NCBI RefSeq assembly: GCF_026870175.2
Contig: NZ_CP113977.2
Location: 62,001 to 126,000, forward strand
Direction: 5' to 3'
Length of the DNA stretch: 64,000 nt
From: Flavobacterium aestivum
GTDB lineage: Bacteria; Bacteroidota; Bacteroidia; Flavobacteriales; Flavobacteriaceae
Shown here: positions 1 through 64,000 of the stretch, in pieces
How positions within the stretch are numbered: position 1 is the first letter of the stretch
Layout: the number at the start of each line of letters is the position of its first letter
Translations under genes and position numbers: made by a program
Notes under the pieces: model-generated
Told to the model about the DNA's origin: nothing
Database searches by the model: none
What the model saw: the letters and a program-made list of their open reading frames with translations, nothing else

Positions 1-419
1 GTTTGATTGGTTGAGCTTCTAAAATGCCAGTTTCCTAATCCTCCTTTACCACCTTTTGCGAGTATTTTTTTCTCACCATCTTCGGTAATTTCGAACAGAA
101 CTTCTCCGGTTTCTTTGTCTTTCACAACTGTCCCCAATGGAACTTCGATGTATTTATCATCACCATCGGCACCTGTGCTTCTATCGCCTCCTCCATCACC
201 ACCGTGACCTGCTTTGATATGACGAGCAAATTTCAAGTGAAATAAAGTCCAAAGTGCCTTATTTCCCACCAAATAAATATGTCCACCACGACCTCCATCT
301 CCTCCATCTGGACCTCCATATTGGATGAATTTTTCTCTATGCAAATGCGTAGACCCCTTTCCTCCTTTACCGGAAGAAACATAAATTTTTACGTAATCTA
401 CAAAATTTCCCTCTGTCAT
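1..419 (-). CDS. obg: GTPase Obg/CgtA, N-terminal part (cut by window edge)
   Basis: This is the first ~139 codons of the ribosome-associated GTPase Obg, which acts in late 50S assembly and stress control. What is visible is the glycine-rich Obg fold: after the start [20 protein letters not shown] come [25 protein letters not shown] and KGGKGGLGN, the hallmark Gly-rich loops of this domain. The G domain lies beyond the left edge and cannot be judged. The start codon is the ATG at 419-417. The gene runs on the same strand as the CBS-domain gene and adk upstream of it. In many related genomes adk and obg are neighbours, so they may still be co-transcribed here. Confidence 0.93.
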
Positions 420-503
420 TTTTATTTGTTTATATATAGCTTCATGTTTAAAATTGATTACCGTTCTGCGAACCTGAAACTTTTAAACATAAAACAAAAT
501 TTT

Positions 504-1778
504 CTACATTTTTAAAGCCTTAACTAATACTTTATCAATCTTTACGCCATCCATATCAATGACCTCTAACTCAAATTTTTGCCAAATCAACTTTTCTCCT
601 TCTTTTGGGATATGTGATAGCTCTGTCATGATTAATCCGCTCACTGTGGTCACTTCATAATCATTTATCAAATCATCCAGTTCGAAATAAGTAAGGAAAT
701 CATGCAACGAATAATGCCCGTCTACCATCCAAGTTCCGTCCTCTCTTTCGATTAACTGAAAATCGTCTTTATAAAAATCTGAGGCATTACCAACTAATGC
801 TTCAAGAATATCATTTAAAGTAATTACTCCTTGAAAAACTCCATATTCATCTGAAACCAATGCATAATGAATTCCTGTTTTTTTGAATTCCTCCAACGCT
901 CTATAAGCTGTGGTTTGTTCCATCATAAAAGGAGCATCAGTCATAATTTCGGCCAAATTGAAACTTTCATTTTCAAAATGGGAGAAAATATTTTTCAAAT
1001 TTACTACCCCTACAATATCATCATGGTTTTCGCCATAAACAGGATAAATAGAATGCAATTCTTTGAACATGGATTCCTTTACCTGATTCTTATCTGCCTG
1101 TAAAGGTAAAAGCACAACTGATTTTCTATGAGTCATCAACGAATTGATTTTTCGATCTCCGATATGAAATACACGTTCTACTATATCTTGTTCTATTTCT
1201 TGCACCTCACCCACTTCCGTACCTTCTTTGATGATGGCTTTGATTTCTTCTTCAGTTACTTTACCGTCTGCTGTGGGTTTAATTTGTAAAACATCCAATA
1301 AAAATTCAGTCGAAGTGGTTAGCAACCATATGAACGGCGCCGTAATTATCGATACCATTTTCATTGGTAATGCCACTGCTTTGGCAATTCCTTCTGGATG
1401 ATTTAACCCAATTCTTTTGGGTAATAACTCTCCTAATACCAAAGAAAAAAACGTTAATATCACAACTACAATACCTACTGCTATTGAATCTGCAAATGGA
1501 GCGAGTACCTTAAAACCTCTTATGAAGGCCTCAACATCTGCCGTGATTTTATCCCCACTGTAAATACCGGTAAGTATACCAATAAGCGTTATTCCTATTT
1601 GTACTGTAGAAAGAAATTTATTTGGCGAATTCGCTAAATCTAATGCGATTTGTGCGCTTTTATTCCCTTTTTTTGCAGCTGTTTCTAATCTATTTTTCCT
1701 AGCCGAAATTAATGCGATTTCCGACATAGAGAAAACCCCATTTAAGAGTATTAGAAAAAATATTATGAGTATTTCCAA
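504..1778 (-). CDS. CNNM/HlyC-CorC family transporter (DUF21 + CBS pair + CorC domain)
   Basis: A 424-residue inner-membrane protein. The N-terminal DUF21 region (about residues 1-190) has several hydrophobic segments, starting at MEILIIFFLILLNGVFSMSE. It is followed by the motif VTEEEIKAIIKEG and two CBS domains (about 200-330, e.g. LVSDEYGVFQGVITLNDILE). A C-terminal CorC/HlyC domain (about 340-424) contains WMVDGHYSLHDF. Family members are linked to Mg2+/Co2+ homeostasis; older labels such as hemolysin or gliding protein GldE describe relatives. GldE is a possibility I cannot exclude, but the position between adk and obg rather than beside gldD argues against it. Length and domain order are normal. 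Substrate is inferred from the family only. Confidence 0.88.
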   Translation of the reverse strand: MEILIIFFLILLNGVFSMSEIALISARKNRLETAAKKGNKSAQIALDLANSPNKFLSTVQIGITLIGILTGIYSGDKITADVEAFIRGFKVLAPFADSIAVGIVVVILTFFSLVLGELLPKRIGLNHPEGIAKAVALPMKMVSIITAPFIWLLTTSTEFLLDVLQIKPTADGKVTEEEIKAIIKEGTEVGEVQEIEQDIVERVFHIGDRKINSLMTHRKSVVLLPLQADKNQVKESMFKELHSIYPVYGENHDDIVGVVNLKNIFSHFENESFNLAEIMTDAPFMMEQTTAYRALEEFKKTGIHYALVSDEYGVFQGVITLNDILEALVGNASDFYKDDFQLIEREDGTWMVDGHYSLHDFLTYFELDDLINDYEVTTVSGLIMTELSHIPKEGEKLIWQKFELEVIDMDGVKIDKVLVKALKM

Positions 1779-1842
1779 TGTTTAGATGATTCGTTTATAT
1801 TTTTGATTCTTAGAATCTTGTTTTTGTGCAATCTTATTTTCA

Positions 1843-1989
1843 TAGCCCAGATGGAAGTGAAAAGCCCACAACCATAAAAAATTAATTTTTCTTGTTATAA
1901 AAGAGCGACCAAAGGAAGCTCCTTTTGTGGCATAGAAAAACAGTTTTTTATGGCGAGGACTTGTAACGTACAGCTGGAGATTGCTCCTA
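1843..1989 (-). repeat. REP-like 3'-UTR repeat, copy A (downstream of adk)
   Basis: A structured intergenic element also present at 15554-15678 and 38481-38606. In the direction of adk transcription it begins TAGGAGCAATCTCC, whose first three bases are the adk stop codon. It continues with GCTGTACGTTACAAGTCC, has a variable middle with several inverted repeats (for example ccataaaaaa against ttttttatgg), and ends CACTTCCATCTGGGCTA. The two ends are conserved among the three copies while the middle varies. It fills most of the gap between adk and the CBS-domain gene. It has no coding potential. Confidence 0.75.
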
Positions 1990-2559
1990 TAAATTATCGA
2001 TAACCGCTGTTAATCTTTCTGTAATTTCTTGAATAGATCCTATTCCGTTTACAGCATAAAATTTATTTTGATCTTTATAATACCCCATCAAAGGAGCTGT
2101 TTTTTCGTTGTATTCTTGGTAACGATTTCTGATTTTGTCTTCGTCTTGATCGTCTATTCTTCCGCTAGTTTTTCCTCTTTCAAGCAGTCTTTCTACTAAT
2201 ATATTATCATCGGCTTCAAGGGCAATTGTTGCTGCAACTTCTGAACCAATTGTTGGTAAAAACGCGTCTAATGCTTGAGCTTGAGAAATTGTTCTTGGGT
2301 ACCCATCAAATAAAATCCCGTTAGTATTTGGGTGTTTGTTCACCTCATCAATAAGCATTTTGGTAGTCAACTCGTCTGGCACTAAATCTCCAGCATCCAT
2401 GTATACTCTTGCTTCTTTTCCTAAAGCGGTGTCGTTTTTTAAATTATAACGAAAAACATCCCCGGTTGAAATGTGTGTTAAATTGTATTTTTCTTTTAAA
2501 AACTCAGCTTGAGTTCCTTTTCCTGCTCCTGGTTTTCCAAATAAAACTATATTAATCAT
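1987..2559 (-). CDS. adk: Adenylate kinase
   Basis: Cytosolic adenylate kinase (ATP + AMP to 2 ADP), 190 residues. The P-loop GKPGAGKGTQ is at residues 8-17. The AMP-binding segment has THISTGDVFRYNL and ILFDGYPRT, and the lid region RGKTSGRIDDQ is short. The protein is therefore the short-lid type without the four-cysteine zinc finger of long bacterial forms. The gene lies 32 bp after hpt on the same strand, so hpt-adk is probably one operon, serving purine salvage and nucleotide balance. The TAG stop is the first triplet of the REP-like element downstream. Confidence 0.97.
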   Translation of the reverse strand: MINIVLFGKPGAGKGTQAEFLKEKYNLTHISTGDVFRYNLKNDTALGKEARVYMDAGDLVPDELTTKMLIDEVNKHPNTNGILFDGYPRTISQAQALDAFLPTIGSEVAATIALEADDNILVERLLERGKTSGRIDDQDEDKIRNRYQEYNEKTAPLMGYYKDQNKFYAVNGIGSIQEITERLTAVIDNL

Positions 2560-2591
2560 TCCTTTATTATATGTGGTTTTTACTATTTTAT

Positions 2592-3122
2592 TTATTCTTT
2601 TAATTGATATACTTCGGGTAAGTTTCTGCCCAGACCATCGTAGTCTAGTCCAAAACCTACTATAAATTTATTTGGAATTCTAATTCCTATATAATCAATT
2701 TTAAGGTCCTTTTTGAAAGCATCTGGTTTGAAGAAAAGCGTTGCAATTTTAAAATGCTTAACATTTTGTTGTTTGAACAATTCTTTTAATTCTTCCAGAG
2801 TATTTCCGGTATCGATAATATCCTCTAAAACAATTACGGTACGGCCTGTCAGATCTTGATTCAGTCCAATTAATTGTTTTACCGATTCTGTAGAGGAAGT
2901 CCCTTCGTAAGACGCTAATTTGACAAAAGATACTTCGCAGGGTTTTTTATATAATTTTAAAAAATCTGAAACAACCATGAACGATCCGTTCAATACACCT
3001 ACAAACACTGGCGTCTCGTCAAAAAAATCATCTTCGATTTGCCCCACCATTTTTGCAATTGCAAATTCTATTTCTTTGGCAGAAATAAACGGAACAAATT
3101 GTTTATCGTGTAGTTGTATCAC
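2592..3122 (-). CDS. hpt: Hypoxanthine phosphoribosyltransferase
   Basis: Purine salvage enzyme that joins hypoxanthine or guanine to PRPP. The 176-residue length is typical. The PRPP-binding signature is visible as VIVLEDIIDTGNTLEEL, and an upstream segment FVGVLNGSFMVVSDFL matches the type I PRTase N-terminal fold. The C-terminal IPNKFIVGFGLDYDG is characteristic of HPRT. It is the first gene of a probable hpt-adk operon and is divergent from the 3215 gene and purK. A matching -7 box lies 26 bp before the start. Confidence 0.95.
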   Translation of the reverse strand: MIQLHDKQFVPFISAKEIEFAIAKMVGQIEDDFFDETPVFVGVLNGSFMVVSDFLKLYKKPCEVSFVKLASYEGTSSTESVKQLIGLNQDLTGRTVIVLEDIIDTGNTLEELKELFKQQNVKHFKIATLFFKPDAFKKDLKIDYIGIRIPNKFIVGFGLDYDGLGRNLPEVYQLKE

Positions 3123-3147
3123 AGTTTTATATTTTTAAAATATTTGG

Positions 3148-3155
3148 CAAAGATA
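3148..3155 (-). promoter_or_regulatory. Probable promoter -7 box of hpt-adk
   Basis: On the minus strand the bases read TATCTTTG, an exact match to the Bacteroidota TAnnTTTG element. They lie 26 bp upstream of the hpt ATG, giving a leader of about 20 nt. No clear -33 TTG is visible at 17-23 bp, so this rests on the -7 match and position. Confidence 0.55.
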
Positions 3156-3214
3156 GGGATTTCACTTTTGACTATTGATAATTGATTTGTACTTTTAAAT
3201 CAAAAAAAACGGAG

Positions 3215-3763
3215 ATGATACCTACTGAATTCCAAAAAAAATTAGAATATGTAACTGCCTATAGAATCAATAGGCAAAAATATGCTGATGAAGTCCTTGA
3301 CAATCCGGAGCTTTTTCCTGAATTGATCCGACTGTGTTTTCAAGTTTCGGACAAGAATGCTCCTAAAGCTTGTTGGATTCTGGAATTTGTTTGTTACCAA
3401 AAATTAGAATGGATGCAAGAACATTTGGATTTTTTTTGTTCCCAAATTAAAAACCTAAAAGACGAAAGTGCGATACGAACTGTAGCCAAGGTTTGTCAGC
3501 TTTTAACCTTTTCTCATTATAAGAAAAAGGAAATACAGCTTTCCCCAAAACATTTAGATGAAATCATAGAAACCAATTTTGACTGGTTAATTAATGATAC
3601 CAAAGTGGCTTCAAAATCATACGCGATTCGTACTCTATTTCTTTTAGGACATCATTATGATTGGATTCATCCCGAATTGAAAACCATAGTTACTAAAGAT
3701 TTTCCTAATCATACTGCAGCTTACAAGGCTGTCGCCAAAGAAGTTTTAAAGAAAATAAAATAG
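3215..3763 (+). CDS. Conserved hypothetical helical protein
   Basis: A 182-residue soluble protein that I cannot assign. It is predicted largely alpha-helical, with repeated pairs of helices reminiscent of HEAT-like repeats (e.g. LFPELIRLCFQVSDKN, CWILEFVCYQKLEWMQEHL, YAIRTLFLLGHHYDW). There are no membrane segments and no catalytic motif. From memory, relatives in flavobacteria sometimes carry the label adenylosuccinate lyase. The sequence is less than half that enzyme's length and lacks its SSxMPxKxN signature, so that name is not supported. An upstream TTG at 3182 is possible, but the ATG at 3215 is the more natural start. It is divergent from hpt and just upstream of purK. Confidence 0.7.
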   Translation: MIPTEFQKKLEYVTAYRINRQKYADEVLDNPELFPELIRLCFQVSDKNAPKACWILEFVCYQKLEWMQEHLDFFCSQIKNLKDESAIRTVAKVCQLLTFSHYKKKEIQLSPKHLDEIIETNFDWLINDTKVASKSYAIRTLFLLGHHYDWIHPELKTIVTKDFPNHTAAYKAVAKEVLKKIK

Positions 3764-3765
3764 CA

Positions 3766-3797
3766 TTTTCCTATTCGATTAGGAAAAAGTATCTTTG
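3766..3797 (+). promoter_or_regulatory. Probable purK promoter with overlapping palindrome
   Basis: TATCTTTG at 3790-3797 matches TAnnTTTG and lies 46 bp before purK. Directly upstream, at 3766-3787, is the inverted repeat ttttccta-N6-taggaaaa. It would sit between the -33 and -7 positions, a good place for a repressor site. As a terminator for the 3215 gene it would lack a T-tract. Confidence 0.45.
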
Positions 3798-3843
3798 CAT
3801 ATTCAAGGCAATCTGCCGAAGAAATAAAGTAAATACAATCACA

Positions 3844-4995
3844 ATGAACTATTTTTCATCCCATTTCAAATTAGGCATACTTGGTGGCGGACAATTAGGT
3901 AAAATGCTATTATTTGACACCCGAAAATTTGACATCCAAACCTATGTACTCGATCCTAGTGACGAAGCTCCATGCAAAATAGCCTGCAATCATTTTTTTC
4001 AAGGCGACTTGATGGATTTTGAAACGGTTTACAATTTTGGAAAACAAGTAGATGTTTTGACTTTTGAAATTGAATTGGTGAATCTTGATGCACTAGAAAA
4101 ATTGGAAAACGAAGGTCTAAAAGTATATCCTTCGCCAAAAACACTAAAACTGATACAAAACAAAGGTGTCCAAAAAGAATTCTATATAAAAAATAATATC
4201 CCAACCGCTCCTTTTAAGCGTTATGCAACATTGAAAGATTTAGTGGTTGATTTAGTTGATTCTAATATTCAACTTCCTTTTGTTTGGAAATGCACCGAAT
4301 TTGGATACGACGGAAACGGCGTAAAAGTCATTCGACAAACTACCGATTTAGAAAATTTACCAAATGTTGAGTGTATTGCTGAAACGATGGTTCCTTTCAA
4401 AAATGAATTGGCCGTAATTGTTTGTCGCAATCCAAAAGGTGAAATAAAAACCTATCCAGTGGTTGAAATGGAGTTTCATCCTGAAGCCAATCAAGTAGAA
4501 TATGTAATTTGTCCTGCTAGAATTGATGATAAAGTAGCCGAAAAAGCAAGAGCCATTGCATTGAATGTTTCGAAACAATTTAATCATGTTGGACTATTGG
4601 CTGTAGAAATGTTTCAGACTCAAGATGATGAAATCTTGGTAAATGAAGTAGCTCCTCGTCCACACAATTCAGGACATTATTCTATTGAAGCCAGTTATAC
4701 TTCACAATTTGAAAACCATTTACGAGCAATTCTTAATTTACCATTAGGAAACACCGACAGTAAAGTAGCAGGAATTATGGTAAATTTGGTAGGAGCCGAA
4801 GGATTTTCTGGAGATGTCATTTACGAAAACATTGATAAAATATTAGGTTGGACTGGTGTTACACCTCACATCTATGGCAAGAAACAAACACGTCCTTTTA
4901 GAAAAATGGGGCATGTAACGATAGTAAACGAAGACATCAATATAGCAAGAAAAATTGCTGAGGATGTAAAGAATACGATTAGAGTGATTTCATAA
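3844..4995 (+). CDS. purK: 5-(carboxyamino)imidazole ribonucleotide synthase
   Basis: ATP-grasp enzyme that carboxylates AIR to N5-CAIR with ATP and bicarbonate, step 6a of de novo purine synthesis. The 383-residue length is normal. The N-terminal motif LGILGGGQLGKMLL opens the pre-ATP-grasp fold. The ATP-grasp domain has PFVWKCTEFGYDGNGVKV and the metal-binding LVNEVAPRPHNSGHYSIEA. purE follows 90 bp downstream on the same strand, completing the two-enzyme route from AIR to CAIR. Confidence 0.96.
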   Translation: MNYFSSHFKLGILGGGQLGKMLLFDTRKFDIQTYVLDPSDEAPCKIACNHFFQGDLMDFETVYNFGKQVDVLTFEIELVNLDALEKLENEGLKVYPSPKTLKLIQNKGVQKEFYIKNNIPTAPFKRYATLKDLVVDLVDSNIQLPFVWKCTEFGYDGNGVKVIRQTTDLENLPNVECIAETMVPFKNELAVIVCRNPKGEIKTYPVVEMEFHPEANQVEYVICPARIDDKVAEKARAIALNVSKQFNHVGLLAVEMFQTQDDEILVNEVAPRPHNSGHYSIEASYTSQFENHLRAILNLPLGNTDSKVAGIMVNLVGAEGFSGDVIYENIDKILGWTGVTPHIYGKKQTRPFRKMGHVTIVNEDINIARKIAEDVKNTIRVIS

Positions 4996-5085
4996 ATAAT
5001 TAAAAAATTTAAAGATTGAAAAATTTAAAGATTGATGCAATAATTTTTAAATCTTTTCAATCATTTAATCTTTAAATAAAAATAA
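4996..5085 (+). repeat. AT-rich direct and inverted repeats between purK and purE
   Basis: The gap contains two tandem copies of aaatttaaagattg followed by partly complementary copies (aaatctttt, aatctttaaat). The spacer could fold into a long imperfect hairpin within the purK-purE transcript. It has no T-tract, so it is not a classical terminator. Confidence 0.5.
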
Positions 5086-5571
5086 ATGAGCAAAGTAGCC
5101 ATAATTATGGGAAGCATTTCGGATATGCCGGTAATGCAAGACGCCATAGATATCTTAAAAGGATTTGATATAGCTGTAGAAGTCGATATTGTATCGGCAC
5201 ACAGAACACCCGAAAAATTATTTGATTTTAGCAAAAATGCCCATACTCGTGGTATTTCGGTAATTATTGCCGGAGCTGGAGGTGCTGCACATTTACCAGG
5301 AATGGTCGCTTCTATGTCTCCATTACCAGTTATTGGAGTTCCTGTAAAATCAAGTAATTCTATTGATGGTTGGGATAGTGTGTTATCTATTTTACAAATG
5401 CCTGGTGGAGTTCCCGTTGCTACTGTTGCTTTAAACGGAGCTAAAAATGCTGGAATTCTTGCTGCTCAAATTATTGGTAGTGCAGACAAAAACGTTTTAG
5501 ACAAAATCATCTTATATAAAGAAGGATTGAAAGAAGCAGTTTATAAATCTTCTGAAAACCTAAATAAATAA
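5086..5571 (+). CDS. purE: N5-carboxyaminoimidazole ribonucleotide mutase
   Basis: Class I PurE, which moves the carboxylate of N5-CAIR to give CAIR in purine biosynthesis. It has 161 residues, a standard length. Family signatures are GSISDMPVMQDA near the N-terminus, SAHRTPEKLF with the conserved active-site histidine, and IAGAGGAAHLPGMVAS followed by PVIGVPVKS. It is co-oriented with purK and ends at a strong terminator, so purK-purE is a two-gene operon. Confidence 0.97.
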   Translation: MSKVAIIMGSISDMPVMQDAIDILKGFDIAVEVDIVSAHRTPEKLFDFSKNAHTRGISVIIAGAGGAAHLPGMVASMSPLPVIGVPVKSSNSIDGWDSVLSILQMPGGVPVATVALNGAKNAGILAAQIIGSADKNVLDKIILYKEGLKEAVYKSSENLNK

Positions 5572-5576
5572 AAAAA

Positions 5577-5602
5577 AGCTCCTAAATTTAGGAGCTTTTT
5601 TT
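5577..5602 (+). terminator. Intrinsic terminator of purK-purE
   Basis: A perfect 20-bp palindrome (agctcctaaatttaggagct, 5577-5596), preceded by an A run and followed by a T run. It starts 5 bp after the purE stop codon. The flanking A and T runs make it usable in both directions. Confidence 0.9.
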
Positions 5603-5704
5603 GATATTGTTAATTCTAAACTCGGGGAAATTTAGGATTCGCAATAAATATTTTTTAATATAAATTTCTTTCAATTTGGGACAAAAAGAGCTTATAATTC
5701 AACA

Positions 5705-5731
5705 AAATTGATTAACATTGTTAATTAATTT
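5705..5731. promoter_or_regulatory. Near-perfect 27-bp palindrome upstream of the M3 peptidase gene
   Basis: Centred on attaacattgttaat (5711-5725, symmetric about the middle base) and extended on both sides to 27 bp with only two mismatched pairs. It lies 139 bp before the M3 peptidase start, in a 298-bp gap that otherwise holds only the purE terminator and AT-rich sequence. An operator is the simplest reading, but AT-richness makes chance symmetry easier. Confidence 0.4.
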
Positions 5732-5869
5732 TCGGCAAAAGTAGACAAATAATCGACAAAATACATGCTGTTTGTGAATTTTAACAAATTTTTCTTGTTT
5801 TTATTTTCAAAATAAAAAGTTATAAAGCTATAAAAACCAATTATTTGAATCAAAAAAGAACATAAAATC

Positions 5870-7897
5870 ATGAATATACTACTTCAAAAATTTGACACCA
5901 AGCTAGACACGGCGCCATTTTCTAAAATAAAAAACGAAGATTATCTTCCTGCATTTCAAGAAGCAATTGTTTTGGCTAAAGCCGAAATTGACACTATTGT
6001 AAACAACACTGAAAATCCTACATTCAAAAATACCATTGAAGCATTATCGTATAGTGGAGATACTTTGGACAGAATTTCAAGCATTTTTTTCAATTTAAAT
6101 TCGGCCGAAACCAGTGATGAAATGCAAAAAATCGCTCAAGACGTTTCTCCTTTATTAGCTGAATTTGGAAATGATGTTCGATTGAATGCTGATTTATTTG
6201 CCAAAGTAAAAACGGTTTATGAACAAATGGATTCTTTGAACTTAAATCCGGAGCAAACTACACTTCTAGACAAACAATACAAAAGTTTTTCCAGAAACGG
6301 AGCTAATTTACCAGATGACAAGAAAAATCAGTTAAGAGAAATTGACAAAGAATTATCTAAATTAAGCTTGCAATTTGGAGAAAATGTTTTGGCAGAGACC
6401 AATGCTTTTGAATTACACCTAACGGATGAAAAAGATTTAGCTGGTTTACCGGAAGGAACAATAGAAGCTGCTCGTTCTTTGGCGAAAGCCCAAGAAAAAG
6501 AAGGCTGGATTTTTACTCTGGATCATCCAAGTTATATTCCGTTTGTGACTTATGCAGACAATCGTGAATTGCGCAAAAAGTTAACTATAGCTTTTGGTGC
6601 AAGATGCTTTCAGAATAACGAATTCGACAATCAGGAAATTGTTCTAAAAATTGCCAAACTGCGTTTTGAAAGAGCTAATCTTTTAGGATATAAAACCCAT
6701 GCACATTTTGTTCTTGAAGAGCGTATGGCCGAAAGCCCTGAGAAAGTATTATCGTTTTCTAATGATTTACTATCCAAAGCCAAACCTGCTGCGAAAAGAG
6801 AATTTGAACAATTATCCGCTTTTGCCAAAAAACTAGACGGTATAGAACAGCTTGAAAAATGGGACGGCGCTTATTATTCGGAGAAATTAAAACAACAATT
6901 ATTCAATTTGGATGATGAAAAATTGAAACCATATTTCCAATTAGAAAAAGTATTAAATGGTGCTTTTACCATTGCGGGAAAACTGTACGGATTAACTTTT
7001 ACTGAGATTTTCGACATTGATAAATACCATGAAGAAGTTACAACTTATGAAGTAAAAGATAATAACAACGAATTGATTGCTATTTTCTATGCCGATTTTT
7101 TCCCTAGAAAAGGAAAACGAAACGGAGCTTGGATGACTTCTTTCAAATCACAATACATTAAAGACGGTAAGAACGAAAGACCACACATTTCGAATGTTTG
7201 CAACTTTACAAAACCTACCGAAACCAAACCATCACTTTTGACTTTTAATGAAGTAACAACCTTGTTTCATGAATTTGGTCACGGATTACACGGCATGTTG
7301 GCTAACACTACATATCCGAATCTTTCTGGGACTTCTGTTTATTGGGATTTTGTAGAATTACCAAGCCAGATTATGGAAAATTGGTGCTATGAACCAGAAG
7401 CTTTGGCATTGTTTGCGCACCACTATGAAACTGACGAAATTATTCCGCAGGAATATGTACAAAAAATTAAAGAGAGCGCAAGTTTTCTAGAAGGAATGGC
7501 AACGATGCGTCAATTGAGTTTTGGTTTACTGGATATGGGCTGGCACGGACAAGATCCAACTGATATTACAGACATTAAAACTTTTGAAAATGAGCAATTT
7601 GCTTCTACCCAATTGTATCCTGATGTTACCGAAAATGCAATGAGCACCGCCTTTTCACATATTTTTCAAGGTGGATATTCTTCTGGATATTACAGTTACA
7701 AATGGGCCGAAGTATTGGATGCCGATGCTTTTGACTATTTTCAAGAGAACGGTATTTTTAACAAAGAAGTGGCCGAAAAATTCAAAGAAAATGTACTTTC
7801 AAAAGGTGGAACCGAACATCCTATGGTTTTATACAAACGTTTTAGAGGGCAAGAACCTAAACCGGATGCTTTATTAAAAAGAGCGGGGTTGGTTTAA
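5870..7897 (+). CDS. M3 family zinc oligopeptidase (Dcp/oligopeptidase A type)
   Basis: A 675-residue cytosolic metallopeptidase that degrades short peptides. The zinc site HEFGH is at residues 467-471, inside TLFHEFGHGLHGML, and a downstream ENWCYEPEAL helix supplies the third ligand region. The C-terminal part has FSHIFQGGYSSGYYSYKWAEV, the substrate-binding loop typical of M3. No signal peptide is visible. Length and motifs fit the peptidyl-dipeptidase Dcp / oligopeptidase A branch; the sequence alone does not decide between exo- and endo-activity. It is monocistronic, with its own terminator. Confidence 0.94.
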   Translation: MNILLQKFDTKLDTAPFSKIKNEDYLPAFQEAIVLAKAEIDTIVNNTENPTFKNTIEALSYSGDTLDRISSIFFNLNSAETSDEMQKIAQDVSPLLAEFGNDVRLNADLFAKVKTVYEQMDSLNLNPEQTTLLDKQYKSFSRNGANLPDDKKNQLREIDKELSKLSLQFGENVLAETNAFELHLTDEKDLAGLPEGTIEAARSLAKAQEKEGWIFTLDHPSYIPFVTYADNRELRKKLTIAFGARCFQNNEFDNQEIVLKIAKLRFERANLLGYKTHAHFVLEERMAESPEKVLSFSNDLLSKAKPAAKREFEQLSAFAKKLDGIEQLEKWDGAYYSEKLKQQLFNLDDEKLKPYFQLEKVLNGAFTIAGKLYGLTFTEIFDIDKYHEEVTTYEVKDNNNELIAIFYADFFPRKGKRNGAWMTSFKSQYIKDGKNERPHISNVCNFTKPTETKPSLLTFNEVTTLFHEFGHGLHGMLANTTYPNLSGTSVYWDFVELPSQIMENWCYEPEALALFAHHYETDEIIPQEYVQKIKESASFLEGMATMRQLSFGLLDMGWHGQDPTDITDIKTFENEQFASTQLYPDVTENAMSTAFSHIFQGGYSSGYYSYKWAEVLDADAFDYFQENGIFNKEVAEKFKENVLSKGGTEHPMVLYKRFRGQEPKPDALLKRAGLV

Positions 7898-7933
7898 AAG
7901 AATACAGAATTTAGATTTTAGAACGCAGATAGA

Positions 7934-7962
7934 AACCGAAGTAGAAATGCTTCGGTTTTTTT
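7934..7962 (+). terminator. Intrinsic terminator after the M3 peptidase
   Basis: The stem aaccgaag / cttcggtt with an 8-nt loop is followed by a run of seven T, 37 bp after the stop codon. Confidence 0.85.
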
Positions 7963-8033
7963 ATTCAATTTAGAGCAATGATAAATTTACTTATCTTCGC
8001 ACTTTTCAAATCTTAATCTTACAAAATCACGTC

Positions 8034-8693
8034 GTGAAAAAATATTTTAAAATAGCTCTTTATCTTGCAATTCTTGGATTGATTGCGATTGTTTCTGTAA
8101 ATTATTATGTAAAATCATCAACCAAAACACGTATTTATTATTCGGTGAAGAAGACTCCAAAAAATAATATCGGAATTATTTTTGGAGCCGGAATTAATGG
8201 AGATCAGCCCAGTAAATATCTAAAAGATCGACTTGACGCCGGTATTTTATTGTATAAAACGAAAAGAATAAACAAAATTCTACTTTCCGGAGACAATGGT
8301 AGCGATGAACATGATGAATTAACGGTTATGAAAAAGTACTGTTTTAATCATGGAGTAGACACTACTAAAATCTTCATAGATTATGCCGGTTTCGATACCT
8401 ACTCTACAATGTACCGCGCTAAATATATTTTTAAAATTAAAAGAGCAACTTTAATTTCTCAGAAATATCATTTAAACCGAGCCATTTATATCGGAAATAA
8501 ACTAGGCATAAAATCCGTTGGTTTTTCTGCTAACAAAGGTGAATATCCTGGATATTATTATGTCTCTTTCAGAGAATATCTTTCTATTTTCAAATGCTTT
8601 TTTGATGTTTTAAGAAACCGTGAACCTCATTTTTTAGGAAATAGTATTGATATTAATGGAGCTTCAAATTATTCTAAAGACGATAAACGATAA
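8034..8693 (+). CDS. SanA/YdcF-like protein (DUF218)
   Basis: A 219-residue protein with one N-terminal membrane anchor (about residues 5-27, IALYLAILGLIAIVSVNYYV) and a periplasmic DUF218 domain. Domain signatures are GIIFGAGINGDQPSKYLKDRL, NKILLSGDNG and LISQKYHLNRAIYI. E. coli SanA affects the barrier function of the envelope (vancomycin exclusion at high temperature), but its chemistry is unsettled. The start is GTG at 8034, chosen because it opens directly before the anchor. It stands alone between two terminators. Confidence 0.85.
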   Translation: MKKYFKIALYLAILGLIAIVSVNYYVKSSTKTRIYYSVKKTPKNNIGIIFGAGINGDQPSKYLKDRLDAGILLYKTKRINKILLSGDNGSDEHDELTVMKKYCFNHGVDTTKIFIDYAGFDTYSTMYRAKYIFKIKRATLISQKYHLNRAIYIGNKLGIKSVGFSANKGEYPGYYYVSFREYLSIFKCFFDVLRNREPHFLGNSIDINGASNYSKDDKR

Positions 8694-8694
8694 A

Positions 8695-8729
8695 AAATAA
8701 AACCGAAACTGATCCTTTCGGTTTTATTT
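8695..8729 (+). terminator. Intrinsic terminator after the SanA-like gene
   Basis: The 14-bp arms aaataaaaccgaaa (8695-8708) and tttcggttttattt (8716-8729) are exact complements with a 7-nt loop. They begin one base after the stop codon. Confidence 0.88.
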
Positions 8730-8735
8730 CGAAAC

Positions 8736-8761
8736 AAACTTTCAATTATTTTTGAAAGTTT
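8736..8761. promoter_or_regulatory. Operator palindrome O1 upstream of the GbsR-like gene
   Basis: aaactttcaa-N6-ttgaaagttt, a perfect 10-bp inverted repeat 25 bp before the regulator start. The same half-site spacing recurs at 9303-9330 before the next operon. The right arm contains the TTG at 8752-8754 that would serve as the -33 box, so a bound regulator would block RNA polymerase. This points to autorepression by the adjacent GbsR/MarR-type protein. Confidence 0.75.
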
Positions 8762-8782
8762 AAAAACTTTTGTTTACTTTTG
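8752..8782 (+). promoter_or_regulatory. Promoter of the GbsR-like gene, predicting a leaderless mRNA
   Basis: TTG (8752-8754), a 20-bp spacer and TACTTTTG (8775-8782) match the Flavobacterium TTG-N17-23-TAnnTTTG consensus. The -7 box ends only 4 bp before the ATG at 8787, so transcription should start at or next to the start codon. Confidence 0.65.
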
Positions 8783-8786
8783 AACT

Positions 8787-9290
8787 ATGGAATTCAAAGA
8801 AGCAAAAAATAAATTCGTACAAACTTGGGGAGCATTAGGTTCTCAATGGGGAATTAATAAAACCATGGCACAGATTCATGCTTTATTAATGGTCTCAAAC
8901 GAAGCAGTTTCTATGGAGGACATTATGGAGGAATTACAAATTTCTCGTGGAAATGCCAGCATGAACTTAAGAGCCTTAATGGACTGGGGAATTGTTTATA
9001 AGGAATTTAAAGCTGGAGAAAGAAAAGAATTCTTCACTGCCGAAAAAGATTTAGACGAACTAGCAGTAAAAATTGCAAGAGAAAGAAGCAAAAGAGAAAT
9101 CAAACCTGCGCTTAAAATCTTAAAAGAAGTTTCGACTATTGAAGCGAAAGATTCGACTGAAGAAAAACACTTTGTTGATCAAACCACTAAATTGTATGAC
9201 TTCGTTTTAAAAGCAGATAATATGTTAGACAAAATGACTGAATTCAATGAAAACTGGTTAGGAAAATTGGTTCTAAAAATCATGAAATAA
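8787..9290 (+). CDS. GbsR/MarR-type transcriptional repressor
   Basis: A 167-residue winged-helix regulator. The N-terminus FVQTWGALGSQWGINKTMAQ is the GbsR family signature. It is followed by the recognition helix region DIMEELQISRGNASMNLRAL and the wing GIVYKEFKAGERKEFFTAE, then a helical C-terminal half, probably for dimerisation. GbsR proteins act as dimeric repressors on palindromes. Matching palindromes lie immediately upstream and immediately downstream of this gene, so it very likely controls itself and the 9366-11559 operon. The inducing signal is not visible. Confidence 0.9.
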   Translation: MEFKEAKNKFVQTWGALGSQWGINKTMAQIHALLMVSNEAVSMEDIMEELQISRGNASMNLRALMDWGIVYKEFKAGERKEFFTAEKDLDELAVKIARERSKREIKPALKILKEVSTIEAKDSTEEKHFVDQTTKLYDFVLKADNMLDKMTEFNENWLGKLVLKIMK

Positions 9291-9302
9291 AAAAATTTAC
9301 CT

Positions 9303-9330
9303 TAAACTTTCAATTTTTTCTGAAAGTTTA
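9303..9330. promoter_or_regulatory. Operator palindrome O2 upstream of the DCC/epimerase/SRPBCC operon
   Basis: taaactttca-N8-tgaaagttta is a perfect 10-bp inverted repeat, 13 bp after the regulator stop and 36 bp before the next gene. It shares AAACTTTCA and TGAAAGTTT with O1. It could also form a weak terminator stem for the regulator, but the duplicated half-sites favour operator function. No TAnnTTTG box follows it, so the promoter used by this operon is unclear. Confidence 0.72.
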
Positions 9331-9365
9331 GAAAATTAAAATATCAATCTATAAAATCCATAATT

Positions 9366-10187
9366 ATGAAAACGCTAGAAAACCAAACTTTGCTTTATGA
9401 TGAAGATTGTCCCCTTTGCGGCTTATACACAACTGGCTTTATAAAAAGCGGAATGTTGGATCAAAACGGAAGAAAATCATACTGTCAATTATCTCTTGAA
9501 GAACAAAATTTTATAGACTTAAAACGTGCTTCAAACGAAATTGCTTTGGTTAATAATGAAACGCAAACAGTAACTTATGGCATTGATAGTTTGATAAAAG
9601 TTATTGGTTTCTCTTTCCCATTGATTGAAAAAATTACAGCTATTAAACCCGTTTATTACATCCTAACAAAATTATATTCTTTTGTTTCTTATAATCGAAA
9701 AATAATCATTCCGGCTAATGCAAAAGATGAAAACAAATTTCAGTGTACACCAGATTTCAATTACAAGTATAGATTTCTATACATTGGATTTGCATTAACA
9801 ATAACCACTTTTATCTTATTTGGATATTCTAATTTGATTCCAAATTTACCAAAAGCAAGTATCGCAAGAGAAATCATTTTAGCCTTTGGACAAATTATTT
9901 TTCAGAGTTTGTTTCTTTTAAAATTTGATAAAAAAACTATTCTAAATTACACAGGAAATTTAATGACCGTTTCTCTAATGGGTTCTTTAATTTTAAGTCC
10001 GATACTAATTCTAAATCAATTTATTCCTCTCCCAGAAAAGATAATTTTAGGTTGGTTTGGAGTAACCATCTTTATAATGTGTACTGAACACTTTAGAAGA
10101 GTTAAAATTTTAAAACTTCCTTTTTATCTATCTTACACTTGGATACTTTATAGAATTATAGCATTACAATTAATTTTAATTTTATAA
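9366..10187 (+). CDS. DCC-family (DUF393) thiol-disulfide-like protein with membrane domain
   Basis: 273 residues. The N-terminal third is a DUF393/DCC domain with a thioredoxin-like CPLC pair at residues 15-18 in LLYDEDCPLCGLYT. The C-terminal part, from about residue 135, has four to five hydrophobic segments (e.g. IGFALTITTFILFGYSNLI, GNLMTVSLMGSLILSPILIL). It is therefore probably an inner-membrane protein with a cytoplasmic redox-type domain. No biochemical function is established for this family as far as I know. It is the first gene of the O2-controlled operon, and the epimerase starts 2 bp after its stop. Confidence 0.8.
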   Translation: MKTLENQTLLYDEDCPLCGLYTTGFIKSGMLDQNGRKSYCQLSLEEQNFIDLKRASNEIALVNNETQTVTYGIDSLIKVIGFSFPLIEKITAIKPVYYILTKLYSFVSYNRKIIIPANAKDENKFQCTPDFNYKYRFLYIGFALTITTFILFGYSNLIPNLPKASIAREIILAFGQIIFQSLFLLKFDKKTILNYTGNLMTVSLMGSLILSPILILNQFIPLPEKIILGWFGVTIFIMCTEHFRRVKILKLPFYLSYTWILYRIIALQLILIL

Positions 10188-10189
10188 CA

Positions 10190-11101
10190 ATGACAAAACT
10201 TATTATTGCAGCTGGAACTAGTTTTTTAGGACAAGTCCTGGTAAATCATTTCAAAAATAAATTTGACGAAATCGTAATTCTAACTCGAGGAAAATCACAA
10301 ACAATTGATAGAATTAAGTATGTAAACTGGAATGCAAAAACTTTTACAGGTTGGGAAAATGAATTAGAAAATGCTACGTTTTTAATTAATCTTACAGGAA
10401 AGTCAGTTGATTGTCGTTATACCAAAGAAAACAAAAAAGAGATTTTATTATCAAGAATAGAAAGCACTAAAATTTTAAACAAAGCTGTCCTGAATTGCAA
10501 AAATCCACCAAAGCACTGGTTGAATTCATCAACTTCAACTATCTATCGATTTTCTTTAGACAAACAAATGGATGAAATAGATGGCGAGATTGGAAATGAC
10601 TTTTCTATAAATGTGGCGCTGTCTTGGGAAAAAGCATTCTTTAAAACCGAAACTCCAAATACTTTAAAAACCGCTTTGCGAACTTCAATTGTTCTAGGAA
10701 AAAATAGCGGAGCATTTATCCCGTTAAGAACTTTAACAAAATTTGGTTTTGGAGGTAAACAAGGAAAGGGAAATCAGTTTATAAGCTGGATTCATGAAGA
10801 AGATTTTGCCAATGCTATAGAGTTCATTATTCAAAAAGAAATCACTGGAATTATCAATATTGTTTCTCCTGAACCAATTCGTAATTCTGATTTTATGCAA
10901 AAACTTCGAAAAGCTGTTGGCTTTCCTTTCGGAATTCCAATTAACAGTTTTCTTCTGGAAATAGGATCTTTCTTTATTCGAACAGAAACTGAGTTAGTAT
11001 TAAAAAGCAGAAATGTGATTCCTAAAAAACTTTTAGAAAATGGATTTAAATTTAAGTTTGAAAATATAGATCAGGCTTTTCAAAATTTACTAAACAAATG
11101 A
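10190..11101 (+). CDS. TIGR01777-family NAD(P)-binding epimerase-like protein
   Basis: A 303-residue extended-SDR-like protein. The N-terminal Rossmann start is LIIAAGTSFLGQVL, where the family normally has GGTGFIG, so the dinucleotide loop is degenerate. Family markers are LINLTGKSVDCRYTKENKKE followed by LSRIESTKIL, and a C-terminal DUF1731 segment (RNVIPKKLLENGFKFKFENI). Substrate unknown. It overlaps the SRPBCC gene by 4 bp (ATGA), so the two are translationally coupled. In other bacteria this family often travels with SRPBCC and DCC proteins, as here. Confidence 0.85.
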   Translation: MTKLIIAAGTSFLGQVLVNHFKNKFDEIVILTRGKSQTIDRIKYVNWNAKTFTGWENELENATFLINLTGKSVDCRYTKENKKEILLSRIESTKILNKAVLNCKNPPKHWLNSSTSTIYRFSLDKQMDEIDGEIGNDFSINVALSWEKAFFKTETPNTLKTALRTSIVLGKNSGAFIPLRTLTKFGFGGKQGKGNQFISWIHEEDFANAIEFIIQKEITGIINIVSPEPIRNSDFMQKLRKAVGFPFGIPINSFLLEIGSFFIRTETELVLKSRNVIPKKLLENGFKFKFENIDQAFQNLLNK

Positions 11102-11559
11102 CAACCATTCATCTCACAACAAAAATAAATGCTTCTCGAAAAACAGTTTTTGATGCCTCTCGAAATATTGACTTTCACCAGCTATCAACAAGTTCAACGA
11201 AAGAAAAAGCAATTGATGGAACAACTTATGGCTTAATAAATTTAAACGAAACGGTGACTTGGCGTGGCAAACATTTTGGTTTTTATCTAACTCATAAAAG
11301 CCGAATCACCTCTATGAATCTTTATGATTATTTTGTGGATGAAATGGAAGATGGAAAATTCAAATCTTTCAGACATGAACATTTTTTTAAAGAAGAAAAT
11401 GGTATTACAATCATGAAAGACAAACTGCAATACGAAACGCCTTTCGGATTCATTGGAAAATTATTTGATATCTATTTTCTGAAAAAACATATTATAAATC
11501 TTCTTTTAGAAAGGAATAAAATTTTGAAAGAAGTTTCACAGAAGACTATTAGTTTATAA
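11098..11559 (+). CDS. SRPBCC-family lipid/ligand-binding-like protein
   Basis: 153 residues with the START/SRPBCC pattern: an N-terminal strand HLTTKINASRKTVFDASRN, a middle region TWRGKHFGFYLTHKSRI, and a long C-terminal helix IINLLLERNKILKE. Relatives are sometimes called cell division inhibitor, a label without support here. A hydrophobic ligand cavity is the inference from the fold. It is the third gene of the O2 operon. Its last 6 bp overlap the convergent UbiA-like gene. Confidence 0.8.
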   Translation: MTTIHLTTKINASRKTVFDASRNIDFHQLSTSSTKEKAIDGTTYGLINLNETVTWRGKHFGFYLTHKSRITSMNLYDYFVDEMEDGKFKSFRHEHFFKEENGITIMKDKLQYETPFGFIGKLFDIYFLKKHIINLLLERNKILKEVSQKTISL

Positions 11560-12366
11560 AAAAACAACCATCAGCCACCATAAAATCGGTACACTTTCTA
11601 CCCAAAAGGAAGTATAATATTTAGACCTATTTGGATTTGCAAATACAATAAACAACATTAGCATGAGCACCATAATCAGATTAATAAAAAGATCATGGTA
11701 ATTAAAAGTCGAAATAAAAAATTCCAAAATCCAAAACGGCATCAAAAGACTAAGTCCTAATATTTTAGTCCATTTTACACCAATTGTTTGCGGAACCGTC
11801 TTTAAATGAGGATCATCATTCGCTAAATCAATTATTTCGAAAACCAAAATCAATACAAAAACCAAAATAAACCGCTGAATACACTTTATAAAAAAATCAA
11901 ATGCAAACGGAATTTCGGCATTTATTAAAGGTAAAACCAGAGTTGCTCCTACCCAACAAAGCGATACTATATAAATTTTTACTCCTGCCCAATTCCTTGC
12001 ATTTTTCCTATTCGGAAAAAAAGGTAAGGTATAAAGTGCTGTTATGGCTAAAATCGCCATAGCGACAATTTGTGTAATTCGCTTTAAATGGAAAAAATAA
12101 TATCCCACTAAAAGCAACGAAATAAAACTCAAAACGGCAATAATCTTCAATTGATTCCCAATCCGCTTTTTCTTCACCCGAACCAAAGCATCATATTTTA
12201 CAAAATTATATCCTACAATTGTTCCAAAAAAAACGAACAGCGCCATTGACTTATCACACTGAATATTAAACACATGAAATGTAATTTGCACCAATGCAAA
12301 ACAGGATAAAGCAACATGAATACTGCTGTTTATATAGAATCTGAGAACACTTTTTAAAACCTTCAT
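11554..12366 (-). CDS. UbiA-like integral membrane protein
   Basis: A 270-residue protein with seven to nine hydrophobic helices. Two polar motifs match the UbiA prenyltransferase pattern: NFVKYD (residues 54-59) and EIIDLANDDPHLKTVPQTIG (from residue 178, with D180, D184, D185). The first motif has fewer acidic residues than the usual NDxxDxxxD, so activity is uncertain. It converges with and slightly overlaps the SRPBCC gene. A role in modifying an isoprenoid or lipid is inferred from fold only. It has its own promoter close to the ATG. Confidence 0.7.
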   Translation of the reverse strand: MKVLKSVLRFYINSSIHVALSCFALVQITFHVFNIQCDKSMALFVFFGTIVGYNFVKYDALVRVKKKRIGNQLKIIAVLSFISLLLVGYYFFHLKRITQIVAMAILAITALYTLPFFPNRKNARNWAGVKIYIVSLCWVGATLVLPLINAEIPFAFDFFIKCIQRFILVFVLILVFEIIDLANDDPHLKTVPQTIGVKWTKILGLSLLMPFWILEFFISTFNYHDLFINLIMVLMLMLFIVFANPNRSKYYTSFWVESVPILWWLMVVFL

Positions 12367-12370
12367 TAGG

Positions 12371-12398
12371 CAAATTTAATCAATTGTTAATAAATCAA
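12371..12398 (-). promoter_or_regulatory. Promoter of the UbiA-like gene, predicting a leaderless mRNA
   Basis: On the minus strand: TTG (12398-12396), a 17-bp spacer and TAAATTTG (12378-12371), an exact consensus. The -7 box ends 4 bp before the ATG (12366), the same geometry as the GbsR-like gene. Confidence 0.55.
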
Positions 12399-12462
12399 TT
12401 CATTAGTTGAAAAATCTCCATAAAATCAAGTTAAAAAAAAGGATTATTAATAGATTAATATT

Positions 12463-12597
12463 TAATTTTGCGCCATAAAAAAAACAACGCTTTTATTTCT
12501 ACACTAAATAGTCCTGATAGACTTTGGATCGAATATATTATGATTCATTAAACAATCAGGCATTTCCTTTAGACTTAAAAAAAAACATTAACTACAC
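12463..12597 (+). promoter_or_regulatory. gcvP -7 box and long 5' leader
   Basis: TAATTTTG (12463-12470) matches TAnnTTTG. It would give a leader of about 125 nt before the gcvP ATG. The leader contains cctgat (12513) and atcagg (12556), which are complementary and could close a hairpin. I see no recognisable glycine-riboswitch core. Regulation of the leader is therefore an open question. Confidence 0.4.
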
Positions 12598-15447
12598 ATG
12601 AAAACAGATTCTTTTGCTTTAAGACACATCGGGCCTAGAGAAACCGATTTACAACACATGTTAAAAACCATAGGAGTTGACTCCATTGAACAACTTGTTT
12701 ATGAGACACTTCCAGATGACATTCGCCTTAAAGCACCACTTGCATTAGATCCATCGATGACAGAATATGAGTATTCAAATCATATTGCTGAGTTAGGTAG
12801 CAAAAACAAAATGTTCCAAACTTATATCGGATTAGGATACAATCAAGCAATCGTACCAGCGGTTATTCAAAGAAATATTTTTGAAAATCCAGGATGGTAT
12901 ACCGCTTACACGCCTTACCAAGCCGAAATTGCTCAAGGACGTCTAGAAGCTATTTTGAATTTCCAAACAATGGTTGTTGAACTTACCGGAATGGAAATCG
13001 CTAATGCTTCATTACTTGACGAAGCTACAGCTGCTGCTGAAGCAATGGCATTATTATTTGACGTAAGAACACGTGACCAAAAGAAAAACAACTCTAATAA
13101 GTTCTTCGTTTCTGAAGAAATATTACCACAAACGTTATCAGTTTTAGAGACACGTTCTACTCCTATCGGAATAGAATTGGTTGTTGGAAATCACGAAAAC
13201 TTTGATTTTTCAACAGAATTTTTTGGTGCTATCCTTCAATATCCAGGAAAATATGGTCAAGTAAATGACTATACTTCATTCATCGCAAAAGCTGCTGCAA
13301 GTGAAATTAAAGTAGCTGTAGCTGCTGATATTTTGAGTTTAACAAAACTAACTCCTCCAGGAGAAATGGGAGCTGCTGTTGTTGTTGGAACTACACAACG
13401 TTTCGGAATTCCGTTAGGTTATGGTGGACCACACGCTGCTTATTTTGCTACCAAAGAAGAGTTCAAACGCTCTATGCCAGGAAGAATCATCGGGGTAACG
13501 ATTGATACTAACGGTAATCGTGCACTTCGTATGGCTTTGCAAACTCGTGAACAACACATTAAACGTGATAAAGCGACTTCAAATATCTGTACTGCACAGG
13601 TTTTATTATCTGTTATGGCCGGAATGTACGCTGTATACCATGGTCCAAAAGGATTGCAGTATATCGCTGACAAAGTACATGCTTTGGCAGTTACATTAGC
13701 AAACGAGTTAGAGAAACAAGGTTTACAACAAACCAATACAGCTTTCTTTGATACTATCGTAATCAAAGCCGATGCTAAAAAAGTTCGTGCTATTGCTGAA
13801 CAAAACGAAGTAAACTTTTACTACGTAGACGAAAATACAGTTTCTATCTCTTTGAACGAAACTACAAGTATTGCTGACATCAATAAAATAGCTGGTATTT
13901 TTGCTTCTGCAAACGGAAAACAAGCAACAAACATTGAGACTTTATCAGAGACTAATCATTTCCCAGAAGAATTAAACAGAACATCATCTTTCTTACAACA
14001 TGATGTTTTCAACAAATTCCACTCTGAGACAGCAATGATGCGTTACATCAAAATGTTGGAGCGTAAAGATTTATCATTGAACCACTCTATGATTTCTTTG
14101 GGATCTTGTACAATGAAACTGAACGCAGCTTCTGAAATGTTACCATTAAGCAATGCACTTTGGAACAACATTCACCCATTTGCACCATTAGATCAAGCAC
14201 AAGGATACCAAGAAATGTTGTCTAAATTAGAACAACAATTAAACGTAATTACTGGTTTTGCAGGAACAACTTTACAACCTAACTCAGGTGCACAAGGAGA
14301 ATATGCAGGATTAATGGTAATTCGCGCATACCACCAATCTCGTGGAGATCACCACAGAAACATTGCTTTAATTCCATCATCAGCTCACGGAACTAATCCA
14401 GCTTCTGCAGCTATGGCAGGTATGAAAGTAATCGTAACTAAAACATTAGAAAACGGAAATATAGACGTAGATGATTTACGTGAAAAAGCAATTCTTCACA
14501 AAGATAACCTATCTTGTTTGATGGTTACTTACCCATCTACTCACGGGGTTTACGAAAGTGCTATCATCGAAATCACACAATTAATCCACGAAAACGGTGG
14601 ACAAGTATACATGGACGGAGCTAATATGAATGCACAAGTTGGTTTAACTAACCCTGCAACTATTGGAGCTGACGTTTGTCACTTGAACCTTCACAAAACA
14701 TTTGCAATCCCTCACGGTGGTGGTGGACCAGGTGTTGGACCAATTTGCGTAGCGAAACACTTAGTTCCTTTCTTGCCATCTAACCCAGTTATTCCTACTG
14801 GTGGAGATAATGCCATCACAGGTATTTCTGCAGCACCTTGGGGATCTGCATTAGTATGTTTAATCTCTTACGGTTACATCACTATGCTTGGAGCTGAAGG
14901 TTTAAAAGAATCTACAGAACGTGCTATATTAAACGCTAATTACCTTAAAGAAAAATTAAACGGTCATTACGATACATTATATTCTGGTGAAATGGGTCGT
15001 GCAGCTCACGAAATGATCTTAGAATGTCGTCCTTTCAAACAAAAAGGAATCGAAGTTACTGATATCGCTAAACGTTTAATGGATTATGGTTTCCACGCGC
15101 CAACCGTTTCTTTCCCAGTAGCAGGAACCTTAATGGTTGAACCTACTGAAAGTGAAAACTTAGAAGAATTAGATCGTTTTTGTGACGCTATGATTGCTAT
15201 TCGTAAAGAAATCGAAGCAGCATCTATAGAAGATAGCAACAACGTATTGAAAAATTCTCCTCATACATTAGCTATGCTTACAGCTGAAACTTGGGATTTC
15301 CCATACAGCAGAGAGCAAGCAGCTTTCCCATTAGATTACATCGCCGAAAACAAATTCTGGCCTACAGTTCGTAGAGCTGATGATGCTTACGGAGACAGAA
15401 ATCTAGTATGTAGCTGTGCACCTATCGAGGCTTACATGGAAAGCTAG
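12598..15447 (+). CDS. gcvP: Glycine dehydrogenase (P-protein), single-chain
   Basis: PLP-dependent glycine decarboxylase of the glycine cleavage system. It has 949 residues, the fused (alpha plus beta) form. It begins FALRHIGPRETDLQHMLKTIG, typical of GcvP. The pyridoxal-phosphate lysine is at about residue 700 in HLNLHKTFAIPHGGGGPG. Other signatures are ISLGSCTMKLNA and PNSGAQGEYAGLM. The GcvT and GcvH partners are not in this window. It is a single gene between its own promoter and terminator. Confidence 0.98.
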   Translation: MKTDSFALRHIGPRETDLQHMLKTIGVDSIEQLVYETLPDDIRLKAPLALDPSMTEYEYSNHIAELGSKNKMFQTYIGLGYNQAIVPAVIQRNIFENPGWYTAYTPYQAEIAQGRLEAILNFQTMVVELTGMEIANASLLDEATAAAEAMALLFDVRTRDQKKNNSNKFFVSEEILPQTLSVLETRSTPIGIELVVGNHENFDFSTEFFGAILQYPGKYGQVNDYTSFIAKAAASEIKVAVAADILSLTKLTPPGEMGAAVVVGTTQRFGIPLGYGGPHAAYFATKEEFKRSMPGRIIGVTIDTNGNRALRMALQTREQHIKRDKATSNICTAQVLLSVMAGMYAVYHGPKGLQYIADKVHALAVTLANELEKQGLQQTNTAFFDTIVIKADAKKVRAIAEQNEVNFYYVDENTVSISLNETTSIADINKIAGIFASANGKQATNIETLSETNHFPEELNRTSSFLQHDVFNKFHSETAMMRYIKMLERKDLSLNHSMISLGSCTMKLNAASEMLPLSNALWNNIHPFAPLDQAQGYQEMLSKLEQQLNVITGFAGTTLQPNSGAQGEYAGLMVIRAYHQSRGDHHRNIALIPSSAHGTNPASAAMAGMKVIVTKTLENGNIDVDDLREKAILHKDNLSCLMVTYPSTHGVYESAIIEITQLIHENGGQVYMDGANMNAQVGLTNPATIGADVCHLNLHKTFAIPHGGGGPGVGPICVAKHLVPFLPSNPVIPTGGDNAITGISAAPWGSALVCLISYGYITMLGAEGLKESTERAILNANYLKEKLNGHYDTLYSGEMGRAAHEMILECRPFKQKGIEVTDIAKRLMDYGFHAPTVSFPVAGTLMVEPTESENLEELDRFCDAMIAIRKEIEAASIEDSNNVLKNSPHTLAMLTAETWDFPYSREQAAFPLDYIAENKFWPTVRRADDAYGDRNLVCSCAPIEAYMES

Positions 15448-15471
15448 GAATCTTAGATTTCAAAATATAGA

Positions 15472-15509
15472 AAAAACCCTTTCAGTAACTAAAAACTGAA
15501 AGGGTTTTT
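15472..15509 (+). terminator. Intrinsic terminator of gcvP
   Basis: The exact 15-bp arms aaaaaccctttcagt and actgaaagggttttt with an 8-nt loop lie 24 bp after the gcvP stop codon. Confidence 0.93.
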
Positions 15510-15553
15510 CATTTACAAGCATTAATAAGAAGCAAACCTTTACAAGTTTTCAT

Positions 15554-15678
15554 CCTAATTCCTCCTGCTGTCCGCTGCACACGAGCGATAGCGAACTGAC
15601 GAAGTAATTCCCAATTAACAAAAACTACGGCAAAAGCCTTTTTTTTTAAATCGGGAGATGCCGCTTCCATCAGGGCTA
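15554..15678 (+). repeat. REP-like 3'-UTR repeat, copy B (downstream of gcvP)
   Basis: Same family as 1843-1989 and 38481-38606, in the gcvP orientation. The best conserved part is 15607-15678: attccc, then a stem whose loop holds ACTACGGCAAAAGCC, then tcgggagat, and the end CCGCTTCCATCAGGGCTA. The first part (cctgctgtccgctgc) is more diverged and carries extra sequence compared with copy C. The open frame on the minus strand here is a by-product of the repeat. Confidence 0.75.
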
Positions 15679-15991
15679 TTTTACCCATTTTTATTTTCAA
15701 AACAGAGAATCAAAGTCGAAACAAAAACACAACTGCTTTACTCTTTTTCAATTTAACAAATGTATTCCTTAATAAACAAAATAGTTTATTTAAGAGTATA
15801 CTCACAGCCTTTGCTATTTTCATTAAATTAAAGATAAAGTCTATCATTTAGCAATATCCAATGCGATATATTCAATAAATTTACAATAAATTCAATATTA
15901 CACAATTATATGCATGCATAGTAATTATTTTGTTTTTTATACATTTTTTATAATTACTTTAGCCGACATATACATCTGGAAATTATCAAAA
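15679..15991. other. AT-rich intergenic stretch before the FabH-like gene
   Basis: 313 bp without a supportable gene. It contains a weak inverted repeat (ttaataaac at 15769, gtttatttaa at 15784) and a 12-bp palindrome tatgcatgcata (15909-15920). A reading frame open from 15914 joins the FabH-like gene in frame, but its residues are hydrophobic and unlike the family. No convincing -7 box is present. Confidence 0.5.
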
Positions 15992-17050
15992 ATGAAAATA
16001 AAAATAACTGGAATAGGAAGTTATATTCCTGAAAGAACAATTAGCAATACCGATTTTAGTGAACATGTTTTCTTGAACGAAGATGGCTCTCCATTTGCAT
16101 ATCCAAATGAAGTTGTAGTTAATAAATTCAAAAAGATTACGGGAATCGAAAAAAGAAGGTATGCCGAAGATCATTATACCGCTTCGGACCTGGCTTTTTT
16201 TGCATCTCAAAAAGCAATAGAAAATGCAGGCATAGATCCTGAAACTCTAGATTATATTATTTTTGCCCATAACTTTGGCGATGTAAAGCAAGGAACGAAT
16301 CAATCTGATATTATTCCAAGTTTAGCAACAAGAGTCAAAAATAAATTACAGATAAAGAACCCAAAATGTGTTGCCTATGACATTCTTTTTGGCTGTCCAG
16401 GTTGGATAGAAGGCGTATTACAAGCCAACGCTTTTATAAAATCGGGTATGGCAAAAAAATGCCTTGTTATAGGTGGCGAAACTTTATCTCGTGTAGTCGA
16501 TGCTCACGATAGAGATTCTATGATTTACTCTGATGGAGCTGGTGCCTCAGTTATTGAAGCATCAAACGATGAAACCGGAATGCTGTCTTATGAAAGCGCC
16601 ACTTATGCTGCAGAAGAGGCTAACTTTCTTTTCTTCGGAAAATCATACAATCCAGAATTAAATCCAGACACCAAGTACATCAAAATGTACGGTCGCAAAA
16701 TTTACGAATTTGCCTTAAGTCAAGTTCCAGCAGCCATGAAAAGCTGTTTAGACCAAAGTGGCATTGCCATTGGCGAGGTCAAAAAAATCCTTATTCATCA
16801 AGCCAACGAAAAAATGGATGAAGCCATAATTCATCGTTTTTATAAATTATACGATCAAACCCCTCCAAAAAACATTATGCCTATGAGCATACATGAGCTA
16901 GGAAATAGCAGTGTGGCTACGGTTCCTACTCTTTATGATCTACTTATTCGAGGAGAAATTAAAGATCAGGAAATCAATAAAGGTGATGTAGTTATATTTG
17001 CTTCTGTAGGGGCAGGAATGAATATCAATGCCTTTGTTTATCGATATTAA
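15992..17050 (+). CDS. 3-oxoacyl-ACP synthase III family protein (FabH-like)
   Basis: 352-residue thiolase-fold condensing enzyme. The Cys-His-Asn triad is visible: C135 in LFGCPGWIEG, H269 in ILIHQANEKM and N305 in HELGNSSVAT. The start is the ATG at 15992 (MKIKITGIGSYIPER), where the family begins; the longer frame from 15914 adds unrelated residues. The insert SEHVFLNEDGSPFAYPNE is longer than in housekeeping FabH, so this may be a dedicated enzyme for a secondary or branched fatty acid or arylpolyene-type product. I cannot say which from sequence alone. No fatty-acid genes adjoin it. Confidence 0.88.
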   Translation: MKIKITGIGSYIPERTISNTDFSEHVFLNEDGSPFAYPNEVVVNKFKKITGIEKRRYAEDHYTASDLAFFASQKAIENAGIDPETLDYIIFAHNFGDVKQGTNQSDIIPSLATRVKNKLQIKNPKCVAYDILFGCPGWIEGVLQANAFIKSGMAKKCLVIGGETLSRVVDAHDRDSMIYSDGAGASVIEASNDETGMLSYESATYAAEEANFLFFGKSYNPELNPDTKYIKMYGRKIYEFALSQVPAAMKSCLDQSGIAIGEVKKILIHQANEKMDEAIIHRFYKLYDQTPPKNIMPMSIHELGNSSVATVPTLYDLLIRGEIKDQEINKGDVVIFASVGAGMNINAFVYRY

Positions 17051-17074
17051 GAATACCCCCTGTATGTTTTTTTG

Positions 17075-17113
17075 AAGCCTGCTTTCTTTTTTATGGAAGT
17101 GGGCTTTCTTTTT
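17075..17113 (+). terminator. Probable terminator after the FabH-like gene
   Basis: The arms agcctgctt and aagtgggct pair with two G-U pairs and are followed by a T-rich tract, 25 bp past the stop codon. It is weaker than the other terminators in the window. Confidence 0.55.
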
Positions 17114-17170
17114 GGAAACAAAATACCAACAAACCCAAATCTGAATAAGATATTTTTGAGCAAAAAGATG

Positions 17171-17297
17171 ACCGCAAATTCGCCAATTTATATTTTTCAA
17201 AATTAGAATTTCTGAATTGTAAAAGACAATGTCTTTCAATTCCTTTAAGAACTGATAAATCATCCGAAAAGTGACTAAAAATTTGCGAATTTGCGGT
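17171..17297. repeat. 127-bp element with 19-bp inverted ends
   Basis: The end sequences accgcaaattcgccaattt (17171-17189) and aaatttgcgaatttgcggt (17279-17297) are inverted repeats with one mismatch in 19. Inside lies a second hairpin (gaattg...aaagac / gtcttt...caattc, about 17213-17241). There is no open frame of note. It sits in the 358-bp gap between the FabH-like gene and the methyltransferase gene. The form suits a small non-autonomous mobile element or a large folded RNA. Confidence 0.6.
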
Positions 17298-17361
17298 AAA
17301 AAAAGCATGTATTTACTTTCTACAAATTTGAAATTACAAACCGTATAAGAAACAGAATCTT

Positions 17362-17369
17362 TATATTTG
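17362..17369 (+). promoter_or_regulatory. Probable -7 box of the methyltransferase gene
   Basis: TATATTTG matches TAnnTTTG and lies 39 bp before the ATG at 17409. No TTG stands at the right distance upstream. Confidence 0.45.
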
Positions 17370-17408
17370 CAAACTCTAAAGCGAACGCGATAGTTAAAAT
17401 AAAAAAAC

Positions 17409-17936
17409 ATGTACGAAAAAACATTTCCAAATAAAAGATTCAAACATACTTTAGAATTTTTAAAAAAGCATATCTCAACCTCTGAAACCATATTAGATTT
17501 GGGTGTAGAAAATCCCTTTTCTGCAATCATGAAGAAAGAAGGTTTCACTGTAAAGAATACTACTGGAGAAGATTTAGACGTGAATCAAAGTGTTTTTTCA
17601 GAAGGCAAGCAAGATGTTGTTACTGCTTTTGAAATTTTCGAACATTTACTCAATCCGTACACTATTCTAAACGAAATACAATCAGATAAACTATTAATAT
17701 CAATTCCTTTGCGACTTTGGTTTTCATCTGCCTACCGCAGTAAAACTGATATGTGGGATAGACATTACCACGAATTTGAAGATTGGCAATTAGACTGGTT
17801 ATTAGAAAAAACAGGTTGGAAAATCATCGACAGGGAAAAATTTACCCATCCTGTTAAAAAAATTGGATTTCGTCCGTTTTTGCGATTTTTCACTCCTCGA
17901 TATTATATTGTTTACGCAGAGAAAATCAAGAATTAA
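17409..17936 (+). CDS. Class I SAM-dependent methyltransferase
   Basis: A 175-residue cytosolic protein. Motif I is ETILDLGVENPFSAIM, a variant of the usual DxGxGxG. The post-I region is TGEDLDVN and motif IV is DVVTAFEIFEHLLNP, the EHL/NP pattern of small-molecule methyltransferases (Methyltransf_11/23 type). It ends with ARYYIVYAEK-like strands (TPRYYIVYAEKI). It sits 99 bp before a GT2 glycosyltransferase on the same strand, so a role in surface glycan or lipid modification is plausible, though not shown. Confidence 0.8.
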   Translation: MYEKTFPNKRFKHTLEFLKKHISTSETILDLGVENPFSAIMKKEGFTVKNTTGEDLDVNQSVFSEGKQDVVTAFEIFEHLLNPYTILNEIQSDKLLISIPLRLWFSSAYRSKTDMWDRHYHEFEDWQLDWLLEKTGWKIIDREKFTHPVKKIGFRPFLRFFTPRYYIVYAEKIKN

Positions 17937-17998
17937 GATTGCTGATTAATGGTTTCTGATTTTTGAATTTTAACTAACGCTTTAAAACAAATCGTTGA

Positions 17999-18028
17999 TC
18001 TAAAATCTAAAAATCTAAAATCTAAAAA
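17999..18028 (+). repeat. 7/8-bp tandem repeat before the GT2 gene
   Basis: Four tandem units of tctaaaa/tctaaaaa end 7 bp before the glycosyltransferase ATG. It is one of several AT-rich runs with a period near 7 bp in this window. Confidence 0.6.
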
Positions 18029-18035
18029 TTTTTAA

Positions 18036-18884
18036 ATGAACTACTACATCGTAATACCTGCTTATAACGAAGAAGCTTTTATCGCTTTGACTTTGCAATC
18101 CTTGGTATCGCAAACTGTTTTGCCAAAAAAAGTTGTGGTTGTCAATGATAATTCTACGGATAAAACTGCCGAAATTGTTTTGGCTTTCGCCAAAGACAAT
18201 CCGTTTATTACCTTAGTCAATAAAACATCCGAGACAATTCATTTACCAGGAAGCAAGGTAATTCAAGCCTTTCATAAAGGTTTTGAGACTTTAGATAATG
18301 ATTATGATGTTATTGTAAAATTAGACGGAGATTTAATTTTTCCTCCCAATTATTTTGAAACTATAATCAATCATTTTAAATCGGATTCAAGAATCGGTAT
18401 GGCTGGTGGATTTTGTTATATCGAAAAAAATGGAGACTGGATTCTGGAAAACTTAACTGACAAAGATCACATTCGTGGTGCATTGAAAGCGTATCGTAAA
18501 GAAACATTTCAACAAATTGGTGGCTTAAAACCGGCAATGGGTTGGGATACGGTTGACGAATTGCTTTGCAAATACTACAATTGGAAAGTCGTTACCGATA
18601 CCTCACTGCATGTAAAACACCTTAAACCAACAGGTGCCAGTTATAACAAAACTGCACGCTATAAACAAGGAGAAGCTTTTTACACCCTTGGATATGGTTT
18701 TTGGATTACAGCAATTGCATCGGCAAAACTAGCAATGATGAAGAAGAAACCACTTCTGTTCTTTGATTACATTAAAGGATTTTGGAAAGCCAAAAAAGCC
18801 AAAACACCATTATTGGTTACAGAAGAGCAGGCTCGTTTCATTCGAAACTACCGTTTGCAAAAAATGAAACAGAAACTTTTCTAA
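18036..18884 (+). CDS. Family 2 glycosyltransferase
   Basis: A 282-residue GT-A fold enzyme that transfers sugar from a nucleotide sugar. The N-terminal IVIPAYNEEAFI and VVVNDNSTDKTAEI form the nucleotide-binding part, and the metal-binding DxD is in VKLDGDLIFPPNY. The acceptor-side region has RGALKAYRKETFQQIGGLK. No clear membrane segment is present. With the methyltransferase upstream it may belong to an envelope-glycan pathway; the acceptor is unknown. Confidence 0.88.
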   Translation: MNYYIVIPAYNEEAFIALTLQSLVSQTVLPKKVVVVNDNSTDKTAEIVLAFAKDNPFITLVNKTSETIHLPGSKVIQAFHKGFETLDNDYDVIVKLDGDLIFPPNYFETIINHFKSDSRIGMAGGFCYIEKNGDWILENLTDKDHIRGALKAYRKETFQQIGGLKPAMGWDTVDELLCKYYNWKVVTDTSLHVKHLKPTGASYNKTARYKQGEAFYTLGYGFWITAIASAKLAMMKKKPLLFFDYIKGFWKAKKAKTPLLVTEEQARFIRNYRLQKMKQKLF

Positions 18885-18899
18885 TGAAAAATATTAACC

Positions 18900-18919
18900 C
18901 ATAACTTATAACTCATAAC
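18900..18919 (+). repeat. 7-bp-period tandem repeat between GT2 and mlaE
   Basis: cataact-tataact-cataac, three heptads, lie just after the GT2 gene. They resemble the repeats around the 22249-22608 gene. Confidence 0.5.
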
Positions 18920-18952
18920 AAGTTTGTAATTTAGCCCATATTCTATATCACT

Positions 18953-19702
18953 ATGATGCTCATTCGCTATACATCCCAGATCGGAAAATATTTTTTAATG
19001 TGGAAAGAAATTTTTAACAAACCAACAAAATGGTCTGTTATGAAAGGTTTAATCTTCAAAGAAGTAGAAGATTTAATTATCGATTCCTTGGGAATTGTTG
19101 CCTTCATATCTTTCTTTGTTGGTGGAGTTGTTGCCATCCAAACGGCTTTAAACCTAACCAATTCCTTTATACCTAAATACCTCATCGGATTTGCTACAAG
19201 ACAATCTATGATTTTAGAATTTGCCCCAACTTTTATGTCTATTATTATGGCTGGGAAAATGGGTTCTTTCATTACATCAAGTATCGGATCTATGAGAGTT
19301 ACCGAGCAAATCGATGCTCTTGAAGTTATGGGAGTTAACTCTTTAAATTACTTAGTTTTTCCCAAAATAATTGCTTTAATGATCTATCCATTTTTGGTTG
19401 GTATTAGTATGTTTTTGGGAATTTTTGGCGGATATGTAGCTACTGTATATGGTGGTTTTGGAGCTGATATTGACTTTATCGATGGATTACAAAGAGATTT
19501 TAATACTTTTCATATATTTTATGCTTTTCTAAAGACTTTTATATTCGGAATGTTCTTGGCTACCATACCTTCCTTCCATGGCTATTATATGAAAGGTGGA
19601 GCACTTGAAGTTGGTAAAGCCAGTACTGTTGCATTTGTTTGGACATCTGTGACTATCATTTTGATGAATTACGTATTAACCCAATTACTTTTAACTAAAT
19701 GA
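18953..19702 (+). CDS. MlaE-family ABC transporter permease (first set)
   Basis: A 249-residue inner-membrane permease of the Mla/MCE lipid transport class. The family signature VTEQIDALEVMGVNSLNYLV is clear, with about five hydrophobic helices (e.g. LGIVAFISFFVGGVVAIQTA). It overlaps the ATPase gene downstream by 4 bp. Unlike the set at 42067-44723, no MCE (MlaD) gene follows, so the substrate-binding subunit must be shared or encoded elsewhere. ATG codons at 18953 and 18956 are both possible starts. Confidence 0.93.
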   Translation: MMLIRYTSQIGKYFLMWKEIFNKPTKWSVMKGLIFKEVEDLIIDSLGIVAFISFFVGGVVAIQTALNLTNSFIPKYLIGFATRQSMILEFAPTFMSIIMAGKMGSFITSSIGSMRVTEQIDALEVMGVNSLNYLVFPKIIALMIYPFLVGISMFLGIFGGYVATVYGGFGADIDFIDGLQRDFNTFHIFYAFLKTFIFGMFLATIPSFHGYYMKGGALEVGKASTVAFVWTSVTIILMNYVLTQLLLTK

Positions 19703-20460
19703 TCGAAATAAAAAACATAGAAAAATCATTTGGCGGTGTCAAAATCCTTAAAGGGGTTTCTGCTGTTTTTGAGGCTGGAAAAACCAATTTAATTATTGGT
19801 CAGAGTGGATCAGGAAAAACGGTTTTATTAAAATCATTACTAGGAATTCATTCCCCAGAAGCAGGAACTATTTCGTTTGACGGCCGAATCTACTCCGAAT
19901 TAAACGCAGACGAGAAAAGGGAAATACGTACCGAAATTGGAATGCTTTTTCAAGGCAGTGCTCTTTTTGACAGTATGACTGTTGCCGAAAACGTGGGTTT
20001 CCCGCTGAAAATGTTTACCAACGATAGTAACGATAAAATTCAAAAAAGAGTTGATTTCGTTTTAAAAAGAGTAAATCTTATTGGAGCCCATAAAAAAATG
20101 CCTTCGGAGATTTCTGGTGGTATGCAAAAAAGGGTTGCTATTGCACGTGCCATTGTAAACAATCCAAAATATTTATTTTGTGATGAACCTAATTCTGGAT
20201 TAGACCCTAATACTGCCATATTGATTGATAATCTTATCAAAGAGATTACAGAGGAATACAACATTACTACGGTAGTAAACACCCATGACATGAACTCTGT
20301 AATGGAGATTGGAGATAAAATTGTATTTCTTAAAAATGGTCTTAAAGCTTGGGAAGGAACCAATCAAGATGTTTTCCTAACCGACAACGAAGCAATTGTA
20401 GAATTTGTTTATTCATCCAATTTGTTCAAGAAAGTTAGAGAAGCTTATTTAAAAGGGTAA
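19699..20460 (+). CDS. MlaF-family ABC transporter ATPase (first set)
   Basis: A 253-residue ATPase partner of the adjacent MlaE. Walker A is GQSGSGKTVLLKSLLG, the ABC signature is ISGGMQKRVAIARAI, and Walker B is YLFCDEPNSGLDP. The switch histidine is in VVNTHDMNSVMEIGD. Start and stop codons overlap those of the permease gene (ATGA), so the two are coupled. It ends at a strong terminator shared with manC. Confidence 0.95.
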   Translation: MIEIKNIEKSFGGVKILKGVSAVFEAGKTNLIIGQSGSGKTVLLKSLLGIHSPEAGTISFDGRIYSELNADEKREIRTEIGMLFQGSALFDSMTVAENVGFPLKMFTNDSNDKIQKRVDFVLKRVNLIGAHKKMPSEISGGMQKRVAIARAIVNNPKYLFCDEPNSGLDPNTAILIDNLIKEITEEYNITTVVNTHDMNSVMEIGDKIVFLKNGLKAWEGTNQDVFLTDNEAIVEFVYSSNLFKKVREAYLKG

Positions 20461-20469
20461 TCTTCAAAA

Positions 20470-20519
20470 AAAAGAAAAAGGTAGAAATTGTTTTAAAAAC
20501 ATTTCTACCTTTTTCTTTT
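20470..20519. terminator. Bidirectional terminator between mlaF and manC
   Basis: 19-bp complementary arms (core gaaaaaggtagaaat / atttctacctttttc) with a 12-nt loop and A/T runs on both flanks. It serves the convergent genes on both sides. Confidence 0.92.
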
Positions 20520-20536
20520 ATAATAAGTTCCTCTAA

Positions 20537-21592
20537 CTATTGTAACTGAGAAACGATACCCTTTATTTCCTGTTCTTTACTTTTTGGATAAATCAACAAA
20601 ATCGAGTCCTTATCTACAATGATATAATCATCTAGACCATCAACAATTACTTGTTTTCCTATGGCAGTTCTAATCATGTTGTTTGATGCATTTTGTAGTA
20701 ATACCGTTGCATTTACTACCGCATTATTATTATCATCTTTTGGTAGTTTTTCATGCAATGCTCCCCATGTTCCTAAGTCATTCCAATCAAAAGTAGCAGG
20801 AAGTACATACACATTTTTAGCGTTTTCCATTATGGCATAATCTATAGAAATATTGGTCGCTTTAGGATAATTTTCTTGAATAAAAGCATTTTCTTTATCT
20901 GAATTATATACCTCATACCCTTTCATAAAAAGAGCATACATATCTGGCTGAAATTCTTCAAAAGCCTTCAAAATTGATTGCACACTCCAAATAAAAATTC
21001 CGGCATTCCATAAATAATTTCTGCTTTGAATAAATCGCCTTGCGGTTTTAAAGTCTGGTTTCTCTCTAAACTGAACCACTTTTTTAATAGAACGACTATC
21101 TAATTTATCAAATTCGATATAACCATAGCCTGTATTAGGAGCTGTTGGTAAAATCCCTAATGTCATCAAGGTTTCTTCCCTTTCGCATAAATCAAAAGAG
21201 CGCTGTAAGTTGGCCACAAACTGCATCTCATCCTCGATCCAATGATCACTTGGCGCAACAACCATTACTGCATTTGGATTTATTTTTTTAATCTTTAATG
21301 ATGCATATAAAATACAAGCCGCTGTATTCCTCATAGCTGGTTCTAAAACAATTTGATCTTGTTTGACCAATGGCAATTGTTCCAGAATCAAATCATTGTA
21401 GCTCTCATGAGTCAGAATCAAGATATTCTCTTTCGGAATAATTTGTGATAGTCTACTAAATGTTTTTTGAATTAAGGTTTCACCTGAACCCAACATATCA
21501 TGAAACTGCTTTGGAAATTCTCTCGTACTTACTGGCCAAAATCGAGAACCGATTCCGCCTGCCATCAATATTGCGTAATAATTTTTGTTCAT
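20537..21592 (-). CDS. manC: Mannose-1-phosphate guanylyltransferase
   Basis: Makes GDP-mannose from mannose-1-phosphate and GTP, for surface polysaccharide and protein glycosylation. 351 residues, the short form without a fused phosphomannose isomerase domain. The nucleotidyltransferase signature MAGGIGSRFWPVSTREFPKQ is at residues 10-29. PSDHWIED, the metal region ENAKNVYVLPATFDWNDLGT and REKPDF complete the family pattern. It is followed on the same strand by nothing, and preceded 36 bp upstream by the SprT-like gene. Confidence 0.95.
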   Translation of the reverse strand: MNKNYYAILMAGGIGSRFWPVSTREFPKQFHDMLGSGETLIQKTFSRLSQIIPKENILILTHESYNDLILEQLPLVKQDQIVLEPAMRNTAACILYASLKIKKINPNAVMVVAPSDHWIEDEMQFVANLQRSFDLCEREETLMTLGILPTAPNTGYGYIEFDKLDSRSIKKVVQFREKPDFKTARRFIQSRNYLWNAGIFIWSVQSILKAFEEFQPDMYALFMKGYEVYNSDKENAFIQENYPKATNISIDYAIMENAKNVYVLPATFDWNDLGTWGALHEKLPKDDNNNAVVNATVLLQNASNNMIRTAIGKQVIVDGLDDYIIVDKDSILLIYPKSKEQEIKGIVSQLQ

Positions 21593-21628
21593 TTTAATTT
21601 TCTTTAGTTCACTCTATAATGAACATTT

Positions 21629-22228
21629 TTACCCAGGCAATAGTTCTACCTCAGCATTTGGGTTAAATAAATACAAACGCCCAGTGCTTACTTCTAAGCA
21701 TTCGTAACGTTTGGTTCGTATGGCAATTTTTTTAAAAATCTTTCCGTTAGGAATTCTAAAAATTCCTCCATATGGTATTTCAAAGATAAAATTTTTATCA
21801 TTTGGTTTGTCATACTGTTTTAGTGCCAATGCTAATGTTGCATCGGTATCGCTGCTTGCCGTAGGATTTCTGAAATGCCTAGCTAACAAAGGCAGCAAAT
21901 CATTCGGGAAAATCTCTGGCCTAATAAAAGGCACCATCATTCTCTGAAAAGAATGTTTCCATTCCCCACCATGCGGTTTTATATTTCTTCCAAATTTTTC
22001 GAAAGCAACTAAATGCGATATTTCATGAATTAGCGTAATTAAAAACTTGTATTTATTGAGACTCGAATTAACCGTAATTTCATGCTTCCCATTCATCCCT
22101 TTTCTATAATCCCCATGACGTGTTTGTCTTTCATTGACAATTTTAAGGTGCACCTGATGCGTAACAATCAGATCAAAAACTGGCTTTACGGCATGTTCCG
22201 GCAAATATTTTAAAAGAGTTTCTGGCAA
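21629..22228 (-). CDS. SprT-like zinc metalloprotease domain protein
   Basis: A 199-residue protein. The zinc motif HEISH is at residues 68-72 in LITLIHEISHLVAFEKFG, and a possible third ligand lies in KPHGGEWKHSFQRMM. This is the SprT arrangement, related to the DNA-protein crosslink protease SPRTN. The C-terminal part (about 145-199) has KRYECLEVSTGRLYLFNPNAE but no cysteine zinc ribbon. Substrate unknown. It lies just upstream of manC, and its start is 6 bp from the repeat of the four-helix cassette. Confidence 0.85.
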   Translation of the reverse strand: MPETLLKYLPEHAVKPVFDLIVTHQVHLKIVNERQTRHGDYRKGMNGKHEITVNSSLNKYKFLITLIHEISHLVAFEKFGRNIKPHGGEWKHSFQRMMVPFIRPEIFPNDLLPLLARHFRNPTASSDTDATLALALKQYDKPNDKNFIFEIPYGGIFRIPNGKIFKKIAIRTKRYECLEVSTGRLYLFNPNAEVELLPG

Positions 22229-22233
22229 AATTG

Positions 22234-22257
22234 ATTATGAGTTATAAATTATGAGTT
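22234..22257. repeat. Left inverted repeat of the four-helix-bundle cassette
   Basis: attatgagttataaattatgagtt, itself with a 7-bp period. It matches the reverse complement of the right repeat (attcataattcataactcac..., 22603-22625) with about three mismatches in 24. It contains the stop codon region of the gene at 22249-22608. Confidence 0.65.
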
Positions 22258-22608
22258 AAGAGTTTTTTTTGAAGTTATTATTATGCTTCTTATTATTTTT
22301 AGAACCTCGTTACTTTGTTGATGAATGGAATTAAATTCAATTTCTGAAATATAATCTGTTTCTTTCAAAAGCTCAAGCCAATACATAGTTTCATCGCATT
22401 CTTTCTGTGAGATCGATAATTTATGAATAAAATCAGCCTTACTTTGAGCATTTATAGCTTCACGAACATTTGCTCCCACTGAAGTTACAGAACGTAAAAA
22501 TTGTTTACTCATTACAAATTCTTTCTTTTCAGAAATCAAATATTTATAAAAATCAACGCCTCTTTTTGCTAACTCAAAACTTTTATTCTTAATAATGCTT
22601 TCATTCAT
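22249..22608 (-). CDS. Four-helix-bundle protein (23S rRNA IVS-type, PF05635)
   Basis: 119 residues, all helical: KSFELAKRGVDFYKYLI, EFVMSKQFLRSVTSVGANVR, EAINAQSKADFIHKLSISQK and ETMYWLELLKET. SVGANVREA is the signature of the family first found in 23S rRNA intervening sequences; the retroelement accessory protein Avd is a structural cousin. A basic surface suggests nucleic-acid binding, but the function is unknown. It fits exactly between the SDR and SprT-like genes and its two ends lie in inverted heptad repeats, which suggests an inserted cassette. Confidence 0.85.
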   Translation of the reverse strand: MNESIIKNKSFELAKRGVDFYKYLISEKKEFVMSKQFLRSVTSVGANVREAINAQSKADFIHKLSISQKECDETMYWLELLKETDYISEIEFNSIHQQSNEVLKIIRSIIITSKKTLNS

Positions 22609-22634
22609 AATTCATAACTCACAATTCATAATTT
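22603..22634. repeat. Right inverted repeat of the four-helix-bundle cassette
   Basis: Heptads attcata-attcata-actcaca-attcata-attt. The repeat overlaps the start codon of the four-helix gene and ends one base before the SDR stop codon (22635). It is the inverted partner of 22234-22257. Confidence 0.65.
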
Positions 22635-23312
22635 CTATGGGTTCGTAGAAGAAACTTGCAGCACTTTACCGTTAAAGTATTTATTTCCCGTAAGGGTAAA
22701 TTCATAAATATAATTGGCCATTTCACTAGCCGAAAGTGGTGCTTGATAACCTGGAAATGCTTCTTGCAGCATTTCGGTCTGAACAGAGCCCAAGGCCAAA
22801 ACATTAAAAGAAATTCCTTGCTCTTTATATTCTTCAGCTAATAATTCAGATAAAGTAATTACAGCTCCTTTACTAGAACTATAAGCTGCCAATCCTGCAA
22901 ATTTGAGGCTTCCTTGAATACCGCCCATAGAACTAATTGTTACTACGTGACTGCCTTTTTGCAAATAAGGTAAACAAACACGAGTAAGATTAGCTACTCC
23001 AAAAACATTTACTTTATATATATTTTCGAAATCATGCTGTGTCGTTTCCGAAAAAGGTCTTAATAACAAACTTCCCGCATTATGAATAATAGCATCTACT
23101 TTTTTCCAAGTGCTGGAAAGAAAATCGTTTACTTGATCCAGCTCTATTTCGTTAGACAAATCAACCGAAAGACAAGTAATATTTTCATGAGAAACCAAAT
23201 CGTGGTGTGTTTTTCTGGATAATGCAAGCACTTTATGTCCTGCATTCGCAAATTGCAAAGCCAATTCAAATCCTATTCCCCTACTTGTTCCTGTAATAAT
23301 TATATTTTTCAT
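22635..23312 (-). CDS. Short-chain dehydrogenase/reductase
   Basis: A 225-residue classical SDR, NAD(P)-dependent. The cofactor motif is ITGTSRGIGFELA at the N-terminus, DAIIHNAG is the NNAG equivalent, and the active site is S...YSSSKGAV (Tyr and Lys of YxxxK). It is somewhat short at the C-terminus, as in small SDRs. Substrate unknown. The promoter region has a palindrome over the predicted transcription start. Confidence 0.9.
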   Translation of the reverse strand: MKNIIITGTSRGIGFELALQFANAGHKVLALSRKTHHDLVSHENITCLSVDLSNEIELDQVNDFLSSTWKKVDAIIHNAGSLLLRPFSETTQHDFENIYKVNVFGVANLTRVCLPYLQKGSHVVTISSMGGIQGSLKFAGLAAYSSSKGAVITLSELLAEEYKEQGISFNVLALGSVQTEMLQEAFPGYQAPLSASEMANYIYEFTLTGNKYFNGKVLQVSSTNP

Positions 23313-23332
23313 TCAAGGATAATATTTAATTG

Positions 23333-23364
23333 TGAAATCCTAGCGATTTCATGTAGCAAAAATA
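23333..23364 (-). promoter_or_regulatory. SDR promoter with operator-like palindrome at the start site
   Basis: TATTTTTG on the minus strand (23364-23357) matches the -7 consensus, 45 bp before the SDR start. At 23333-23351, where transcription would begin, is tgaaatc-N5-gatttca. This is a typical place for a repressor site. Confidence 0.5.
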
Positions 23365-23444
23365 AACAAAACCAACAAAAGAGGCACTATTTTAAATAAA
23401 CGGATTTATGACAATATAAAAAAACGTGGCTACTTTATTTTATT

Positions 23445-23452
23445 TATTTTTG
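23445..23452 (+). promoter_or_regulatory. Probable -7 box of the GNAT gene
   Basis: TATTTTTG matches TAnnTTTG, 33 bp upstream of the ATG at 23486. It lies inside the alternative GTG-initiated frame (23426) and so argues against that longer start. Confidence 0.5.
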
Positions 23453-23485
23453 CAAAGAAATATACCAACTCAGAATTTAAAAAAG

Positions 23486-24055
23486 ATGATTGATAACATA
23501 CAATTTGAAGTAGCAAAAAATACAGACATAGAAGGTGTACTGGCATTACAGGATATTTATTTGGTATCGAATATGACTGAGGAAGAAAAGTCATCCGGAT
23601 TTGTTACAACCCCTTTTTCTGTTGAGCAACTTCAAGAGGTAATTAGTCAAGAAGGTTTGTTTATTGCCAAAGACGACAATAAAATAATCGCTTATATTTT
23701 TGCAGCAAGCTGGAACTATTTCAGTCAGTGGGCTATTTTTAATCACATGACTCCTATGCTTCCTGGGCTTTCATTCAAAGATTTTAATCTTACTGATACT
23801 AATACTTTTCAATATGGTCCTATTTGCATAGACAAAAAATACAGAGGTAAAGGCTTAATTAATCCTTTCTTTGAATTTATGCGAATTCATCTTATGAAAC
23901 GTTTTCCAGTAAGCATTACTTTCATCAACAAAACCAATATTCCTTCTCAAAAGGCACATATTGAAAAATTGAAATGGTCTGTTATTGGCGATTTCCAATT
24001 CAACAATAATAACTATTTCGTTTTGGCTTATGATATGAATCAGCCGGTTCAATAA
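23486..24055 (+). CDS. GNAT-family N-acetyltransferase
   Basis: A 189-residue acetyl-CoA-dependent acetyltransferase fold. The acetyl-CoA loop is GPICIDKKYRGKGLINPFFE (R/Q-x-x-G-x-G/A variant RGKGL). It is followed by SITFINKTNIPSQKAH, the family's N-pattern, and a C-terminal strand NYFVLAYDM. The start ATG 23486 (MIDNIQFEVAKNTDIEGVL) fits the fold and the promoter. Acceptor unknown. It converges with the LysE-like gene with 5 bp between them. Confidence 0.85.
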   Translation: MIDNIQFEVAKNTDIEGVLALQDIYLVSNMTEEEKSSGFVTTPFSVEQLQEVISQEGLFIAKDDNKIIAYIFAASWNYFSQWAIFNHMTPMLPGLSFKDFNLTDTNTFQYGPICIDKKYRGKGLINPFFEFMRIHLMKRFPVSITFINKTNIPSQKAHIEKLKWSVIGDFQFNNNNYFVLAYDMNQPVQ

Positions 24056-24060
24056 ATAAT

Positions 24061-24699
24061 CTAGCGAAGATATTTTTTATAGACTTTAAAAGTTTGGACG
24101 ATAGCCAAGACTACAAAAAACAACGGAATACCTATTGGTACAATGTATTTTGAAAAAGGAATTGTGTTTTGGGATAAAGAATCTAATAAAACTATTACTG
24201 CCAGCATCCCGAAAAATGTACCCACTAAAGTGCCAAAAATATAATGGAACTTAAGTTTATGCTTCAGTGATATATGATTGGCATTCATTAAATACAAATT
24301 CCAAGCCATCCAAAACGGTATTTGAAGAAAATTCAATCCGCACAATACCATTCCGATTAAAAAAGGAGAATACTGAACATAATCCTCTAAGTAATTATGC
24401 TCTTCTACCGTTTGATTAGAATGAGCATAAAACAAGTAGGCTAATAACAAAAGGAAAAACACAGCAAAAAAATCAATGCACTTCATTAATTTCTTGTTAT
24501 CCATTAGTTGGTTTGCAAAAATCACTGTAAAATAAATTACAATTGCTTCAATAACAATCACCCCCAACAAATAAGAAACCAAGGAATTTAATCCAAATTT
24601 AGAGAAGACCTCAACTCCTATAATATTCAAATATCCAAGAGGTAGAGATCCTACAAAGCTCACAATAAATCCAACTATTATATTTTTAAGAGCTTTCAT
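24061..24699 (-). CDS. LysE-like membrane transporter
   Basis: A 212-residue integral membrane protein with six hydrophobic helices. The N-terminus IIVGFIVSFVGSLPLGYLNI has the LysE/RhtB pattern (P-G motif in the first helix). An exporter of amino acids or small metabolites is the family role; the substrate is not deducible. It lies 5 bp downstream of the ATP-grasp gene on the same strand, so the pair probably forms an operon. That pairing would suit export of an ATP-grasp ligase product, which is speculative. Confidence 0.75.
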   Translation of the reverse strand: MKALKNIIVGFIVSFVGSLPLGYLNIIGVEVFSKFGLNSLVSYLLGVIVIEAIVIYFTVIFANQLMDNKKLMKCIDFFAVFFLLLLAYLFYAHSNQTVEEHNYLEDYVQYSPFLIGMVLCGLNFLQIPFWMAWNLYLMNANHISLKHKLKFHYIFGTLVGTFFGMLAVIVLLDSLSQNTIPFSKYIVPIGIPLFFVVLAIVQTFKVYKKYLR

Positions 24700-24704
24700 T
24701 TTAT

Positions 24705-25739
24705 TTAAAAACTAACGATTCTACGGCTTTGCTTTTGATGCAAACGGTATTCTTTCATTCCTGCTTTGTGTGTCAAATAAGGGAACCCCATTTGATGATT
24801 GGCCGCGCTTATCTCATACATGTATGTAATGTGTCGGGCAAGTTCCTTCCATGCAAAAAACAAACTATGCCTAGGGTCATAAATATGTGTTGGTTCACTC
24901 GCAGCACCATTCAATTCTACAACAGAGAAATTTTTCCCTTGCTCTAATGCTTCAAACGTATCATACATAATATCTAATCTCCCAAAGTGAAAACCTGGTA
25001 TTTGCAGACACATTTCATTGAAGGAAGCTGTAAGTTCTGGTGTTATCCTATGGCTCCCGTCTAGAAATTTAGCCCCACGAGCGTGATTCCCGTACGGTAC
25101 GAGATTTATTTTTTCGCCCATAGGCAAAACTTTCAGTAACTTATTTCCGTATTCTTTTTTTAGCGCTTTTAACTGTAGTTCGTATCTAGCATTTTCTTTT
25201 ATTAATTCTTCAATAGTTGCTACGCCATTTCCGGTAATGATTAAAAATTCCTTTGCTACAATACCTGTAATTCGTCCTTCCTTTTCGTGTGGATATCGAA
25301 CATAAAAAATACCAACCTCATTTTCATACGGAATCAAATCTTGTACAATAAAATCAAAATCTGCTTTATCTATATACTGCTTTAAATCAGCTGGAGTTTC
25401 TATTTTTTTCACAGCAGAACCTCGCAAACCAATATCTGGTTTGGCAATAAAAGGATATTTAATCCCTGAATTTTCAAGTATTTTATTTATTTCATCAATA
25501 GTAGTTCCGACTTTTACCAGTTCTGTTTTTGGATAATACTGTTGTGGAATCAAATTATAAATTTGTTTTTTACTATCCATAATAAAGCCTCCATTTTTGA
25601 TGGTCGGGTTGGAAGCACTAAAGAAAAAAATAGATTTGGCTTTTATCGAATAATAGGCCCAAAGAAAATATATAGGTACATATACCATCTGAAAAGGCCA
25701 GTATTCCCAATGGGTCAATTTGTGAAAGAATAGTTTCAA
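24705..25739 (-). CDS. ATP-grasp family ligase-like protein
   Basis: 344 residues. After an N-terminal segment with one hydrophobic stretch (WPFQMVYVPIYFLWAYYSI) comes an ATP-grasp core: YPFIAKPDIGLRGSAVKKI binds ATP, DFIVQDLIPYENEVGIF follows, and FHFGRLDIMYDTFEAL and VVELNGAASEPTHIYDP supply metal ligands. Relatives are often named D-alanine-D-alanine ligase, but the N-terminal half is unlike Ddl and no peptidoglycan genes adjoin it, so I keep the general name. It is probably co-transcribed with the LysE-like exporter. Confidence 0.8.
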   Translation of the reverse strand: MKLFFHKLTHWEYWPFQMVYVPIYFLWAYYSIKAKSIFFFSASNPTIKNGGFIMDSKKQIYNLIPQQYYPKTELVKVGTTIDEINKILENSGIKYPFIAKPDIGLRGSAVKKIETPADLKQYIDKADFDFIVQDLIPYENEVGIFYVRYPHEKEGRITGIVAKEFLIITGNGVATIEELIKENARYELQLKALKKEYGNKLLKVLPMGEKINLVPYGNHARGAKFLDGSHRITPELTASFNEMCLQIPGFHFGRLDIMYDTFEALEQGKNFSVVELNGAASEPTHIYDPRHSLFFAWKELARHITYMYEISAANHQMGFPYLTHKAGMKEYRLHQKQSRRIVSF

Positions 25740-25805
25740 GAGTTGTATTTAAGATTAATTTTTATTGGATTTTATTTCGGTAATTGAAATTCAGAATGCC
25801 TACAA

Positions 25806-26516
25806 TTAAATAGAAATAAATGTTTTTGAATATTTTTTGGATGCAATCAAATCCAGATGATGAATCATTACTTTGTTTTTTTCAATGACTGTTTGTGTAA
25901 TACTCAATGTTTTCAATTCATTGTTTCTATTTATAACCAAACCATGTTCGTTATTATCAGCTTCGGTATAACGATGAAAATGTAGCATCTTGTCTTCTGT
26001 AATTTCTGGATTGGAATCTAAGAAAGCATAGAACCATTTCGAACGTTGTTCTCTAATCTCCTTTGAATACAAGGTTGATGAAGACCAAACATAATTTTTA
26101 TCAGTTTCTAAACTTACCTTTGATTTTTCGGCTCCGTTCCAACGCAATTGATAAAGCTGTTTATCCTGAAATAGTACTAAAGTAAAGGGTTCTATCCTCT
26201 CTAAATCAATTTCGTTCCAAAACTCTTTTGGCGAAACACTACCAATCATATCAAGAACAATCAAACCTCTACTTTTTCGATAAGGCAATTCTAATTGATG
26301 CTTTTCAGCGGCTCCATTGAGCAAGACCAAAACAGTACCATTTTCATCAACAACATACCAAGTTCCACCTGCTTTGGGATCTTTGGGATAAATTATATTT
26401 TTCCCGTTCAAGGTGTAATTCTGAGGCGGAATTGCATCAGGTCGGATTACTTTTTCATCACGATTTGAGGTAATGATAATTTTATCATTAGTGCTAACAA
26501 AACTTACTGTACACAT
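25806..26516 (-). CDS. NRDE/TANGO2-family protein
   Basis: 236 residues. It starts MCTVSF with Cys2, the candidate N-terminal nucleophile of this Ntn-hydrolase-like family, and carries the family name motif in IITSNRDEKVIRPD. PKAGGTWYVVDENGTVLVLL and the RKSRGLIVLD region also fit. Mammalian TANGO2 is linked to lipid and haem trafficking; the bacterial role is unknown. It is the last gene of the six-gene operon beginning with DM13, and its start overlaps the DinB-like gene by 13 bp. Confidence 0.85.
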   Translation of the reverse strand: MCTVSFVSTNDKIIITSNRDEKVIRPDAIPPQNYTLNGKNIIYPKDPKAGGTWYVVDENGTVLVLLNGAAEKHQLELPYRKSRGLIVLDMIGSVSPKEFWNEIDLERIEPFTLVLFQDKQLYQLRWNGAEKSKVSLETDKNYVWSSSTLYSKEIREQRSKWFYAFLDSNPEITEDKMLHFHRYTEADNNEHGLVINRNNELKTLSITQTVIEKNKVMIHHLDLIASKKYSKTFISI

Positions 26517-26992
26517 TGTTTTCTGTATTCGACTGTAGAACGGGCTACTCCAAAATTTTCATGAACTGCTACGTTTTCAAATTTTAAAATTGCCACTTTA
26601 ATTAATGCTTGATGATGGATGCAATGCTCTAGATTATATAGCAATTCTCTGTAATAATTACTTTGAATCTTGATGGCTGTTCCATCAATCATTTGTTCCA
26701 ATTCGAGTTCTTTATTTTCTTTCTGAATACTGTTTTTGACATCAAAAATCTTTTGAATAGCAAAATCAGTATTTGTTTGAATCAATACGTTTCGCTCTCT
26801 TTTATCATAATTCACAGTTCCTGAATCATAATTCTGATTCAGACATTGAAACATTTCAACTATATGCCGAGTATGTTCTCCTATGCTTGCACCGCTCAAT
26901 TCATAACAAGATTTTGAATATTCTTTTTCAGACAATTGATTTAACAAATCAACCAACTCGTCTAAACTATTATTTATAGATGGAATTAGCAT
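26504..26992 (-). CDS. DinB-like four-helix metal-binding protein
   Basis: A 162-residue all-helical protein. The DinB/YfiT pattern of metal-binding histidines is visible as SIGEHTRHIVEMF (H40, H43) and NLEHCIHHQALIKV. Relatives act as thiol-dependent transferases (bacillithiol or mycothiol S-transferases) or have unknown roles. It is the fifth gene of the operon, starting 1 bp after the DoxX gene ends and overlapping the NRDE gene. A thiol-linked or redox role would fit its neighbours. Confidence 0.8.
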   Translation of the reverse strand: MLIPSINNSLDELVDLLNQLSEKEYSKSCYELSGASIGEHTRHIVEMFQCLNQNYDSGTVNYDKRERNVLIQTNTDFAIQKIFDVKNSIQKENKELELEQMIDGTAIKIQSNYYRELLYNLEHCIHHQALIKVAILKFENVAVHENFGVARSTVEYRKQCVQ

Positions 26993-26993
26993 A

Positions 26994-27383
26994 TTATAGT
27001 TTTAGTTTTAAAATAGTTTTTATTTTACTTTTATTCCAATAAATCAATGCAATACAACAAAGAAAAGTAATTATTGCTAAAATAAACAACTCCCCTCCAT
27101 CATTTTGTACATTAATTCCTAATACAAAAAGATGCGAAAAAATAGCTCCAAGCATAACTCCTGCTCCTATTAAAGCACCTAATAAAGTAGTTCGAGGAAT
27201 CAGGATTAAAACAGCAGCAATCAGCTCGACTACTCCAGAACCAATTCTACCATACGGTTCCATTCCTAAAGTAGAAAAAATATAAACACTTTCTTCGGCA
27301 CCTGTGAATTTAAAATACAACGTTTGCAACAAAATGATTGCTGCCGTTAGCCGAAATACCCATATTAAAATTAACTTCATCAT
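26994..27383 (-). CDS. DoxX-family membrane protein
   Basis: A 129-residue inner-membrane protein with four hydrophobic helices. LILIWVFRLTAAIILLQTLYFKFTGAEE is split by a polar turn. The core RIGSGVVELIAAVLILIPRT is the DoxX signature, with the acidic residue in helix 2. DoxX proteins associate with quinone-linked or thiol redox systems in several bacteria. It is the fourth gene of the operon, 6 bp after the YHS gene. Confidence 0.88.
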   Translation of the reverse strand: MMKLILIWVFRLTAAIILLQTLYFKFTGAEESVYIFSTLGMEPYGRIGSGVVELIAAVLILIPRTTLLGALIGAGVMLGAIFSHLFVLGINVQNDGGELFILAIITFLCCIALIYWNKSKIKTILKLKL

Positions 27384-27389
27384 GTTTTC

Positions 27390-27851
27390 TTATTTTAAGA
27401 TTTTTTTCCAATTTGCATCCGCTTTTGCTTTCAAGCTAACCTCATCTTTATTCCAACTTTTTAAGGTATTGTTGAAAAAAGCATTATAGAACAAAAACAG
27501 TTTCCCGTCTATAATTTTGAATGTCTCAGGATTGATTTCGACTTTTTCTCCTGAACTTCCCATCGCGTAAGCACACCAACCACCGTATTGTGGCTCGTAA
27601 GACGCAGCATTTTTCACAAAAAGATCTTTGTTTGCAACCGATGAAAATTGATATGTTACTCCTTCATAAGTTGCGATTAGTTCTTTCTTGCCTTTTAGAG
27701 CTTTTCCTTGTTTAAAGTAAGCTACGGGATCATAACCTTGAATGGCTACTTTTTTTTCTAAATTAAATTCAGCTGTTCTTTTAGAAACCGTTTGAGCCGA
27801 AATCGACATTGTTACCAATGCGATGATTAAAGTTAAAAGTATCTTTTTCAT
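27390..27851 (-). CDS. Secreted YHS-domain protein
   Basis: 153 residues with a signal peptide (about 1-19, MKKILLTLIIALVTMSISAQ). A YHS domain occupies most of the mature part: AIQGYDPVAYFKQGKALKGK, then YQFSSVANKDLFVKNAASYE and PQYGGWCAYAMG. YHS domains bind metal ions in copper- and heavy-metal-handling proteins. A periplasmic metal- or redox-related role is inferred. It is the third gene of the operon. Confidence 0.88.
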   Translation of the reverse strand: MKKILLTLIIALVTMSISAQTVSKRTAEFNLEKKVAIQGYDPVAYFKQGKALKGKKELIATYEGVTYQFSSVANKDLFVKNAASYEPQYGGWCAYAMGSSGEKVEINPETFKIIDGKLFLFYNAFFNNTLKSWNKDEVSLKAKADANWKKILK

Positions 27852-27871
27852 AATATTTATAAGTATTAGTA

Positions 27872-28774
27872 TTAAAACAAAATTTTATATTGAAGTGCCA
27901 AGACAAAACTTCTAGTCAATCCGTCTGGTCTAATATCCCTGACAACAAAAGGAGTCGCAACAGAAACTTCTATACTTTGTTGTTTGTTAAGATTATAAGT
28001 GCTTATCAGATTTCCGTTTATAGTCAACCCTTCTGAGCCTACATAATTTTCTCTTATGCCATAAATATTTTCAAAACTATCTTCGCCAAGATGATAAATA
28101 AATAAGACATTGGGTTTGAAACTAAATTTTTGATTTTTTGTGTTTAATGTATATGTTGTTCTAAACAAAGCGTCCGATTTTCGTTGGAATAAATTAGTTG
28201 TTGGAAAATCATCTGTCCCCGAATATTCTTTGAAATAGGAATTTTTGTTAATATTAAAAACCGGAATTTGAACTGCAACATTAAAATCCCATTGACTGTA
28301 TTTAAAATTAGTTCCCAAAAGCAAATCAAATGTTCCCAAACTTGATTGATAATCTAACGGAAGCGAATAACCGTTAATCTTCAAATTAGAGGATGTAAAT
28401 GGGAATTTCCACCCAAATAATGTGCTCCATTGTTTCTTGTTCTTCTCTGGAAAAGTATATTTCCCAATCAAAAAAGCATCGCCAAATGCTGCTCGTGTAC
28501 CAAAACTTCCAGTTGCACTAGAAAAAGTAATCTTTGTACTCAATGCAAATTTTTCATTAAACTGTCGTGTATAAGAAACAAAAGGAGAAAAATATTTCAC
28601 ATCCGATTCTCCTGCACCAAAAATGGCCGCAACTTCTATATTGTTTTTCAACTCTTTTGCTGTTGGGTGAAAACCATTCCCGATGGAACAAATCCCTGCA
28701 TCGCTACAACCCTGCCCAAAAGCAAAGACCGAAATCAAAAACGCACTACTGACTAAAAATATCTTCTTCATCAT
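27872..28774 (-). CDS. Putative outer-membrane beta-barrel protein
   Basis: 300 residues. The signal peptide (about 1-20, ending VFAFGQ) is followed by a mature N-terminus GCSDAGICSIGNGF with two cysteines. The rest is made of amphipathic strands and ends in aromatic LALQYKILF, a C-terminal pattern typical of outer-membrane barrels. No named family is recognised. The two cysteines close to the N-terminus could bind metal or form a disulfide. Its start codon shares one base with the DM13 stop region. It is the second gene of the operon. Confidence 0.72.
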   Translation of the reverse strand: MMKKIFLVSSAFLISVFAFGQGCSDAGICSIGNGFHPTAKELKNNIEVAAIFGAGESDVKYFSPFVSYTRQFNEKFALSTKITFSSATGSFGTRAAFGDAFLIGKYTFPEKNKKQWSTLFGWKFPFTSSNLKINGYSLPLDYQSSLGTFDLLLGTNFKYSQWDFNVAVQIPVFNINKNSYFKEYSGTDDFPTTNLFQRKSDALFRTTYTLNTKNQKFSFKPNVLFIYHLGEDSFENIYGIRENYVGSEGLTINGNLISTYNLNKQQSIEVSVATPFVVRDIRPDGLTRSFVLALQYKILF

Positions 28775-29196
28775 TATTCATTTGGAGTTAATTCAGCAAC
28801 TGCAAACAAATGATTGTATTGCTGACAATGGATAAGAACAAATGGATATTGTTTTAAATCTATCCCTTTCGGAAGAACATATACGGTCGAAGCATTCAAA
28901 TTTCCTAAATTGACAAACTCTGTTGGTGTATTTGATTTTGATAAATACACTTTCAAATCTGGTCCGTTAGAAATACTAAAATCTACTAATCTTAATTTGT
29001 ATTCACTATTTTCAGAAAAAATTTTCACACCTCCATTAACCGTTATACTGGAAGTGGGAGCGAAAACACCTTGCTTTTTAAGCATAGATGTTTGTTCATC
29101 AATCATAGCCGAAGGGACATCACCTGTAAGACTACCTTCTTGCTCGCAAGAATAAAGCAATCCCAAAAAGGTGAGTAGCAAAAATTTATTTTTCAT
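28774..29196 (-). CDS. DM13-domain lipoprotein
   Basis: 140 residues. A lipobox LYSC puts the lipidated cysteine at residue 17. The DM13 domain fills residues 40-137: VNGGVKIFSENSEYKLRL, SISNGPDLKVYLSKS and PFVLIHCQQYNHLFAVAEL, with the single conserved cysteine in IHC. DM13 is proposed to be a redox (cytochrome-b561-linked) domain. It is the first gene of the six-gene operon downstream of the Crp/Fnr gene. Confidence 0.85.
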   Translation of the reverse strand: MKNKFLLLTFLGLLYSCEQEGSLTGDVPSAMIDEQTSMLKKQGVFAPTSSITVNGGVKIFSENSEYKLRLVDFSISNGPDLKVYLSKSNTPTEFVNLGNLNASTVYVLPKGIDLKQYPFVLIHCQQYNHLFAVAELTPNE

Positions 29197-29215
29197 ATTG
29201 ATTTTTTTTATAAAC

Positions 29216-29223
29216 CAAAGGTA
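29216..29223 (-). promoter_or_regulatory. Probable -7 box of the DM13 operon
   Basis: TACCTTTG on the minus strand matches TAnnTTTG, 20 bp upstream of the DM13 start and within the 87-bp gap after the Crp/Fnr gene. This gives the operon its own promoter, which the adjacent regulator may need to activate. No clear -33 TTG is seen. Confidence 0.5.
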
Positions 29224-29283
29224 AATCTATATGAAAATGGTAATTGTCGGCTATTTTACAGTTCGATCAAAATAGTTTAAAAA

Positions 29284-29961
29284 TTATAGTTTTGTAATAT
29301 CTGTAATAATTATTTCTTTACGATTGTAAACCAATAAGTCTTTGGTTTCCATCTCGTTCAGCAATTGAGTGGCTGTTTGTCTGGAGGTACAAATAATCTG
29401 AGCAATATCATTTTGGGTCAGATAATTTTCAATAACCACTTTATTGTCGATGCGTTTGCCTTCCCTCTCGGCCCAATCTTTTAGAAATTGATACAATCTG
29501 GTTTTGGCATCTTTAGAAATTAGATTGGCATAACTATTCTTGATTCGCTTCATTTTCAACCCCACGAACTTGGTATATGATAAGGCTAAGCTAGGGTTCT
29601 GAAGTAATAAATTTTCAAAATCAGACATTAGGAAACTGCAAATAACTACATCATCCGAGAGCACTTTAGCATATTCATTAGATTGAGTATCATTCTCAAG
29701 TGTCAATTCCCCAAAGAGATCTCCTTTTTGAATAATGTCTTTAATAGTCTCGTTCCCTTCTTCATCTACAGCAACAATCTTGATACTTCCTTTTTTTAAA
29801 AGAAAAATCCTTGGTACATCCGAATTAGAGAAATAAATAATTTCACCTTTATTGGCTTTTTTAAATCCTGTGACGATGCACAATTGTTTGATTTGCGACA
29901 TGCTTAATGTCCAAAATAATTTGTGATCCCGTAGGTACCAATATTTTAATTCGTCGTACAT
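29284..29961 (-). CDS. Crp/Fnr-family transcriptional regulator
   Basis: 225 residues. The N-terminal cyclic-nucleotide-type sensor domain has IIYFSNSDVPRIFLLKKGSI and IIQKGDLFGELTLEND. The C-terminal winged helix has LTQNDIAQIICTSRQTATQ, the Crp-type recognition helix. There is no N-terminal cysteine cluster of the FNR kind, so oxygen sensing by an iron-sulfur cluster is not indicated. It is followed on the same strand by the DM13 operon, its likely target. Confidence 0.92.
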   Translation of the reverse strand: MYDELKYWYLRDHKLFWTLSMSQIKQLCIVTGFKKANKGEIIYFSNSDVPRIFLLKKGSIKIVAVDEEGNETIKDIIQKGDLFGELTLENDTQSNEYAKVLSDDVVICSFLMSDFENLLLQNPSLALSYTKFVGLKMKRIKNSYANLISKDAKTRLYQFLKDWAEREGKRIDNKVVIENYLTQNDIAQIICTSRQTATQLLNEMETKDLLVYNRKEIIITDITKL

Positions 29962-30417
29962 TGAGTTTGTTATTAGCTTATGTAAAATTAAGTAAAGCTG
30001 TATTAAAAAAAAGGGTTCTACCCAGAAAATTGGAAATCCAAGTATAGATATATACTATTCTTCAAAGGACAAATTTAGTTATGCGATTACCATTATTGAA
30101 TTTATAGTGTGTAGAATCACAAATATTCTCTCATAAATCAGAGCAATTCTTGCTAAAATGACTTTCAATTAATTCGATGATCGCAATTACTAAATAATCA
30201 ATACTTTACAATAAAAAATAATTTATCATCTCAAAAATGTGTTCGAACACAATTTCTGGTATTTTTATTGTTTACTAAAAATATAATCCATAGTTTCGTG
30301 ATACTATTGCCCTTAGAAAGTAATAATCAAAAAAAAAATGGTTCGAGCTTTTTTTGCCTCTTAACTACTCCTTTTAGATTGTTTAAAAAGAATGAAAAAG
30401 AAAAAAATCATAAAAAA
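29962..30417. other. 456-bp intergenic region with operator-like palindrome
   Basis: Holds the upstream regions of the Crp/Fnr gene and the GH95-like gene. The one clear feature is TGTGTTCGAACACA (30238-30251), a perfect 14-bp palindrome with a central CG, of the kind bound by LacI/GalR-type regulators, 167 bp before the GH95 start. The rest is AT-rich. An in-frame extension of the GH95 gene (from 30268) shows no signal-peptide sense and is treated as non-coding. Confidence 0.55.
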
Positions 30418-32730
30418 ATGAGACAAATAGTACTTCTTTTAATCACCACCATATCATTTCATTCTATTTTCAGCCAAAGAAACAGTAGCCCTGAACTTCC
30501 TGTAAATAAACTTGTATTGCAAGCCCCCATCAATAATTGGGATGAGGCTATCCCATTAGGCAACGGGTTAATGGGTGGTCTTTTGTGGGGTGAAAATAAC
30601 ATCATTAGATTATCACTGGATCGAGGGGATTTATGGGACGAAAGAATCAATGGCGAACCTAACTGGTGGAAAAAAAATACATACAAAAAAGGAGTAGAAT
30701 TTATCAATCAAAATAAACCCGAATTAGTAAATGACTGGTGGAATATTCCCTATGATGGCGTGACGCCTACAAAACTACCCGCAGGTCGTGTAGAAATACA
30801 ATTACCTGCTACAGAAATCGTTAAAAATTTCGAATTAAATTTGGCTTCCGCCGAAGGAATTGCCAATTTCCAATCCAATTCGAATATTAAAGTTATTTAC
30901 AGTGCCACAGAACCCGTTATATTACTTTCTATAAACGGAATGAGTGTGAATGCTCTCCATCTATTAAGTACTATGGATGTGTTTCGAAAAAATAGTAAGG
31001 TTCAAGCTGGACCTTCAAGCGGTGGCACTATGGAGAAATTAGGCTATCCAGAAGCTGTAAAAGGAAGCTCAAAGACTGCACAATGGTATACCCAAGAAGC
31101 TGCGAATGGACTAAAATATTGCGTCTACGCACAATCAAAACAACTTAAGAACAATACACTTCTAGCGATAACCATCACTTCTACCAACGATAGCCCAGAT
31201 TTTCTTTCACTGGCGAAAACGAGATGTGAAAACGCTTTAAACAAGGATTATGCCCTAATTTTAAATAAACACAAACAATGGTGGAAGCAGTTCTGGACAA
31301 AATCTAGTGTTAGTATTCCCGATGAAGCTGTACAAATGCAATACAATTTGGCACAGTATTTTTATGGTTCTGCTTCTCGGATTGATTCCCCACCAATGCC
31401 TCTTCAAGGTGTATGGACTGCAGACAATGGTTCGCTACCTCCTTGGAAAGGTGATTATCATAATGATCTCAACTCTCAAATGATCTATATGGGTTATCAG
31501 GAATCTGGCCGTTTTAGCGAAGGGAGTTCATACATCAATTATTTATGGAATCGCCGTCAGGTTTTTAAGGATTTTGCCAGAGATTTTTATCAGATTGATG
31601 GTTTAGCTTGCCCAGGAGTGATGTCCTATTCCGGTCAACCATTGGGAGGATGGGGTCAATACAGCTTGTCCCCTACCATGAGTGCTTGGAGTGCACATCT
31701 TTTTTACTTACACTGGCTTTACACTGCTGATGACAATTTTCTAAACGAGAAAGCTTATCCTTGGTGCTCTGGCGTGGGCGAATGCATGTTGGGATTACTC
31801 AAGCCTGATAAAAAAGGAATATTAAAACTACCGTTATCTTCATCTCCGGAAATCTTTGATGACAGCCCTAAAGCCTGGCTGCAACCTAACAGCAATTACG
31901 ATTTGATGTGTCTGAAAATGTTATTCCTCTCTTTGAATGAAATGGCAATTGCCAGCAAAAAATTTACTGAGGCTGAAAAATGGTCAAAAGCCGCAGCAGC
32001 ATTAGGAGATTTCCACACCAAACCTGATGGCACCTTATTAATTGATGCTGTAACTGAATTACCAGAAAGCCATAGACATCTCTCTAATATTATTGGACTA
32101 TACCCTTTTAATCTGACTACAAAAGAAGGTGGAGTAACCGATGAAAAAATCATAACTGCCAGTTTAAAAAATTGGGAAACAAAAGGAACTAGTGAATGGT
32201 GTGGATATACTTTTTCATGGATGAGTTGCATGCAAGCAAGAGTAGGAAATGCTGAAGAAGCAGTTAAGAATCTAGATATTTTCGTCAAAGCCTTTGTGTT
32301 GCGCAACGGTTTTCATGTCAATGGAGATCAAACCAAAAGTGGCTATTCTAATTTTACGTATCGTCCATTTACATTAGAAGGAAATTTTCTAGCCTCGCAA
32401 GCGGTTCACGAAATGTTATTACAAAGTTGGAGTCCCACAGCGGGAAAAATCAACACTGGCATACTCCGTTTGTTTCCTGCCACACCCAAAAAATGGGCCA
32501 ATGCCTCTTTTACTGATTTAAGAGCCGAGGGAGGATATACCGTTTCGGCAACACGAAAAAACAACCAAACGGTTTGGTTTAGTATCGTAGCAAACAAAAC
32601 CGGAACAGTACGAATACAGGATAATTTTCAGGGGAAATCTCCCAAATGGAACCTTAGCAAAATAAAAAAGATTGGAAATATATACGAAGTAAAGCTCAAT
32701 AAGGGACAAAAGTTAGAAGCCACTTTTTAA
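30418..32730 (+). CDS. GH95-like secreted glycosidase with atypical catalytic residues
   Basis: A 770-residue protein with a signal peptide (about 1-20, IVLLLITTISFHSIFSQ). The start ATG 30418 is chosen because it opens the signal peptide. N-terminal NWDEAIPLGNGLMGGLLWG and catalytic-domain motifs PLQGVWTADNGSLPPWKGDY, SSSPEIF and HRHLSNIIGLYPFNL match family GH95, known for alpha-1,2-L-fucosidase and alpha-L-galactosidase activity. E478 corresponds to the general acid. Two other catalytic positions look changed (D350 for Asn, E654 for Asp of the DGNFG motif). It is a lone gene with no PUL SusC/D pair beside it. Exact substrate unknown. Confidence 0.85.
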   Translation: MRQIVLLLITTISFHSIFSQRNSSPELPVNKLVLQAPINNWDEAIPLGNGLMGGLLWGENNIIRLSLDRGDLWDERINGEPNWWKKNTYKKGVEFINQNKPELVNDWWNIPYDGVTPTKLPAGRVEIQLPATEIVKNFELNLASAEGIANFQSNSNIKVIYSATEPVILLSINGMSVNALHLLSTMDVFRKNSKVQAGPSSGGTMEKLGYPEAVKGSSKTAQWYTQEAANGLKYCVYAQSKQLKNNTLLAITITSTNDSPDFLSLAKTRCENALNKDYALILNKHKQWWKQFWTKSSVSIPDEAVQMQYNLAQYFYGSASRIDSPPMPLQGVWTADNGSLPPWKGDYHNDLNSQMIYMGYQESGRFSEGSSYINYLWNRRQVFKDFARDFYQIDGLACPGVMSYSGQPLGGWGQYSLSPTMSAWSAHLFYLHWLYTADDNFLNEKAYPWCSGVGECMLGLLKPDKKGILKLPLSSSPEIFDDSPKAWLQPNSNYDLMCLKMLFLSLNEMAIASKKFTEAEKWSKAAAALGDFHTKPDGTLLIDAVTELPESHRHLSNIIGLYPFNLTTKEGGVTDEKIITASLKNWETKGTSEWCGYTFSWMSCMQARVGNAEEAVKNLDIFVKAFVLRNGFHVNGDQTKSGYSNFTYRPFTLEGNFLASQAVHEMLLQSWSPTAGKINTGILRLFPATPKKWANASFTDLRAEGGYTVSATRKNNQTVWFSIVANKTGTVRIQDNFQGKSPKWNLSKIKKIGNIYEVKLNKGQKLEATF

Positions 32731-32773
32731 TCATTTCAATAAAAAAACAATCATCCTAAATCTCTTTTAATTT

Positions 32774-32814
32774 AAAAGCCCTTTCGGAGTACCAGACTCT
32801 GAAAGGGCTTTTTT
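32774..32814. terminator. Bidirectional terminator between the GH95-like and acyl-CoA dehydrogenase genes
   Basis: 17-bp arms around aaaagccctttc / gaaagggctttt with one G-U pair, a 5-nt loop and T/A runs. It serves both convergent genes. Confidence 0.92.
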
Positions 32815-32852
32815 GATAATACTCGGATATTTTATCCAGATCTATATTTTCA

Positions 32853-33992
32853 TTAAGAAACCAATGTTCTAGAAATTACAATACGTTGAATTTCCGAAGT
32901 TCCTTCATAAATTTGAGTGATTTTTGCATCACGCATCATACGCTCTACATGGTATTCTGCAACATATCCATTTCCTCCGTGAATTTGTACGGCTTCAATA
33001 GTAGTATCCATTGCAGTTTGAGAAGCAAATAATTTGGCCATTGCTCCAGATTGAGAAATATCCATTCCTGCATCTTTTTGAAAAGCTGCATTAAAACATA
33101 ATAATTTTGCTGCGCTAATTTGAGTTGCCATATCGGCTAATTTGAAAGCAATTGCTTGATGTTTGAAGATTTCTTTACCAAAAGCTTTACGCTCTTGTGA
33201 ATATTTCAAAGCCAATTCGTAAGCTCCCGTTGCAATTCCTAAAGCTTGAGAAGCAATACCAATACGTCCTCCGTTTAATACTGACATCGCAAAATTGAAT
33301 CCAAAACCATCAGCTCCAATTCTATTTTCTTTAGGCACTTTTACATCATTAAATAATAAAGAATGAGTATCAGAACCGCGAATTCCCATTTTCTTTTCTT
33401 TTGGTCCAATGTCAAAACCAGCCCATCCTTTTTCTACAATAAAAGCATTGATTCCTTTATGACCTTTTTCAGCATCAGTTTGAGCAATCACTATATAAGT
33501 TGATGCAGTTGATCCATTGGTAATCCAGTTTTTGGTACCATTCAATAGATAGTGATCTCCTTTATCTATAGCAGTTGTTTTTTGTGAAGTCGCATCAGAT
33601 CCTGCTTCTGGTTCTGACAAACAAAATGCTCCAATTACTTCACCTTTTGCAAGCGGAACTAAATATTTCATTTTTTGTTCCTCATTACAATATTTTTCTA
33701 TTCCGGCACAAACCAGAGAGTTATTTACAGACATAATAACTGCAGCCGAAGCATCAACTTTTGCAATCTCTGTCATGGCCAGAACGTATGAAACACTATC
33801 TAATCCCGAACCGCCATATTTTGGGTCTACCATCATTCCTAAAAATCCAAGCTCTGCCATTTTTTTGACTTGCTCTGCCGGAAATTTTGAATGTTCATCT
33901 CTTTCAATCACCCCTTCTAACAATTCAGTTTGAGCAAAATCTCTAGCTGCTTGTTGAATCATTAATTGCTCTTCTGTTAAATTAAAGTCCAT
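32853..33992 (-). CDS. Acyl-CoA dehydrogenase
   Basis: A 379-residue FAD enzyme of beta-oxidation or branched-chain amino acid breakdown. It has the family motifs GAFCLSEPEAGSDATSQKT and NGTKNWITNG. The C-terminal IYEGTSEIQRIVISR holds the catalytic glutamate of the short/medium-chain type. Length is standard. It is single-gene, divergent from anmK, with a leader of about 150 nt if the predicted promoter is used. The chain length accepted is not determinable here. Confidence 0.95.
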   Translation of the reverse strand: MDFNLTEEQLMIQQAARDFAQTELLEGVIERDEHSKFPAEQVKKMAELGFLGMMVDPKYGGSGLDSVSYVLAMTEIAKVDASAAVIMSVNNSLVCAGIEKYCNEEQKMKYLVPLAKGEVIGAFCLSEPEAGSDATSQKTTAIDKGDHYLLNGTKNWITNGSTASTYIVIAQTDAEKGHKGINAFIVEKGWAGFDIGPKEKKMGIRGSDTHSLLFNDVKVPKENRIGADGFGFNFAMSVLNGGRIGIASQALGIATGAYELALKYSQERKAFGKEIFKHQAIAFKLADMATQISAAKLLCFNAAFQKDAGMDISQSGAMAKLFASQTAMDTTIEAVQIHGGNGYVAEYHVERMMRDAKITQIYEGTSEIQRIVISRTLVS

Positions 33993-34149
33993 AAACCTTG
34001 TTTTAAATTAGTATGTTTGTGTTTTTAATAAAAAAAATATCTAAATACAGAAAATATCGCAATTTCTTTTAGACTGTATTTTCTGATTATTCCTTGATGA
34101 TTGTTTTACTTTTTTAGAATTAACTCTGTTTATATTTAAAAAAATCAGT

Positions 34150-34185
34150 CAAAGATACTTTTTTATTGTGAATTTATTAATTTTG
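34150..34185. promoter_or_regulatory. Divergent -7 boxes for the acyl-CoA dehydrogenase gene and anmK
   Basis: On the minus strand 34157-34150 reads TATCTTTG, and on the plus strand 34178-34185 reads TAATTTTG (18 bp before the anmK ATG). Both fit TAnnTTTG. The minus-strand box would leave a leader of about 150 nt before the dehydrogenase. Confidence 0.45.
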
Positions 34186-34202
34186 ATCTGTAAATTTATC
34201 TC

Positions 34203-35270
34203 ATGAAATCAGAAAACTATAACGTTATCGGAGTGATGTCTGGAACTTCGCTTGATGGCGTAGATTTATCCCATATAAAATTTACCATACACAATCATAA
34301 TTGGACTTTTGAAATTCTCGAAAGCGAAACCATTGGTTATAGTAAAAAATGGATTGACAAATTAAAAACTGCAGTCGGTTATTCTGAAATAGAACTTCAA
34401 CAGTTAAACAAAGAATACACAGTACTACTCGCCTCTATTATTTCTGATTTCATCAAAAAACATAAAATAGAAAATCTAGATGCCGTATGTTCTCACGGAC
34501 ATACTATTTTGCATCAGCCTCAAAATGGTTTTACATTACAAATTGGAAACTTACCCGAAATTTCAAAATTGACTCAACAAACAGTCGTTTGTGATTTTAG
34601 AGTACAAGATGTTCAACTGGGTGGTCAAGGTGCTCCGTTAGTGCCTATTGGAGATCGCATCCTGTTTTCAGAATATAATTATTGTATGAATCTTGGAGGA
34701 TTTTCGAATGTTTCGTTCGAAGAAAACAACAAACGAATTGCTTTTGACATTTCTCCTGTAAATACAGTTCTTAATTTCTATGCCAATCAATTGGGGTTTG
34801 ATTATGACAACAAAGGACAAATTACCCGAACCGGTAACTGCAACGAGATTTTATTGAATCAATTAAATTCTTTAGATTTTTATCAAAAGAAACATCCTAA
34901 ATCATTAGGTTTTGAATTTGTTAAAACTACAATCTTACCCATGATAGAGAATTTCCCAATCTCTATTGAAGACAAATTAAACACTTTTACAGAGCACATA
35001 GCTTTACAAATAGCATTAGCCTTACCTAATAAAAAAGGAACTTTATTAATTACAGGTGGTGGAGCATACAATGATTTTCTCATCGAACGCATTCAATTTC
35101 ATTTGCCCGAAATGGAGATCATTATTCCTTCTAATACCATTTTAGAATTCAAAGAAGCTTTAATTTTTGCTTTACTTGGAGTATTAAAACTTCGAGAAGA
35201 AATTAATGTACTTCAAAGTGTGACCGGTGCACAATATGACCATTGTTCTGGCGTTATTTATCCTTTATAA
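34203..35270 (+). CDS. anmK: Anhydro-N-acetylmuramic acid kinase
   Basis: Recycles cell-wall anhydro-MurNAc to MurNAc-6-phosphate using ATP. 355 residues. The N-terminal motif VIGVMSGTSLDGVDL is diagnostic. CSHGHTILHQP, FRVQDVQLGGQGAPLVPIGD and the C-terminal LLITGGGAYNDFLIERI complete the AnmK pattern of the ASKHA fold. It is alone between divergent promoters and the next gene, without MurQ beside it. Confidence 0.96.
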   Translation: MKSENYNVIGVMSGTSLDGVDLSHIKFTIHNHNWTFEILESETIGYSKKWIDKLKTAVGYSEIELQQLNKEYTVLLASIISDFIKKHKIENLDAVCSHGHTILHQPQNGFTLQIGNLPEISKLTQQTVVCDFRVQDVQLGGQGAPLVPIGDRILFSEYNYCMNLGGFSNVSFEENNKRIAFDISPVNTVLNFYANQLGFDYDNKGQITRTGNCNEILLNQLNSLDFYQKKHPKSLGFEFVKTTILPMIENFPISIEDKLNTFTEHIALQIALALPNKKGTLLITGGGAYNDFLIERIQFHLPEMEIIIPSNTILEFKEALIFALLGVLKLREEINVLQSVTGAQYDHCSGVIYPL

Positions 35271-35431
35271 TTGCAAAAAAATCACCTCATCAACTATTTC
35301 AACAAACAAAACGTAAGCGTTTATTTACTAGAATTTTACATTTTACGCCAAATAAACTGCAACTAGACTGTATTTTACGTTGTTAGTGAAAATAAACAGA
35401 CTTAAATCTGTCATTTATGATGAATTAGCAT

Positions 35432-35439
35432 TATTTTTG
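35432..35439 (+). promoter_or_regulatory. Probable -7 box of the chalcone-isomerase-like gene
   Basis: TATTTTTG matches TAnnTTTG, 26 bp before the ATG at 35466. No TTG is seen at -33 distance. Confidence 0.45.
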
Positions 35440-35465
35440 CGCCAAATTAATAAAGCCCCAATGTT

Positions 35466-36041
35466 ATGAAAAAAATGCTATTAGTAATAACACTTGTTAT
35501 TACTGCACTATTCTCTGAAGCAAATGCTCAAAAACAAATCGTTTTTGAAGGAGTAACTATACCAAGAACAATTACATTCCAAAACAAAACCTTACAACTT
35601 AATGGCGCTGGATCTAGATCAAAGATGTGGGTTGAGGTATACATCCAAGCATTGTATTTGAGTCAACTTTCTCAAAATCCAAAAGAAATTATTAACGATA
35701 ATTTAGAAATGTCAATTCGAATTGAAGTAACATCCGCCTTAGTTTCTTCAGGAAAATTAACCCGCGCAATGAATGCTGGCTTTGAAAAATCAGCAGGTGA
35801 CAATTTAGCCTCTTTACGACCTAAAATCGAATTATTAAAAACCTATCTATCTGACGAAATCACAAGAGGAGATGTTTTTGAATTAACATACAATCCAAGT
35901 GACAAATCGGTGTGGGTAACAAAAAACCATGAGCTTAAAGGAAAAATCGAAGGATTTGAATTTAAGAAAGCTTTATTCGGGATTTGGTTATCAGACAAAC
36001 CAGCAGATGAAGATTTAAAAAATAGTTTATTGGGATTATAA
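35466..36041 (+). CDS. Chalcone-isomerase-like secreted protein
   Basis: 191 residues. A signal peptide (about 1-21, ending SEANAQ) precedes a chalcone-isomerase-like domain: VFEGVTIPRTITFQNKTLQL, NGAGSRSKMWVEVYIQALYL and GFEFKKALFGIWLSDKPAD. In bacteria the fold usually lacks flavonoid-isomerase residues and is thought to bind fatty acids. A periplasmic lipid-binding role is an inference. It is single-gene, ending at a strong terminator. Confidence 0.88.
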   Translation: MKKMLLVITLVITALFSEANAQKQIVFEGVTIPRTITFQNKTLQLNGAGSRSKMWVEVYIQALYLSQLSQNPKEIINDNLEMSIRIEVTSALVSSGKLTRAMNAGFEKSAGDNLASLRPKIELLKTYLSDEITRGDVFELTYNPSDKSVWVTKNHELKGKIEGFEFKKALFGIWLSDKPADEDLKNSLLGL

Positions 36042-36068
36042 TACCGTTCTAAAAAAGCTAAAAAGCTC

Positions 36069-36111
36069 AAAGTGCTTTTATATCATTGGTCGATATAAAA
36101 GCACTTTTTTT
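36069..36111 (+). terminator. Intrinsic terminator after the chalcone-isomerase-like gene
   Basis: The arms aaagtgcttttatatc and gatataaaagcacttt, exact complements, are followed by a T run, 27 bp after the stop codon. Confidence 0.92.
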
Positions 36112-36172
36112 ATGAATAAATGAGATAAAACAAAAAAAACAACAAATACATATTCTGCATAAATCCTTTTTT

Positions 36173-36180
36173 TATATTTG
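36173..36180 (+). promoter_or_regulatory. Probable -7 box of the glutamate-family dehydrogenase gene
   Basis: TATATTTG matches TAnnTTTG, 25 bp before the ATG at 36206. Confidence 0.5.
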
Positions 36181-36205
36181 TAAAAAATAAACATATCACA
36201 AAAAT

Positions 36206-37432
36206 ATGAAAGATTTACTGAAAAAATTTGAAAACAAAGCCCCGGAAATCATTTTCAACTGGAAAGATTCTGAAACGGAAGCCGAAGGCTGGACTGTGAT
36301 TAACTCTCTACGTGGTGGTGCCGCAGGTGGTGGAACCCGAATGAGAAAAGGACTTGACATGAATGAGGTTTTATCATTGGCTAAAACGATGGAGGTAAAA
36401 TTTTCAGTTTCTGGACCTGCAATTGGTGGTGCTAAATCTGGAATAAATTTTGATCCTAATGATCCGCGAAAAAAAGGCGTTTTACAACGTTGGTACAAAG
36501 CGGTTTCCCCTTTATTAAAAAGTTATTACGGTACAGGTGGTGATTTAAATGTTGATGAAATTCACGAAGTAATCCCAATGACTGAAGAATGTGGTGTTTG
36601 GCATCCGCAAGAGGGTGTATTTAACGGACACTTCAAACCTACCGAAGCTGATAAAATCAATAGAATTGGACAATTGCGCCAAGGTGTAATTAAAGTTATC
36701 GAAAACCCAACATTCTCTCCAGACGTAAACAGAAAATATACCGTTGCTGATATGATTACCGGTTATGGTGTTGCCGAAGCAGTACGTCATTTCTATGATA
36801 TTTATGGTGGTTCTGTAAAAGGAAAGAAAGCCATTGTTCAAGGTTTTGGAAATGTAGGTTCTGCTGCCGCTTTTTACTTAGCCGAAATGGGAGCAAAAAT
36901 CATTGGAATTATTGATAGAGATGGTGGATTAATCAACGAAGAAGGTTTTTCTTTTGAAGAAATAAAAGCTTTATTCCTTGCCAAAGACGGAAATAAATTG
37001 GTTGCCGATAACATGATTCCTTTTGAGGAAATCAATGAAAAAATCTGGACAATTGGTGCCGAAATCTTCACTCCTTGTGCCGCATCAAGATTAGTGGCTC
37101 AAAGCCAAATTGATAGCTTAATTGCCAATGGATTGGAAGTAATTTCATGCGGAGCTAACGTTCCTTTTGCTGACAAAGAAATTTTCTTTGGTTCAATCAT
37201 GGAAGAAGTAGATCGTAAAGTAAGCTTGATTCCTGATTTCATCTCGAACTGCGGAATGGCAAGAGTTTTTGCTTACTTCATGGAAAAGAAAGTACAAATG
37301 ACTGACGAAGCCATTTTTAATGACACTTCTGTCACTATCAAAAAAGCCATTGCAAAAGCACACGAATTAAACAATTCTAAAACAAACATTAGTGCTACAG
37401 CATTTGAGATTGCCTTAAAGCAATTGACATAA
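36206..37432 (+). CDS. Glu/Leu/Phe/Val-family amino acid dehydrogenase
   Basis: A 408-residue NAD(P)-dependent enzyme that oxidatively deaminates an amino acid, or aminates its keto acid. The dimerisation/catalytic domain has VKFSVSGPAIGGAKSGINFD with K77 in the conserved GGAKxG loop, and YYGTGGDLNVDE. The Rossmann domain has IVQGFGNVGSAAAFYLAEMG, and NCGMARVFAYFM sits near the C-terminus. It is shorter than 450-residue hexameric GdhA and may prefer glutamate or branched-chain substrates; the sequence does not settle this. Own promoter and terminator. Confidence 0.9.
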   Translation: MKDLLKKFENKAPEIIFNWKDSETEAEGWTVINSLRGGAAGGGTRMRKGLDMNEVLSLAKTMEVKFSVSGPAIGGAKSGINFDPNDPRKKGVLQRWYKAVSPLLKSYYGTGGDLNVDEIHEVIPMTEECGVWHPQEGVFNGHFKPTEADKINRIGQLRQGVIKVIENPTFSPDVNRKYTVADMITGYGVAEAVRHFYDIYGGSVKGKKAIVQGFGNVGSAAAFYLAEMGAKIIGIIDRDGGLINEEGFSFEEIKALFLAKDGNKLVADNMIPFEEINEKIWTIGAEIFTPCAASRLVAQSQIDSLIANGLEVISCGANVPFADKEIFFGSIMEEVDRKVSLIPDFISNCGMARVFAYFMEKKVQMTDEAIFNDTSVTIKKAIAKAHELNNSKTNISATAFEIALKQLT

Positions 37433-37458
37433 AAAACACAATTCATTCAAAATACCTA

Positions 37459-37503
37459 ACACGGATTAAGCAGCTTTAAAACTGTTTGATCCGTGTTTTT
37501 TTG
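37459..37503 (+). terminator. Intrinsic terminator after the glutamate-family dehydrogenase gene
   Basis: The 16-bp arms aacacggattaagcag and ctgtttgatccgtgtt (two mismatched or wobble pairs) are followed by a T run. Confidence 0.88.
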
Positions 37504-37568
37504 TCTTGACAATTTTTAGTACATTTCAACGTTTTTATAAGTACACTTTTTTTAATTCAATTTCCACA

Positions 37569-38471
37569 ATGAGTTCTACACTTTCCAACGATCAAAAGAA
37601 ATCATTAGCCCTATCTATACTCATTTATGCAGCATTACTATTGCTGTTGTTTTTCATTCGTTTTTGGCCTCCAGCTAATCTCGAAGAAATTGTTGGCAGT
37701 GGCGGTGGCGGTGGCGGTGTTACTTTAAACTTTGGCGATAGTGATTTAGGATCGGGAAAAAATATGCAAAGTGAAGTTTTGAATGTTCAGAATCAAGTCA
37801 AACAAACTCCAACTAAAAGCACTCCAGACGAAGCCATTTTATCTCAAGAAAATGCCACAGAAGAAAGTGTAGTTATACCAACAAAAGAAAAAACTAAAAA
37901 AACGGAAGTTGTTGTCAAAGAAACTCCAAAACCTGAAGTGGTAAAACCAAAAGTTTCGAATTCTACCAATGATGCTTTAGCCAACATTCTAAAAGGTTCC
38001 AACAAAGGCGGCGACGGTGATGATAAAACTGCGGGCAACAAAGGAAAATCCAACGGAAGTTTAACTGCGACTGGCTATTATGGCACAGGCGGTTCTGGTG
38101 GTGGTACAGGCGGCGGAAATGGAACTGGAAACGGCATTGGTAATGGTAGTGGTTACGGCCCAGGAAGCGGAGGCGGCTCTGGAGGCGGCACAGGAGGTGG
38201 ATCTGGTTATTCGCTTGGTAATAGAAAAGCACTCTCCAAACCTGCCCCAAAATACACTTGTAACGAATCCGGCAAAGTGGTCGTTGAAGTCTCTGTAGAT
38301 AGAAACGGAAATACCATCAACGCCGTTGCAGGAATCAAAGGCACAACCAATACTGCAAAATGCCTATTGGATCAAGCCCGAATTGCAGCCATGAATACCA
38401 GATGGGATGCCAGTAATGACGCTCCCGAAAAACAAATTGGCAAGATTGTTTATAATTTCAATTTGAATTAA
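37569..38471 (+). CDS. TonB-like energy transducer with glycine-rich linker
   Basis: 300 residues. An N-terminal membrane anchor (about 13-31, ALSILIYAALLLLLFFIRF) is followed by a periplasmic spacer. The spacer is not proline-rich as in E. coli TonB but ends in a glycine tract (about residues 170-215, made of GGSGGG and GTGNG units). A small C-terminal domain (YTCNESGKVVVEVSVDRNGN, IGKIVYNFNLN) matches the TonB-C-like fold. ATG 37569 is chosen; an earlier in-frame start adds unlikely residues. It faces the exbD-exbB pair across one gene and probably works with it in energising outer-membrane uptake. Confidence 0.8.
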   Translation: MSSTLSNDQKKSLALSILIYAALLLLLFFIRFWPPANLEEIVGSGGGGGGVTLNFGDSDLGSGKNMQSEVLNVQNQVKQTPTKSTPDEAILSQENATEESVVIPTKEKTKKTEVVVKETPKPEVVKPKVSNSTNDALANILKGSNKGGDGDDKTAGNKGKSNGSLTATGYYGTGGSGGGTGGGNGTGNGIGNGSGYGPGSGGGSGGGTGGGSGYSLGNRKALSKPAPKYTCNESGKVVVEVSVDRNGNTINAVAGIKGTTNTAKCLLDQARIAAMNTRWDASNDAPEKQIGKIVYNFNLN

Positions 38472-38480
38472 AACAATAAT

Positions 38481-38606
38481 TAGGAGCACTCCTTTTTTGC
38501 AATTCATCAACAGTAGTCCCGCTGTACGCTACAATTCCCGATTTAGAAAAACTACGGCAAAACCTTGTTTTTCTAAATCAGGAGATTTCCACTTCCATCG
38601 GGGCTA
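38481..38606 (+). repeat. REP-like 3'-UTR repeat, copy C (downstream of tonB)
   Basis: In the tonB direction: TAGGAGCACTCC 10 bp after the stop codon, then GTCCCGCTGTACGCTACAAT and a 16-bp stem (cccgatttagaaaaac / gtttttctaaatcagg, one mismatch). The stem's loop is TACGGCAAAACCTT, and the element ends CCACTTCCATCGGGGCTA. Ends and loop match copies A (1843-1989) and B (15554-15678). Confidence 0.8.
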
Positions 38607-38683
38607 GTTTACGAATTTAATTTTTCAAAACAGCTTTTCCTTAATAACTATCCGCAATTACGATCGCATCTCAATACTATAAC

Positions 38684-39304
38684 TTAATCGTATTTCGGGA
38701 AAAAGAGAATTTCTTCTTTATTATTAGCTATAGCTGAACTTCTAATCTCTTTTAAACAAGCACCTTTTTCATCTTTGGCTACACAGTTTATCAAAACTTC
38801 GTCAATAAGCATATCATTTTTGTCCTTGATAACAATTCTGGAGAGCTCTTTATTCACATAATAGAAATACTGAGTATAGAAAGTTGAAAAATTATCTGTT
38901 ATTCTATCAATAGTTCCATCTGTATTATAATGATAAATGCTTTCGTTTTGTTTGTATTGCTTTTTAGTATAACAACTAATACGTTCACGTTGTTTAGGTT
39001 TCCAACGTGTTTTACAGTAATATGGCTCTCTGTCTGGATATGATTCTACTACAAACCACAATCTTTTTTCTGTCTCCTGCAATAGACTACCTGCTGAATC
39101 AACCGTTTTAGAGTATTTGATACGGCCATTCCCAGTAAAGACCATCTCTTTTTTATACAAAAGTTTTTTCTGATTATTTACGACAACATATTTTTCTTCG
39201 GTTACCGATTTTATTCCTTCCGGCAGCAACCGTTTATTAATATCTTTTTTCGTAGCACACGATTGTACTATCAAGAGAAGTAGTAAAACAAACAAAACTC
39301 TCAT
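38684..39304 (-). CDS. Hypothetical lipoprotein
   Basis: A 206-residue predicted lipoprotein with the lipobox IVQSC (Cys16) after MRVLFVLLLLL. The mature part is polar, with repeated short strands (KYVVVNNQKKLLYKKEMVF, YYCKTRWKPKQRERISCYTK) resembling YD- or MORN-like beta hairpins. No family is recognised. It lies between the tonB repeat and the exbD terminator and is transcribed on its own. It is probably an outer-membrane or periplasmic-face lipoprotein. Confidence 0.75.
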   Translation of the reverse strand: MRVLFVLLLLLIVQSCATKKDINKRLLPEGIKSVTEEKYVVVNNQKKLLYKKEMVFTGNGRIKYSKTVDSAGSLLQETEKRLWFVVESYPDREPYYCKTRWKPKQRERISCYTKKQYKQNESIYHYNTDGTIDRITDNFSTFYTQYFYYVNKELSRIVIKDKNDMLIDEVLINCVAKDEKGACLKEIRSSAIANNKEEILFFPKYD

Positions 39305-39354
39305 AATCGTAAAGTGTAATTAAATACTAAGTTACGATTTTTAAACCACCACAT

Positions 39355-39395
39355 AAAAAAGGGCTACTCCAGATAATCTAAAGTAGCCCTTTTTT
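39355..39395 (-). terminator. Intrinsic terminator of exbB-exbD
   Basis: The arms gggctact / agtagccc extended by A and T runs have a 13-nt loop. They lie 33 bp after the exbD stop, on the minus strand. Confidence 0.9.
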
Positions 39396-39427
39396 ATTGT
39401 GGTCACGCCCACACGAAATTTCTATTT

Positions 39428-39823
39428 TTATTTCGGACTTGTGGCAATGACAAATTTCAAATTGTTCTTTACTCCTATTTGCAAAACATCAACTAAATCC
39501 TGTACTTGAAGGTTGAACGGAATTCGAACAATAACTGTTTGATCTTTTTGGGAATCCATTTTAGACATCAAAACAGTTTCGAGTTCTTCGAAAGCAACAG
39601 GTTCTTTGTCAATATAGAATTTTTTATCCTCAGTAACTGATAAACTAATGTATTGTTTGTTGGTCTTTTCATGTGATTTTGCCTTTGGCAGAGCCATTTT
39701 TATCACATTCGGATTGGCCAAAGTTGAGATAATTAGGAAAAACAGCAACAAAAAAAACATGATGTCACTCAAGGACGAAGTAGCGACTTCGGCGTGAAAT
39801 CTTCTTTTTCTTTTGATAGACAT
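39428..39823 (-). CDS. exbD: ExbD/TolR-family biopolymer transport protein
   Basis: A 131-residue inner-membrane protein with one N-terminal helix (SLSDIMFFLLLFFLIISTLA) carrying the conserved aspartate of the proton path (D in SLSDIM). The rest is a periplasmic domain. It partners the ExbB-like protein encoded 4 bp upstream to form the proton-driven motor. With the TonB-like gene nearby, an Exb role is favoured over Tol. Only one ExbD is encoded here, while some Bacteroidota have two in tandem. Confidence 0.92.
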   Translation of the reverse strand: MSIKRKRRFHAEVATSSLSDIMFFLLLFFLIISTLANPNVIKMALPKAKSHEKTNKQYISLSVTEDKKFYIDKEPVAFEELETVLMSKMDSQKDQTVIVRIPFNLQVQDLVDVLQIGVKNNLKFVIATSPK

Positions 39824-39827
39824 GACC

Positions 39828-40523
39828 TTATGCTTTTTGAATAATATTTACGAATTCTAATATTTGCTTTTGCACTTTCAAAGCATAATTATCAATCTTC
39901 CCGTTCAGTAAGTGGTAAGCACTGTAGGCGATAATCCCCACAATTAATCCCGAACCACTACTAATCATTTTTTCATATAAACCTCCCGAAATGTTACCGA
40001 TACTAATGTTTTCAGTCACAGAGATACTATAGAAAATCTTGATTACCCCAGAGATTGTCCCAATAAATCCAAGTGTTGGCGCAATACCCGCGATAAGCCC
40101 CAATTGTCCTAAATGTTGTTCCATTTCTGCAATCTCTATATCGGCAGCACGATCCATATTCGATTCTATCTCGGCAATAGGACGCCCTATTAATAAGATT
40201 CCTTCTTTTATCACATTACCCGATGCCGTATTGGTTCTTTCGGTTATAGAACGAGCCAAATCAAAATTTCCTGCATTCAGATGATCTTTAACATCCCTCA
40301 TCAAAAGAGGATCAACCTTAGACACTCTATGTATGTATGAATATCTTTCTATAATTACATAAAATGTATAAAACAATAAGATTGCGATTGGGATTAAAAA
40401 GAATCCTCCTTTTAGAATAAAACCTAAAACAGAGATTTCTGTATTGGGTGCCACTTTTTCTATAACAACATTAGATGCAGCATTGGCAAGGGAATCAGCT
40501 TGTAATTGTATGAAATTAAACAT
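39828..40523 (-). CDS. exbB: ExbB/TolQ/MotA-family proton channel
   Basis: A 231-residue protein with three membrane helices (GGFFLIPIAILLFYTFYVII, LGLIAGIAPTLGFIGTISGV, MISSGSGLIVGIIAYSAYHLL). The LIAGIAPTLGFIGTISGVIK segment is the family signature. It forms the channel of the ExbB-ExbD-TonB complex. It is the first gene of the pair and divergent from folC. Confidence 0.95.
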   Translation of the reverse strand: MFNFIQLQADSLANAASNVVIEKVAPNTEISVLGFILKGGFFLIPIAILLFYTFYVIIERYSYIHRVSKVDPLLMRDVKDHLNAGNFDLARSITERTNTASGNVIKEGILLIGRPIAEIESNMDRAADIEIAEMEQHLGQLGLIAGIAPTLGFIGTISGVIKIFYSISVTENISIGNISGGLYEKMISSGSGLIVGIIAYSAYHLLNGKIDNYALKVQKQILEFVNIIQKA

Positions 40524-40652
40524 ATATTATTCTTGGTTTATAATCATTAATTCTAAAAAATATTTCAATTTTGTAGAAAATATTTTTCACTGTAATATTA
40601 AACTAAAAAAAGCAAAAAATATTTCAATTTATAACTATTTTATCAAAAATAA

Positions 40653-41888
40653 ATGAACTATCAAGAAACTACAAACTGGTTGTTTAATCAACTCCCGATG
40701 TATCAATTGCAAGGAGCTTCGGCTTATAAAAAAGACTTAACCAATGTTAATTTACTGGCAAGCCATCTTGATAATCCCCATAAAAAGATAAAATGTATTC
40801 ATGTTGCCGGTACTAATGGCAAAGGCTCTACTTCGCACATGCTGGCTTCTATCCTACAAGAAGCAGGATATAAAGTCGGACTTTATACTTCTCCGCATTT
40901 AAAAGATTTTAGGGAACGCATCAAGATTAACGGCATTGAAATTTCCGAAGCTTTTGTTTGTGAATTCATCGAACAACATAAATCCTTTTTTGAAGCCAAT
41001 GATATGAGTTTCTTTGAAATGTCTGTTGGATTGGCCTTTGATTATTTTGCCACAGAAAAAATAGATATTGCCATTATAGAAGTGGGAATGGGAGGAAGAC
41101 TCGACGCTACAAATATTATTACACCTCTAGTTTCTGTAATTACTAATATTGGTATTGATCACGTTCAGTTTTTAGGTAACACCTTAGAGTCTATTGCTAC
41201 TGAAAAGGCAGGAATTATAAAACCCGAAATTCCTGTTGTTATTGGCGAATATACTACTGAGACAAAAGCAGTTTTTTTGGCAACAGCTGCAAAAAATAAT
41301 GCTAAAATCTATTTCGCTTCTGATTTGATTTCAGAAACTTACCCTTCTGATTTAATTGGTGATTATCAAACCCATAATAAAAAGAACGTTATTCAAGCCC
41401 TTACCGTTTTAAACGAACAAACCAACTTTAAAGTAAGTCTCGAAAATATAAAATCAGGTTTACTTCATGTTGTAAAAAACACAGGTCTACTGGGACGTTG
41501 GCAACAATTGGGAGATAATCCAAAAATAATTTGCGACACCGCACATAATAAAAATGGCTTAGAAATTGTTTTGAATCAAATACAAAAAGAGAAATTTGAT
41601 CATTTGCATATTGTGCTTGGTGTTGTCAATGACAAAGAACTGGATGAAGTATTACCATTATTTCCCAAAAATGCAACCTATTACTTTTGCAAACCTAATA
41701 TTCCTAGAGGCTTAGATCCCGCTTTGTTACAGGAAAAAGCATTGCAATTTTCACTCTCTGGAAACATCTACAACTCTGTAGCTGAAGCTTACAACGCTAC
41801 TCAGAATAATTCTACAAAAGACGATTTTATCTATATTGGCGGAAGCACCTTTGTAGTAGCCGAATTACCATTAAATAAAGAGGTTTAA
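40653..41888 (+). CDS. folC: Bifunctional folylpolyglutamate / dihydrofolate synthase
   Basis: A 411-residue Mur-ligase-fold enzyme that adds glutamate to (dihydro)folates. The P-loop is HVAGTNGKGSTSHMLASIL. EVGMGGRLDATNII and NIGIDHVQFLGNTLESIATE are FolC signatures, and the C-terminal domain has ICDTAHNKNGLEIVL. Length is standard. The gene is monocistronic and ends before a long perfect hairpin and a terminator. Confidence 0.95.
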   Translation: MNYQETTNWLFNQLPMYQLQGASAYKKDLTNVNLLASHLDNPHKKIKCIHVAGTNGKGSTSHMLASILQEAGYKVGLYTSPHLKDFRERIKINGIEISEAFVCEFIEQHKSFFEANDMSFFEMSVGLAFDYFATEKIDIAIIEVGMGGRLDATNIITPLVSVITNIGIDHVQFLGNTLESIATEKAGIIKPEIPVVIGEYTTETKAVFLATAAKNNAKIYFASDLISETYPSDLIGDYQTHNKKNVIQALTVLNEQTNFKVSLENIKSGLLHVVKNTGLLGRWQQLGDNPKIICDTAHNKNGLEIVLNQIQKEKFDHLHIVLGVVNDKELDEVLPLFPKNATYYFCKPNIPRGLDPALLQEKALQFSLSGNIYNSVAEAYNATQNNSTKDDFIYIGGSTFVVAELPLNKEV

Positions 41889-41900
41889 ACAAATAAAGCC

Positions 41901-41956
41901 AAGCAACTGGTAAATTGAATTCATATATTTCTATGAATTCAATTTACCAGTTGCTT
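41901..41956. other. Perfect 25-bp hairpin after folC
   Basis: Arms 41901-41925 and 41932-41956 are exact complements (start aagcaactggtaaattgaat) with a 6-nt loop. They begin 12 bp after the folC stop. There is no T-tract after it, and a separate hairpin with ten T follows, so it is not an ordinary terminator. It could be an mRNA 3'-end stabiliser, an RNase III substrate or a cruciform site. Confidence 0.8.
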
Positions 41957-41968
41957 CAAAATGAAAAA

Positions 41969-42022
41969 CAGTACAAATTGCATTGATAATACCATTGGCT
42001 CAATTTGTGCAGTTTTTTTTTT
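41969..42022 (+). terminator. Terminator after folC
   Basis: cagtacaaattg and caatttgtgcag pair as a 12-bp stem with one mismatch and a 20-nt loop, followed by ten T. Confidence 0.75.
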
Positions 42023-42066
42023 AAAACAAATACTCTTTTTTCTTTTAGCCAAAATACATAATAGCA

Positions 42067-43044
42067 CTATTTTTCGGAATTCGCTTTTGTAGCCTCTTTT
42101 TCTTTTTTCTTAAAATAACCTCTCAATAAAAAGCTACTTTGTGCTGCCTTAAGATCTTCATCCAATTTCTCCGAACTGCTTTCTAGATTCTTGATGGTGT
42201 TTTTCAAATTAGCTCCTGATTCTTCATCATGCAATAAAACTCCAATAGTCGAATTGGGATTACTGCTGGCTTTTTTGAGATTGTCCATAATTGCATTGGC
42301 AGTTGTGGTCATTTTTTGTAATTCTGAAACTGATTTCTTAATTGAATTAAAAACTATTGTATCGGTTACCAGATCATTGGCAAGAGACCCTTTTTTATTT
42401 AATTTCGCACTATAATCATTAAGTGAACCTATTAATTTGTCTGCTTTTTTCGAAGCTTCATTAAGTGACAGGGCTACTGCATTAATATTATCATATAATC
42501 CATTATCGTTCAATAATTTCCCAACAGTTCCTTCATTCATAGTCAACTTATGACTAATCGTTTTAAAATCCGTAGTTATCGCTAGAAGGTTATCATTGTT
42601 TTTTTGCAAGGTATTCATCAAATTTTCTGTAGAATACGTACTACCAACACGCAAAGTATCTCCGTCTCTTACTGGGTCGGAATTTTCAGTGCCACCGTAG
42701 ATAACAACAACTTTATTCCCAATAAGTCCATCCGTACCTATTTTAGTTTTAGCATTTCTAAGGATAAATTGTTGTGCTTTGGTTTCAATAGCCAAAGTCA
42801 CCAAAACCTTTCTGTTTTTATTAAGCTCAATACTTCTTACCTTTCCGATTTTCACCCCAGAAAACCACACATTGGCTCCCGTTTGCAATCCATTCACCTC
42901 ATCAAAAACAGAAACCAGTTCCATTTTTTTCTTAAACGTTTCGTGAAGATTACCCACCATAAGAATACCTCCTAATAGAAATATCATTCCTATAAAAATA
43001 AATAGACCTACATATATAGAATGTTTACTTGATGATTCGCTCAT
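42067..43044 (-). CDS. MCE/MlaD-family substrate-binding protein
   Basis: 325 residues with one N-terminal membrane helix (about 9-28, IYVGLFIFIGMIFLLGGILM) and an MCE domain (VFDEVNGLQTGANVWFSGVK, VRSIELNKNRKVLV). A long helical C-terminal tail (about 150-300), probably coiled-coil, makes the tunnel-forming part. In Mla systems this subunit carries phospholipid across the periplasm. It is the third gene of the mlaE-mlaF-mlaD operon, 3 bp after the ATPase gene. Confidence 0.93.
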   Translation of the reverse strand: MSESSSKHSIYVGLFIFIGMIFLLGGILMVGNLHETFKKKMELVSVFDEVNGLQTGANVWFSGVKIGKVRSIELNKNRKVLVTLAIETKAQQFILRNAKTKIGTDGLIGNKVVVIYGGTENSDPVRDGDTLRVGSTYSTENLMNTLQKNNDNLLAITTDFKTISHKLTMNEGTVGKLLNDNGLYDNINAVALSLNEASKKADKLIGSLNDYSAKLNKKGSLANDLVTDTIVFNSIKKSVSELQKMTTTANAIMDNLKKASSNPNSTIGVLLHDEESGANLKNTIKNLESSSEKLDEDLKAAQSSFLLRGYFKKKEKEATKANSEK

Positions 43045-43047
43045 ATC

Positions 43048-43824
43048 CTAAAGTGTAAAATTATAAGAGAAAAATTTTTTTATTTGTTCCTCATCGGTTT
43101 TAAAAACCTCATCAAATGTTCCTATTTTCACAAACGATCCATCTATCAGCATGGCAATTCGTTCACAAGTATTTTTTGCACAAGTAAGATCATGTGTTAT
43201 GATGATAGAACTTGTTTTATATCGTTGTTGTACATCGACAATAAGAGCATTAATTTCTGCACACGTTATAGGATCCAATCCTGATGTAGGTTCATCATAC
43301 AACATTATTTCCGGTTTTAAGATTAGTGTTCGGGCAATACCCAATCGCTTTTGTTGCCCTCCTGAAAGCTCTGCCGGATTCCGCTCTATTTTATCAATTA
43401 AACCTACTGCATCCAGTGCTTCTTCTACAGCATCATCTACTTGTTTTTTGCTGAGGTTTTTCACGTTCATAGTCAACGGAAACGATAAATTTGCATATAC
43501 ACTCATACTGTCATACAAAGCGCTATTTTGAAACGAAAATCCCATACGCAATCGCAATTCGTCCAATTCTTTTTGCTTTAACTTACCCAACTGTTTTCCA
43601 AGCATTGTTACATTTCCTTTGTCTGGTTTTAATAAGCCTGCTAAAATTTTTATCAAAACTGATTTACCCGAACCGGATCTACCCAGCACCGCTAAATTTT
43701 CACCTTTTTGAACAGTTAGGTCAATGCCCTTTAATACCTCAAGTTCATCAAAAGATTTATACAATCCTTCAATTTTTATAACAGTATCTGCTGTATTAGC
43801 GAATTGACCTTTATCATTTTCCAT
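43048..43824 (-). CDS. MlaF-family ABC transporter ATPase (second set)
   Basis: A 258-residue ATPase with Walker A GRSGSGKSVLIKILAG, signature LSGGQQKRLGIARTL, Walker B IMLYDEPTSGLDP and switch IIITHDLTCAKNTCERI. It is followed at 3 bp by the MCE gene. The gap to the permease gene upstream is 104 bp and contains two small hairpins, so its expression may differ from that of the permease. Confidence 0.95.
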   Translation of the reverse strand: MENDKGQFANTADTVIKIEGLYKSFDELEVLKGIDLTVQKGENLAVLGRSGSGKSVLIKILAGLLKPDKGNVTMLGKQLGKLKQKELDELRLRMGFSFQNSALYDSMSVYANLSFPLTMNVKNLSKKQVDDAVEEALDAVGLIDKIERNPAELSGGQQKRLGIARTLILKPEIMLYDEPTSGLDPITCAEINALIVDVQQRYKTSSIIITHDLTCAKNTCERIAMLIDGSFVKIGTFDEVFKTDEEQIKKFFSYNFTL

Positions 43825-43928
43825 ACTAAGCTACTATTCATTTTTTATCAAACCCGAATGATTGCAAGCGGGCTAAACAGTACTATATTGCCACTCCTCT
43901 ATTCTTGGAATTATGGCGGTTTTTATAT

Positions 43929-44723
43929 TTAATAATATCTAATCCAATTGACAATTTGTACAATAATTAACTCCTCCAGGAAAATAAGGAACATAGCAAG
44001 TATTACCGCTTGATTCGTTGCCTTACCAACTCCTCGGGTTCCATGTGATGCAAAAAAACCTTTGTAACAACTAATTATTCCAATGGTAAATCCATATACC
44101 AATGATTTTGTAATTGATGAGAAAATATCCAAAAAAGAAATATTTGAAAAAGCATTATGGTAAAACACTTGCATACTTGTTGCCTCTTCGGTAGAAACAT
44201 TATAATAAGACCCAATTAGTCCTACAAAACTGCAATAAAAGGAAAGTATGGGAATAGAAATGGTTGTAGCAACAACTCTGGTAACCACAAGATATTTAAA
44301 CGGATTAATGGCTGATACTTCCATTGCATCAATCTGCTCTGTTACTTTCATAGAGCCTAATTCTGCACTAATACTGGAACCAACTTTTCCTGCACAAATT
44401 AACGAAGTTACTAATGGCCCCAAAGCCCTCACAATAGCAATCCCCATTAATGAAGGCAACCAAGATACTGCACCAAAACTTTCTAATGAAGGCCGAGATT
44501 GTTTGGTAAAAACGACACCAACAATAAAACCAGTCATTGTTATTAACGAAAGTGACTTTAATCCGATTTCGAAACACTGATTAGTAATTTCGCGGAAATG
44601 AAAAGGGAGAGTAAAAACTTCTTTAAAAAAACGACGAGTAAACCGATAGCCGTTATAAACGCCCTCAAAATAAGAATCGATTTCTTTTGAAAACAAATAT
44701 TTTTTGGCACCAAAACTATCCAT
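43929..44723 (-). CDS. MlaE-family ABC transporter permease (second set)
   Basis: A 264-residue permease. The signature VTEQIDAMEVSAINPFKYLV is clear, with five hydrophobic helices (SLITMTGFIVGVVFTKQSRP, TISIPILSFYCSFVGLIGSY). With the ATPase and MCE genes downstream it forms the complete lipid transporter that keeps the outer membrane asymmetric or moves lipids between membranes. It is the first gene of that operon. Confidence 0.94.
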   Translation of the reverse strand: MDSFGAKKYLFSKEIDSYFEGVYNGYRFTRRFFKEVFTLPFHFREITNQCFEIGLKSLSLITMTGFIVGVVFTKQSRPSLESFGAVSWLPSLMGIAIVRALGPLVTSLICAGKVGSSISAELGSMKVTEQIDAMEVSAINPFKYLVVTRVVATTISIPILSFYCSFVGLIGSYYNVSTEEATSMQVFYHNAFSNISFLDIFSSITKSLVYGFTIGIISCYKGFFASHGTRGVGKATNQAVILAMFLIFLEELIIVQIVNWIRYY

Positions 44724-44952
44724 TTTTTTCGCTTTTTATATTTAGTTTCTAGTCCGTTATTTTCCCTGTTCCCACAAAGAAAGTATTATTTACTAATACA
44801 AACGGTTAAGAAATCTTTATAAATTTACAAAAAAAGCTACATAACTTACACCTATCTAGCAATTTACTTTAAAAAACTAATTTGATGTAAATAAGAGTAT
44901 AAAATGGATTTTATAGTTCATACCAAAATAACATTGCAGATTATAGAAGTAT

Positions 44953-47709
44953 TTAATCTACATCTTGAGTTTCCTCAATTTCATTACCTTTTCGACCAAT
45001 TTTAACTTTTGGATTGTCTTTATTTCCAGTTACTGTTAGCGGAATTCCAATAATTCCCAACGGCGGTAAACCTAATCTCATTTTTATATTTAGTTTACCA
45101 TCCAGGCTAGTTGTTCCTTCTATTCTTGGTCTGAAACCTGCAAATTTAAATTTAAATCTTTCAATGGTTATGATATTATTTTTTACCGTTGTCTTGATAT
45201 CTACTTTAGAAAGTTCAGGATTTTTAAGCGCCTCACGGTCTGTAGTTTTACTCACCGCATTAAACATTTTCATTCCTTTTATTTTTACATCTTTTATAGA
45301 CAATACACCTCCTCCTATCAAAGAAGGATAAACCGGTTGCATTTGCTGATTAAGCCTTCCTTTTATTTTATAATCTAATGAAACAATACCCTCTGCATTT
45401 TCTGCTGCACTGGCCATTTCTTTAAACATTTTTACTTCTTTGTAAGCCCTTTTTATATCAAAATCCTGGGCTTGTATTTCGTATTCAAAAACTGCTTTTT
45501 TAAGAGTTAGTCCTTGATAAGCGGCATTCATGTTTACTGCACAACCTATAAGATTGAATCCTGTATTTTGCATTAACATTTTTCCGTTTTTCATTTTTAC
45601 AGCACCTTTTCCGTCTTGCAAAACAAGTCCTTGATAATTTATTTTGTGTGCTGTAGCATAAAATTGTAAATCAAAATTTGACGGTATAAGAATTACTCCT
45701 GTTTCCTGAGTAGTGGGTTGTGGCTTACTATTTGGGGTAGCAGTTGGCTTAGTAACCGGAACGCTAGTTGTACTAGACATGAACTCATCTACGTTGATGT
45801 ATTTTGAATTTAAAGTAAATGATCCTCTTAAGGCTCCATTTTTAGGAGACATAAAATTGAAAACATTTTGCAAATAACCATTCATTTTAAAATCAGACTC
45901 GCCATAAGTAGCCAGGAATGTTTTGAAAGACATTTTATCCTGATTGAATTTAAAGATTCCTTCTTTTATAAGTAATGATTTTGGCAGATACTCAGTAGCA
46001 ACTTTTATATTTCTAAGCTCTAAAGTTCCTTTATTTTTCAGCTTACTGTAGTTTCCTTTTTCAGCATAACTTTGAATTCCCTTCAATTGCAAATCTGCTT
46101 TAATAGAACCATCTACATCTAATCCTTTTTGAGAAAAAACTCTGTAGATTTTACTAATGTTCAATGTTCCTTTTGCTTTGATATCATACATCAAATCATC
46201 AAAATTTTTCAAATTAGCTTGCACTAAAAATGGTTCTCCTTCAAAGGTAAATGCTGCTGGTTTCAATACTACCGAAAGCCCATCATACGTCCCTTTTTGA
46301 TTGTTTATATTAGAAACAATATTAATATCAGTTATCGCATTTGGATAATATGGTGTTTTTACAAATCCATTCTTTAAATCTAAAGTTCCATTTGCATTTG
46401 GAAAAAGTCTCTTTTTGGGATCGTATTTTCCTTTAGCTTTTAAATCGCTAACTAGCATTCCTTTAAACTCAATATCTGAAACTCCAAGTGCGCGATTAAA
46501 TTTCTCCAAATCAATTTGAGAGTTAAGAACCATATCAATATCAGGAGTTGTCAATCCATTCATTTTCAATTTGGTCTTAAGGTAATTTTTCTCAATATTC
46601 AAAGATACATTTCTGGCATCGACCAATAAACGTTCAGGATTTAATGATGGTACTTTTGTAGCCATATCAACATTTAAATTCGATATTGGAAAAGCACTTT
46701 TTTTATAATTTATAAATCCATTTTTTAATTTAAAATCCAAATTCAAATCTGGTGCTAAATTTTGGGATGCAATGTATTTCCCTTTAAGGGTAAGCAACAA
46801 ATCAATACTTCCTTTTAATTCCGTATCATTAAGCCAAGTTATATATTTAGGAGGAAAAGCGGTAAAGAGATCATTCAGATTACTTCTGTCTGATTTTATT
46901 TTAAAATCGATGTCATATCCATCTTTTAAAAAATCAAATTTACCGGTGAAATCAACCAGCAATTTATTAATCAACAAGTCATTTTGTTCAAAAACAAATG
47001 ATAATGAATTAGTGTTTATTTTAGTTATCAAATCCCCGTTTACTTTTTTATTCATCAAGTAAGGTTCATTTTCATAAATGATATTTAGTTTTTCGATTTT
47101 TGCTTTCGAGTGCAATGCAAATATTGCTTTGCTCAAATCCCCATTCCCTAAATAATTGAATCCGATTGCATCTATATGAATATTGGTAGACTGGTCATCA
47201 TAAATGATTTTACTGTTATTGATTTCAATCTCTTCTAATTTTAATCCTGTCTCTTTTTTTTCTTCTTTTGGAGCAGTTTCCTTCTCGGCGATATAGACAT
47301 TATAATTGGCTTCTCCTTTTTTGTTGACTTTTACATTAATCAATGAATTAGACAGGAAAATTTGATCAATATTTATAGTGTTTCCAAAAATAAGACTGCT
47401 TAGATTGATTCCAAAAGCAATCTCATCTGCACTAACTAATTTTTCGTTTTGAAAAGGTGCCGATCCGTTAAGATTAAAATTATTTAAAGTCAACGTTAGC
47501 GAAGGGAAATGAGTAAAAAAGGAAACTTTGGCCTCCGAATAATTGAGTTCTCCATTTAATCTTTCGTTAGCTGTTTTTTTGACTTGCTCCTCTATTTTAT
47601 CAGAGAAAATAAGAGGTGTAATAAACATAAGTGCCAATAAAACCACAATCGTTATACCTGTGTATTTAAAAAATTTTAAAATGATGGTTTTATAATTGAT
47701 TGAAGCCAT
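44953..47709 (-). CDS. AsmA-family envelope protein
   Basis: 918 residues. One N-terminal membrane helix (about 12-30, YTGITIVVLLALMFITPLIF) anchors a very long periplasmic region of repeated beta strands. The N-terminal AsmA start is RLNGELNYSEAKVSFFTHFP, and the C-terminal AsmA_2-like part has GRLNQQMQPVYPSLIGGGVL and PLTVTGNKDNPKVKIG. A low-complexity T/P segment (VTKPTATPNSKPQPTTQE) divides them. AsmA-like proteins are thought to be bridge-like lipid channels to the outer membrane, so proximity to the Mla operon fits, though the genes are separated by 229 bp. Confidence 0.88.
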   Translation of the reverse strand: MASINYKTIILKFFKYTGITIVVLLALMFITPLIFSDKIEEQVKKTANERLNGELNYSEAKVSFFTHFPSLTLTLNNFNLNGSAPFQNEKLVSADEIAFGINLSSLIFGNTINIDQIFLSNSLINVKVNKKGEANYNVYIAEKETAPKEEKKETGLKLEEIEINNSKIIYDDQSTNIHIDAIGFNYLGNGDLSKAIFALHSKAKIEKLNIIYENEPYLMNKKVNGDLITKINTNSLSFVFEQNDLLINKLLVDFTGKFDFLKDGYDIDFKIKSDRSNLNDLFTAFPPKYITWLNDTELKGSIDLLLTLKGKYIASQNLAPDLNLDFKLKNGFINYKKSAFPISNLNVDMATKVPSLNPERLLVDARNVSLNIEKNYLKTKLKMNGLTTPDIDMVLNSQIDLEKFNRALGVSDIEFKGMLVSDLKAKGKYDPKKRLFPNANGTLDLKNGFVKTPYYPNAITDINIVSNINNQKGTYDGLSVVLKPAAFTFEGEPFLVQANLKNFDDLMYDIKAKGTLNISKIYRVFSQKGLDVDGSIKADLQLKGIQSYAEKGNYSKLKNKGTLELRNIKVATEYLPKSLLIKEGIFKFNQDKMSFKTFLATYGESDFKMNGYLQNVFNFMSPKNGALRGSFTLNSKYINVDEFMSSTTSVPVTKPTATPNSKPQPTTQETGVILIPSNFDLQFYATAHKINYQGLVLQDGKGAVKMKNGKMLMQNTGFNLIGCAVNMNAAYQGLTLKKAVFEYEIQAQDFDIKRAYKEVKMFKEMASAAENAEGIVSLDYKIKGRLNQQMQPVYPSLIGGGVLSIKDVKIKGMKMFNAVSKTTDREALKNPELSKVDIKTTVKNNIITIERFKFKFAGFRPRIEGTTSLDGKLNIKMRLGLPPLGIIGIPLTVTGNKDNPKVKIGRKGNEIEETQDVD

Positions 47710-47774
47710 TATGTTTTGATATAAATTAAATAAAATGAAACTTGATAATAGAAATATATATTGCTTATGGAATA

Positions 47775-48356
47775 TTAACCATGTACGGTTTCATTTTTTC
47801 CATAGTTTACAATAATCGAGGTTTCGAACTCGATCCATTCTTTCCAACGTTTATCTACGTCAAAATTGTCTGTATACTTTTTCGCAAATCCTAGGAAAGT
47901 AGTATAATGTCCCGCTTCTGAAATCATAAGATCTCTATAAAATTTAGCTAATTCCGGGTCTTTTATATTTTCGGATAACACTTTAAATCGCTCACAGCTT
48001 CTAGCTTCTATCATTGCCGAAAACAACAATCGATCAACCAAAGCATCTTTACGGCTGCCGTCTTTTTTCATGAATTTGAAAAGCTCATTAACATAGTGAT
48101 CTTTGCGTTCCCTACCCAATGTCAACCCTCTACTCTTTATCAAATTATGTACCAATTGCAAATGATCTAACTCTTCCTTTGCAATTACCAATAGTTCCGT
48201 TACTAATTCCTCCAACTCAGAATTGTAAGTAATAAGACTAATTGCGTTCGAAGCTGCTTTTTGTTCACACCAAGCGTGATCTGTCAATATTTCTTCAATA
48301 TTGGTTTCTACTATATTTACCCAACGAGGGTCGGTAGCTAATTTTAATCCAAGCAT
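47775..48356 (-). CDS. miaE: tRNA 2-methylthio-N6-isopentenyladenosine hydroxylase
   Basis: A diiron enzyme that hydroxylates ms2i6A37 of tRNAs. 193 residues from ATG 48356 (MLGLKLATDPRWVNIVETNI). A longer frame starts at 48383, but the matching promoter box at 48381-48388 leaves no room for it. Diiron ligands are seen in EELDHLQLVHNLIKSRG, MIEARSCERFK and MISEAGHYTTF. It is divergent from the GT4 gene. The partner enzymes MiaA and MiaB are not in the window. Confidence 0.9.
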   Translation of the reverse strand: MLGLKLATDPRWVNIVETNIEEILTDHAWCEQKAASNAISLITYNSELEELVTELLVIAKEELDHLQLVHNLIKSRGLTLGRERKDHYVNELFKFMKKDGSRKDALVDRLLFSAMIEARSCERFKVLSENIKDPELAKFYRDLMISEAGHYTTFLGFAKKYTDNFDVDKRWKEWIEFETSIIVNYGKNETVHG

Positions 48357-48380
48357 AACAGATGATTTTATTTGGTCATG

Positions 48381-48388
48381 CAAAATTA
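48381..48388 (-). promoter_or_regulatory. miaE -7 box; decides the start codon
   Basis: On the minus strand TAATTTTG, an exact match. Transcription would begin near 48375-48378, downstream of the ATG at 48383, so translation should start at 48356. Confidence 0.55.
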
Positions 48389-48468
48389 GTGTTTTCTCAT
48401 GGATTTTCTATCCAAATGATGCTTTTACCGTCCAAATTGTATTATTTTGCACTATTATCTTAATTAAC

Positions 48469-49713
48469 ATGAATAAAATTCAAAAGCTTTTAATAATTGG
48501 TTTCGTATGGCCAGAACCAAATTCTTCTGCCGCAGGTGGTAGAATGCTACAGTTGATTTCTCTTTTTAAAAATCAAGGCTTTGAAATCACCTTTGCGAGT
48601 CCTGCCCAAGACAGTGATTTTATGATTGATTTAAAAGAATGGGGAGTTGAAAAAGAATCTATTGCTTTGAATTGTTCTAGTTTTGATATTTATATAAAGG
48701 AATTAAATCCCTCTGTAGTTTTATTTGATCGGTTCATGATGGAAGAACAATTCGGGTGGCGTGTTATCGAAAATTGTCCTAATGCTTTACGGGTTTTAGA
48801 CACCGAAGATTTGCATTGTTTACGATTAGCCCGTCAAAAAGCTTTTAAAGAAAACAGACCATTTAGCACTTCTGACTTACTTGTTCAAGATGTAGCCAAA
48901 AGAGAAATCGCCAGTATTTTGAGATGTGATTTATCCTTAATGATTTCTGAATTTGAAATGGACTTATTGAATACTGTTTTTAAAATAGATAGTAGTTTAT
49001 TGCATTATTTACCTTTTTTATTAGAACCCATTTCATCCGCAACTTTTGAGAAACTCTCAACATTTGAGGAAAGAAAAGATTTTATTTTTATTGGTAATTT
49101 TCTTCATGAACCCAATTGGAATGCCATTCAATATTTAAAAGAAACTATTTGGCCTCTACTAAGAAAACAATTACCTGATGCCAATTTGCATATTTATGGA
49201 GCATATCCTTCGCAAAAAGTAATGCAATTGCATCAGCCTAAAAATGGATTTCACATTATGGGGCGTGCGATTAATGCGCAGGAAGTAGTACAGAATGCCC
49301 GAGTAGTTTTGGCTCCTTTACGATTCGGAGCAGGGATAAAAGGAAAGCTGATTGAAGCCATGCAATGCGGAACTCCAAGTGTTACAACAAGTATTGGCGC
49401 AGAATCTATGCATGGTAATTTACCTTGGAATGGATTTGTAACTGATGATGCACATGAATTCACAAAAGCTGCCGTACAATTGTATCAAGACAAAGAGCTT
49501 TGGAAAGTTGCACAACAAAACGGAATTGCCATTATTAATCATCGTTATTCTAAAGAGTTGTTTAAAGATAACTTCATTTCTAGAATCTTATTTTTACTTG
49601 CAAATTTGCAGCAACACCGTTTAAATAATTTCATGGGTTCTTTGCTGCAACATCACACTTTGAATAGTACAAAATACATGTCGAGATGGATTGAAGCTAA
49701 GAATAAAAATTAA
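48469..49713 (+). CDS. Family 4 glycosyltransferase
   Basis: A 414-residue GT-B fold enzyme. The N-terminal domain begins LLIIGFVWPEPNSSAAGGRM. The C-terminal donor-binding domain has FIFIGNFLHEPNWNAIQYLK, VVLAPLRFGAGIKGKLIEAM and QCGTPSVTTSIGAESM, the E-x7-E-like loop region of GT4. ATG 48469 is the start; upstream in-frame residues come from the region antisense to miaE. The last 4 bp overlap the convergent AraC gene. Donor and acceptor unknown. Confidence 0.88.
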   Translation: MNKIQKLLIIGFVWPEPNSSAAGGRMLQLISLFKNQGFEITFASPAQDSDFMIDLKEWGVEKESIALNCSSFDIYIKELNPSVVLFDRFMMEEQFGWRVIENCPNALRVLDTEDLHCLRLARQKAFKENRPFSTSDLLVQDVAKREIASILRCDLSLMISEFEMDLLNTVFKIDSSLLHYLPFLLEPISSATFEKLSTFEERKDFIFIGNFLHEPNWNAIQYLKETIWPLLRKQLPDANLHIYGAYPSQKVMQLHQPKNGFHIMGRAINAQEVVQNARVVLAPLRFGAGIKGKLIEAMQCGTPSVTTSIGAESMHGNLPWNGFVTDDAHEFTKAAVQLYQDKELWKVAQQNGIAIINHRYSKELFKDNFISRILFLLANLQQHRLNNFMGSLLQHHTLNSTKYMSRWIEAKNKN

Positions 49714-50588
49714 GCTTCTGCCCTACCAAAACCTACAGTTTCGCGATAGAGTTGTGGAGAAACATCTGCATTGGTTTTAAAAAAACGACTAAAATAATGC
49801 TCGTCATCATACCCTAACTCATAGGCAATTTCTTTTATCGTTTTATTAGTCAAATACAATTCTCTTTTGGCTTCTATAATAATTCTTTCTGCAATAAGAT
49901 CAGTCAAGGTTTTGTTGAAATAGGTCTTGGCTATTTTAGCCAAAGCTTTGGGTGATATATTTAGTAAGCTTGCATAATTTCCCGCTGAATGTTTTGTTTT
50001 AAAGTTATCCTCAATAGCCGTTTTTAGGTTTTGAAGAATAAACGGTTCTTTTGCATCTGGAATTGACTCAATTTTCTCTTGTTGTTCCGCTTTTAATCGT
50101 GAAGCGGTTATTAGAAATATTTTTAGATAGGAGATTAATAATTCATATTGTGCCAATGCTGCATTTTGCACTTCTTCTTTTATTTGATTTATAACCATAT
50201 TAAACGTTTCTGCTGCTTTTTCATCAATTAACGTAAATGGCGGTTGATAAATATTATTAAACAAAACACCATTACAAGAAACCTCTTTTTGATGCATGTG
50301 AATACAATAAAAATCAGGATGAAAATGAATTGCCACACCTTGAATTTTTCCTTCTACACAAAGCATAAATGGCTGATATGGCGAAAAGGCTAACAATGAA
50401 TTTTCTTCAAAACTATGTTCGGCAAAGTCCGCTTTTACCTTTCCACTGCCTTTGGTTACCCATATCAGAGAATAATAATTATTGCGTTGCAAATGATCAT
50501 AATGACTGTTATCATCAAAATAAAACAATTTGAATGCCAGATTTCCGTTTTGCGGATTGATTAAGGTAAAAACATTTTGAGAATCCAT
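49710..50588 (-). CDS. AraC-family transcriptional regulator
   Basis: 292 residues. The N-terminal cupin sensor domain has YYSLIWVTKGSGKVKADFAE, and the C-terminal double HTH has AGNYASLLNISPKALAKIAK and IKEIAYELGYDDEHYFSRFF, the AraC signature. The start is ATG 50588 (MDSQNVFTL), because an intrinsic terminator lies at 50606-50637 inside the longer frame. Downstream of the AhpD-like/DUF1348 pair on the same strand, it is a likely regulator of those genes. The ligand is unknown. Confidence 0.9.
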   Translation of the reverse strand: MDSQNVFTLINPQNGNLAFKLFYFDDNSHYDHLQRNNYYSLIWVTKGSGKVKADFAEHSFEENSLLAFSPYQPFMLCVEGKIQGVAIHFHPDFYCIHMHQKEVSCNGVLFNNIYQPPFTLIDEKAAETFNMVINQIKEEVQNAALAQYELLISYLKIFLITASRLKAEQQEKIESIPDAKEPFILQNLKTAIEDNFKTKHSAGNYASLLNISPKALAKIAKTYFNKTLTDLIAERIIIEAKRELYLTNKTIKEIAYELGYDDEHYFSRFFKTNADVSPQLYRETVGFGRAEA

Positions 50589-50605
50589 GCGATGAGCTTC
50601 TGATT

Positions 50606-50637
50606 TAAAAAGCTCTAAGCCTATCAAAACTTAGAGC
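50606..50637 (-). terminator. Terminator after the DUF1348 gene
   Basis: gctctaag / cttagagc with a 10-nt loop, followed on the minus strand by five T. It separates the two-gene unit from the AraC gene. Confidence 0.75.
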
Positions 50638-50655
50638 CTTTGTGTCCTTTAAAAA

Positions 50656-51069
50656 TTATAATTTACGATCGGTTTCATTGATCTGCAGATCATTGATACT
50701 GGCAAATCTTTTTTGCATATAGCCATTTTCATCAAATTCCCATAGTTCATTGCCATAACTGCGAAACCACTGCCCAGAATGATCCTGCCATTCATATTCA
50801 AATCGAACCGCCATTCTGTTTTCACGAAAACCCCATAATTCTTTTTTAAGTTTGTAGTTTCGTTCTTTTTCCCATTTTCGAGTCAAAAATTGTTTTACTT
50901 CTTCTCTCCCGTTAATGAATTCCGTTCGGTTTCTCCATTCCGTATCAATAGTGTAAGCAAGTGCAACTTTTTCAGGATCTTTAGTATTCCATGCATCTTC
51001 TGCAGCTTGTACTTTTAGAAGTGCGGTTTCCATTGTAAATGGTGGTAAAGGATGTCTCTGTGTTTCCAT
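50656..51069 (-). CDS. DUF1348 protein, NTF2-like fold
   Basis: 137 residues with a SnoaL/NTF2-like cone fold. [20 protein letters not shown] is followed by [19 protein letters not shown] and [19 protein letters not shown], a clear DUF1348 pattern. No active-site consensus is established. It lies 64 bp downstream of the AhpD-like gene and ends at a terminator. A small-molecule detoxification role is suggested by the neighbour only. Confidence 0.88.
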
Positions 51070-51080
51070 ATTCTTTTTTT

Positions 51081-51126
51081 TATGCTAAAGATAGTTATCA
51101 AAATAATCATAACTATCTTTAGTATA
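51081..51126. other. 18-bp inverted repeat between the AhpD-like and DUF1348 genes
   Basis: Arms 51081-51098 and 51109-51126 (core ctaaagatagttat / ataactatctttag) with one mismatch and a 10-nt loop. There is no T-tract, and it lies within a transcription unit, so attenuation, RNA processing or a regulator site are possible. Confidence 0.7.
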
Positions 51127-51133
51127 TATTATT

Positions 51134-51691
51134 TTACTTATTAATTTCTAATTCTAAGCTAGGTACTTTTGGAAAATCAATTTCGGTATTTGCAGTATTA
51201 TTGAAATAGTTCGTTAGAATATTCAAAGCCACATGTGCAACAATTTCACCGATTTCTCCATCTGAAAATCCAGCGTTTTTAACAGCATTTACATCCTCGT
51301 CATTTACCAATCCGTTTTTGTTTACCAACGTTTTTGCAAATTGTAGAGCAACAGTTGTTTTTGAGTCTGATGCATTTCCTGTTCTAGCAGCTTGCAAAAC
51401 TGATTTATCAATTTTGGCTAAATTTTCTCCTATAAAGGTATGTGCTGCCAAACAATAACCGCATGAATTACTTTCTGAAATAGACAAAGCAAGTAACTCG
51501 CCTGTTTTCGCACCAAGTGTACCGTGACTTAATGCACCACTAAAATTCAGATAACCTTCTAATACTGCTGGAGAGTTTCCCATCGTTCTCATCATGTTAG
51601 GAACTGAACCTAATTTGCCTTGCACAGCGTTGAATAACTCTTTAGTTTTTCCTGTTACTTCTTCTGGTGATAATGCTTTTAATCGTGTCAT
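51134..51691 (-). CDS. AhpD-like carboxymuconolactone-decarboxylase-family protein
   Basis: 185 residues. The active-site pair is visible: C77 and C80 in SCGYCLAAH with H84, as in alkylhydroperoxidase AhpD. VPNMMRTMGNSPAVLEGYL and the helical C-terminus fit. ATG 51691 (MTRLKALSPEE) is preferred; ATG 51724 is also open and cannot be excluded. A peroxidase or related role is inferred. It heads the unit that includes the DUF1348 gene and is followed by the AraC gene. Confidence 0.88.
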   Translation of the reverse strand: MTRLKALSPEEVTGKTKELFNAVQGKLGSVPNMMRTMGNSPAVLEGYLNFSGALSHGTLGAKTGELLALSISESNSCGYCLAAHTFIGENLAKIDKSVLQAARTGNASDSKTTVALQFAKTLVNKNGLVNDEDVNAVKNAGFSDGEIGEIVAHVALNILTNYFNNTANTEIDFPKVPSLELEINK

Positions 51692-51811
51692 CTTTTTGGT
51701 TTTTATGTTATGTCTTATTGACAATACAAAGATGCGACGATAGATTTTTTAGGAACATGGAGAATTCACGCTACGTGATGGATTATTTTCCTGGCGTTAT
51801 TTTTACAAAAC

Positions 51812-51841
51812 AAAAAACCCGACTACTTAACGTAATCGGGT
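51812..51841 (-). terminator. Intrinsic terminator of the M1 aminopeptidase
   Basis: acccgattac / gtagtcgggt on the minus strand (one mismatch, 5-nt loop) is followed by six T. Confidence 0.85.
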
Positions 51842-51864
51842 ATGTTTACATGAATCTGCAAAAC

Positions 51865-53712
51865 TTATTTTAACAGACCTTGAATGTCTTGAACAGTTGT
51901 TAAATGATAACCTGGTTTTGCTTTATTAAAGATCTGCCTTGCCCAAACTTTTCCTTCGGGTGTTTTTACCATTTCTTTATAAAGTGTCGCTAACGATCCT
52001 GTTCTACTGGTTGCAATCATGAATTGTTCTATTGCAGGATATGCCACAGTATAGTGATGACGAATTGCAGGCACAAACCATTGGCGTTTGATCACGAAGT
52101 TCCCACCTTTTGTAAAGTTAAACTCAGCATCAATTTCAGCCATTTCCTTTATGGTAATATCTTCTGGAAGATAATCTATAAAATGCTGTTTCTCATTTGT
52201 AGACTTTATTTTCTGACTCAATCCTTTTACACCTGTTTTTCTCCAGCTTTTCTGAATACTGTCTATTACATTAAAATCTTCTGAAATAACAGATGTAATA
52301 TTTGATGGTATTCCTGGTTTGTAGATCCATTCCTCAGCTTTTATTTTATCAGCTAGAGCTTTATCATTTTTTATCAGGTTTTCGTTCAGATAGCTTACAA
52401 AATCTTCTGTTGTAATGGATTGAAAAGCATGAGCATCAAAATAATTCTTAATGAACACATCAAACTTAGCACGCCCAACCGCCTGTTCAATTACCTTTAA
52501 GAAATCATACCCTTTCACATACGGAATTTCGTTTATTGCATCATCTGGGTTTTTCCCTGTTGTATTTACTTTCAAACGGGTATCCGGGTTTGTATTTCCA
52601 AATTCTGCTATATTATCGTTCAAAACTTTACGACTTAAAACACCTTGCATTTTTGCTTCTTTCTCACCAAAAATAGCTTCGCCAATACGATGTTCAACGT
52701 AAGTTGTAAACCCTTCATTCAACCATATATCATCCCAAGTAGCATTGGTAACTAAATTTCCGCTCCAGCTATGACCTAATTCATGTGCTAATAAACTAGT
52801 CAACGAACGGTCTCCTGCAATTACTCCAGGAGTAAGGAATGTTAGATTTGGATTTTCCATACCTCCATAAGGAAAACTTGGCGGAAGAACCAGTACGTCA
52901 TATCTTCCCCAACGGTAAGGGCCATATAATTTTTCTGCTTCATTAACCATTTTACCCAATTCGGCAAATTCCCAAGCTGATTTTTCAAGTAAAGATGGCT
53001 CAGCATAAACACCGGTACGATCATCTATAGCTTTAAATTTAATATCTCCAACAGCAATCGCCATTAAATATGAAGGAATCGCTTTGTCTTGTTTGAAAGT
53101 ATAAACTCCTGTGTCGTTTTTTTGTTGCGGATTAACTGCACTCATTACTGCCATTAAATCTTTAGGAACAGTAACTTTCGCAGAATATGTAAATCGAATT
53201 CCTGGAGAATCTTGACACGGAATCCAAGTACGTGACCATATACTCTCTCCTTGTGAAAAAAGAAATGGCTTCTTCTTATCTGCAGTTTGTTGTGGTGTCA
53301 ACCATTGCAATGCAACAGCATCTTTGGTTGTATTGTAATAAATATTGACTTTAGTAGTATTAGGTTCAATCGTGATATGAAGTGGTTTTCCGTGAAATTT
53401 AACTTCTGTACCTAATTCAAATTTTGTTTCTTTTTCATCATCACCCAAAGTAACTTTGGTAATGTTTAGTGTGTTTTCATCAAAAATAATTTCGTTGCCT
53501 TTACTAACATTGTCAATAGTCCATGATGCTTTCCCAGAAATAGATTGTGTATCAAAATCAACTTTAATATCAAGATCTAAATGTTTGGCAACAGCCAGAT
53601 TTGGCTTAGAAAAGGAATGCTCGTCTTTAACGAATGTGGTTTTTTCGGAATTATCTTTTTTCTGACAAGCCAAAGCAGCAAAAAAGATTGTTAATAGTAC
53701 TATTTTTCTCAT
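51865..53712 (-). CDS. M1-family aminopeptidase lipoprotein
   Basis: 615 residues. The lipobox ends at Cys16 (FFAALACQKK). The M1 catalytic domain has the GGMENPN exopeptidase motif, zinc site HELGH at about residues 308-312 in LLAHELGHSWSGNL, and the third ligand in DIWLNEGFTTYVEHRIGE. The C-terminal region resembles the leukotriene-A4-hydrolase type (about 470-615). It is predicted periplasmic or outer-membrane attached, in peptide degradation. Single-gene with its own terminator. Confidence 0.93.
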   Translation of the reverse strand: MRKIVLLTIFFAALACQKKDNSEKTTFVKDEHSFSKPNLAVAKHLDLDIKVDFDTQSISGKASWTIDNVSKGNEIIFDENTLNITKVTLGDDEKETKFELGTEVKFHGKPLHITIEPNTTKVNIYYNTTKDAVALQWLTPQQTADKKKPFLFSQGESIWSRTWIPCQDSPGIRFTYSAKVTVPKDLMAVMSAVNPQQKNDTGVYTFKQDKAIPSYLMAIAVGDIKFKAIDDRTGVYAEPSLLEKSAWEFAELGKMVNEAEKLYGPYRWGRYDVLVLPPSFPYGGMENPNLTFLTPGVIAGDRSLTSLLAHELGHSWSGNLVTNATWDDIWLNEGFTTYVEHRIGEAIFGEKEAKMQGVLSRKVLNDNIAEFGNTNPDTRLKVNTTGKNPDDAINEIPYVKGYDFLKVIEQAVGRAKFDVFIKNYFDAHAFQSITTEDFVSYLNENLIKNDKALADKIKAEEWIYKPGIPSNITSVISEDFNVIDSIQKSWRKTGVKGLSQKIKSTNEKQHFIDYLPEDITIKEMAEIDAEFNFTKGGNFVIKRQWFVPAIRHHYTVAYPAIEQFMIATSRTGSLATLYKEMVKTPEGKVWARQIFNKAKPGYHLTTVQDIQGLLK

Positions 53713-53750
53713 TTTATAAAATACTTATTTTAAGACTGTAAATTAAATAA

Positions 53751-53786
53751 AAAAATCCCGTTTTTGATATTCAAAAAACGGGATTT
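53751..53786 (-). terminator. Intrinsic terminator of pdhA-pdhC
   Basis: aaatcccgttttt / aaaaacgggattt with an 8-nt loop and a T run on the minus strand. Confidence 0.9.
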
Positions 53787-53807
53787 GTAAATATAAAAAT
53801 AAATCTA

Positions 53808-55442
53808 TTACGCCAGCATAGTAACTGGATTTTCGATGTATTGTTTTAATGTTTGTAAAAATTGTGCACCTGTTGCTCCATCAATTGTTCTGTGATCACA
53901 AGCTAAAGATAGCATCATAGTGTTTCCTACTACAATCTGTCCATTTTTCACTACTGGCTTTTCAACAATAGCTCCTACAGACAAAATAGCTGAATTTGGT
54001 TGGTTGATGATAGAATTAAATTCAGTTATACCAAACATTCCAAGATTAGAAACTGTAAAAGTACTTCCTTCCATTTCTGTAGGTAATAATTTTTTGTTTT
54101 TAGCTCTTCCTGCCAAATCTCTAACACTTGCACCTATTTGAGATAAACTCATAGCATCTGTAAATCTCAAAACTGGAACTACTAATCCGTCTTCAACTGC
54201 CACAGCTACTCCTATATTTACATGGTGATTGATGATAATTGCATCCTCTCTCCATTGTGAATTGATTTTCGGGTGTTTTTTCAATGCTAATGCACAAGCT
54301 TTGATTACCATATCGTTAAAAGATACTTTAGTATCCGGAACGCTATTGATAACTGCTCTCGATTGCATAGCCTCATCCATTGTTACTTCTATTACAAGGT
54401 TGTAATGTGGTGCTGTAAACAATGATTCAGCCAAACGCTTCGCAATGATTTTACGCATTTGCGAATTTTTGATTTCTTCTGTAAAAACTTCTCCTGCCGG
54501 TACAAATACTTTTGGAGCTTCTGTTTTTACAGCTTCTGGAGCTTTAGCCTCTGTCGCAACTGGAGCAGCAGTAGTTGCTGGTGTGAAGTTTTCGATATCG
54601 CTTTTCACGATACGACCGTTTTCACCTGTTCCTTTTACTTGTGCTAATTGAATTCCTTTGTCACTAGCTATTTTTTTTGCTAAAGGTGATGCCAAAATTC
54701 TTTTCCCGTCAGTTACGGCTTCAACTGCTTCTACAGAATTATCAGATGAAGTAGCTTTAACTTCTTCTTTTTCTACTGTAGCTGTTGGAGCTGCTCCACC
54801 AACTTTATAATTTTCTGCGATTCCGCTAACATCTGTTCCTGCAGGTCCTATGATAGCTAAAAGACTATCTACAGGAGCTGTATTTCCTTCTTGAATTCCA
54901 ATGAACAATAAAGTTCCTTCATTGAAAGATTCGAATTCCATTGTAGCTTTATCAGTTTCGATTTCAGCAAGAATATCTCCTTCGCTTACTTTATCTCCTA
55001 CTTTTTTCAACCAAGTGGCTACAGTTCCTTCGGTCATAGTATCACTCAAACGAGGCATTGTTACTACGACTACTCCTTTTGGCAAAGCTGCCGCCTGAGT
55101 TGGTGCTACTACTTCTGCTACTTTTTCTTCAACCGGAGCTGGTGTTGATTCTGCTGCAACTGGTGCTGCTGAACCTCCAGAAATCAAAGCAGAAACATCT
55201 TCTCCTTCTTTTCCTATAATTGCTAATAAAGAATCTACCGGTGCAGTTTCTCCTTCTGGTATTCCAATATATAAAAGTGTTCCTTCATTGAAGGATTCAA
55301 ATTCCATTGTTGCTTTGTCGGTTTCAATTTCCGCTAAGATATCTCCTTCGCTTACTTTGTCTCCTACTTTTTTAAGCCAAGCTGCTACCGTTCCTTCTGT
55401 CATAGTATCGCTCAAGCGAGGCATTGTTACAATTGTTGCCAT
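53808..55442 (-). CDS. pdhC: Pyruvate dehydrogenase E2, dihydrolipoyl acetyltransferase
   Basis: 544 residues. Two lipoyl domains (about 1-80 and 125-205) each carry the lipoylated lysine in ETDKATMEFES. Alanine/proline-rich linkers follow, then a peripheral-subunit-binding domain (about 250-290, ASPLAKKIASDKGI) and the acetyltransferase domain with SFNDMVIKACALALKKHP and the catalytic HRTIDGATGAQFL near residue 517. It is the core of the pyruvate dehydrogenase complex and is co-transcribed with pdhA 7 bp upstream. Confidence 0.96.
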   Translation of the reverse strand: MATIVTMPRLSDTMTEGTVAAWLKKVGDKVSEGDILAEIETDKATMEFESFNEGTLLYIGIPEGETAPVDSLLAIIGKEGEDVSALISGGSAAPVAAESTPAPVEEKVAEVVAPTQAAALPKGVVVVTMPRLSDTMTEGTVATWLKKVGDKVSEGDILAEIETDKATMEFESFNEGTLLFIGIQEGNTAPVDSLLAIIGPAGTDVSGIAENYKVGGAAPTATVEKEEVKATSSDNSVEAVEAVTDGKRILASPLAKKIASDKGIQLAQVKGTGENGRIVKSDIENFTPATTAAPVATEAKAPEAVKTEAPKVFVPAGEVFTEEIKNSQMRKIIAKRLAESLFTAPHYNLVIEVTMDEAMQSRAVINSVPDTKVSFNDMVIKACALALKKHPKINSQWREDAIIINHHVNIGVAVAVEDGLVVPVLRFTDAMSLSQIGASVRDLAGRAKNKKLLPTEMEGSTFTVSNLGMFGITEFNSIINQPNSAILSVGAIVEKPVVKNGQIVVGNTMMLSLACDHRTIDGATGAQFLQTLKQYIENPVTMLA

Positions 55443-55449
55443 AATTGAT

Positions 55450-56448
55450 TTATAATTTATGAGGTGTGAATGGATAGTTTTCTTGCTCGTACACTACGTC
55501 GTATAATTGTTGAGTTTCTGGGTAAGGAGATTCTTCAGCAAATTGAGCGCATTCTTCTACTAAATCTTTTACTCTTTGATCAATTATCTCAATTTCTTCT
55601 TGTGTAGCGAATTTTTGATCTAAAATCACGTCTAAAACTTGAGTGATTGGATCTATCTTTTTATATTCTTCAACCTCTTCTTTAGAGCGGTATAATTGTG
55701 CATCAGACATAGAGTGTCCTCTGTAACGGTACGTTTTCATTTCAAGAAAAGTTGGTCCGTCACCTCGTCTTGCTCTGTCTATTGCTTCTGTCATAGCTTC
55801 GGCAACTTTTACAGGATTCATTCCGTCTACTGGTCCGCAAGGCATTTCATATCCTAAACCAAGTTTCCAAATATCAGTGTGATTTGCTGTTCTTTCTACA
55901 GAAGTTCCCATAGCATAACCATTGTTTTCTACTATAAAAACTACTGGAAGTTTCCACAACATGGCCATATTAAAAGCTTCATGTAAAGAACCTTGACGTG
56001 CAGCACCATCTCCAAAATAAGTCATAGTTACACCACCTGTACCATTGTATTTGTCACCAAATGCCAAACCAGCTCCAAGTGGAATTTGACCTCCTACAAT
56101 CCCGTGACCTCCATAAAAGCGGTGCTCTTTTGAGAAAATATGCATTGATCCACCCATTCCTTTTGATGTTCCAGTTGCTTTTCCTAAAAGTTCTGCCATT
56201 ACTCGTCTAGGATCTACTCCCATACCAATTGGCTGAACGTGATTTCTATAGGCAGTAATCATTTTGTCTTTTGTCAAATCCATAGCGTGTAAAGCACCCG
56301 CTAATACAGCTTCTTGACCATTATATAAGTGTAGGAAACCTCTAACTTTTTGTTGAATGTATAATGCCGCGAGTTTGTCTTCAAACTTTCTCCAAAGTAA
56401 CATGTCTTCATACCACTTCAAATACACCTCTTTTGTAACTTCTTTCAT
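55450..56448 (-). CDS. pdhA: Pyruvate dehydrogenase E1, alpha subunit
   Basis: A 332-residue thiamine-diphosphate enzyme. The TPP motif is GDGAARQGSLHEAFNMAMLW...VVFIVENNGY (GDG to NN). The phosphorylation-loop region YRYRGHSMSDAQLYRSKEEV and FYGGHGIVGGQIPLGAGLAF fit the alpha chain. The beta-subunit gene is absent from both sides, so it must lie elsewhere, as the alpha chain alone is not active. First gene of the pdhA-pdhC operon. Confidence 0.96.
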   Translation of the reverse strand: MKEVTKEVYLKWYEDMLLWRKFEDKLAALYIQQKVRGFLHLYNGQEAVLAGALHAMDLTKDKMITAYRNHVQPIGMGVDPRRVMAELLGKATGTSKGMGGSMHIFSKEHRFYGGHGIVGGQIPLGAGLAFGDKYNGTGGVTMTYFGDGAARQGSLHEAFNMAMLWKLPVVFIVENNGYAMGTSVERTANHTDIWKLGLGYEMPCGPVDGMNPVKVAEAMTEAIDRARRGDGPTFLEMKTYRYRGHSMSDAQLYRSKEEVEEYKKIDPITQVLDVILDQKFATQEEIEIIDQRVKDLVEECAQFAEESPYPETQQLYDVVYEQENYPFTPHKL

Positions 56449-56528
56449 CTGAATTATTTTCTTTTGCTTAAGTGTTATTGTATTATCAATTATGACCTAG
56501 TAACGCAAAATAGTCTCCTCACCACAAA

Positions 56529-56561
56529 TTTGCGCCCCGAAGGGGTCGGGATGCAAAAATA
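56529..56561 (-). promoter_or_regulatory. pdhA -7 box with GC-rich leader hairpin
   Basis: TATTTTTG on the minus strand (56561-56554) matches the -7 consensus. Directly after it the transcript would carry atcccgaccccttcgggg, a GC-rich stem with a C(UUCG)G tetraloop, about 90 nt before the pdhA start. Its GC content stands out from the surrounding AT-rich DNA. Confidence 0.5.
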
Positions 56562-56600
56562 AGACATTCCTACTTAGAACTAAAATTTATAACGTAATTT

Positions 56601-57083
56601 TTAAAGTAATTTTTTTTCAAATATAAAAGGAAGCAGGTTTCTAAGTGAAGCCGATTTATGAATTGCACCTATTTCTCCCATAAAATAAATTTCAATAGGA
56701 GTTTCTTGTCTAGTTTCATATTCAGCTATTGATTGTCTGCATGATCCACACGGAGGAACCGGAGTATCTGTACAACTATTGTCAGAAGCAGCTGTAATAG
56801 CAATTTTCAAGATTTTTGCTTCTGGATAAATAGCTCCAGCCTGAAAAATAGCGACACGTTCTGCGCACAATCCTGATGGATATGCAGCATTTTCTTGATT
56901 TGATCCTAGAACAACTTCTCCATTATCTAAAAGAATTGCAGCTCCAACTCTAAATTTCGAATATGGCGCATAAGCACTTTTTCTAACCTCTATTGCTTTT
57001 TCCATCAGATTTTGGACATCCTCTGGCAATTCTTGAATAGTCTCAAAAACTGTTAATTGCGAAGTGATTACTATATCTTTCAT
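56601..57083 (-). CDS. cdd: Cytidine deaminase
   Basis: A 160-residue zinc enzyme deaminating cytidine and deoxycytidine in pyrimidine salvage. Zinc and catalytic residues are visible as C73-A-E75 in GLCAERVAIFQAG and C112/C115 in PPCGSCRQSI. The substrate segment SKFRVGAAILLDNG is typical of homotetrameric Cdd. Upstream it is separated from porV by a terminator. Confidence 0.96.
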   Translation of the reverse strand: MKDIVITSQLTVFETIQELPEDVQNLMEKAIEVRKSAYAPYSKFRVGAAILLDNGEVVLGSNQENAAYPSGLCAERVAIFQAGAIYPEAKILKIAITAASDNSCTDTPVPPCGSCRQSIAEYETRQETPIEIYFMGEIGAIHKSASLRNLLPFIFEKKLL

Positions 57084-57181
57084 TAATTATATATTATTTT
57101 TTAAAAACGTTATTGAACAAAATAGAACTTTACAATAGCTTCTACCTTTTTTCTCTTCCTAATCATTAGTTAATTAAAAAC

Positions 57182-57218
57182 AAAAAAATCCAATTTCAAA
57201 AAATGAAACTTGGATTTT
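57182..57218 (-). terminator. Intrinsic terminator of porU-porV
   Basis: aaaatccaagtttca against tgaaattggatttt, one bulge and a 6-nt loop, followed by T on the minus strand; 26 bp after the porV stop. Confidence 0.85.
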
Positions 57219-57243
57219 CGTTGTATGTAAAATTTAAGAAACT

Positions 57244-58419
57244 TTAATAATTTTCGTATTTTTCTCCAAAGTTAAACGTCAAAGAAAAGCGCAAAGTATT
57301 TTCTAGTGGATTTTGTACTTTAGACGCAGAGAATAAGTAAGAAACATCTATTTTAACAGAGCTATATTTAAATCCTGCCCCAAGAGAGAAAAACTCCCTT
57401 GCTCCTTTATTAGGGTTTTCATAAAAATATCCTGCACGAAATGAAAATGCATCTTGATACACATATTCAGACCCTAAAGAGTAAGTAACCTCTTTTAATT
57501 CTTCACTAAATCCTCCTGGCGCATCTGTAAATGATTGAAACATTCCCGAAAACCATCCAATAGATTTATAATCGTCTCTATTTTTTTGTTCTTCATCAGA
57601 ATCAATTATACCATTCCCATTTAAATCAGTTGGATCTTGCGGAGTAGGAACCATTAATTTAGTTACTTCCAAATTCACGGCAACCTTATTATATTCGTCT
57701 AATATAAAATCAAATCCCCCACCTAATCTCATATTAGCAGGCAAAAAGTTATTATTTATATCATCGTTATCATAACTCATTTTAGGCCCCATGTTCTGGA
57801 AGTTAAATCCAGCTCTCCATCTACCATTAAAGTCTGCATAAGCAATTTCTTCAGATTGATAAAATCCAGCGATATCTACTGCAAAACTGCTTGCCGAAGA
57901 GGCGTCATTATTTTCTGTAGCTACTTTCAGGTTCGAATTTATATAACGACCAGCAACAGCCATTGAGAACACATCACTTAATTTCAAAGAATATGATAAA
58001 TCAAAAGCAAACTCGTTTGGAGAAACTACCAAAAAGTCATTCGGGTCAGGATTTTGTCTTAATTCAATATCCCCTAACCCAAAATAACGAAAACTTGCAC
58101 CAAAAGCACTTCGTTCATCGTACCTATTATAATATGTTATTTGTCCTAAAGAAATATCATTTGCTAAATCAGTCAAATATGGGGTATAACTCAAAGAGAA
58201 ACCTTGCTTATCAGTTGAAAAAGCATACTTTGCGGGATTCCATTGCTGAGAAAAAGCATCTGCAGAAGAAGCAACACCATTGTCACCCATACCCGCAGCC
58301 TTAGCATCTGCAGCAACCATTAGAAAAGGAACCGCAGTAGTTATTGTATTCTCCTGGGCAATGGCGCAATTAAAGGCAAATAAAATTGCAATAAATAGGA
58401 CAGTTTTTTTCATTATCAA
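57244..58419 (-). CDS. porV: Type IX secretion system outer-membrane protein PorV (LptO)
   Basis: A 391-residue outer-membrane beta-barrel with a signal peptide (MIMKKTVLFIAILFAFNCAIAQ split at the first residues). The early mature motif ADAKAAGMGDNGVASSADAF and QQWNPAKYAF are PorV/PorP-family signatures. Amphipathic strands follow to a C-terminal barrel end (LRFSLTFNFG). In type IX secretion PorV shuttles cargo proteins from the translocon to PorU. It lies 33 bp downstream of porU in the same operon. Confidence 0.93.
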   Translation of the reverse strand: MIMKKTVLFIAILFAFNCAIAQENTITTAVPFLMVAADAKAAGMGDNGVASSADAFSQQWNPAKYAFSTDKQGFSLSYTPYLTDLANDISLGQITYYNRYDERSAFGASFRYFGLGDIELRQNPDPNDFLVVSPNEFAFDLSYSLKLSDVFSMAVAGRYINSNLKVATENNDASSASSFAVDIAGFYQSEEIAYADFNGRWRAGFNFQNMGPKMSYDNDDINNNFLPANMRLGGGFDFILDEYNKVAVNLEVTKLMVPTPQDPTDLNGNGIIDSDEEQKNRDDYKSIGWFSGMFQSFTDAPGGFSEELKEVTYSLGSEYVYQDAFSFRAGYFYENPNKGAREFFSLGAGFKYSSVKIDVSYLFSASKVQNPLENTLRFSLTFNFGEKYENY

Positions 58420-58452
58420 AAATAATTAATTTGCAGTAAATATACTATATTA

Positions 58453-61400
58453 TTAAAGAATTACAAGTTTTTCAAATTTTTCAACTCTCTTATTAGATAG
58501 CGTTGATTTTACCTTAAGTTTATAAACATAAACTCCCTTTCCTAATTTATTACCAAAATCATCTCTAGTATTCCAAGAAATTTCTCTTGACAAAAAACCC
58601 GGTGTAGTAATGGTCTGATTTTTAGTCCAAACTACTTTTCCGGTTATTGTTAAAACCTGAACCTGAACTTCCAAAGGTTCATTTGGTTTATTATGAGAAA
58701 ACCAAAACTCTGTATAATTAACGCACGGATTTGGATAATTCAATACGTTCGACAGTGTTATATCTTCATTTCCAACAACTAAAAACTGAATTTCTTTTGT
58801 TGTTGGATTATTATACACATCCCAAACTGTCAAAGTTAATGTATGCAAACCTACTTTAAGGTTTCGAAGCGGAAATCGCAAACTCCCTTTAGTAAAATCA
58901 TCCAACTCCGTTTGATAATAATCATTTAATATATAAGGATTACTTACATCACCATCCAAAATTGCAACAATATCATGCCCGATACCTCCAGCAGTATTAA
59001 TACCACTTTCATCATGCATAAAGGCAAGAATAAAGGGCGACTCATTTGTTATTCCTCCAGAGACAAATGTCTGATCGTTCATATATAACTCTACTTTTGG
59101 ACTTATATTGTCCTCAGCAGCATTTTCATTGATCCCCCCAACCATTATAGACGAATTATATCCCGTTACATCCTCAAGAGCCTCTCCTTTTTTAGCATAA
59201 AAACTTAATTTCCCTTTATCCAACGGAATACGTATATCTTTAGGAACTATAAAACTATATTCAAATTGACCATTTGTAACGGATGCATTTCCTCTAAAAA
59301 TAGCTTCACCTAATACACTAAAACTCATTGGCGGGCTAAATCCATCATTATTTAAAGTAGTTTTAGTCATCATTTTATCAAACATAACCGTAGACAAAAC
59401 ACCATTGAAATTAGTCATCGGAACATCATTCTCATCAGTTACTTGTCCAGTGATTTTCATTTTAGCCAATGATTTAAAATCAGGTATTACTTGATTGATC
59501 GGAATATCATTAACTTTAGTAAGTGTCACTTTTGGTTTTGGAATTGCCAATTTCAAAGCAGGATCACCCAAATAGAGCACAACATTCGTTGCTGAATTTG
59601 GATTGAAATTTTTAGAAACTCTCAATGCCTCAGCTATAGATACATATTTATTTGAACCATAAGACAGAAGATTTTCTGTAAATAAATCATTAAAATTCTC
59701 AGCACTAAACTGTCCTATAGAACGTATGGTTGTAACCAGAGAAATAGCTCCACCTTTTGGATTCCAATAAATATATTCTCCTGCAGTTGGGCGTGATGGA
59801 TTATCAAAACGAGAAAACTCACAAGTAATAGTTATAAATAAAGGGTATTTGAATTGATTACTCACATTTTGACTATCCGCTTTATCCCATATTCGTTCAC
59901 TAGACAATCCATCCTCTCCGCCATGTCCTAAATAATTAAAAACTAAAGCTCCTTTTTCGAATTCGTTATAGAAATCCGATTTAGCTTTAGGATATCGTTC
60001 TCCACCAGAGGAAGCTTCTTGAGTGTAGGAATCCAGAAATATTTTAGACACATTCAAAAATGGTTTTTGAAGAGTAATCTGATCTGCCATTGCATTTTGT
60101 CTTGATTGCAAAGAAGCATCTGATGCTTTATCCGAATCATCAGCAAGTGACATATAATTATTTCTCCAATTTCCATATGATTGCTTATCATAATATTCGA
60201 CTACTTTATTAACCATTTCATCTGCCTGAATTGTATTGCTAACCAACATTCGACCAACCGCAATATCTATACCTCCAAAAAAAGACACAATATTTCCTTC
60301 TGAATCATCCATTAATCCATAAAAATCATCGGACGCAAAAGAATCTTCACCCATAGTATTACTTTTTAAAGACTCATATATAGGTACAATGTTTGAGTTA
60401 TTTACAATTCTATTTTTATAGTCATATGAAGCATCTCCAAAAAGATTGACAAATTGTACTCTTCTATCAGGGGCAGATGCATTATCATACACATATTTTA
60501 TACAGTTTCGTATAGCGGAAATATCTTGTTTGCCAGACGAAAACTCTTGATAGATATTTTCCAAAGTCAATACCTTCACATTCAAATTAGAATTTTTCCG
60601 ATGAAAATTGGCCAACTTTTCGGCCTGTGTTTTTAAAAATTCTGGAGTTACAATTATATAATCTACATCTTGAAACTGACCTTGAGCATTTCTAAAAACT
60701 GTACCTTTAATATTTGTGTTAGAAATTTTTGCTTTAGATTCTTTTAAAGGTGTATAATAATCTTGAGAATCAATAGCTATATATTTTTTCAGTTCCCCAA
60801 GGTTAGCTTTGAATGAAAAAATACTTTGGTTTGCATTTTCTGCTTTAGTAACATTATAAATATCCGTAATATCCCACACTTGAGAAATCGTAGATGCATT
60901 AGAAACAGAGTAATTAACAATCCCTAAACTCGAATTTGATAAATCATATTGAAATCGGAATTGTTTCCCGTATCCCTGAAGCTTACTTTTGGCAATCAAT
61001 CGAATATAATCAAGATAACCTTTAGATCCCGGAACGCCATTATTATTGTAGGTCAATCTTATTTTTATGTTTTGCGAACCTGCAAACGTTGTGTTATCCG
61101 GCAGAAACCCCGAAGTATATTGTATTTCTGAGTTCGTATTTAAAGATGGAAACGAAACGGTACCCAAATCACTACCATTTGTCAAAATTTTAAAAGAGGT
61201 AGGTGTATAGGCTGCCGAAGCCAATCCTACATTAATTTTTACTGGAACTGTCGCATCTATATTAGGAAAATCAAAAGAAAATTCTTGATCTTGGGAAACA
61301 TCAAAAACTTCACCAAACCATTGTCTACCCAAATGAGCAATATTTACAAGATCAACCTCATGAAATCGATAATCATCAAAAGTTGACAAATTTAAAGTAG

Positions 61401-62283
61401 CTCCTCCTGAAGGTTGAAGCATATCAGGAATTCTTTTACCATCACCCCCTTGCACAGTAATATAGTAGTATGATTTAGAATCGTATAAATTTAAATTTGT
61501 TTGACTCTCATCATTCCAATTATCAACACCCTCTCCATAAAATAGAATATAATCATCCGCATTAAAAGCACCATCATTTTCTCCTTGCACCTGAATGGCG
61601 TTTTCAGTTAAATCAAAAGGATAATTTATACTATTAGAAAGCGGAAGCATCCTTCCACCATTACCATAAATTTTTATTTTCCTAGGATCAACTCCATTTA
61701 AATTAAGACCGAGATCCTGTAAAAAACTTTTGGAAATTTTATAAACTCCTGATTTTTCGATATAAAATCGAAACCATTCACCTGAAGCTAAAACAGAATT
61801 ACTCACGGAAGAACTCCTTTTATTAGCAACAGATTTTCTGGTAGACCCAAAATTTAGATTATATGAAAACGATTTAACCCTTTTATACCCATTGTTATCC
61901 TTAATAATTGGAGCTATTTTTAAAAATGTCTGCCTTAAATTTCTAGAATCAATAGAGTATACTAAAGCATTTACGGCGTTAGGAATATTCAGAATCTTTA
62001 AATCACCTAAGTCAGCAATCGAAATACTCTCATAAATCAAATTTGAAATTTGCAAATTACTTTCATCAAAAACAGTAGGATTAGCAAGATTTAAATTATA
62101 CGAAATAGACTCTAGATTGGAATCATAATAATAGCTAGAGCCCTTAAAATGAGGGATATGTTTTACATGATTACCAAAAACCATTTCAGAATTAGTATTC
62201 CATTCTATTACAACATCTCCTTTTGCTTGTGAAAAAGCAACTAAGGGCAACAAAATGATAAAGGAAAAAAAAAGATTTCTCAT
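58453..62283 (-). CDS. porU: Type IX secretion sortase PorU (C25 family)
   Basis: A 1276-residue cell-surface sortase that removes C-terminal signals of T9SS cargo and attaches glycolipid. The signal peptide is at residues 1-19 (LFFSFIILLPLVAFSQ). The gingipain-like C25 domain has the catalytic His in YLGHGGEDGLSSERIW (about 784) and Cys in ITCEFSRFDNPSRPT (about 820). The C-terminus (about 1195-1276, with SNVLNYPNPCVNYTEFWFSH) resembles a T9SS sorting domain, as in other PorU. First gene of the porU-porV operon, divergent from gldJ. Confidence 0.94.
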   Translation of the reverse strand: MRNLFFSFIILLPLVAFSQAKGDVVIEWNTNSEMVFGNHVKHIPHFKGSSYYYDSNLESISYNLNLANPTVFDESNLQISNLIYESISIADLGDLKILNIPNAVNALVYSIDSRNLRQTFLKIAPIIKDNNGYKRVKSFSYNLNFGSTRKSVANKRSSSVSNSVLASGEWFRFYIEKSGVYKISKSFLQDLGLNLNGVDPRKIKIYGNGGRMLPLSNSINYPFDLTENAIQVQGENDGAFNADDYILFYGEGVDNWNDESQTNLNLYDSKSYYYITVQGGDGKRIPDMLQPSGGATLNLSTFDDYRFHEVDLVNIAHLGRQWFGEVFDVSQDQEFSFDFPNIDATVPVKINVGLASAAYTPTSFKILTNGSDLGTVSFPSLNTNSEIQYTSGFLPDNTTFAGSQNIKIRLTYNNNGVPGSKGYLDYIRLIAKSKLQGYGKQFRFQYDLSNSSLGIVNYSVSNASTISQVWDITDIYNVTKAENANQSIFSFKANLGELKKYIAIDSQDYYTPLKESKAKISNTNIKGTVFRNAQGQFQDVDYIIVTPEFLKTQAEKLANFHRKNSNLNVKVLTLENIYQEFSSGKQDISAIRNCIKYVYDNASAPDRRVQFVNLFGDASYDYKNRIVNNSNIVPIYESLKSNTMGEDSFASDDFYGLMDDSEGNIVSFFGGIDIAVGRMLVSNTIQADEMVNKVVEYYDKQSYGNWRNNYMSLADDSDKASDASLQSRQNAMADQITLQKPFLNVSKIFLDSYTQEASSGGERYPKAKSDFYNEFEKGALVFNYLGHGGEDGLSSERIWDKADSQNVSNQFKYPLFITITCEFSRFDNPSRPTAGEYIYWNPKGGAISLVTTIRSIGQFSAENFNDLFTENLLSYGSNKYVSIAEALRVSKNFNPNSATNVVLYLGDPALKLAIPKPKVTLTKVNDIPINQVIPDFKSLAKMKITGQVTDENDVPMTNFNGVLSTVMFDKMMTKTTLNNDGFSPPMSFSVLGEAIFRGNASVTNGQFEYSFIVPKDIRIPLDKGKLSFYAKKGEALEDVTGYNSSIMVGGINENAAEDNISPKVELYMNDQTFVSGGITNESPFILAFMHDESGINTAGGIGHDIVAILDGDVSNPYILNDYYQTELDDFTKGSLRFPLRNLKVGLHTLTLTVWDVYNNPTTKEIQFLVVGNEDITLSNVLNYPNPCVNYTEFWFSHNKPNEPLEVQVQVLTITGKVVWTKNQTITTPGFLSREISWNTRDDFGNKLGKGVYVYKLKVKSTLSNKRVEKFEKLVIL

Positions 62284-62392
62284 GAAAACAATTAACTAAA
62301 TATGCTTGGAATAATTGTTAAAAGTAAATAAAAAATATCAATAATCATTTTTGTTAACCTCATAATCATGAAATATTAAATTCCTTTTTTTG

Positions 62393-62422
62393 TTGTTTTG
62401 TGTAATAAAAAATATAATTTTG
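62393..62422 (+). promoter_or_regulatory. gldJ promoter
   Basis: TTG (62393-62395), a 19-bp spacer and TAATTTTG (62415-62422) fit the Flavobacterium TTG-N17-23-TAnnTTTG consensus. The leader before the ATG is about 110 nt. Confidence 0.6.
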
Positions 62423-62534
62423 CGTTTAGAAATAATCAAAAAGAAACATTAAAATAAGTTGTAAATTGGTTTTGTGTATTAATACTTAATTACTACATTG
62501 CGCCACCTAAATTAATCATCACCTACTAGAAAAC

Positions 62535-64000
62535 ATGAAAGTAATTAAAAGCATAGCCTTAAAAACGATGTTAGCCCTAACATTAGTCGTGGGTTTAGCA
62601 AGCTGTAGCAAAAAATCTAAATCCGACAGCACCTCAAGAGGAACTGGGTGGAATGTAAGTAGTGCAAAAGGCGGTTTCAAAAATGCATCAAGCCACAAAG
62701 AACAAGAAACAGGACCAGGATTGGTTTTTATCGAAGGAGGAACCTTTACTAAAGGATTAATCCAAGATGACGTAATGCACGATTGGAACAATGTACCAAA
62801 CCAACAACATGTAATGTCATTTTACATGGATGAAACTGAAGTTACCAACTTAATGTATCTTGAATATTTAGAATGGTTGAAAAAAGTATACCCTCCAACA
62901 GAAGAAAACTACAAAAACATCTATGAAGGAGCTTCACCAGACACATTAGTTTGGAGAAACAGATTGGGTTATAATGAAACTATGACAAACAATTACTTAA
63001 GACATCCTGCTTATGCAAACTACCCTGTAGTTGGTGTAAACTGGGTTCAAGCAGTTGAGTTTAGCAGATGGAGAACTGAACGTGTAAACGAAGCTATCCT
63101 AGAAAAAAATGGTTATTTAAAGAAAAACGCTAAATCATTAGATGTTTCTGCAGAAAGCAATTTTAGTACAGAAACATATTTAGCTGCACCAACACTTACT
63201 TACGGTGGTAACGAAGAAATCGTTTTAAAAGCAAAAGGAGCTAGAAAAGGTCCTAAACCTGATAAAAACGGTAAAGTTGTTGAAGAAAAAAATGTATACG
63301 CGCAAAGATCAACTGGTATCCTTTTACCAGAATACAGACTACCTACAGAGTCTGAGTGGGAATATGCAGCTGCTGCAGATGTTGGACAAAGAGAGTACAA
63401 TATCTATAAAGGTCAAAAGAAATATCCTTGGTCTGGAAGTTATACACGTTCTGGAAAAAGATCTAACAAAGGATTCCAATTGGCTAACTTCAAGCAAGGA
63501 AATGGAGATTACGGTGGAATTGCTGGATGGTCTGATGACGGAGCTGACATTACTAATGAAGTAAAAAAATACCCTGCTAATGATTTTGGTTTATATGACA
63601 TGGCTGGAAACGTAGCAGAATGGGTTGCTGATGTATACAGACCTATTGTAGATGTTGAAACAAATGACTTTAACTACTTCAGAGGTAACGTTTACACTAA
63701 AAACAAAATTGGAAAAGACGGAAAACTTGATGTTATCACAAGCCAAAATATAGTATATGATACTTTAAGCAATGGTAAATTAGTAGCTAAAAGATTAGCT
63801 GGTGAAATTGCTCAAGTTCCAGTTGACGATAACGAAACTTATTTAAGACAAAATTTCAGCACTAGCGACAACATCAACTACAGAGATGGTGACAAGCAAT
63901 CTACTAAATTCTATAAATTTGGTGGAGCTGACGCTGACAAAGGTAAAATGACTGAAAAAGAAGCCATGTATAATGCTCCAAAGCACAATGTAAAAATTGA
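62535..64000 (+). CDS. gldJ: Gliding motility lipoprotein GldJ (3' end beyond the window)
   Basis: 488 codons are present of a gene usually near 560. The lipobox ends at Cys24 (VVGLASCSKKSK). The formylglycine-generating-enzyme-like (FGE-sulfatase) domain is clear: VFIEGGTFTKG, DETEVTNLMYLEYLEW, PVVGVNWVQAVEFSRWRTER, YRLPTESEWEYAA and YDMAGNVAEWVADVYR. GldJ is a structural lipoprotein needed for gliding and for stability of other Gld proteins and T9SS. The frame stays open to the right edge. Divergent from porU, as in related gliding flavobacteria. Confidence 0.94.
   Translation, partial: MKVIKSIALKTMLALTLVVGLASCSKKSKSDSTSRGTGWNVSSAKGGFKNASSHKEQETGPGLVFIEGGTFTKGLIQDDVMHDWNNVPNQQHVMSFYMDETEVTNLMYLEYLEWLKKVYPPTEENYKNIYEGASPDTLVWRNRLGYNETMTNNYLRHPAYANYPVVGVNWVQAVEFSRWRTERVNEAILEKNGYLKKNAKSLDVSAESNFSTETYLAAPTLTYGGNEEIVLKAKGARKGPKPDKNGKVVEEKNVYAQRSTGILLPEYRLPTESEWEYAAAADVGQREYNIYKGQKKYPWSGSYTRSGKRSNKGFQLANFKQGNGDYGGIAGWSDDGADITNEVKKYPANDFGLYDMAGNVAEWVADVYRPIVDVETNDFNYFRGNVYTKNKIGKDGKLDVITSQNIVYDTLSNGKLVAKRLAGEIAQVPVDDNETYLRQNFSTSDNINYRDGDKQSTKFYKFGGADADKGKMTEKEAMYNAPKHNVKI

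Follow-up and report, generated by a model that had tools for sequence, protein, structure and literature searches.

The window analysed here, a stretch of 64,000 nucleotides from the genome of Flavobacterium aestivum (G000), holds three look-alike elements, each lying next to at least one gene. Copy A (1843..1989, 147 nt), a long-armed variant with an extra inner hairpin (GAGCGACC..GGAAGCTC), is located between two minus-strand genes: adk, encoding adenylate kinase (1987..2559; PF00406, E 1.9e-48), and a gene for a CNNM/CorC-type transporter (504..1727). Its structured strand, the plus strand, is antisense to both. Copy B (15552..15686, structured strand minus) is degraded; it no longer has the GGAG-CTCC end, and an insert occupies about 15580-15608. 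Copy B lies approximately 105 nt past gcvP (12598..15447, plus strand; PF02347), behind a separate terminator-like hairpin with a T run (about 15472..15510, plus strand; by eye) that is outside the element and is present in close relatives too, again by eye. The insert reads CACGAGCGATAGCGAACTGACGAAGTAAT; related stretches occur in L053, L049 and L033. Copy C consists of a core (38506..38614, structured strand minus; found by both RF01705 and R1) and a 3' arm (38481..38505, minus) that falls outside the Rfam model and reads TAGGAGC... on the plus strand. It begins 10 nt past an ORF named tonB in an earlier, sequence-only reading of this DNA (37506..38471, plus strand); on its far side is a convergent ORF (38684..39304, minus strand), so that copy C is downstream of two ORFs. 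Neither ORF has a Pfam family at E 0.001.

The sequence-only reading had reported three related copies with a common end, CYTCCATCnGGGCTA, a stretch (ACTACGGCAAAA) shared by B and C, and a GGAG...CTCC pairing at the opposite end in A and C. We located the copies at the positions reported, and all of these features are present in the sequence. The reading had also placed the starts of A and C near a stop codon, which held: the last 3 nt of copy A are TAG, the stop codon of adk, and copy C has the 10-nt spacing given above. Its description of the elements as always directly downstream of a gene needs two qualifications within the window: the distance of B from gcvP, with the hairpin in between, and the second ORF at C.

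What are these elements? All three belong to one family that is already known in Bacteroidetes, Rfam RF01705 (“Flavo-1”). Copy C matches this model on the minus strand with 58.5 bits (Rfam coordinates 38511-38609), above the family cut-off of 42 bits, and copy B, with 33.1 bits, falls under it. Copy A was unlisted among the RF01705 matches at gathering score in a search of the window and the genome. We also employed a second model, R1, for which 20 Flavo-1 copies of type I were used and the window's three were left out. In a search of 389 kb, R1 recovered copy A at 1835-1989 (plus; E 1e-10), copy B at 15552-15686 (minus; E 7e-5) and copy C at 38506-38614 (minus; E 4e-13), all of these E-values being rough. 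Because a model trained without them recovers all three, their resemblance is not due to chance. Flavo-1 (Weinberg et al. 2010, PMC2864571) and the elements described here have the same core, loops, pairing and Bacteroidetes distribution. Copy A differs from RF01705 in its longer paired arms and its extra inner hairpin, and the arms of the copies exceed the Rfam model. What is known is the Flavo-1 family itself, and the window copies, the long-armed variant among them, are members of it. A review (PMC9029176) includes Flavo-1 in its account of the most abundant sRNA families, with no function given in the passage located; likewise, the located passages of PMC2864571, PMC9723704 and PMC9029176 give no mechanism.

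On the Rfam strand, the 5' half of the core in type I copies is TAGCCCYGAT-R-GNAG-YGG-AAATCC; next comes an apical hairpin, which is variable, and then the 3' half, GATT-GNAAC-GNAY-AGCRGGA. The core spans about 76-90 nt, and arms of roughly 20-45 nt extend past it, many copies ending in GCTCC. A CCYG/CRGG pairing forms the base of the fold; type I copies have two GNA/GNA internal loops, a region that differs in other Flavo-1 subtypes. Other palindromes (e.g. TCCCGATAGCTATCGGGA) are found inside the apical part of copies L347, L242, L093 and L359, giving the look of an insertion or swap site, and a RAYT-type palindrome occurs in the same part of a copy from the relative G056.

The limits of the element were examined in 74 copies from three genomes, all but one of which could be anchored. 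Two classes (23 long and 36 short copies) accounted for 59 of the 73 aligned copies, and 14 fell in neither. Pairwise identity in the two classes fell from 0.92-0.96 at the 5' end of the core to 0.31-0.56 in the arms and 0.25-0.32 beyond them; a few of the aligned copies are orthologous or rRNA-linked, an effect that can only raise the similarity of the flanks. In the 59 copies, similarity reached background approximately 50 nt outside the core, and Flavo-1 is therefore a bounded dispersed repeat.

MITEs, e.g. Correia or ERIC elements, are similarly small repeats of non-autonomous appearance. We saw no robust terminal inverted repeat in Flavo-1, in which it is unlike them, and we know of no parent transposase for it. 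The two arms of a copy were not inverted repeats above the chance level (p 0.97). In the long-class copy L353, the T-run and A-run ends do pair in the predicted fold, as a MITE of a DDE insertion sequence might have it; among five copies folded, such pairing appeared in L353 only, and partly in L345. We give this origin hardly any credence. As direct repeats, the arms gave a weak signal: the within-copy score was 15.0, compared to 13.59 across copies (p 0.0066; 44 copies). In L022, L332, L345-L347 and L009, the arm 5' of TAGCC is repeated, imperfectly and in direct orientation, in the arm that precedes the final GCTCC.

To assess the fold, covariation was counted in a single alignment, A2, as the other (A1) mixes and misregisters subtypes. 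Among 20 dispersed copies, 96.4% of pair cells were standard, and 10 of the 21 pairs showed a two-sided change. Two-sided changes occupied 67 cells, where shuffling gave a mean of 20.9 and the slid controls reached 14 at most; since the copies are mutually related, the shuffle figure is not a probability. The sequence-only reading had proposed a structured repeat and had named a lack of stem covariation as what would speak against it. The stems covary, in the dispersed copies and, more weakly, at the adk site; its covariation argument and its REP-like intuition were sound.

It is the Rfam strand that is structured, i.e. the complement of the strand that the sequence-only reading called the transcript sense. 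Two results lead to this assignment. Predicted folding energy was lower on the Rfam strand in 54 of 74 copies, and G.T pairs exceeded A.C pairs in the apical stems on that strand: 21 vs. 2 in the 67 of 74 copies that could be parsed, 17 vs. 3 in 37 of 39 copies of G000 (a set overlapping the 74), 31 vs. 9 in 88 of 88 Flavo-1 matches from named-species records, and 1 vs. 0 in 30 of 30 genus copies. Split by gene context (symbols as explained below), the G000 counts of G.T/A.C were 3/0 (-F-), 8/2 (+F+), 3/1 (-F+) and 3/0 (+F-). A register-free stem count of the opposite sign (G.T 33 vs. A.C 46) was set aside, as it crosses a bulged C.

The copy at adk could be followed at a fixed site. In 10 species the fold was kept, with a two-sided change in 16 of 42 predicted pairs. 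Twelve of these 16 pairs rest on one replaced apical stem common to three genomes (G030, G271 and G094) and four pairs change apart from it, so the independent compensations at this site are few. Compared to five more distant species, identity was 0.85-0.94 in the 5' and 3' core of the window's copy and 0.65-0.75 in the adjacent 60 nt (shuffled, 0.62-0.68). Compared to four nearer species, identity was 0.88-0.92 in the adjacent 60 nt, 0.96-1.00 in the 5' core and 0.76-0.88 in the 3' core; that of the apical part was 0.66 in three of them and 0.88 in G179 (shuffled, 0.56). Relative to the window, G271, G030 and G094 have the whole apical stem swapped for an unrelated self-complementary one, within surroundings that are 0.88-0.92 identical. 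From these comparisons, the Flavo-1 core looks, at the longer distance, to be under selection in place at adk, and exchange of the apical hairpin can apparently outpace change in its surroundings. The new stem could have come from another copy by gene conversion. Selection in place fits a function as host RNA as well as one as DNA.

Does the family at large keep to the arrangement seen in the window? Searching the single 4.58-Mb contig of G000 yielded 47 RF01705 matches with E <= 0.001 among the best 150 of 1179 candidates, 38 of them over the cut-off. The long variant represented by copy A had 10 blastn matches, itself included, one of which was also an Rfam match. Our own ORF scorer was used to tally gene context for 39 of the 47 Rfam matches and, among the 10 long-variant matches, for 8, with the variant copy L058 excluded; the remaining 8 Rfam matches lie beside rRNA operons and were set apart. 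With the Rfam strand taken as plus and F marking the element, the 47 non-rRNA copies were distributed as follows: -F- 15, +F+ 12, -F+ (divergent genes) 16 and +F- (convergent genes) 4. In 20 sampled stretches of 20 kb, a fraction of 0.70 of the bases in intergenic gaps of 150 bp or more lies between codirectional genes, 0.21 between divergent and 0.09 between convergent ones, for an expectation of about 33/10/4 (by hand, chi-square about 4.8 and p about 0.09). The orientation of Flavo-1 to genes is thus not fixed and is close to the intergenic make-up, and the three window copies fit the proposed rule by happenstance. A gene facing the element as that rule describes was present for 19 of the 47 copies, and within 20 nt for 6 of the 47; distances were measured from where the Rfam or blastn match ends, and 3'-armed copies (such as copy C, at 39 nt) count as farther away than they really are. 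The claim that the element always follows a gene in that gene's orientation therefore does not extend to the genome, and the random orientation and position that its proponent had named as evidence against it are what the tally gives. A replication-strand bias is known for IS200-type elements. None was clear for the 39 non-rRNA Rfam matches of G000 (18 co, 21 anti; by hand), nor for 33 of the 128 copies of G179 (13/20; by hand); G271, having an ambiguous GC skew, was left out of this tally. The lack of such a bias counts against transposition of Flavo-1 as ssDNA. The context tally agrees with the located passages of Guerin et al. (2021, PMC9723704) on F. psychrophilum, where Flavo-1 lies indistinctly sense or antisense of transcribed regions, with many copies outside them.

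Five rRNA operons of G000 were examined (L269-L273). Each has a Flavo-1 approximately 820 bp upstream of the 16S gene and antisense to it; three of the five also have, past 5S, a variant Flavo-1 whose ends are GCATG, and the operons cease to be homologous near the elements. Repeats of 6.3 kb, considered as a possible autonomous element, were rejected when they proved to be the rRNA operons themselves.

The sequence-only reading had entertained a 3'-UTR element kept for mRNA 3'-end function, that is, a terminator or stabilizer retained downstream of genes. All three window copies do follow a gene, and 40 of 71 copies have a T5 run no farther than 50 nt from the antisense 3' end, as do 15 of 71 controls. 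These T runs, however, were not adjacent to the hairpin in the copies inspected, and the structured strand is the other one. Nor was the intrinsic-terminator pattern found: a sense-strand 3' T5 run accompanied 10 of the 71 copies and 13 of the 71 controls. As a general explanation it also fails on the 16 of 47 copies between divergent genes, on the separate hairpin that precedes copy B, and on the indistinct sense and antisense placement in F. psychrophilum (PMC9723704, passages located). We consider such a role highly unlikely. Within 50 nt 3' of the element, an A5 run was present in 53 of 71 copies and in 12 of 71 controls (G000, G179 and G271).

Another reading is a functional RNA. Here, the Rfam strand would be transcribed as a multi-copy sRNA or an antisense or UTR element that is bound by protein or pairs with targets. 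The strand-specific fold and its covariation are what such an RNA would display, as is the conserved core at the fixed adk site; Rfam files RF01705 under the type 'sRNA', and in F. psychrophilum Flavo-1 coincides with several 5' transcribed regions (PMC9723704, passages located). The same passages, with their indistinct strand usage and their many copies outside transcribed regions, also count against it, as do the lack of a fixed strand relative to genes and the adk locus, where both neighbours run against the structured strand. Promoters were sought as well. The promoter motif TAnnTTTG was not enriched upstream of the elements (5 of 71 copies vs. 2 of 71 controls); a conserved promoter was not found. 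On balance we regard a functional RNA as possible but rather unlikely.

The copy number of Flavo-1 varies. Among the best 150 candidates per genome, seven relatives (gcvP identity 88-91%) had at least 57-128 copies each, against 47 in G000. With the best 35 candidates per genome and stricter filters, at least 113 of 121 genus genomes had a match, and 8 had none; in the phylum, with the best 15 candidates per genome, at least 44 of 296 genomes and at least 22 of 139 genera had one. Plasmid and phage collections gave zero matches to one Flavo-1 query copy, and viral contigs gave no exact match to one Flavo-1 pattern. Two outlying occurrences were recorded: in Pedobacter miscanthi (L186), a tandem array with 272-bp units and 4 exact pattern matches, and, in a contig titled uncultured Psychrobacter (L174), the name of a gammaproteobacterium, a Flavo-1-like element that reflects either transfer or a mislabelled contig.

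Individual sites vary between relatives. By eye, in 20 of 30 adk loci, the element was whole in 6 (the window's included), a remnant in 1 and not seen in 13; four further relatives also have Flavo-1 after adk. At gcvP, it was whole in 5 of 30 loci, altered in 1 (the window), internally deleted in 2 and not seen in 22, again by eye. At the tonB site it is also present in G179 and in G056, the latter with a different apical stem. In the gcvP region of G271, G030 and G179 (L280, L284 and L274-L275), two partly degraded copies of a unit of terminator hairpin plus Flavo-1 enclose a small gene that by eye is TonB-plug-like; G000 and G056 have one such unit, without the gene. A clean empty site, in which a target-site duplication of the MITE kind could be read, was not obtained, the one G179-only copy in a syntenic stretch being placed in a diverged intergenic region, and transposition of Flavo-1 is for this reason something that we only infer.

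If the element does move, is it carried by a RAYT (Y1) transposase, as the sequence-only reading had suggested? Like the REP/BIME sequences of RAYT (TnpA-REP) transposases, Flavo-1 is short, structured, dispersed, extragenic and of high copy number. It differs from them in being longer, in its conserved internal loops, in its location away from the RAYT genes scanned, and in having no constant GTAG/CGTC foot: by eye, the 5' base of the hairpin is TAGCCC after a variable letter (L049 happens on GTAG). RAYT-like genes do exist in G000, which has two Y1 genes by Pfam (one below the cut-off) and a third by similarity, and the first two sit among other palindromes. Our examination covered the loci of 61 Y1 or RAYT-like genes, pooled without regard to subclass. 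One Bacteroidetes Y1 subclass, 2.6, is described (PMC6006769, passages located) as having atypical secondary structures on its flanks, copies of which are found elsewhere in the genome; this counts in favour of the idea, as does a clear Flavo-1 within 1.5 kb at 2 of 30 loci of Pfam-found Y1 genes.

Most of the remaining evidence speaks against a RAYT. A relative of the RAYT-like protein of L040 was present in 52 of 121 genus genomes, and the best loci of 30 of these 52 held no convincing Flavo-1. Matches of 20.3 bits at L404 and 19.9 bits at L039 both lay over palindromes of another kind, and no convincing match was found at the L039/L040 loci. A palindrome was within 600 nt of the RAYT-like gene in 25 of the 30 loci, 11 of them of the type CCTAACAGG...CCTGTTAGG (a tally made at these loci, with no random-locus count beside it); loci with palindromes of their own indicate that the test was able to see a cognate repeat. 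Next to Flavobacterium RAYT-like genes (L039, L040 and L402-L431) are palindromes, CCTAACAGGTTTNNAAACCTGTTAGG for example, that look like REPs belonging to these genes. In 400 kb of G000, the motif CCTAACAGGTTT had 11 matches over both strands; G179 and G271, genomes that have more Flavo-1 than G000, had 0 matches in 200 kb each. In G030, no Y1 or RAYT-like gene was detected, despite at least 104 Flavo-1 matches. Across the 121 genus genomes, the presence of Flavo-1 does not follow that of Y1/RAYT genes: Y1 genes occurred in 4 of 8 Flavo-1-free genomes vs. 83 of 113 others. RAYTs are present, then, but in the company of other palindromes, and movement of Flavo-1 by one of them is improbable.

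The attC sites of integrons offer another comparison. In these, one strand folds, the basal part is conserved, the apical part is variable, and the site can follow genes. Flavo-1 likewise has one folded strand with a conserved base and a variable apex; it differs in occurring in both orientations to genes.

Taken as a whole, the explanation that we find somewhat probable is that Flavo-1 is a dispersed extragenic repeat, REP-like yet not RAYT-borne: a bounded element in tens to more than 100 copies per genome. One strand, that of Rfam, keeps its fold by compensatory change and would act as a folded single strand. It would more likely do so in DNA than as part of a neighbouring mRNA because its strand and position are unconstrained and a conserved promoter was not found, a preference for folded DNA over RNA that we hold with modest confidence. 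Its spread within genomes would be independent of the RAYTs present. A more specific version is tentative and, in our judgement, doubtful: Flavo-1 might be a host-functional folded ssDNA, one strand of which is selected in place, with the apical hairpin exchanged as a module and a mobilizer unrelated to known RAYTs. The strand-neutral gene context, the dispersal, the covariation at a fixed site and the failed link to RAYTs make of a vague annotation a question that can be tested: does Flavo-1 act as folded DNA or as RNA, and by what is it moved?
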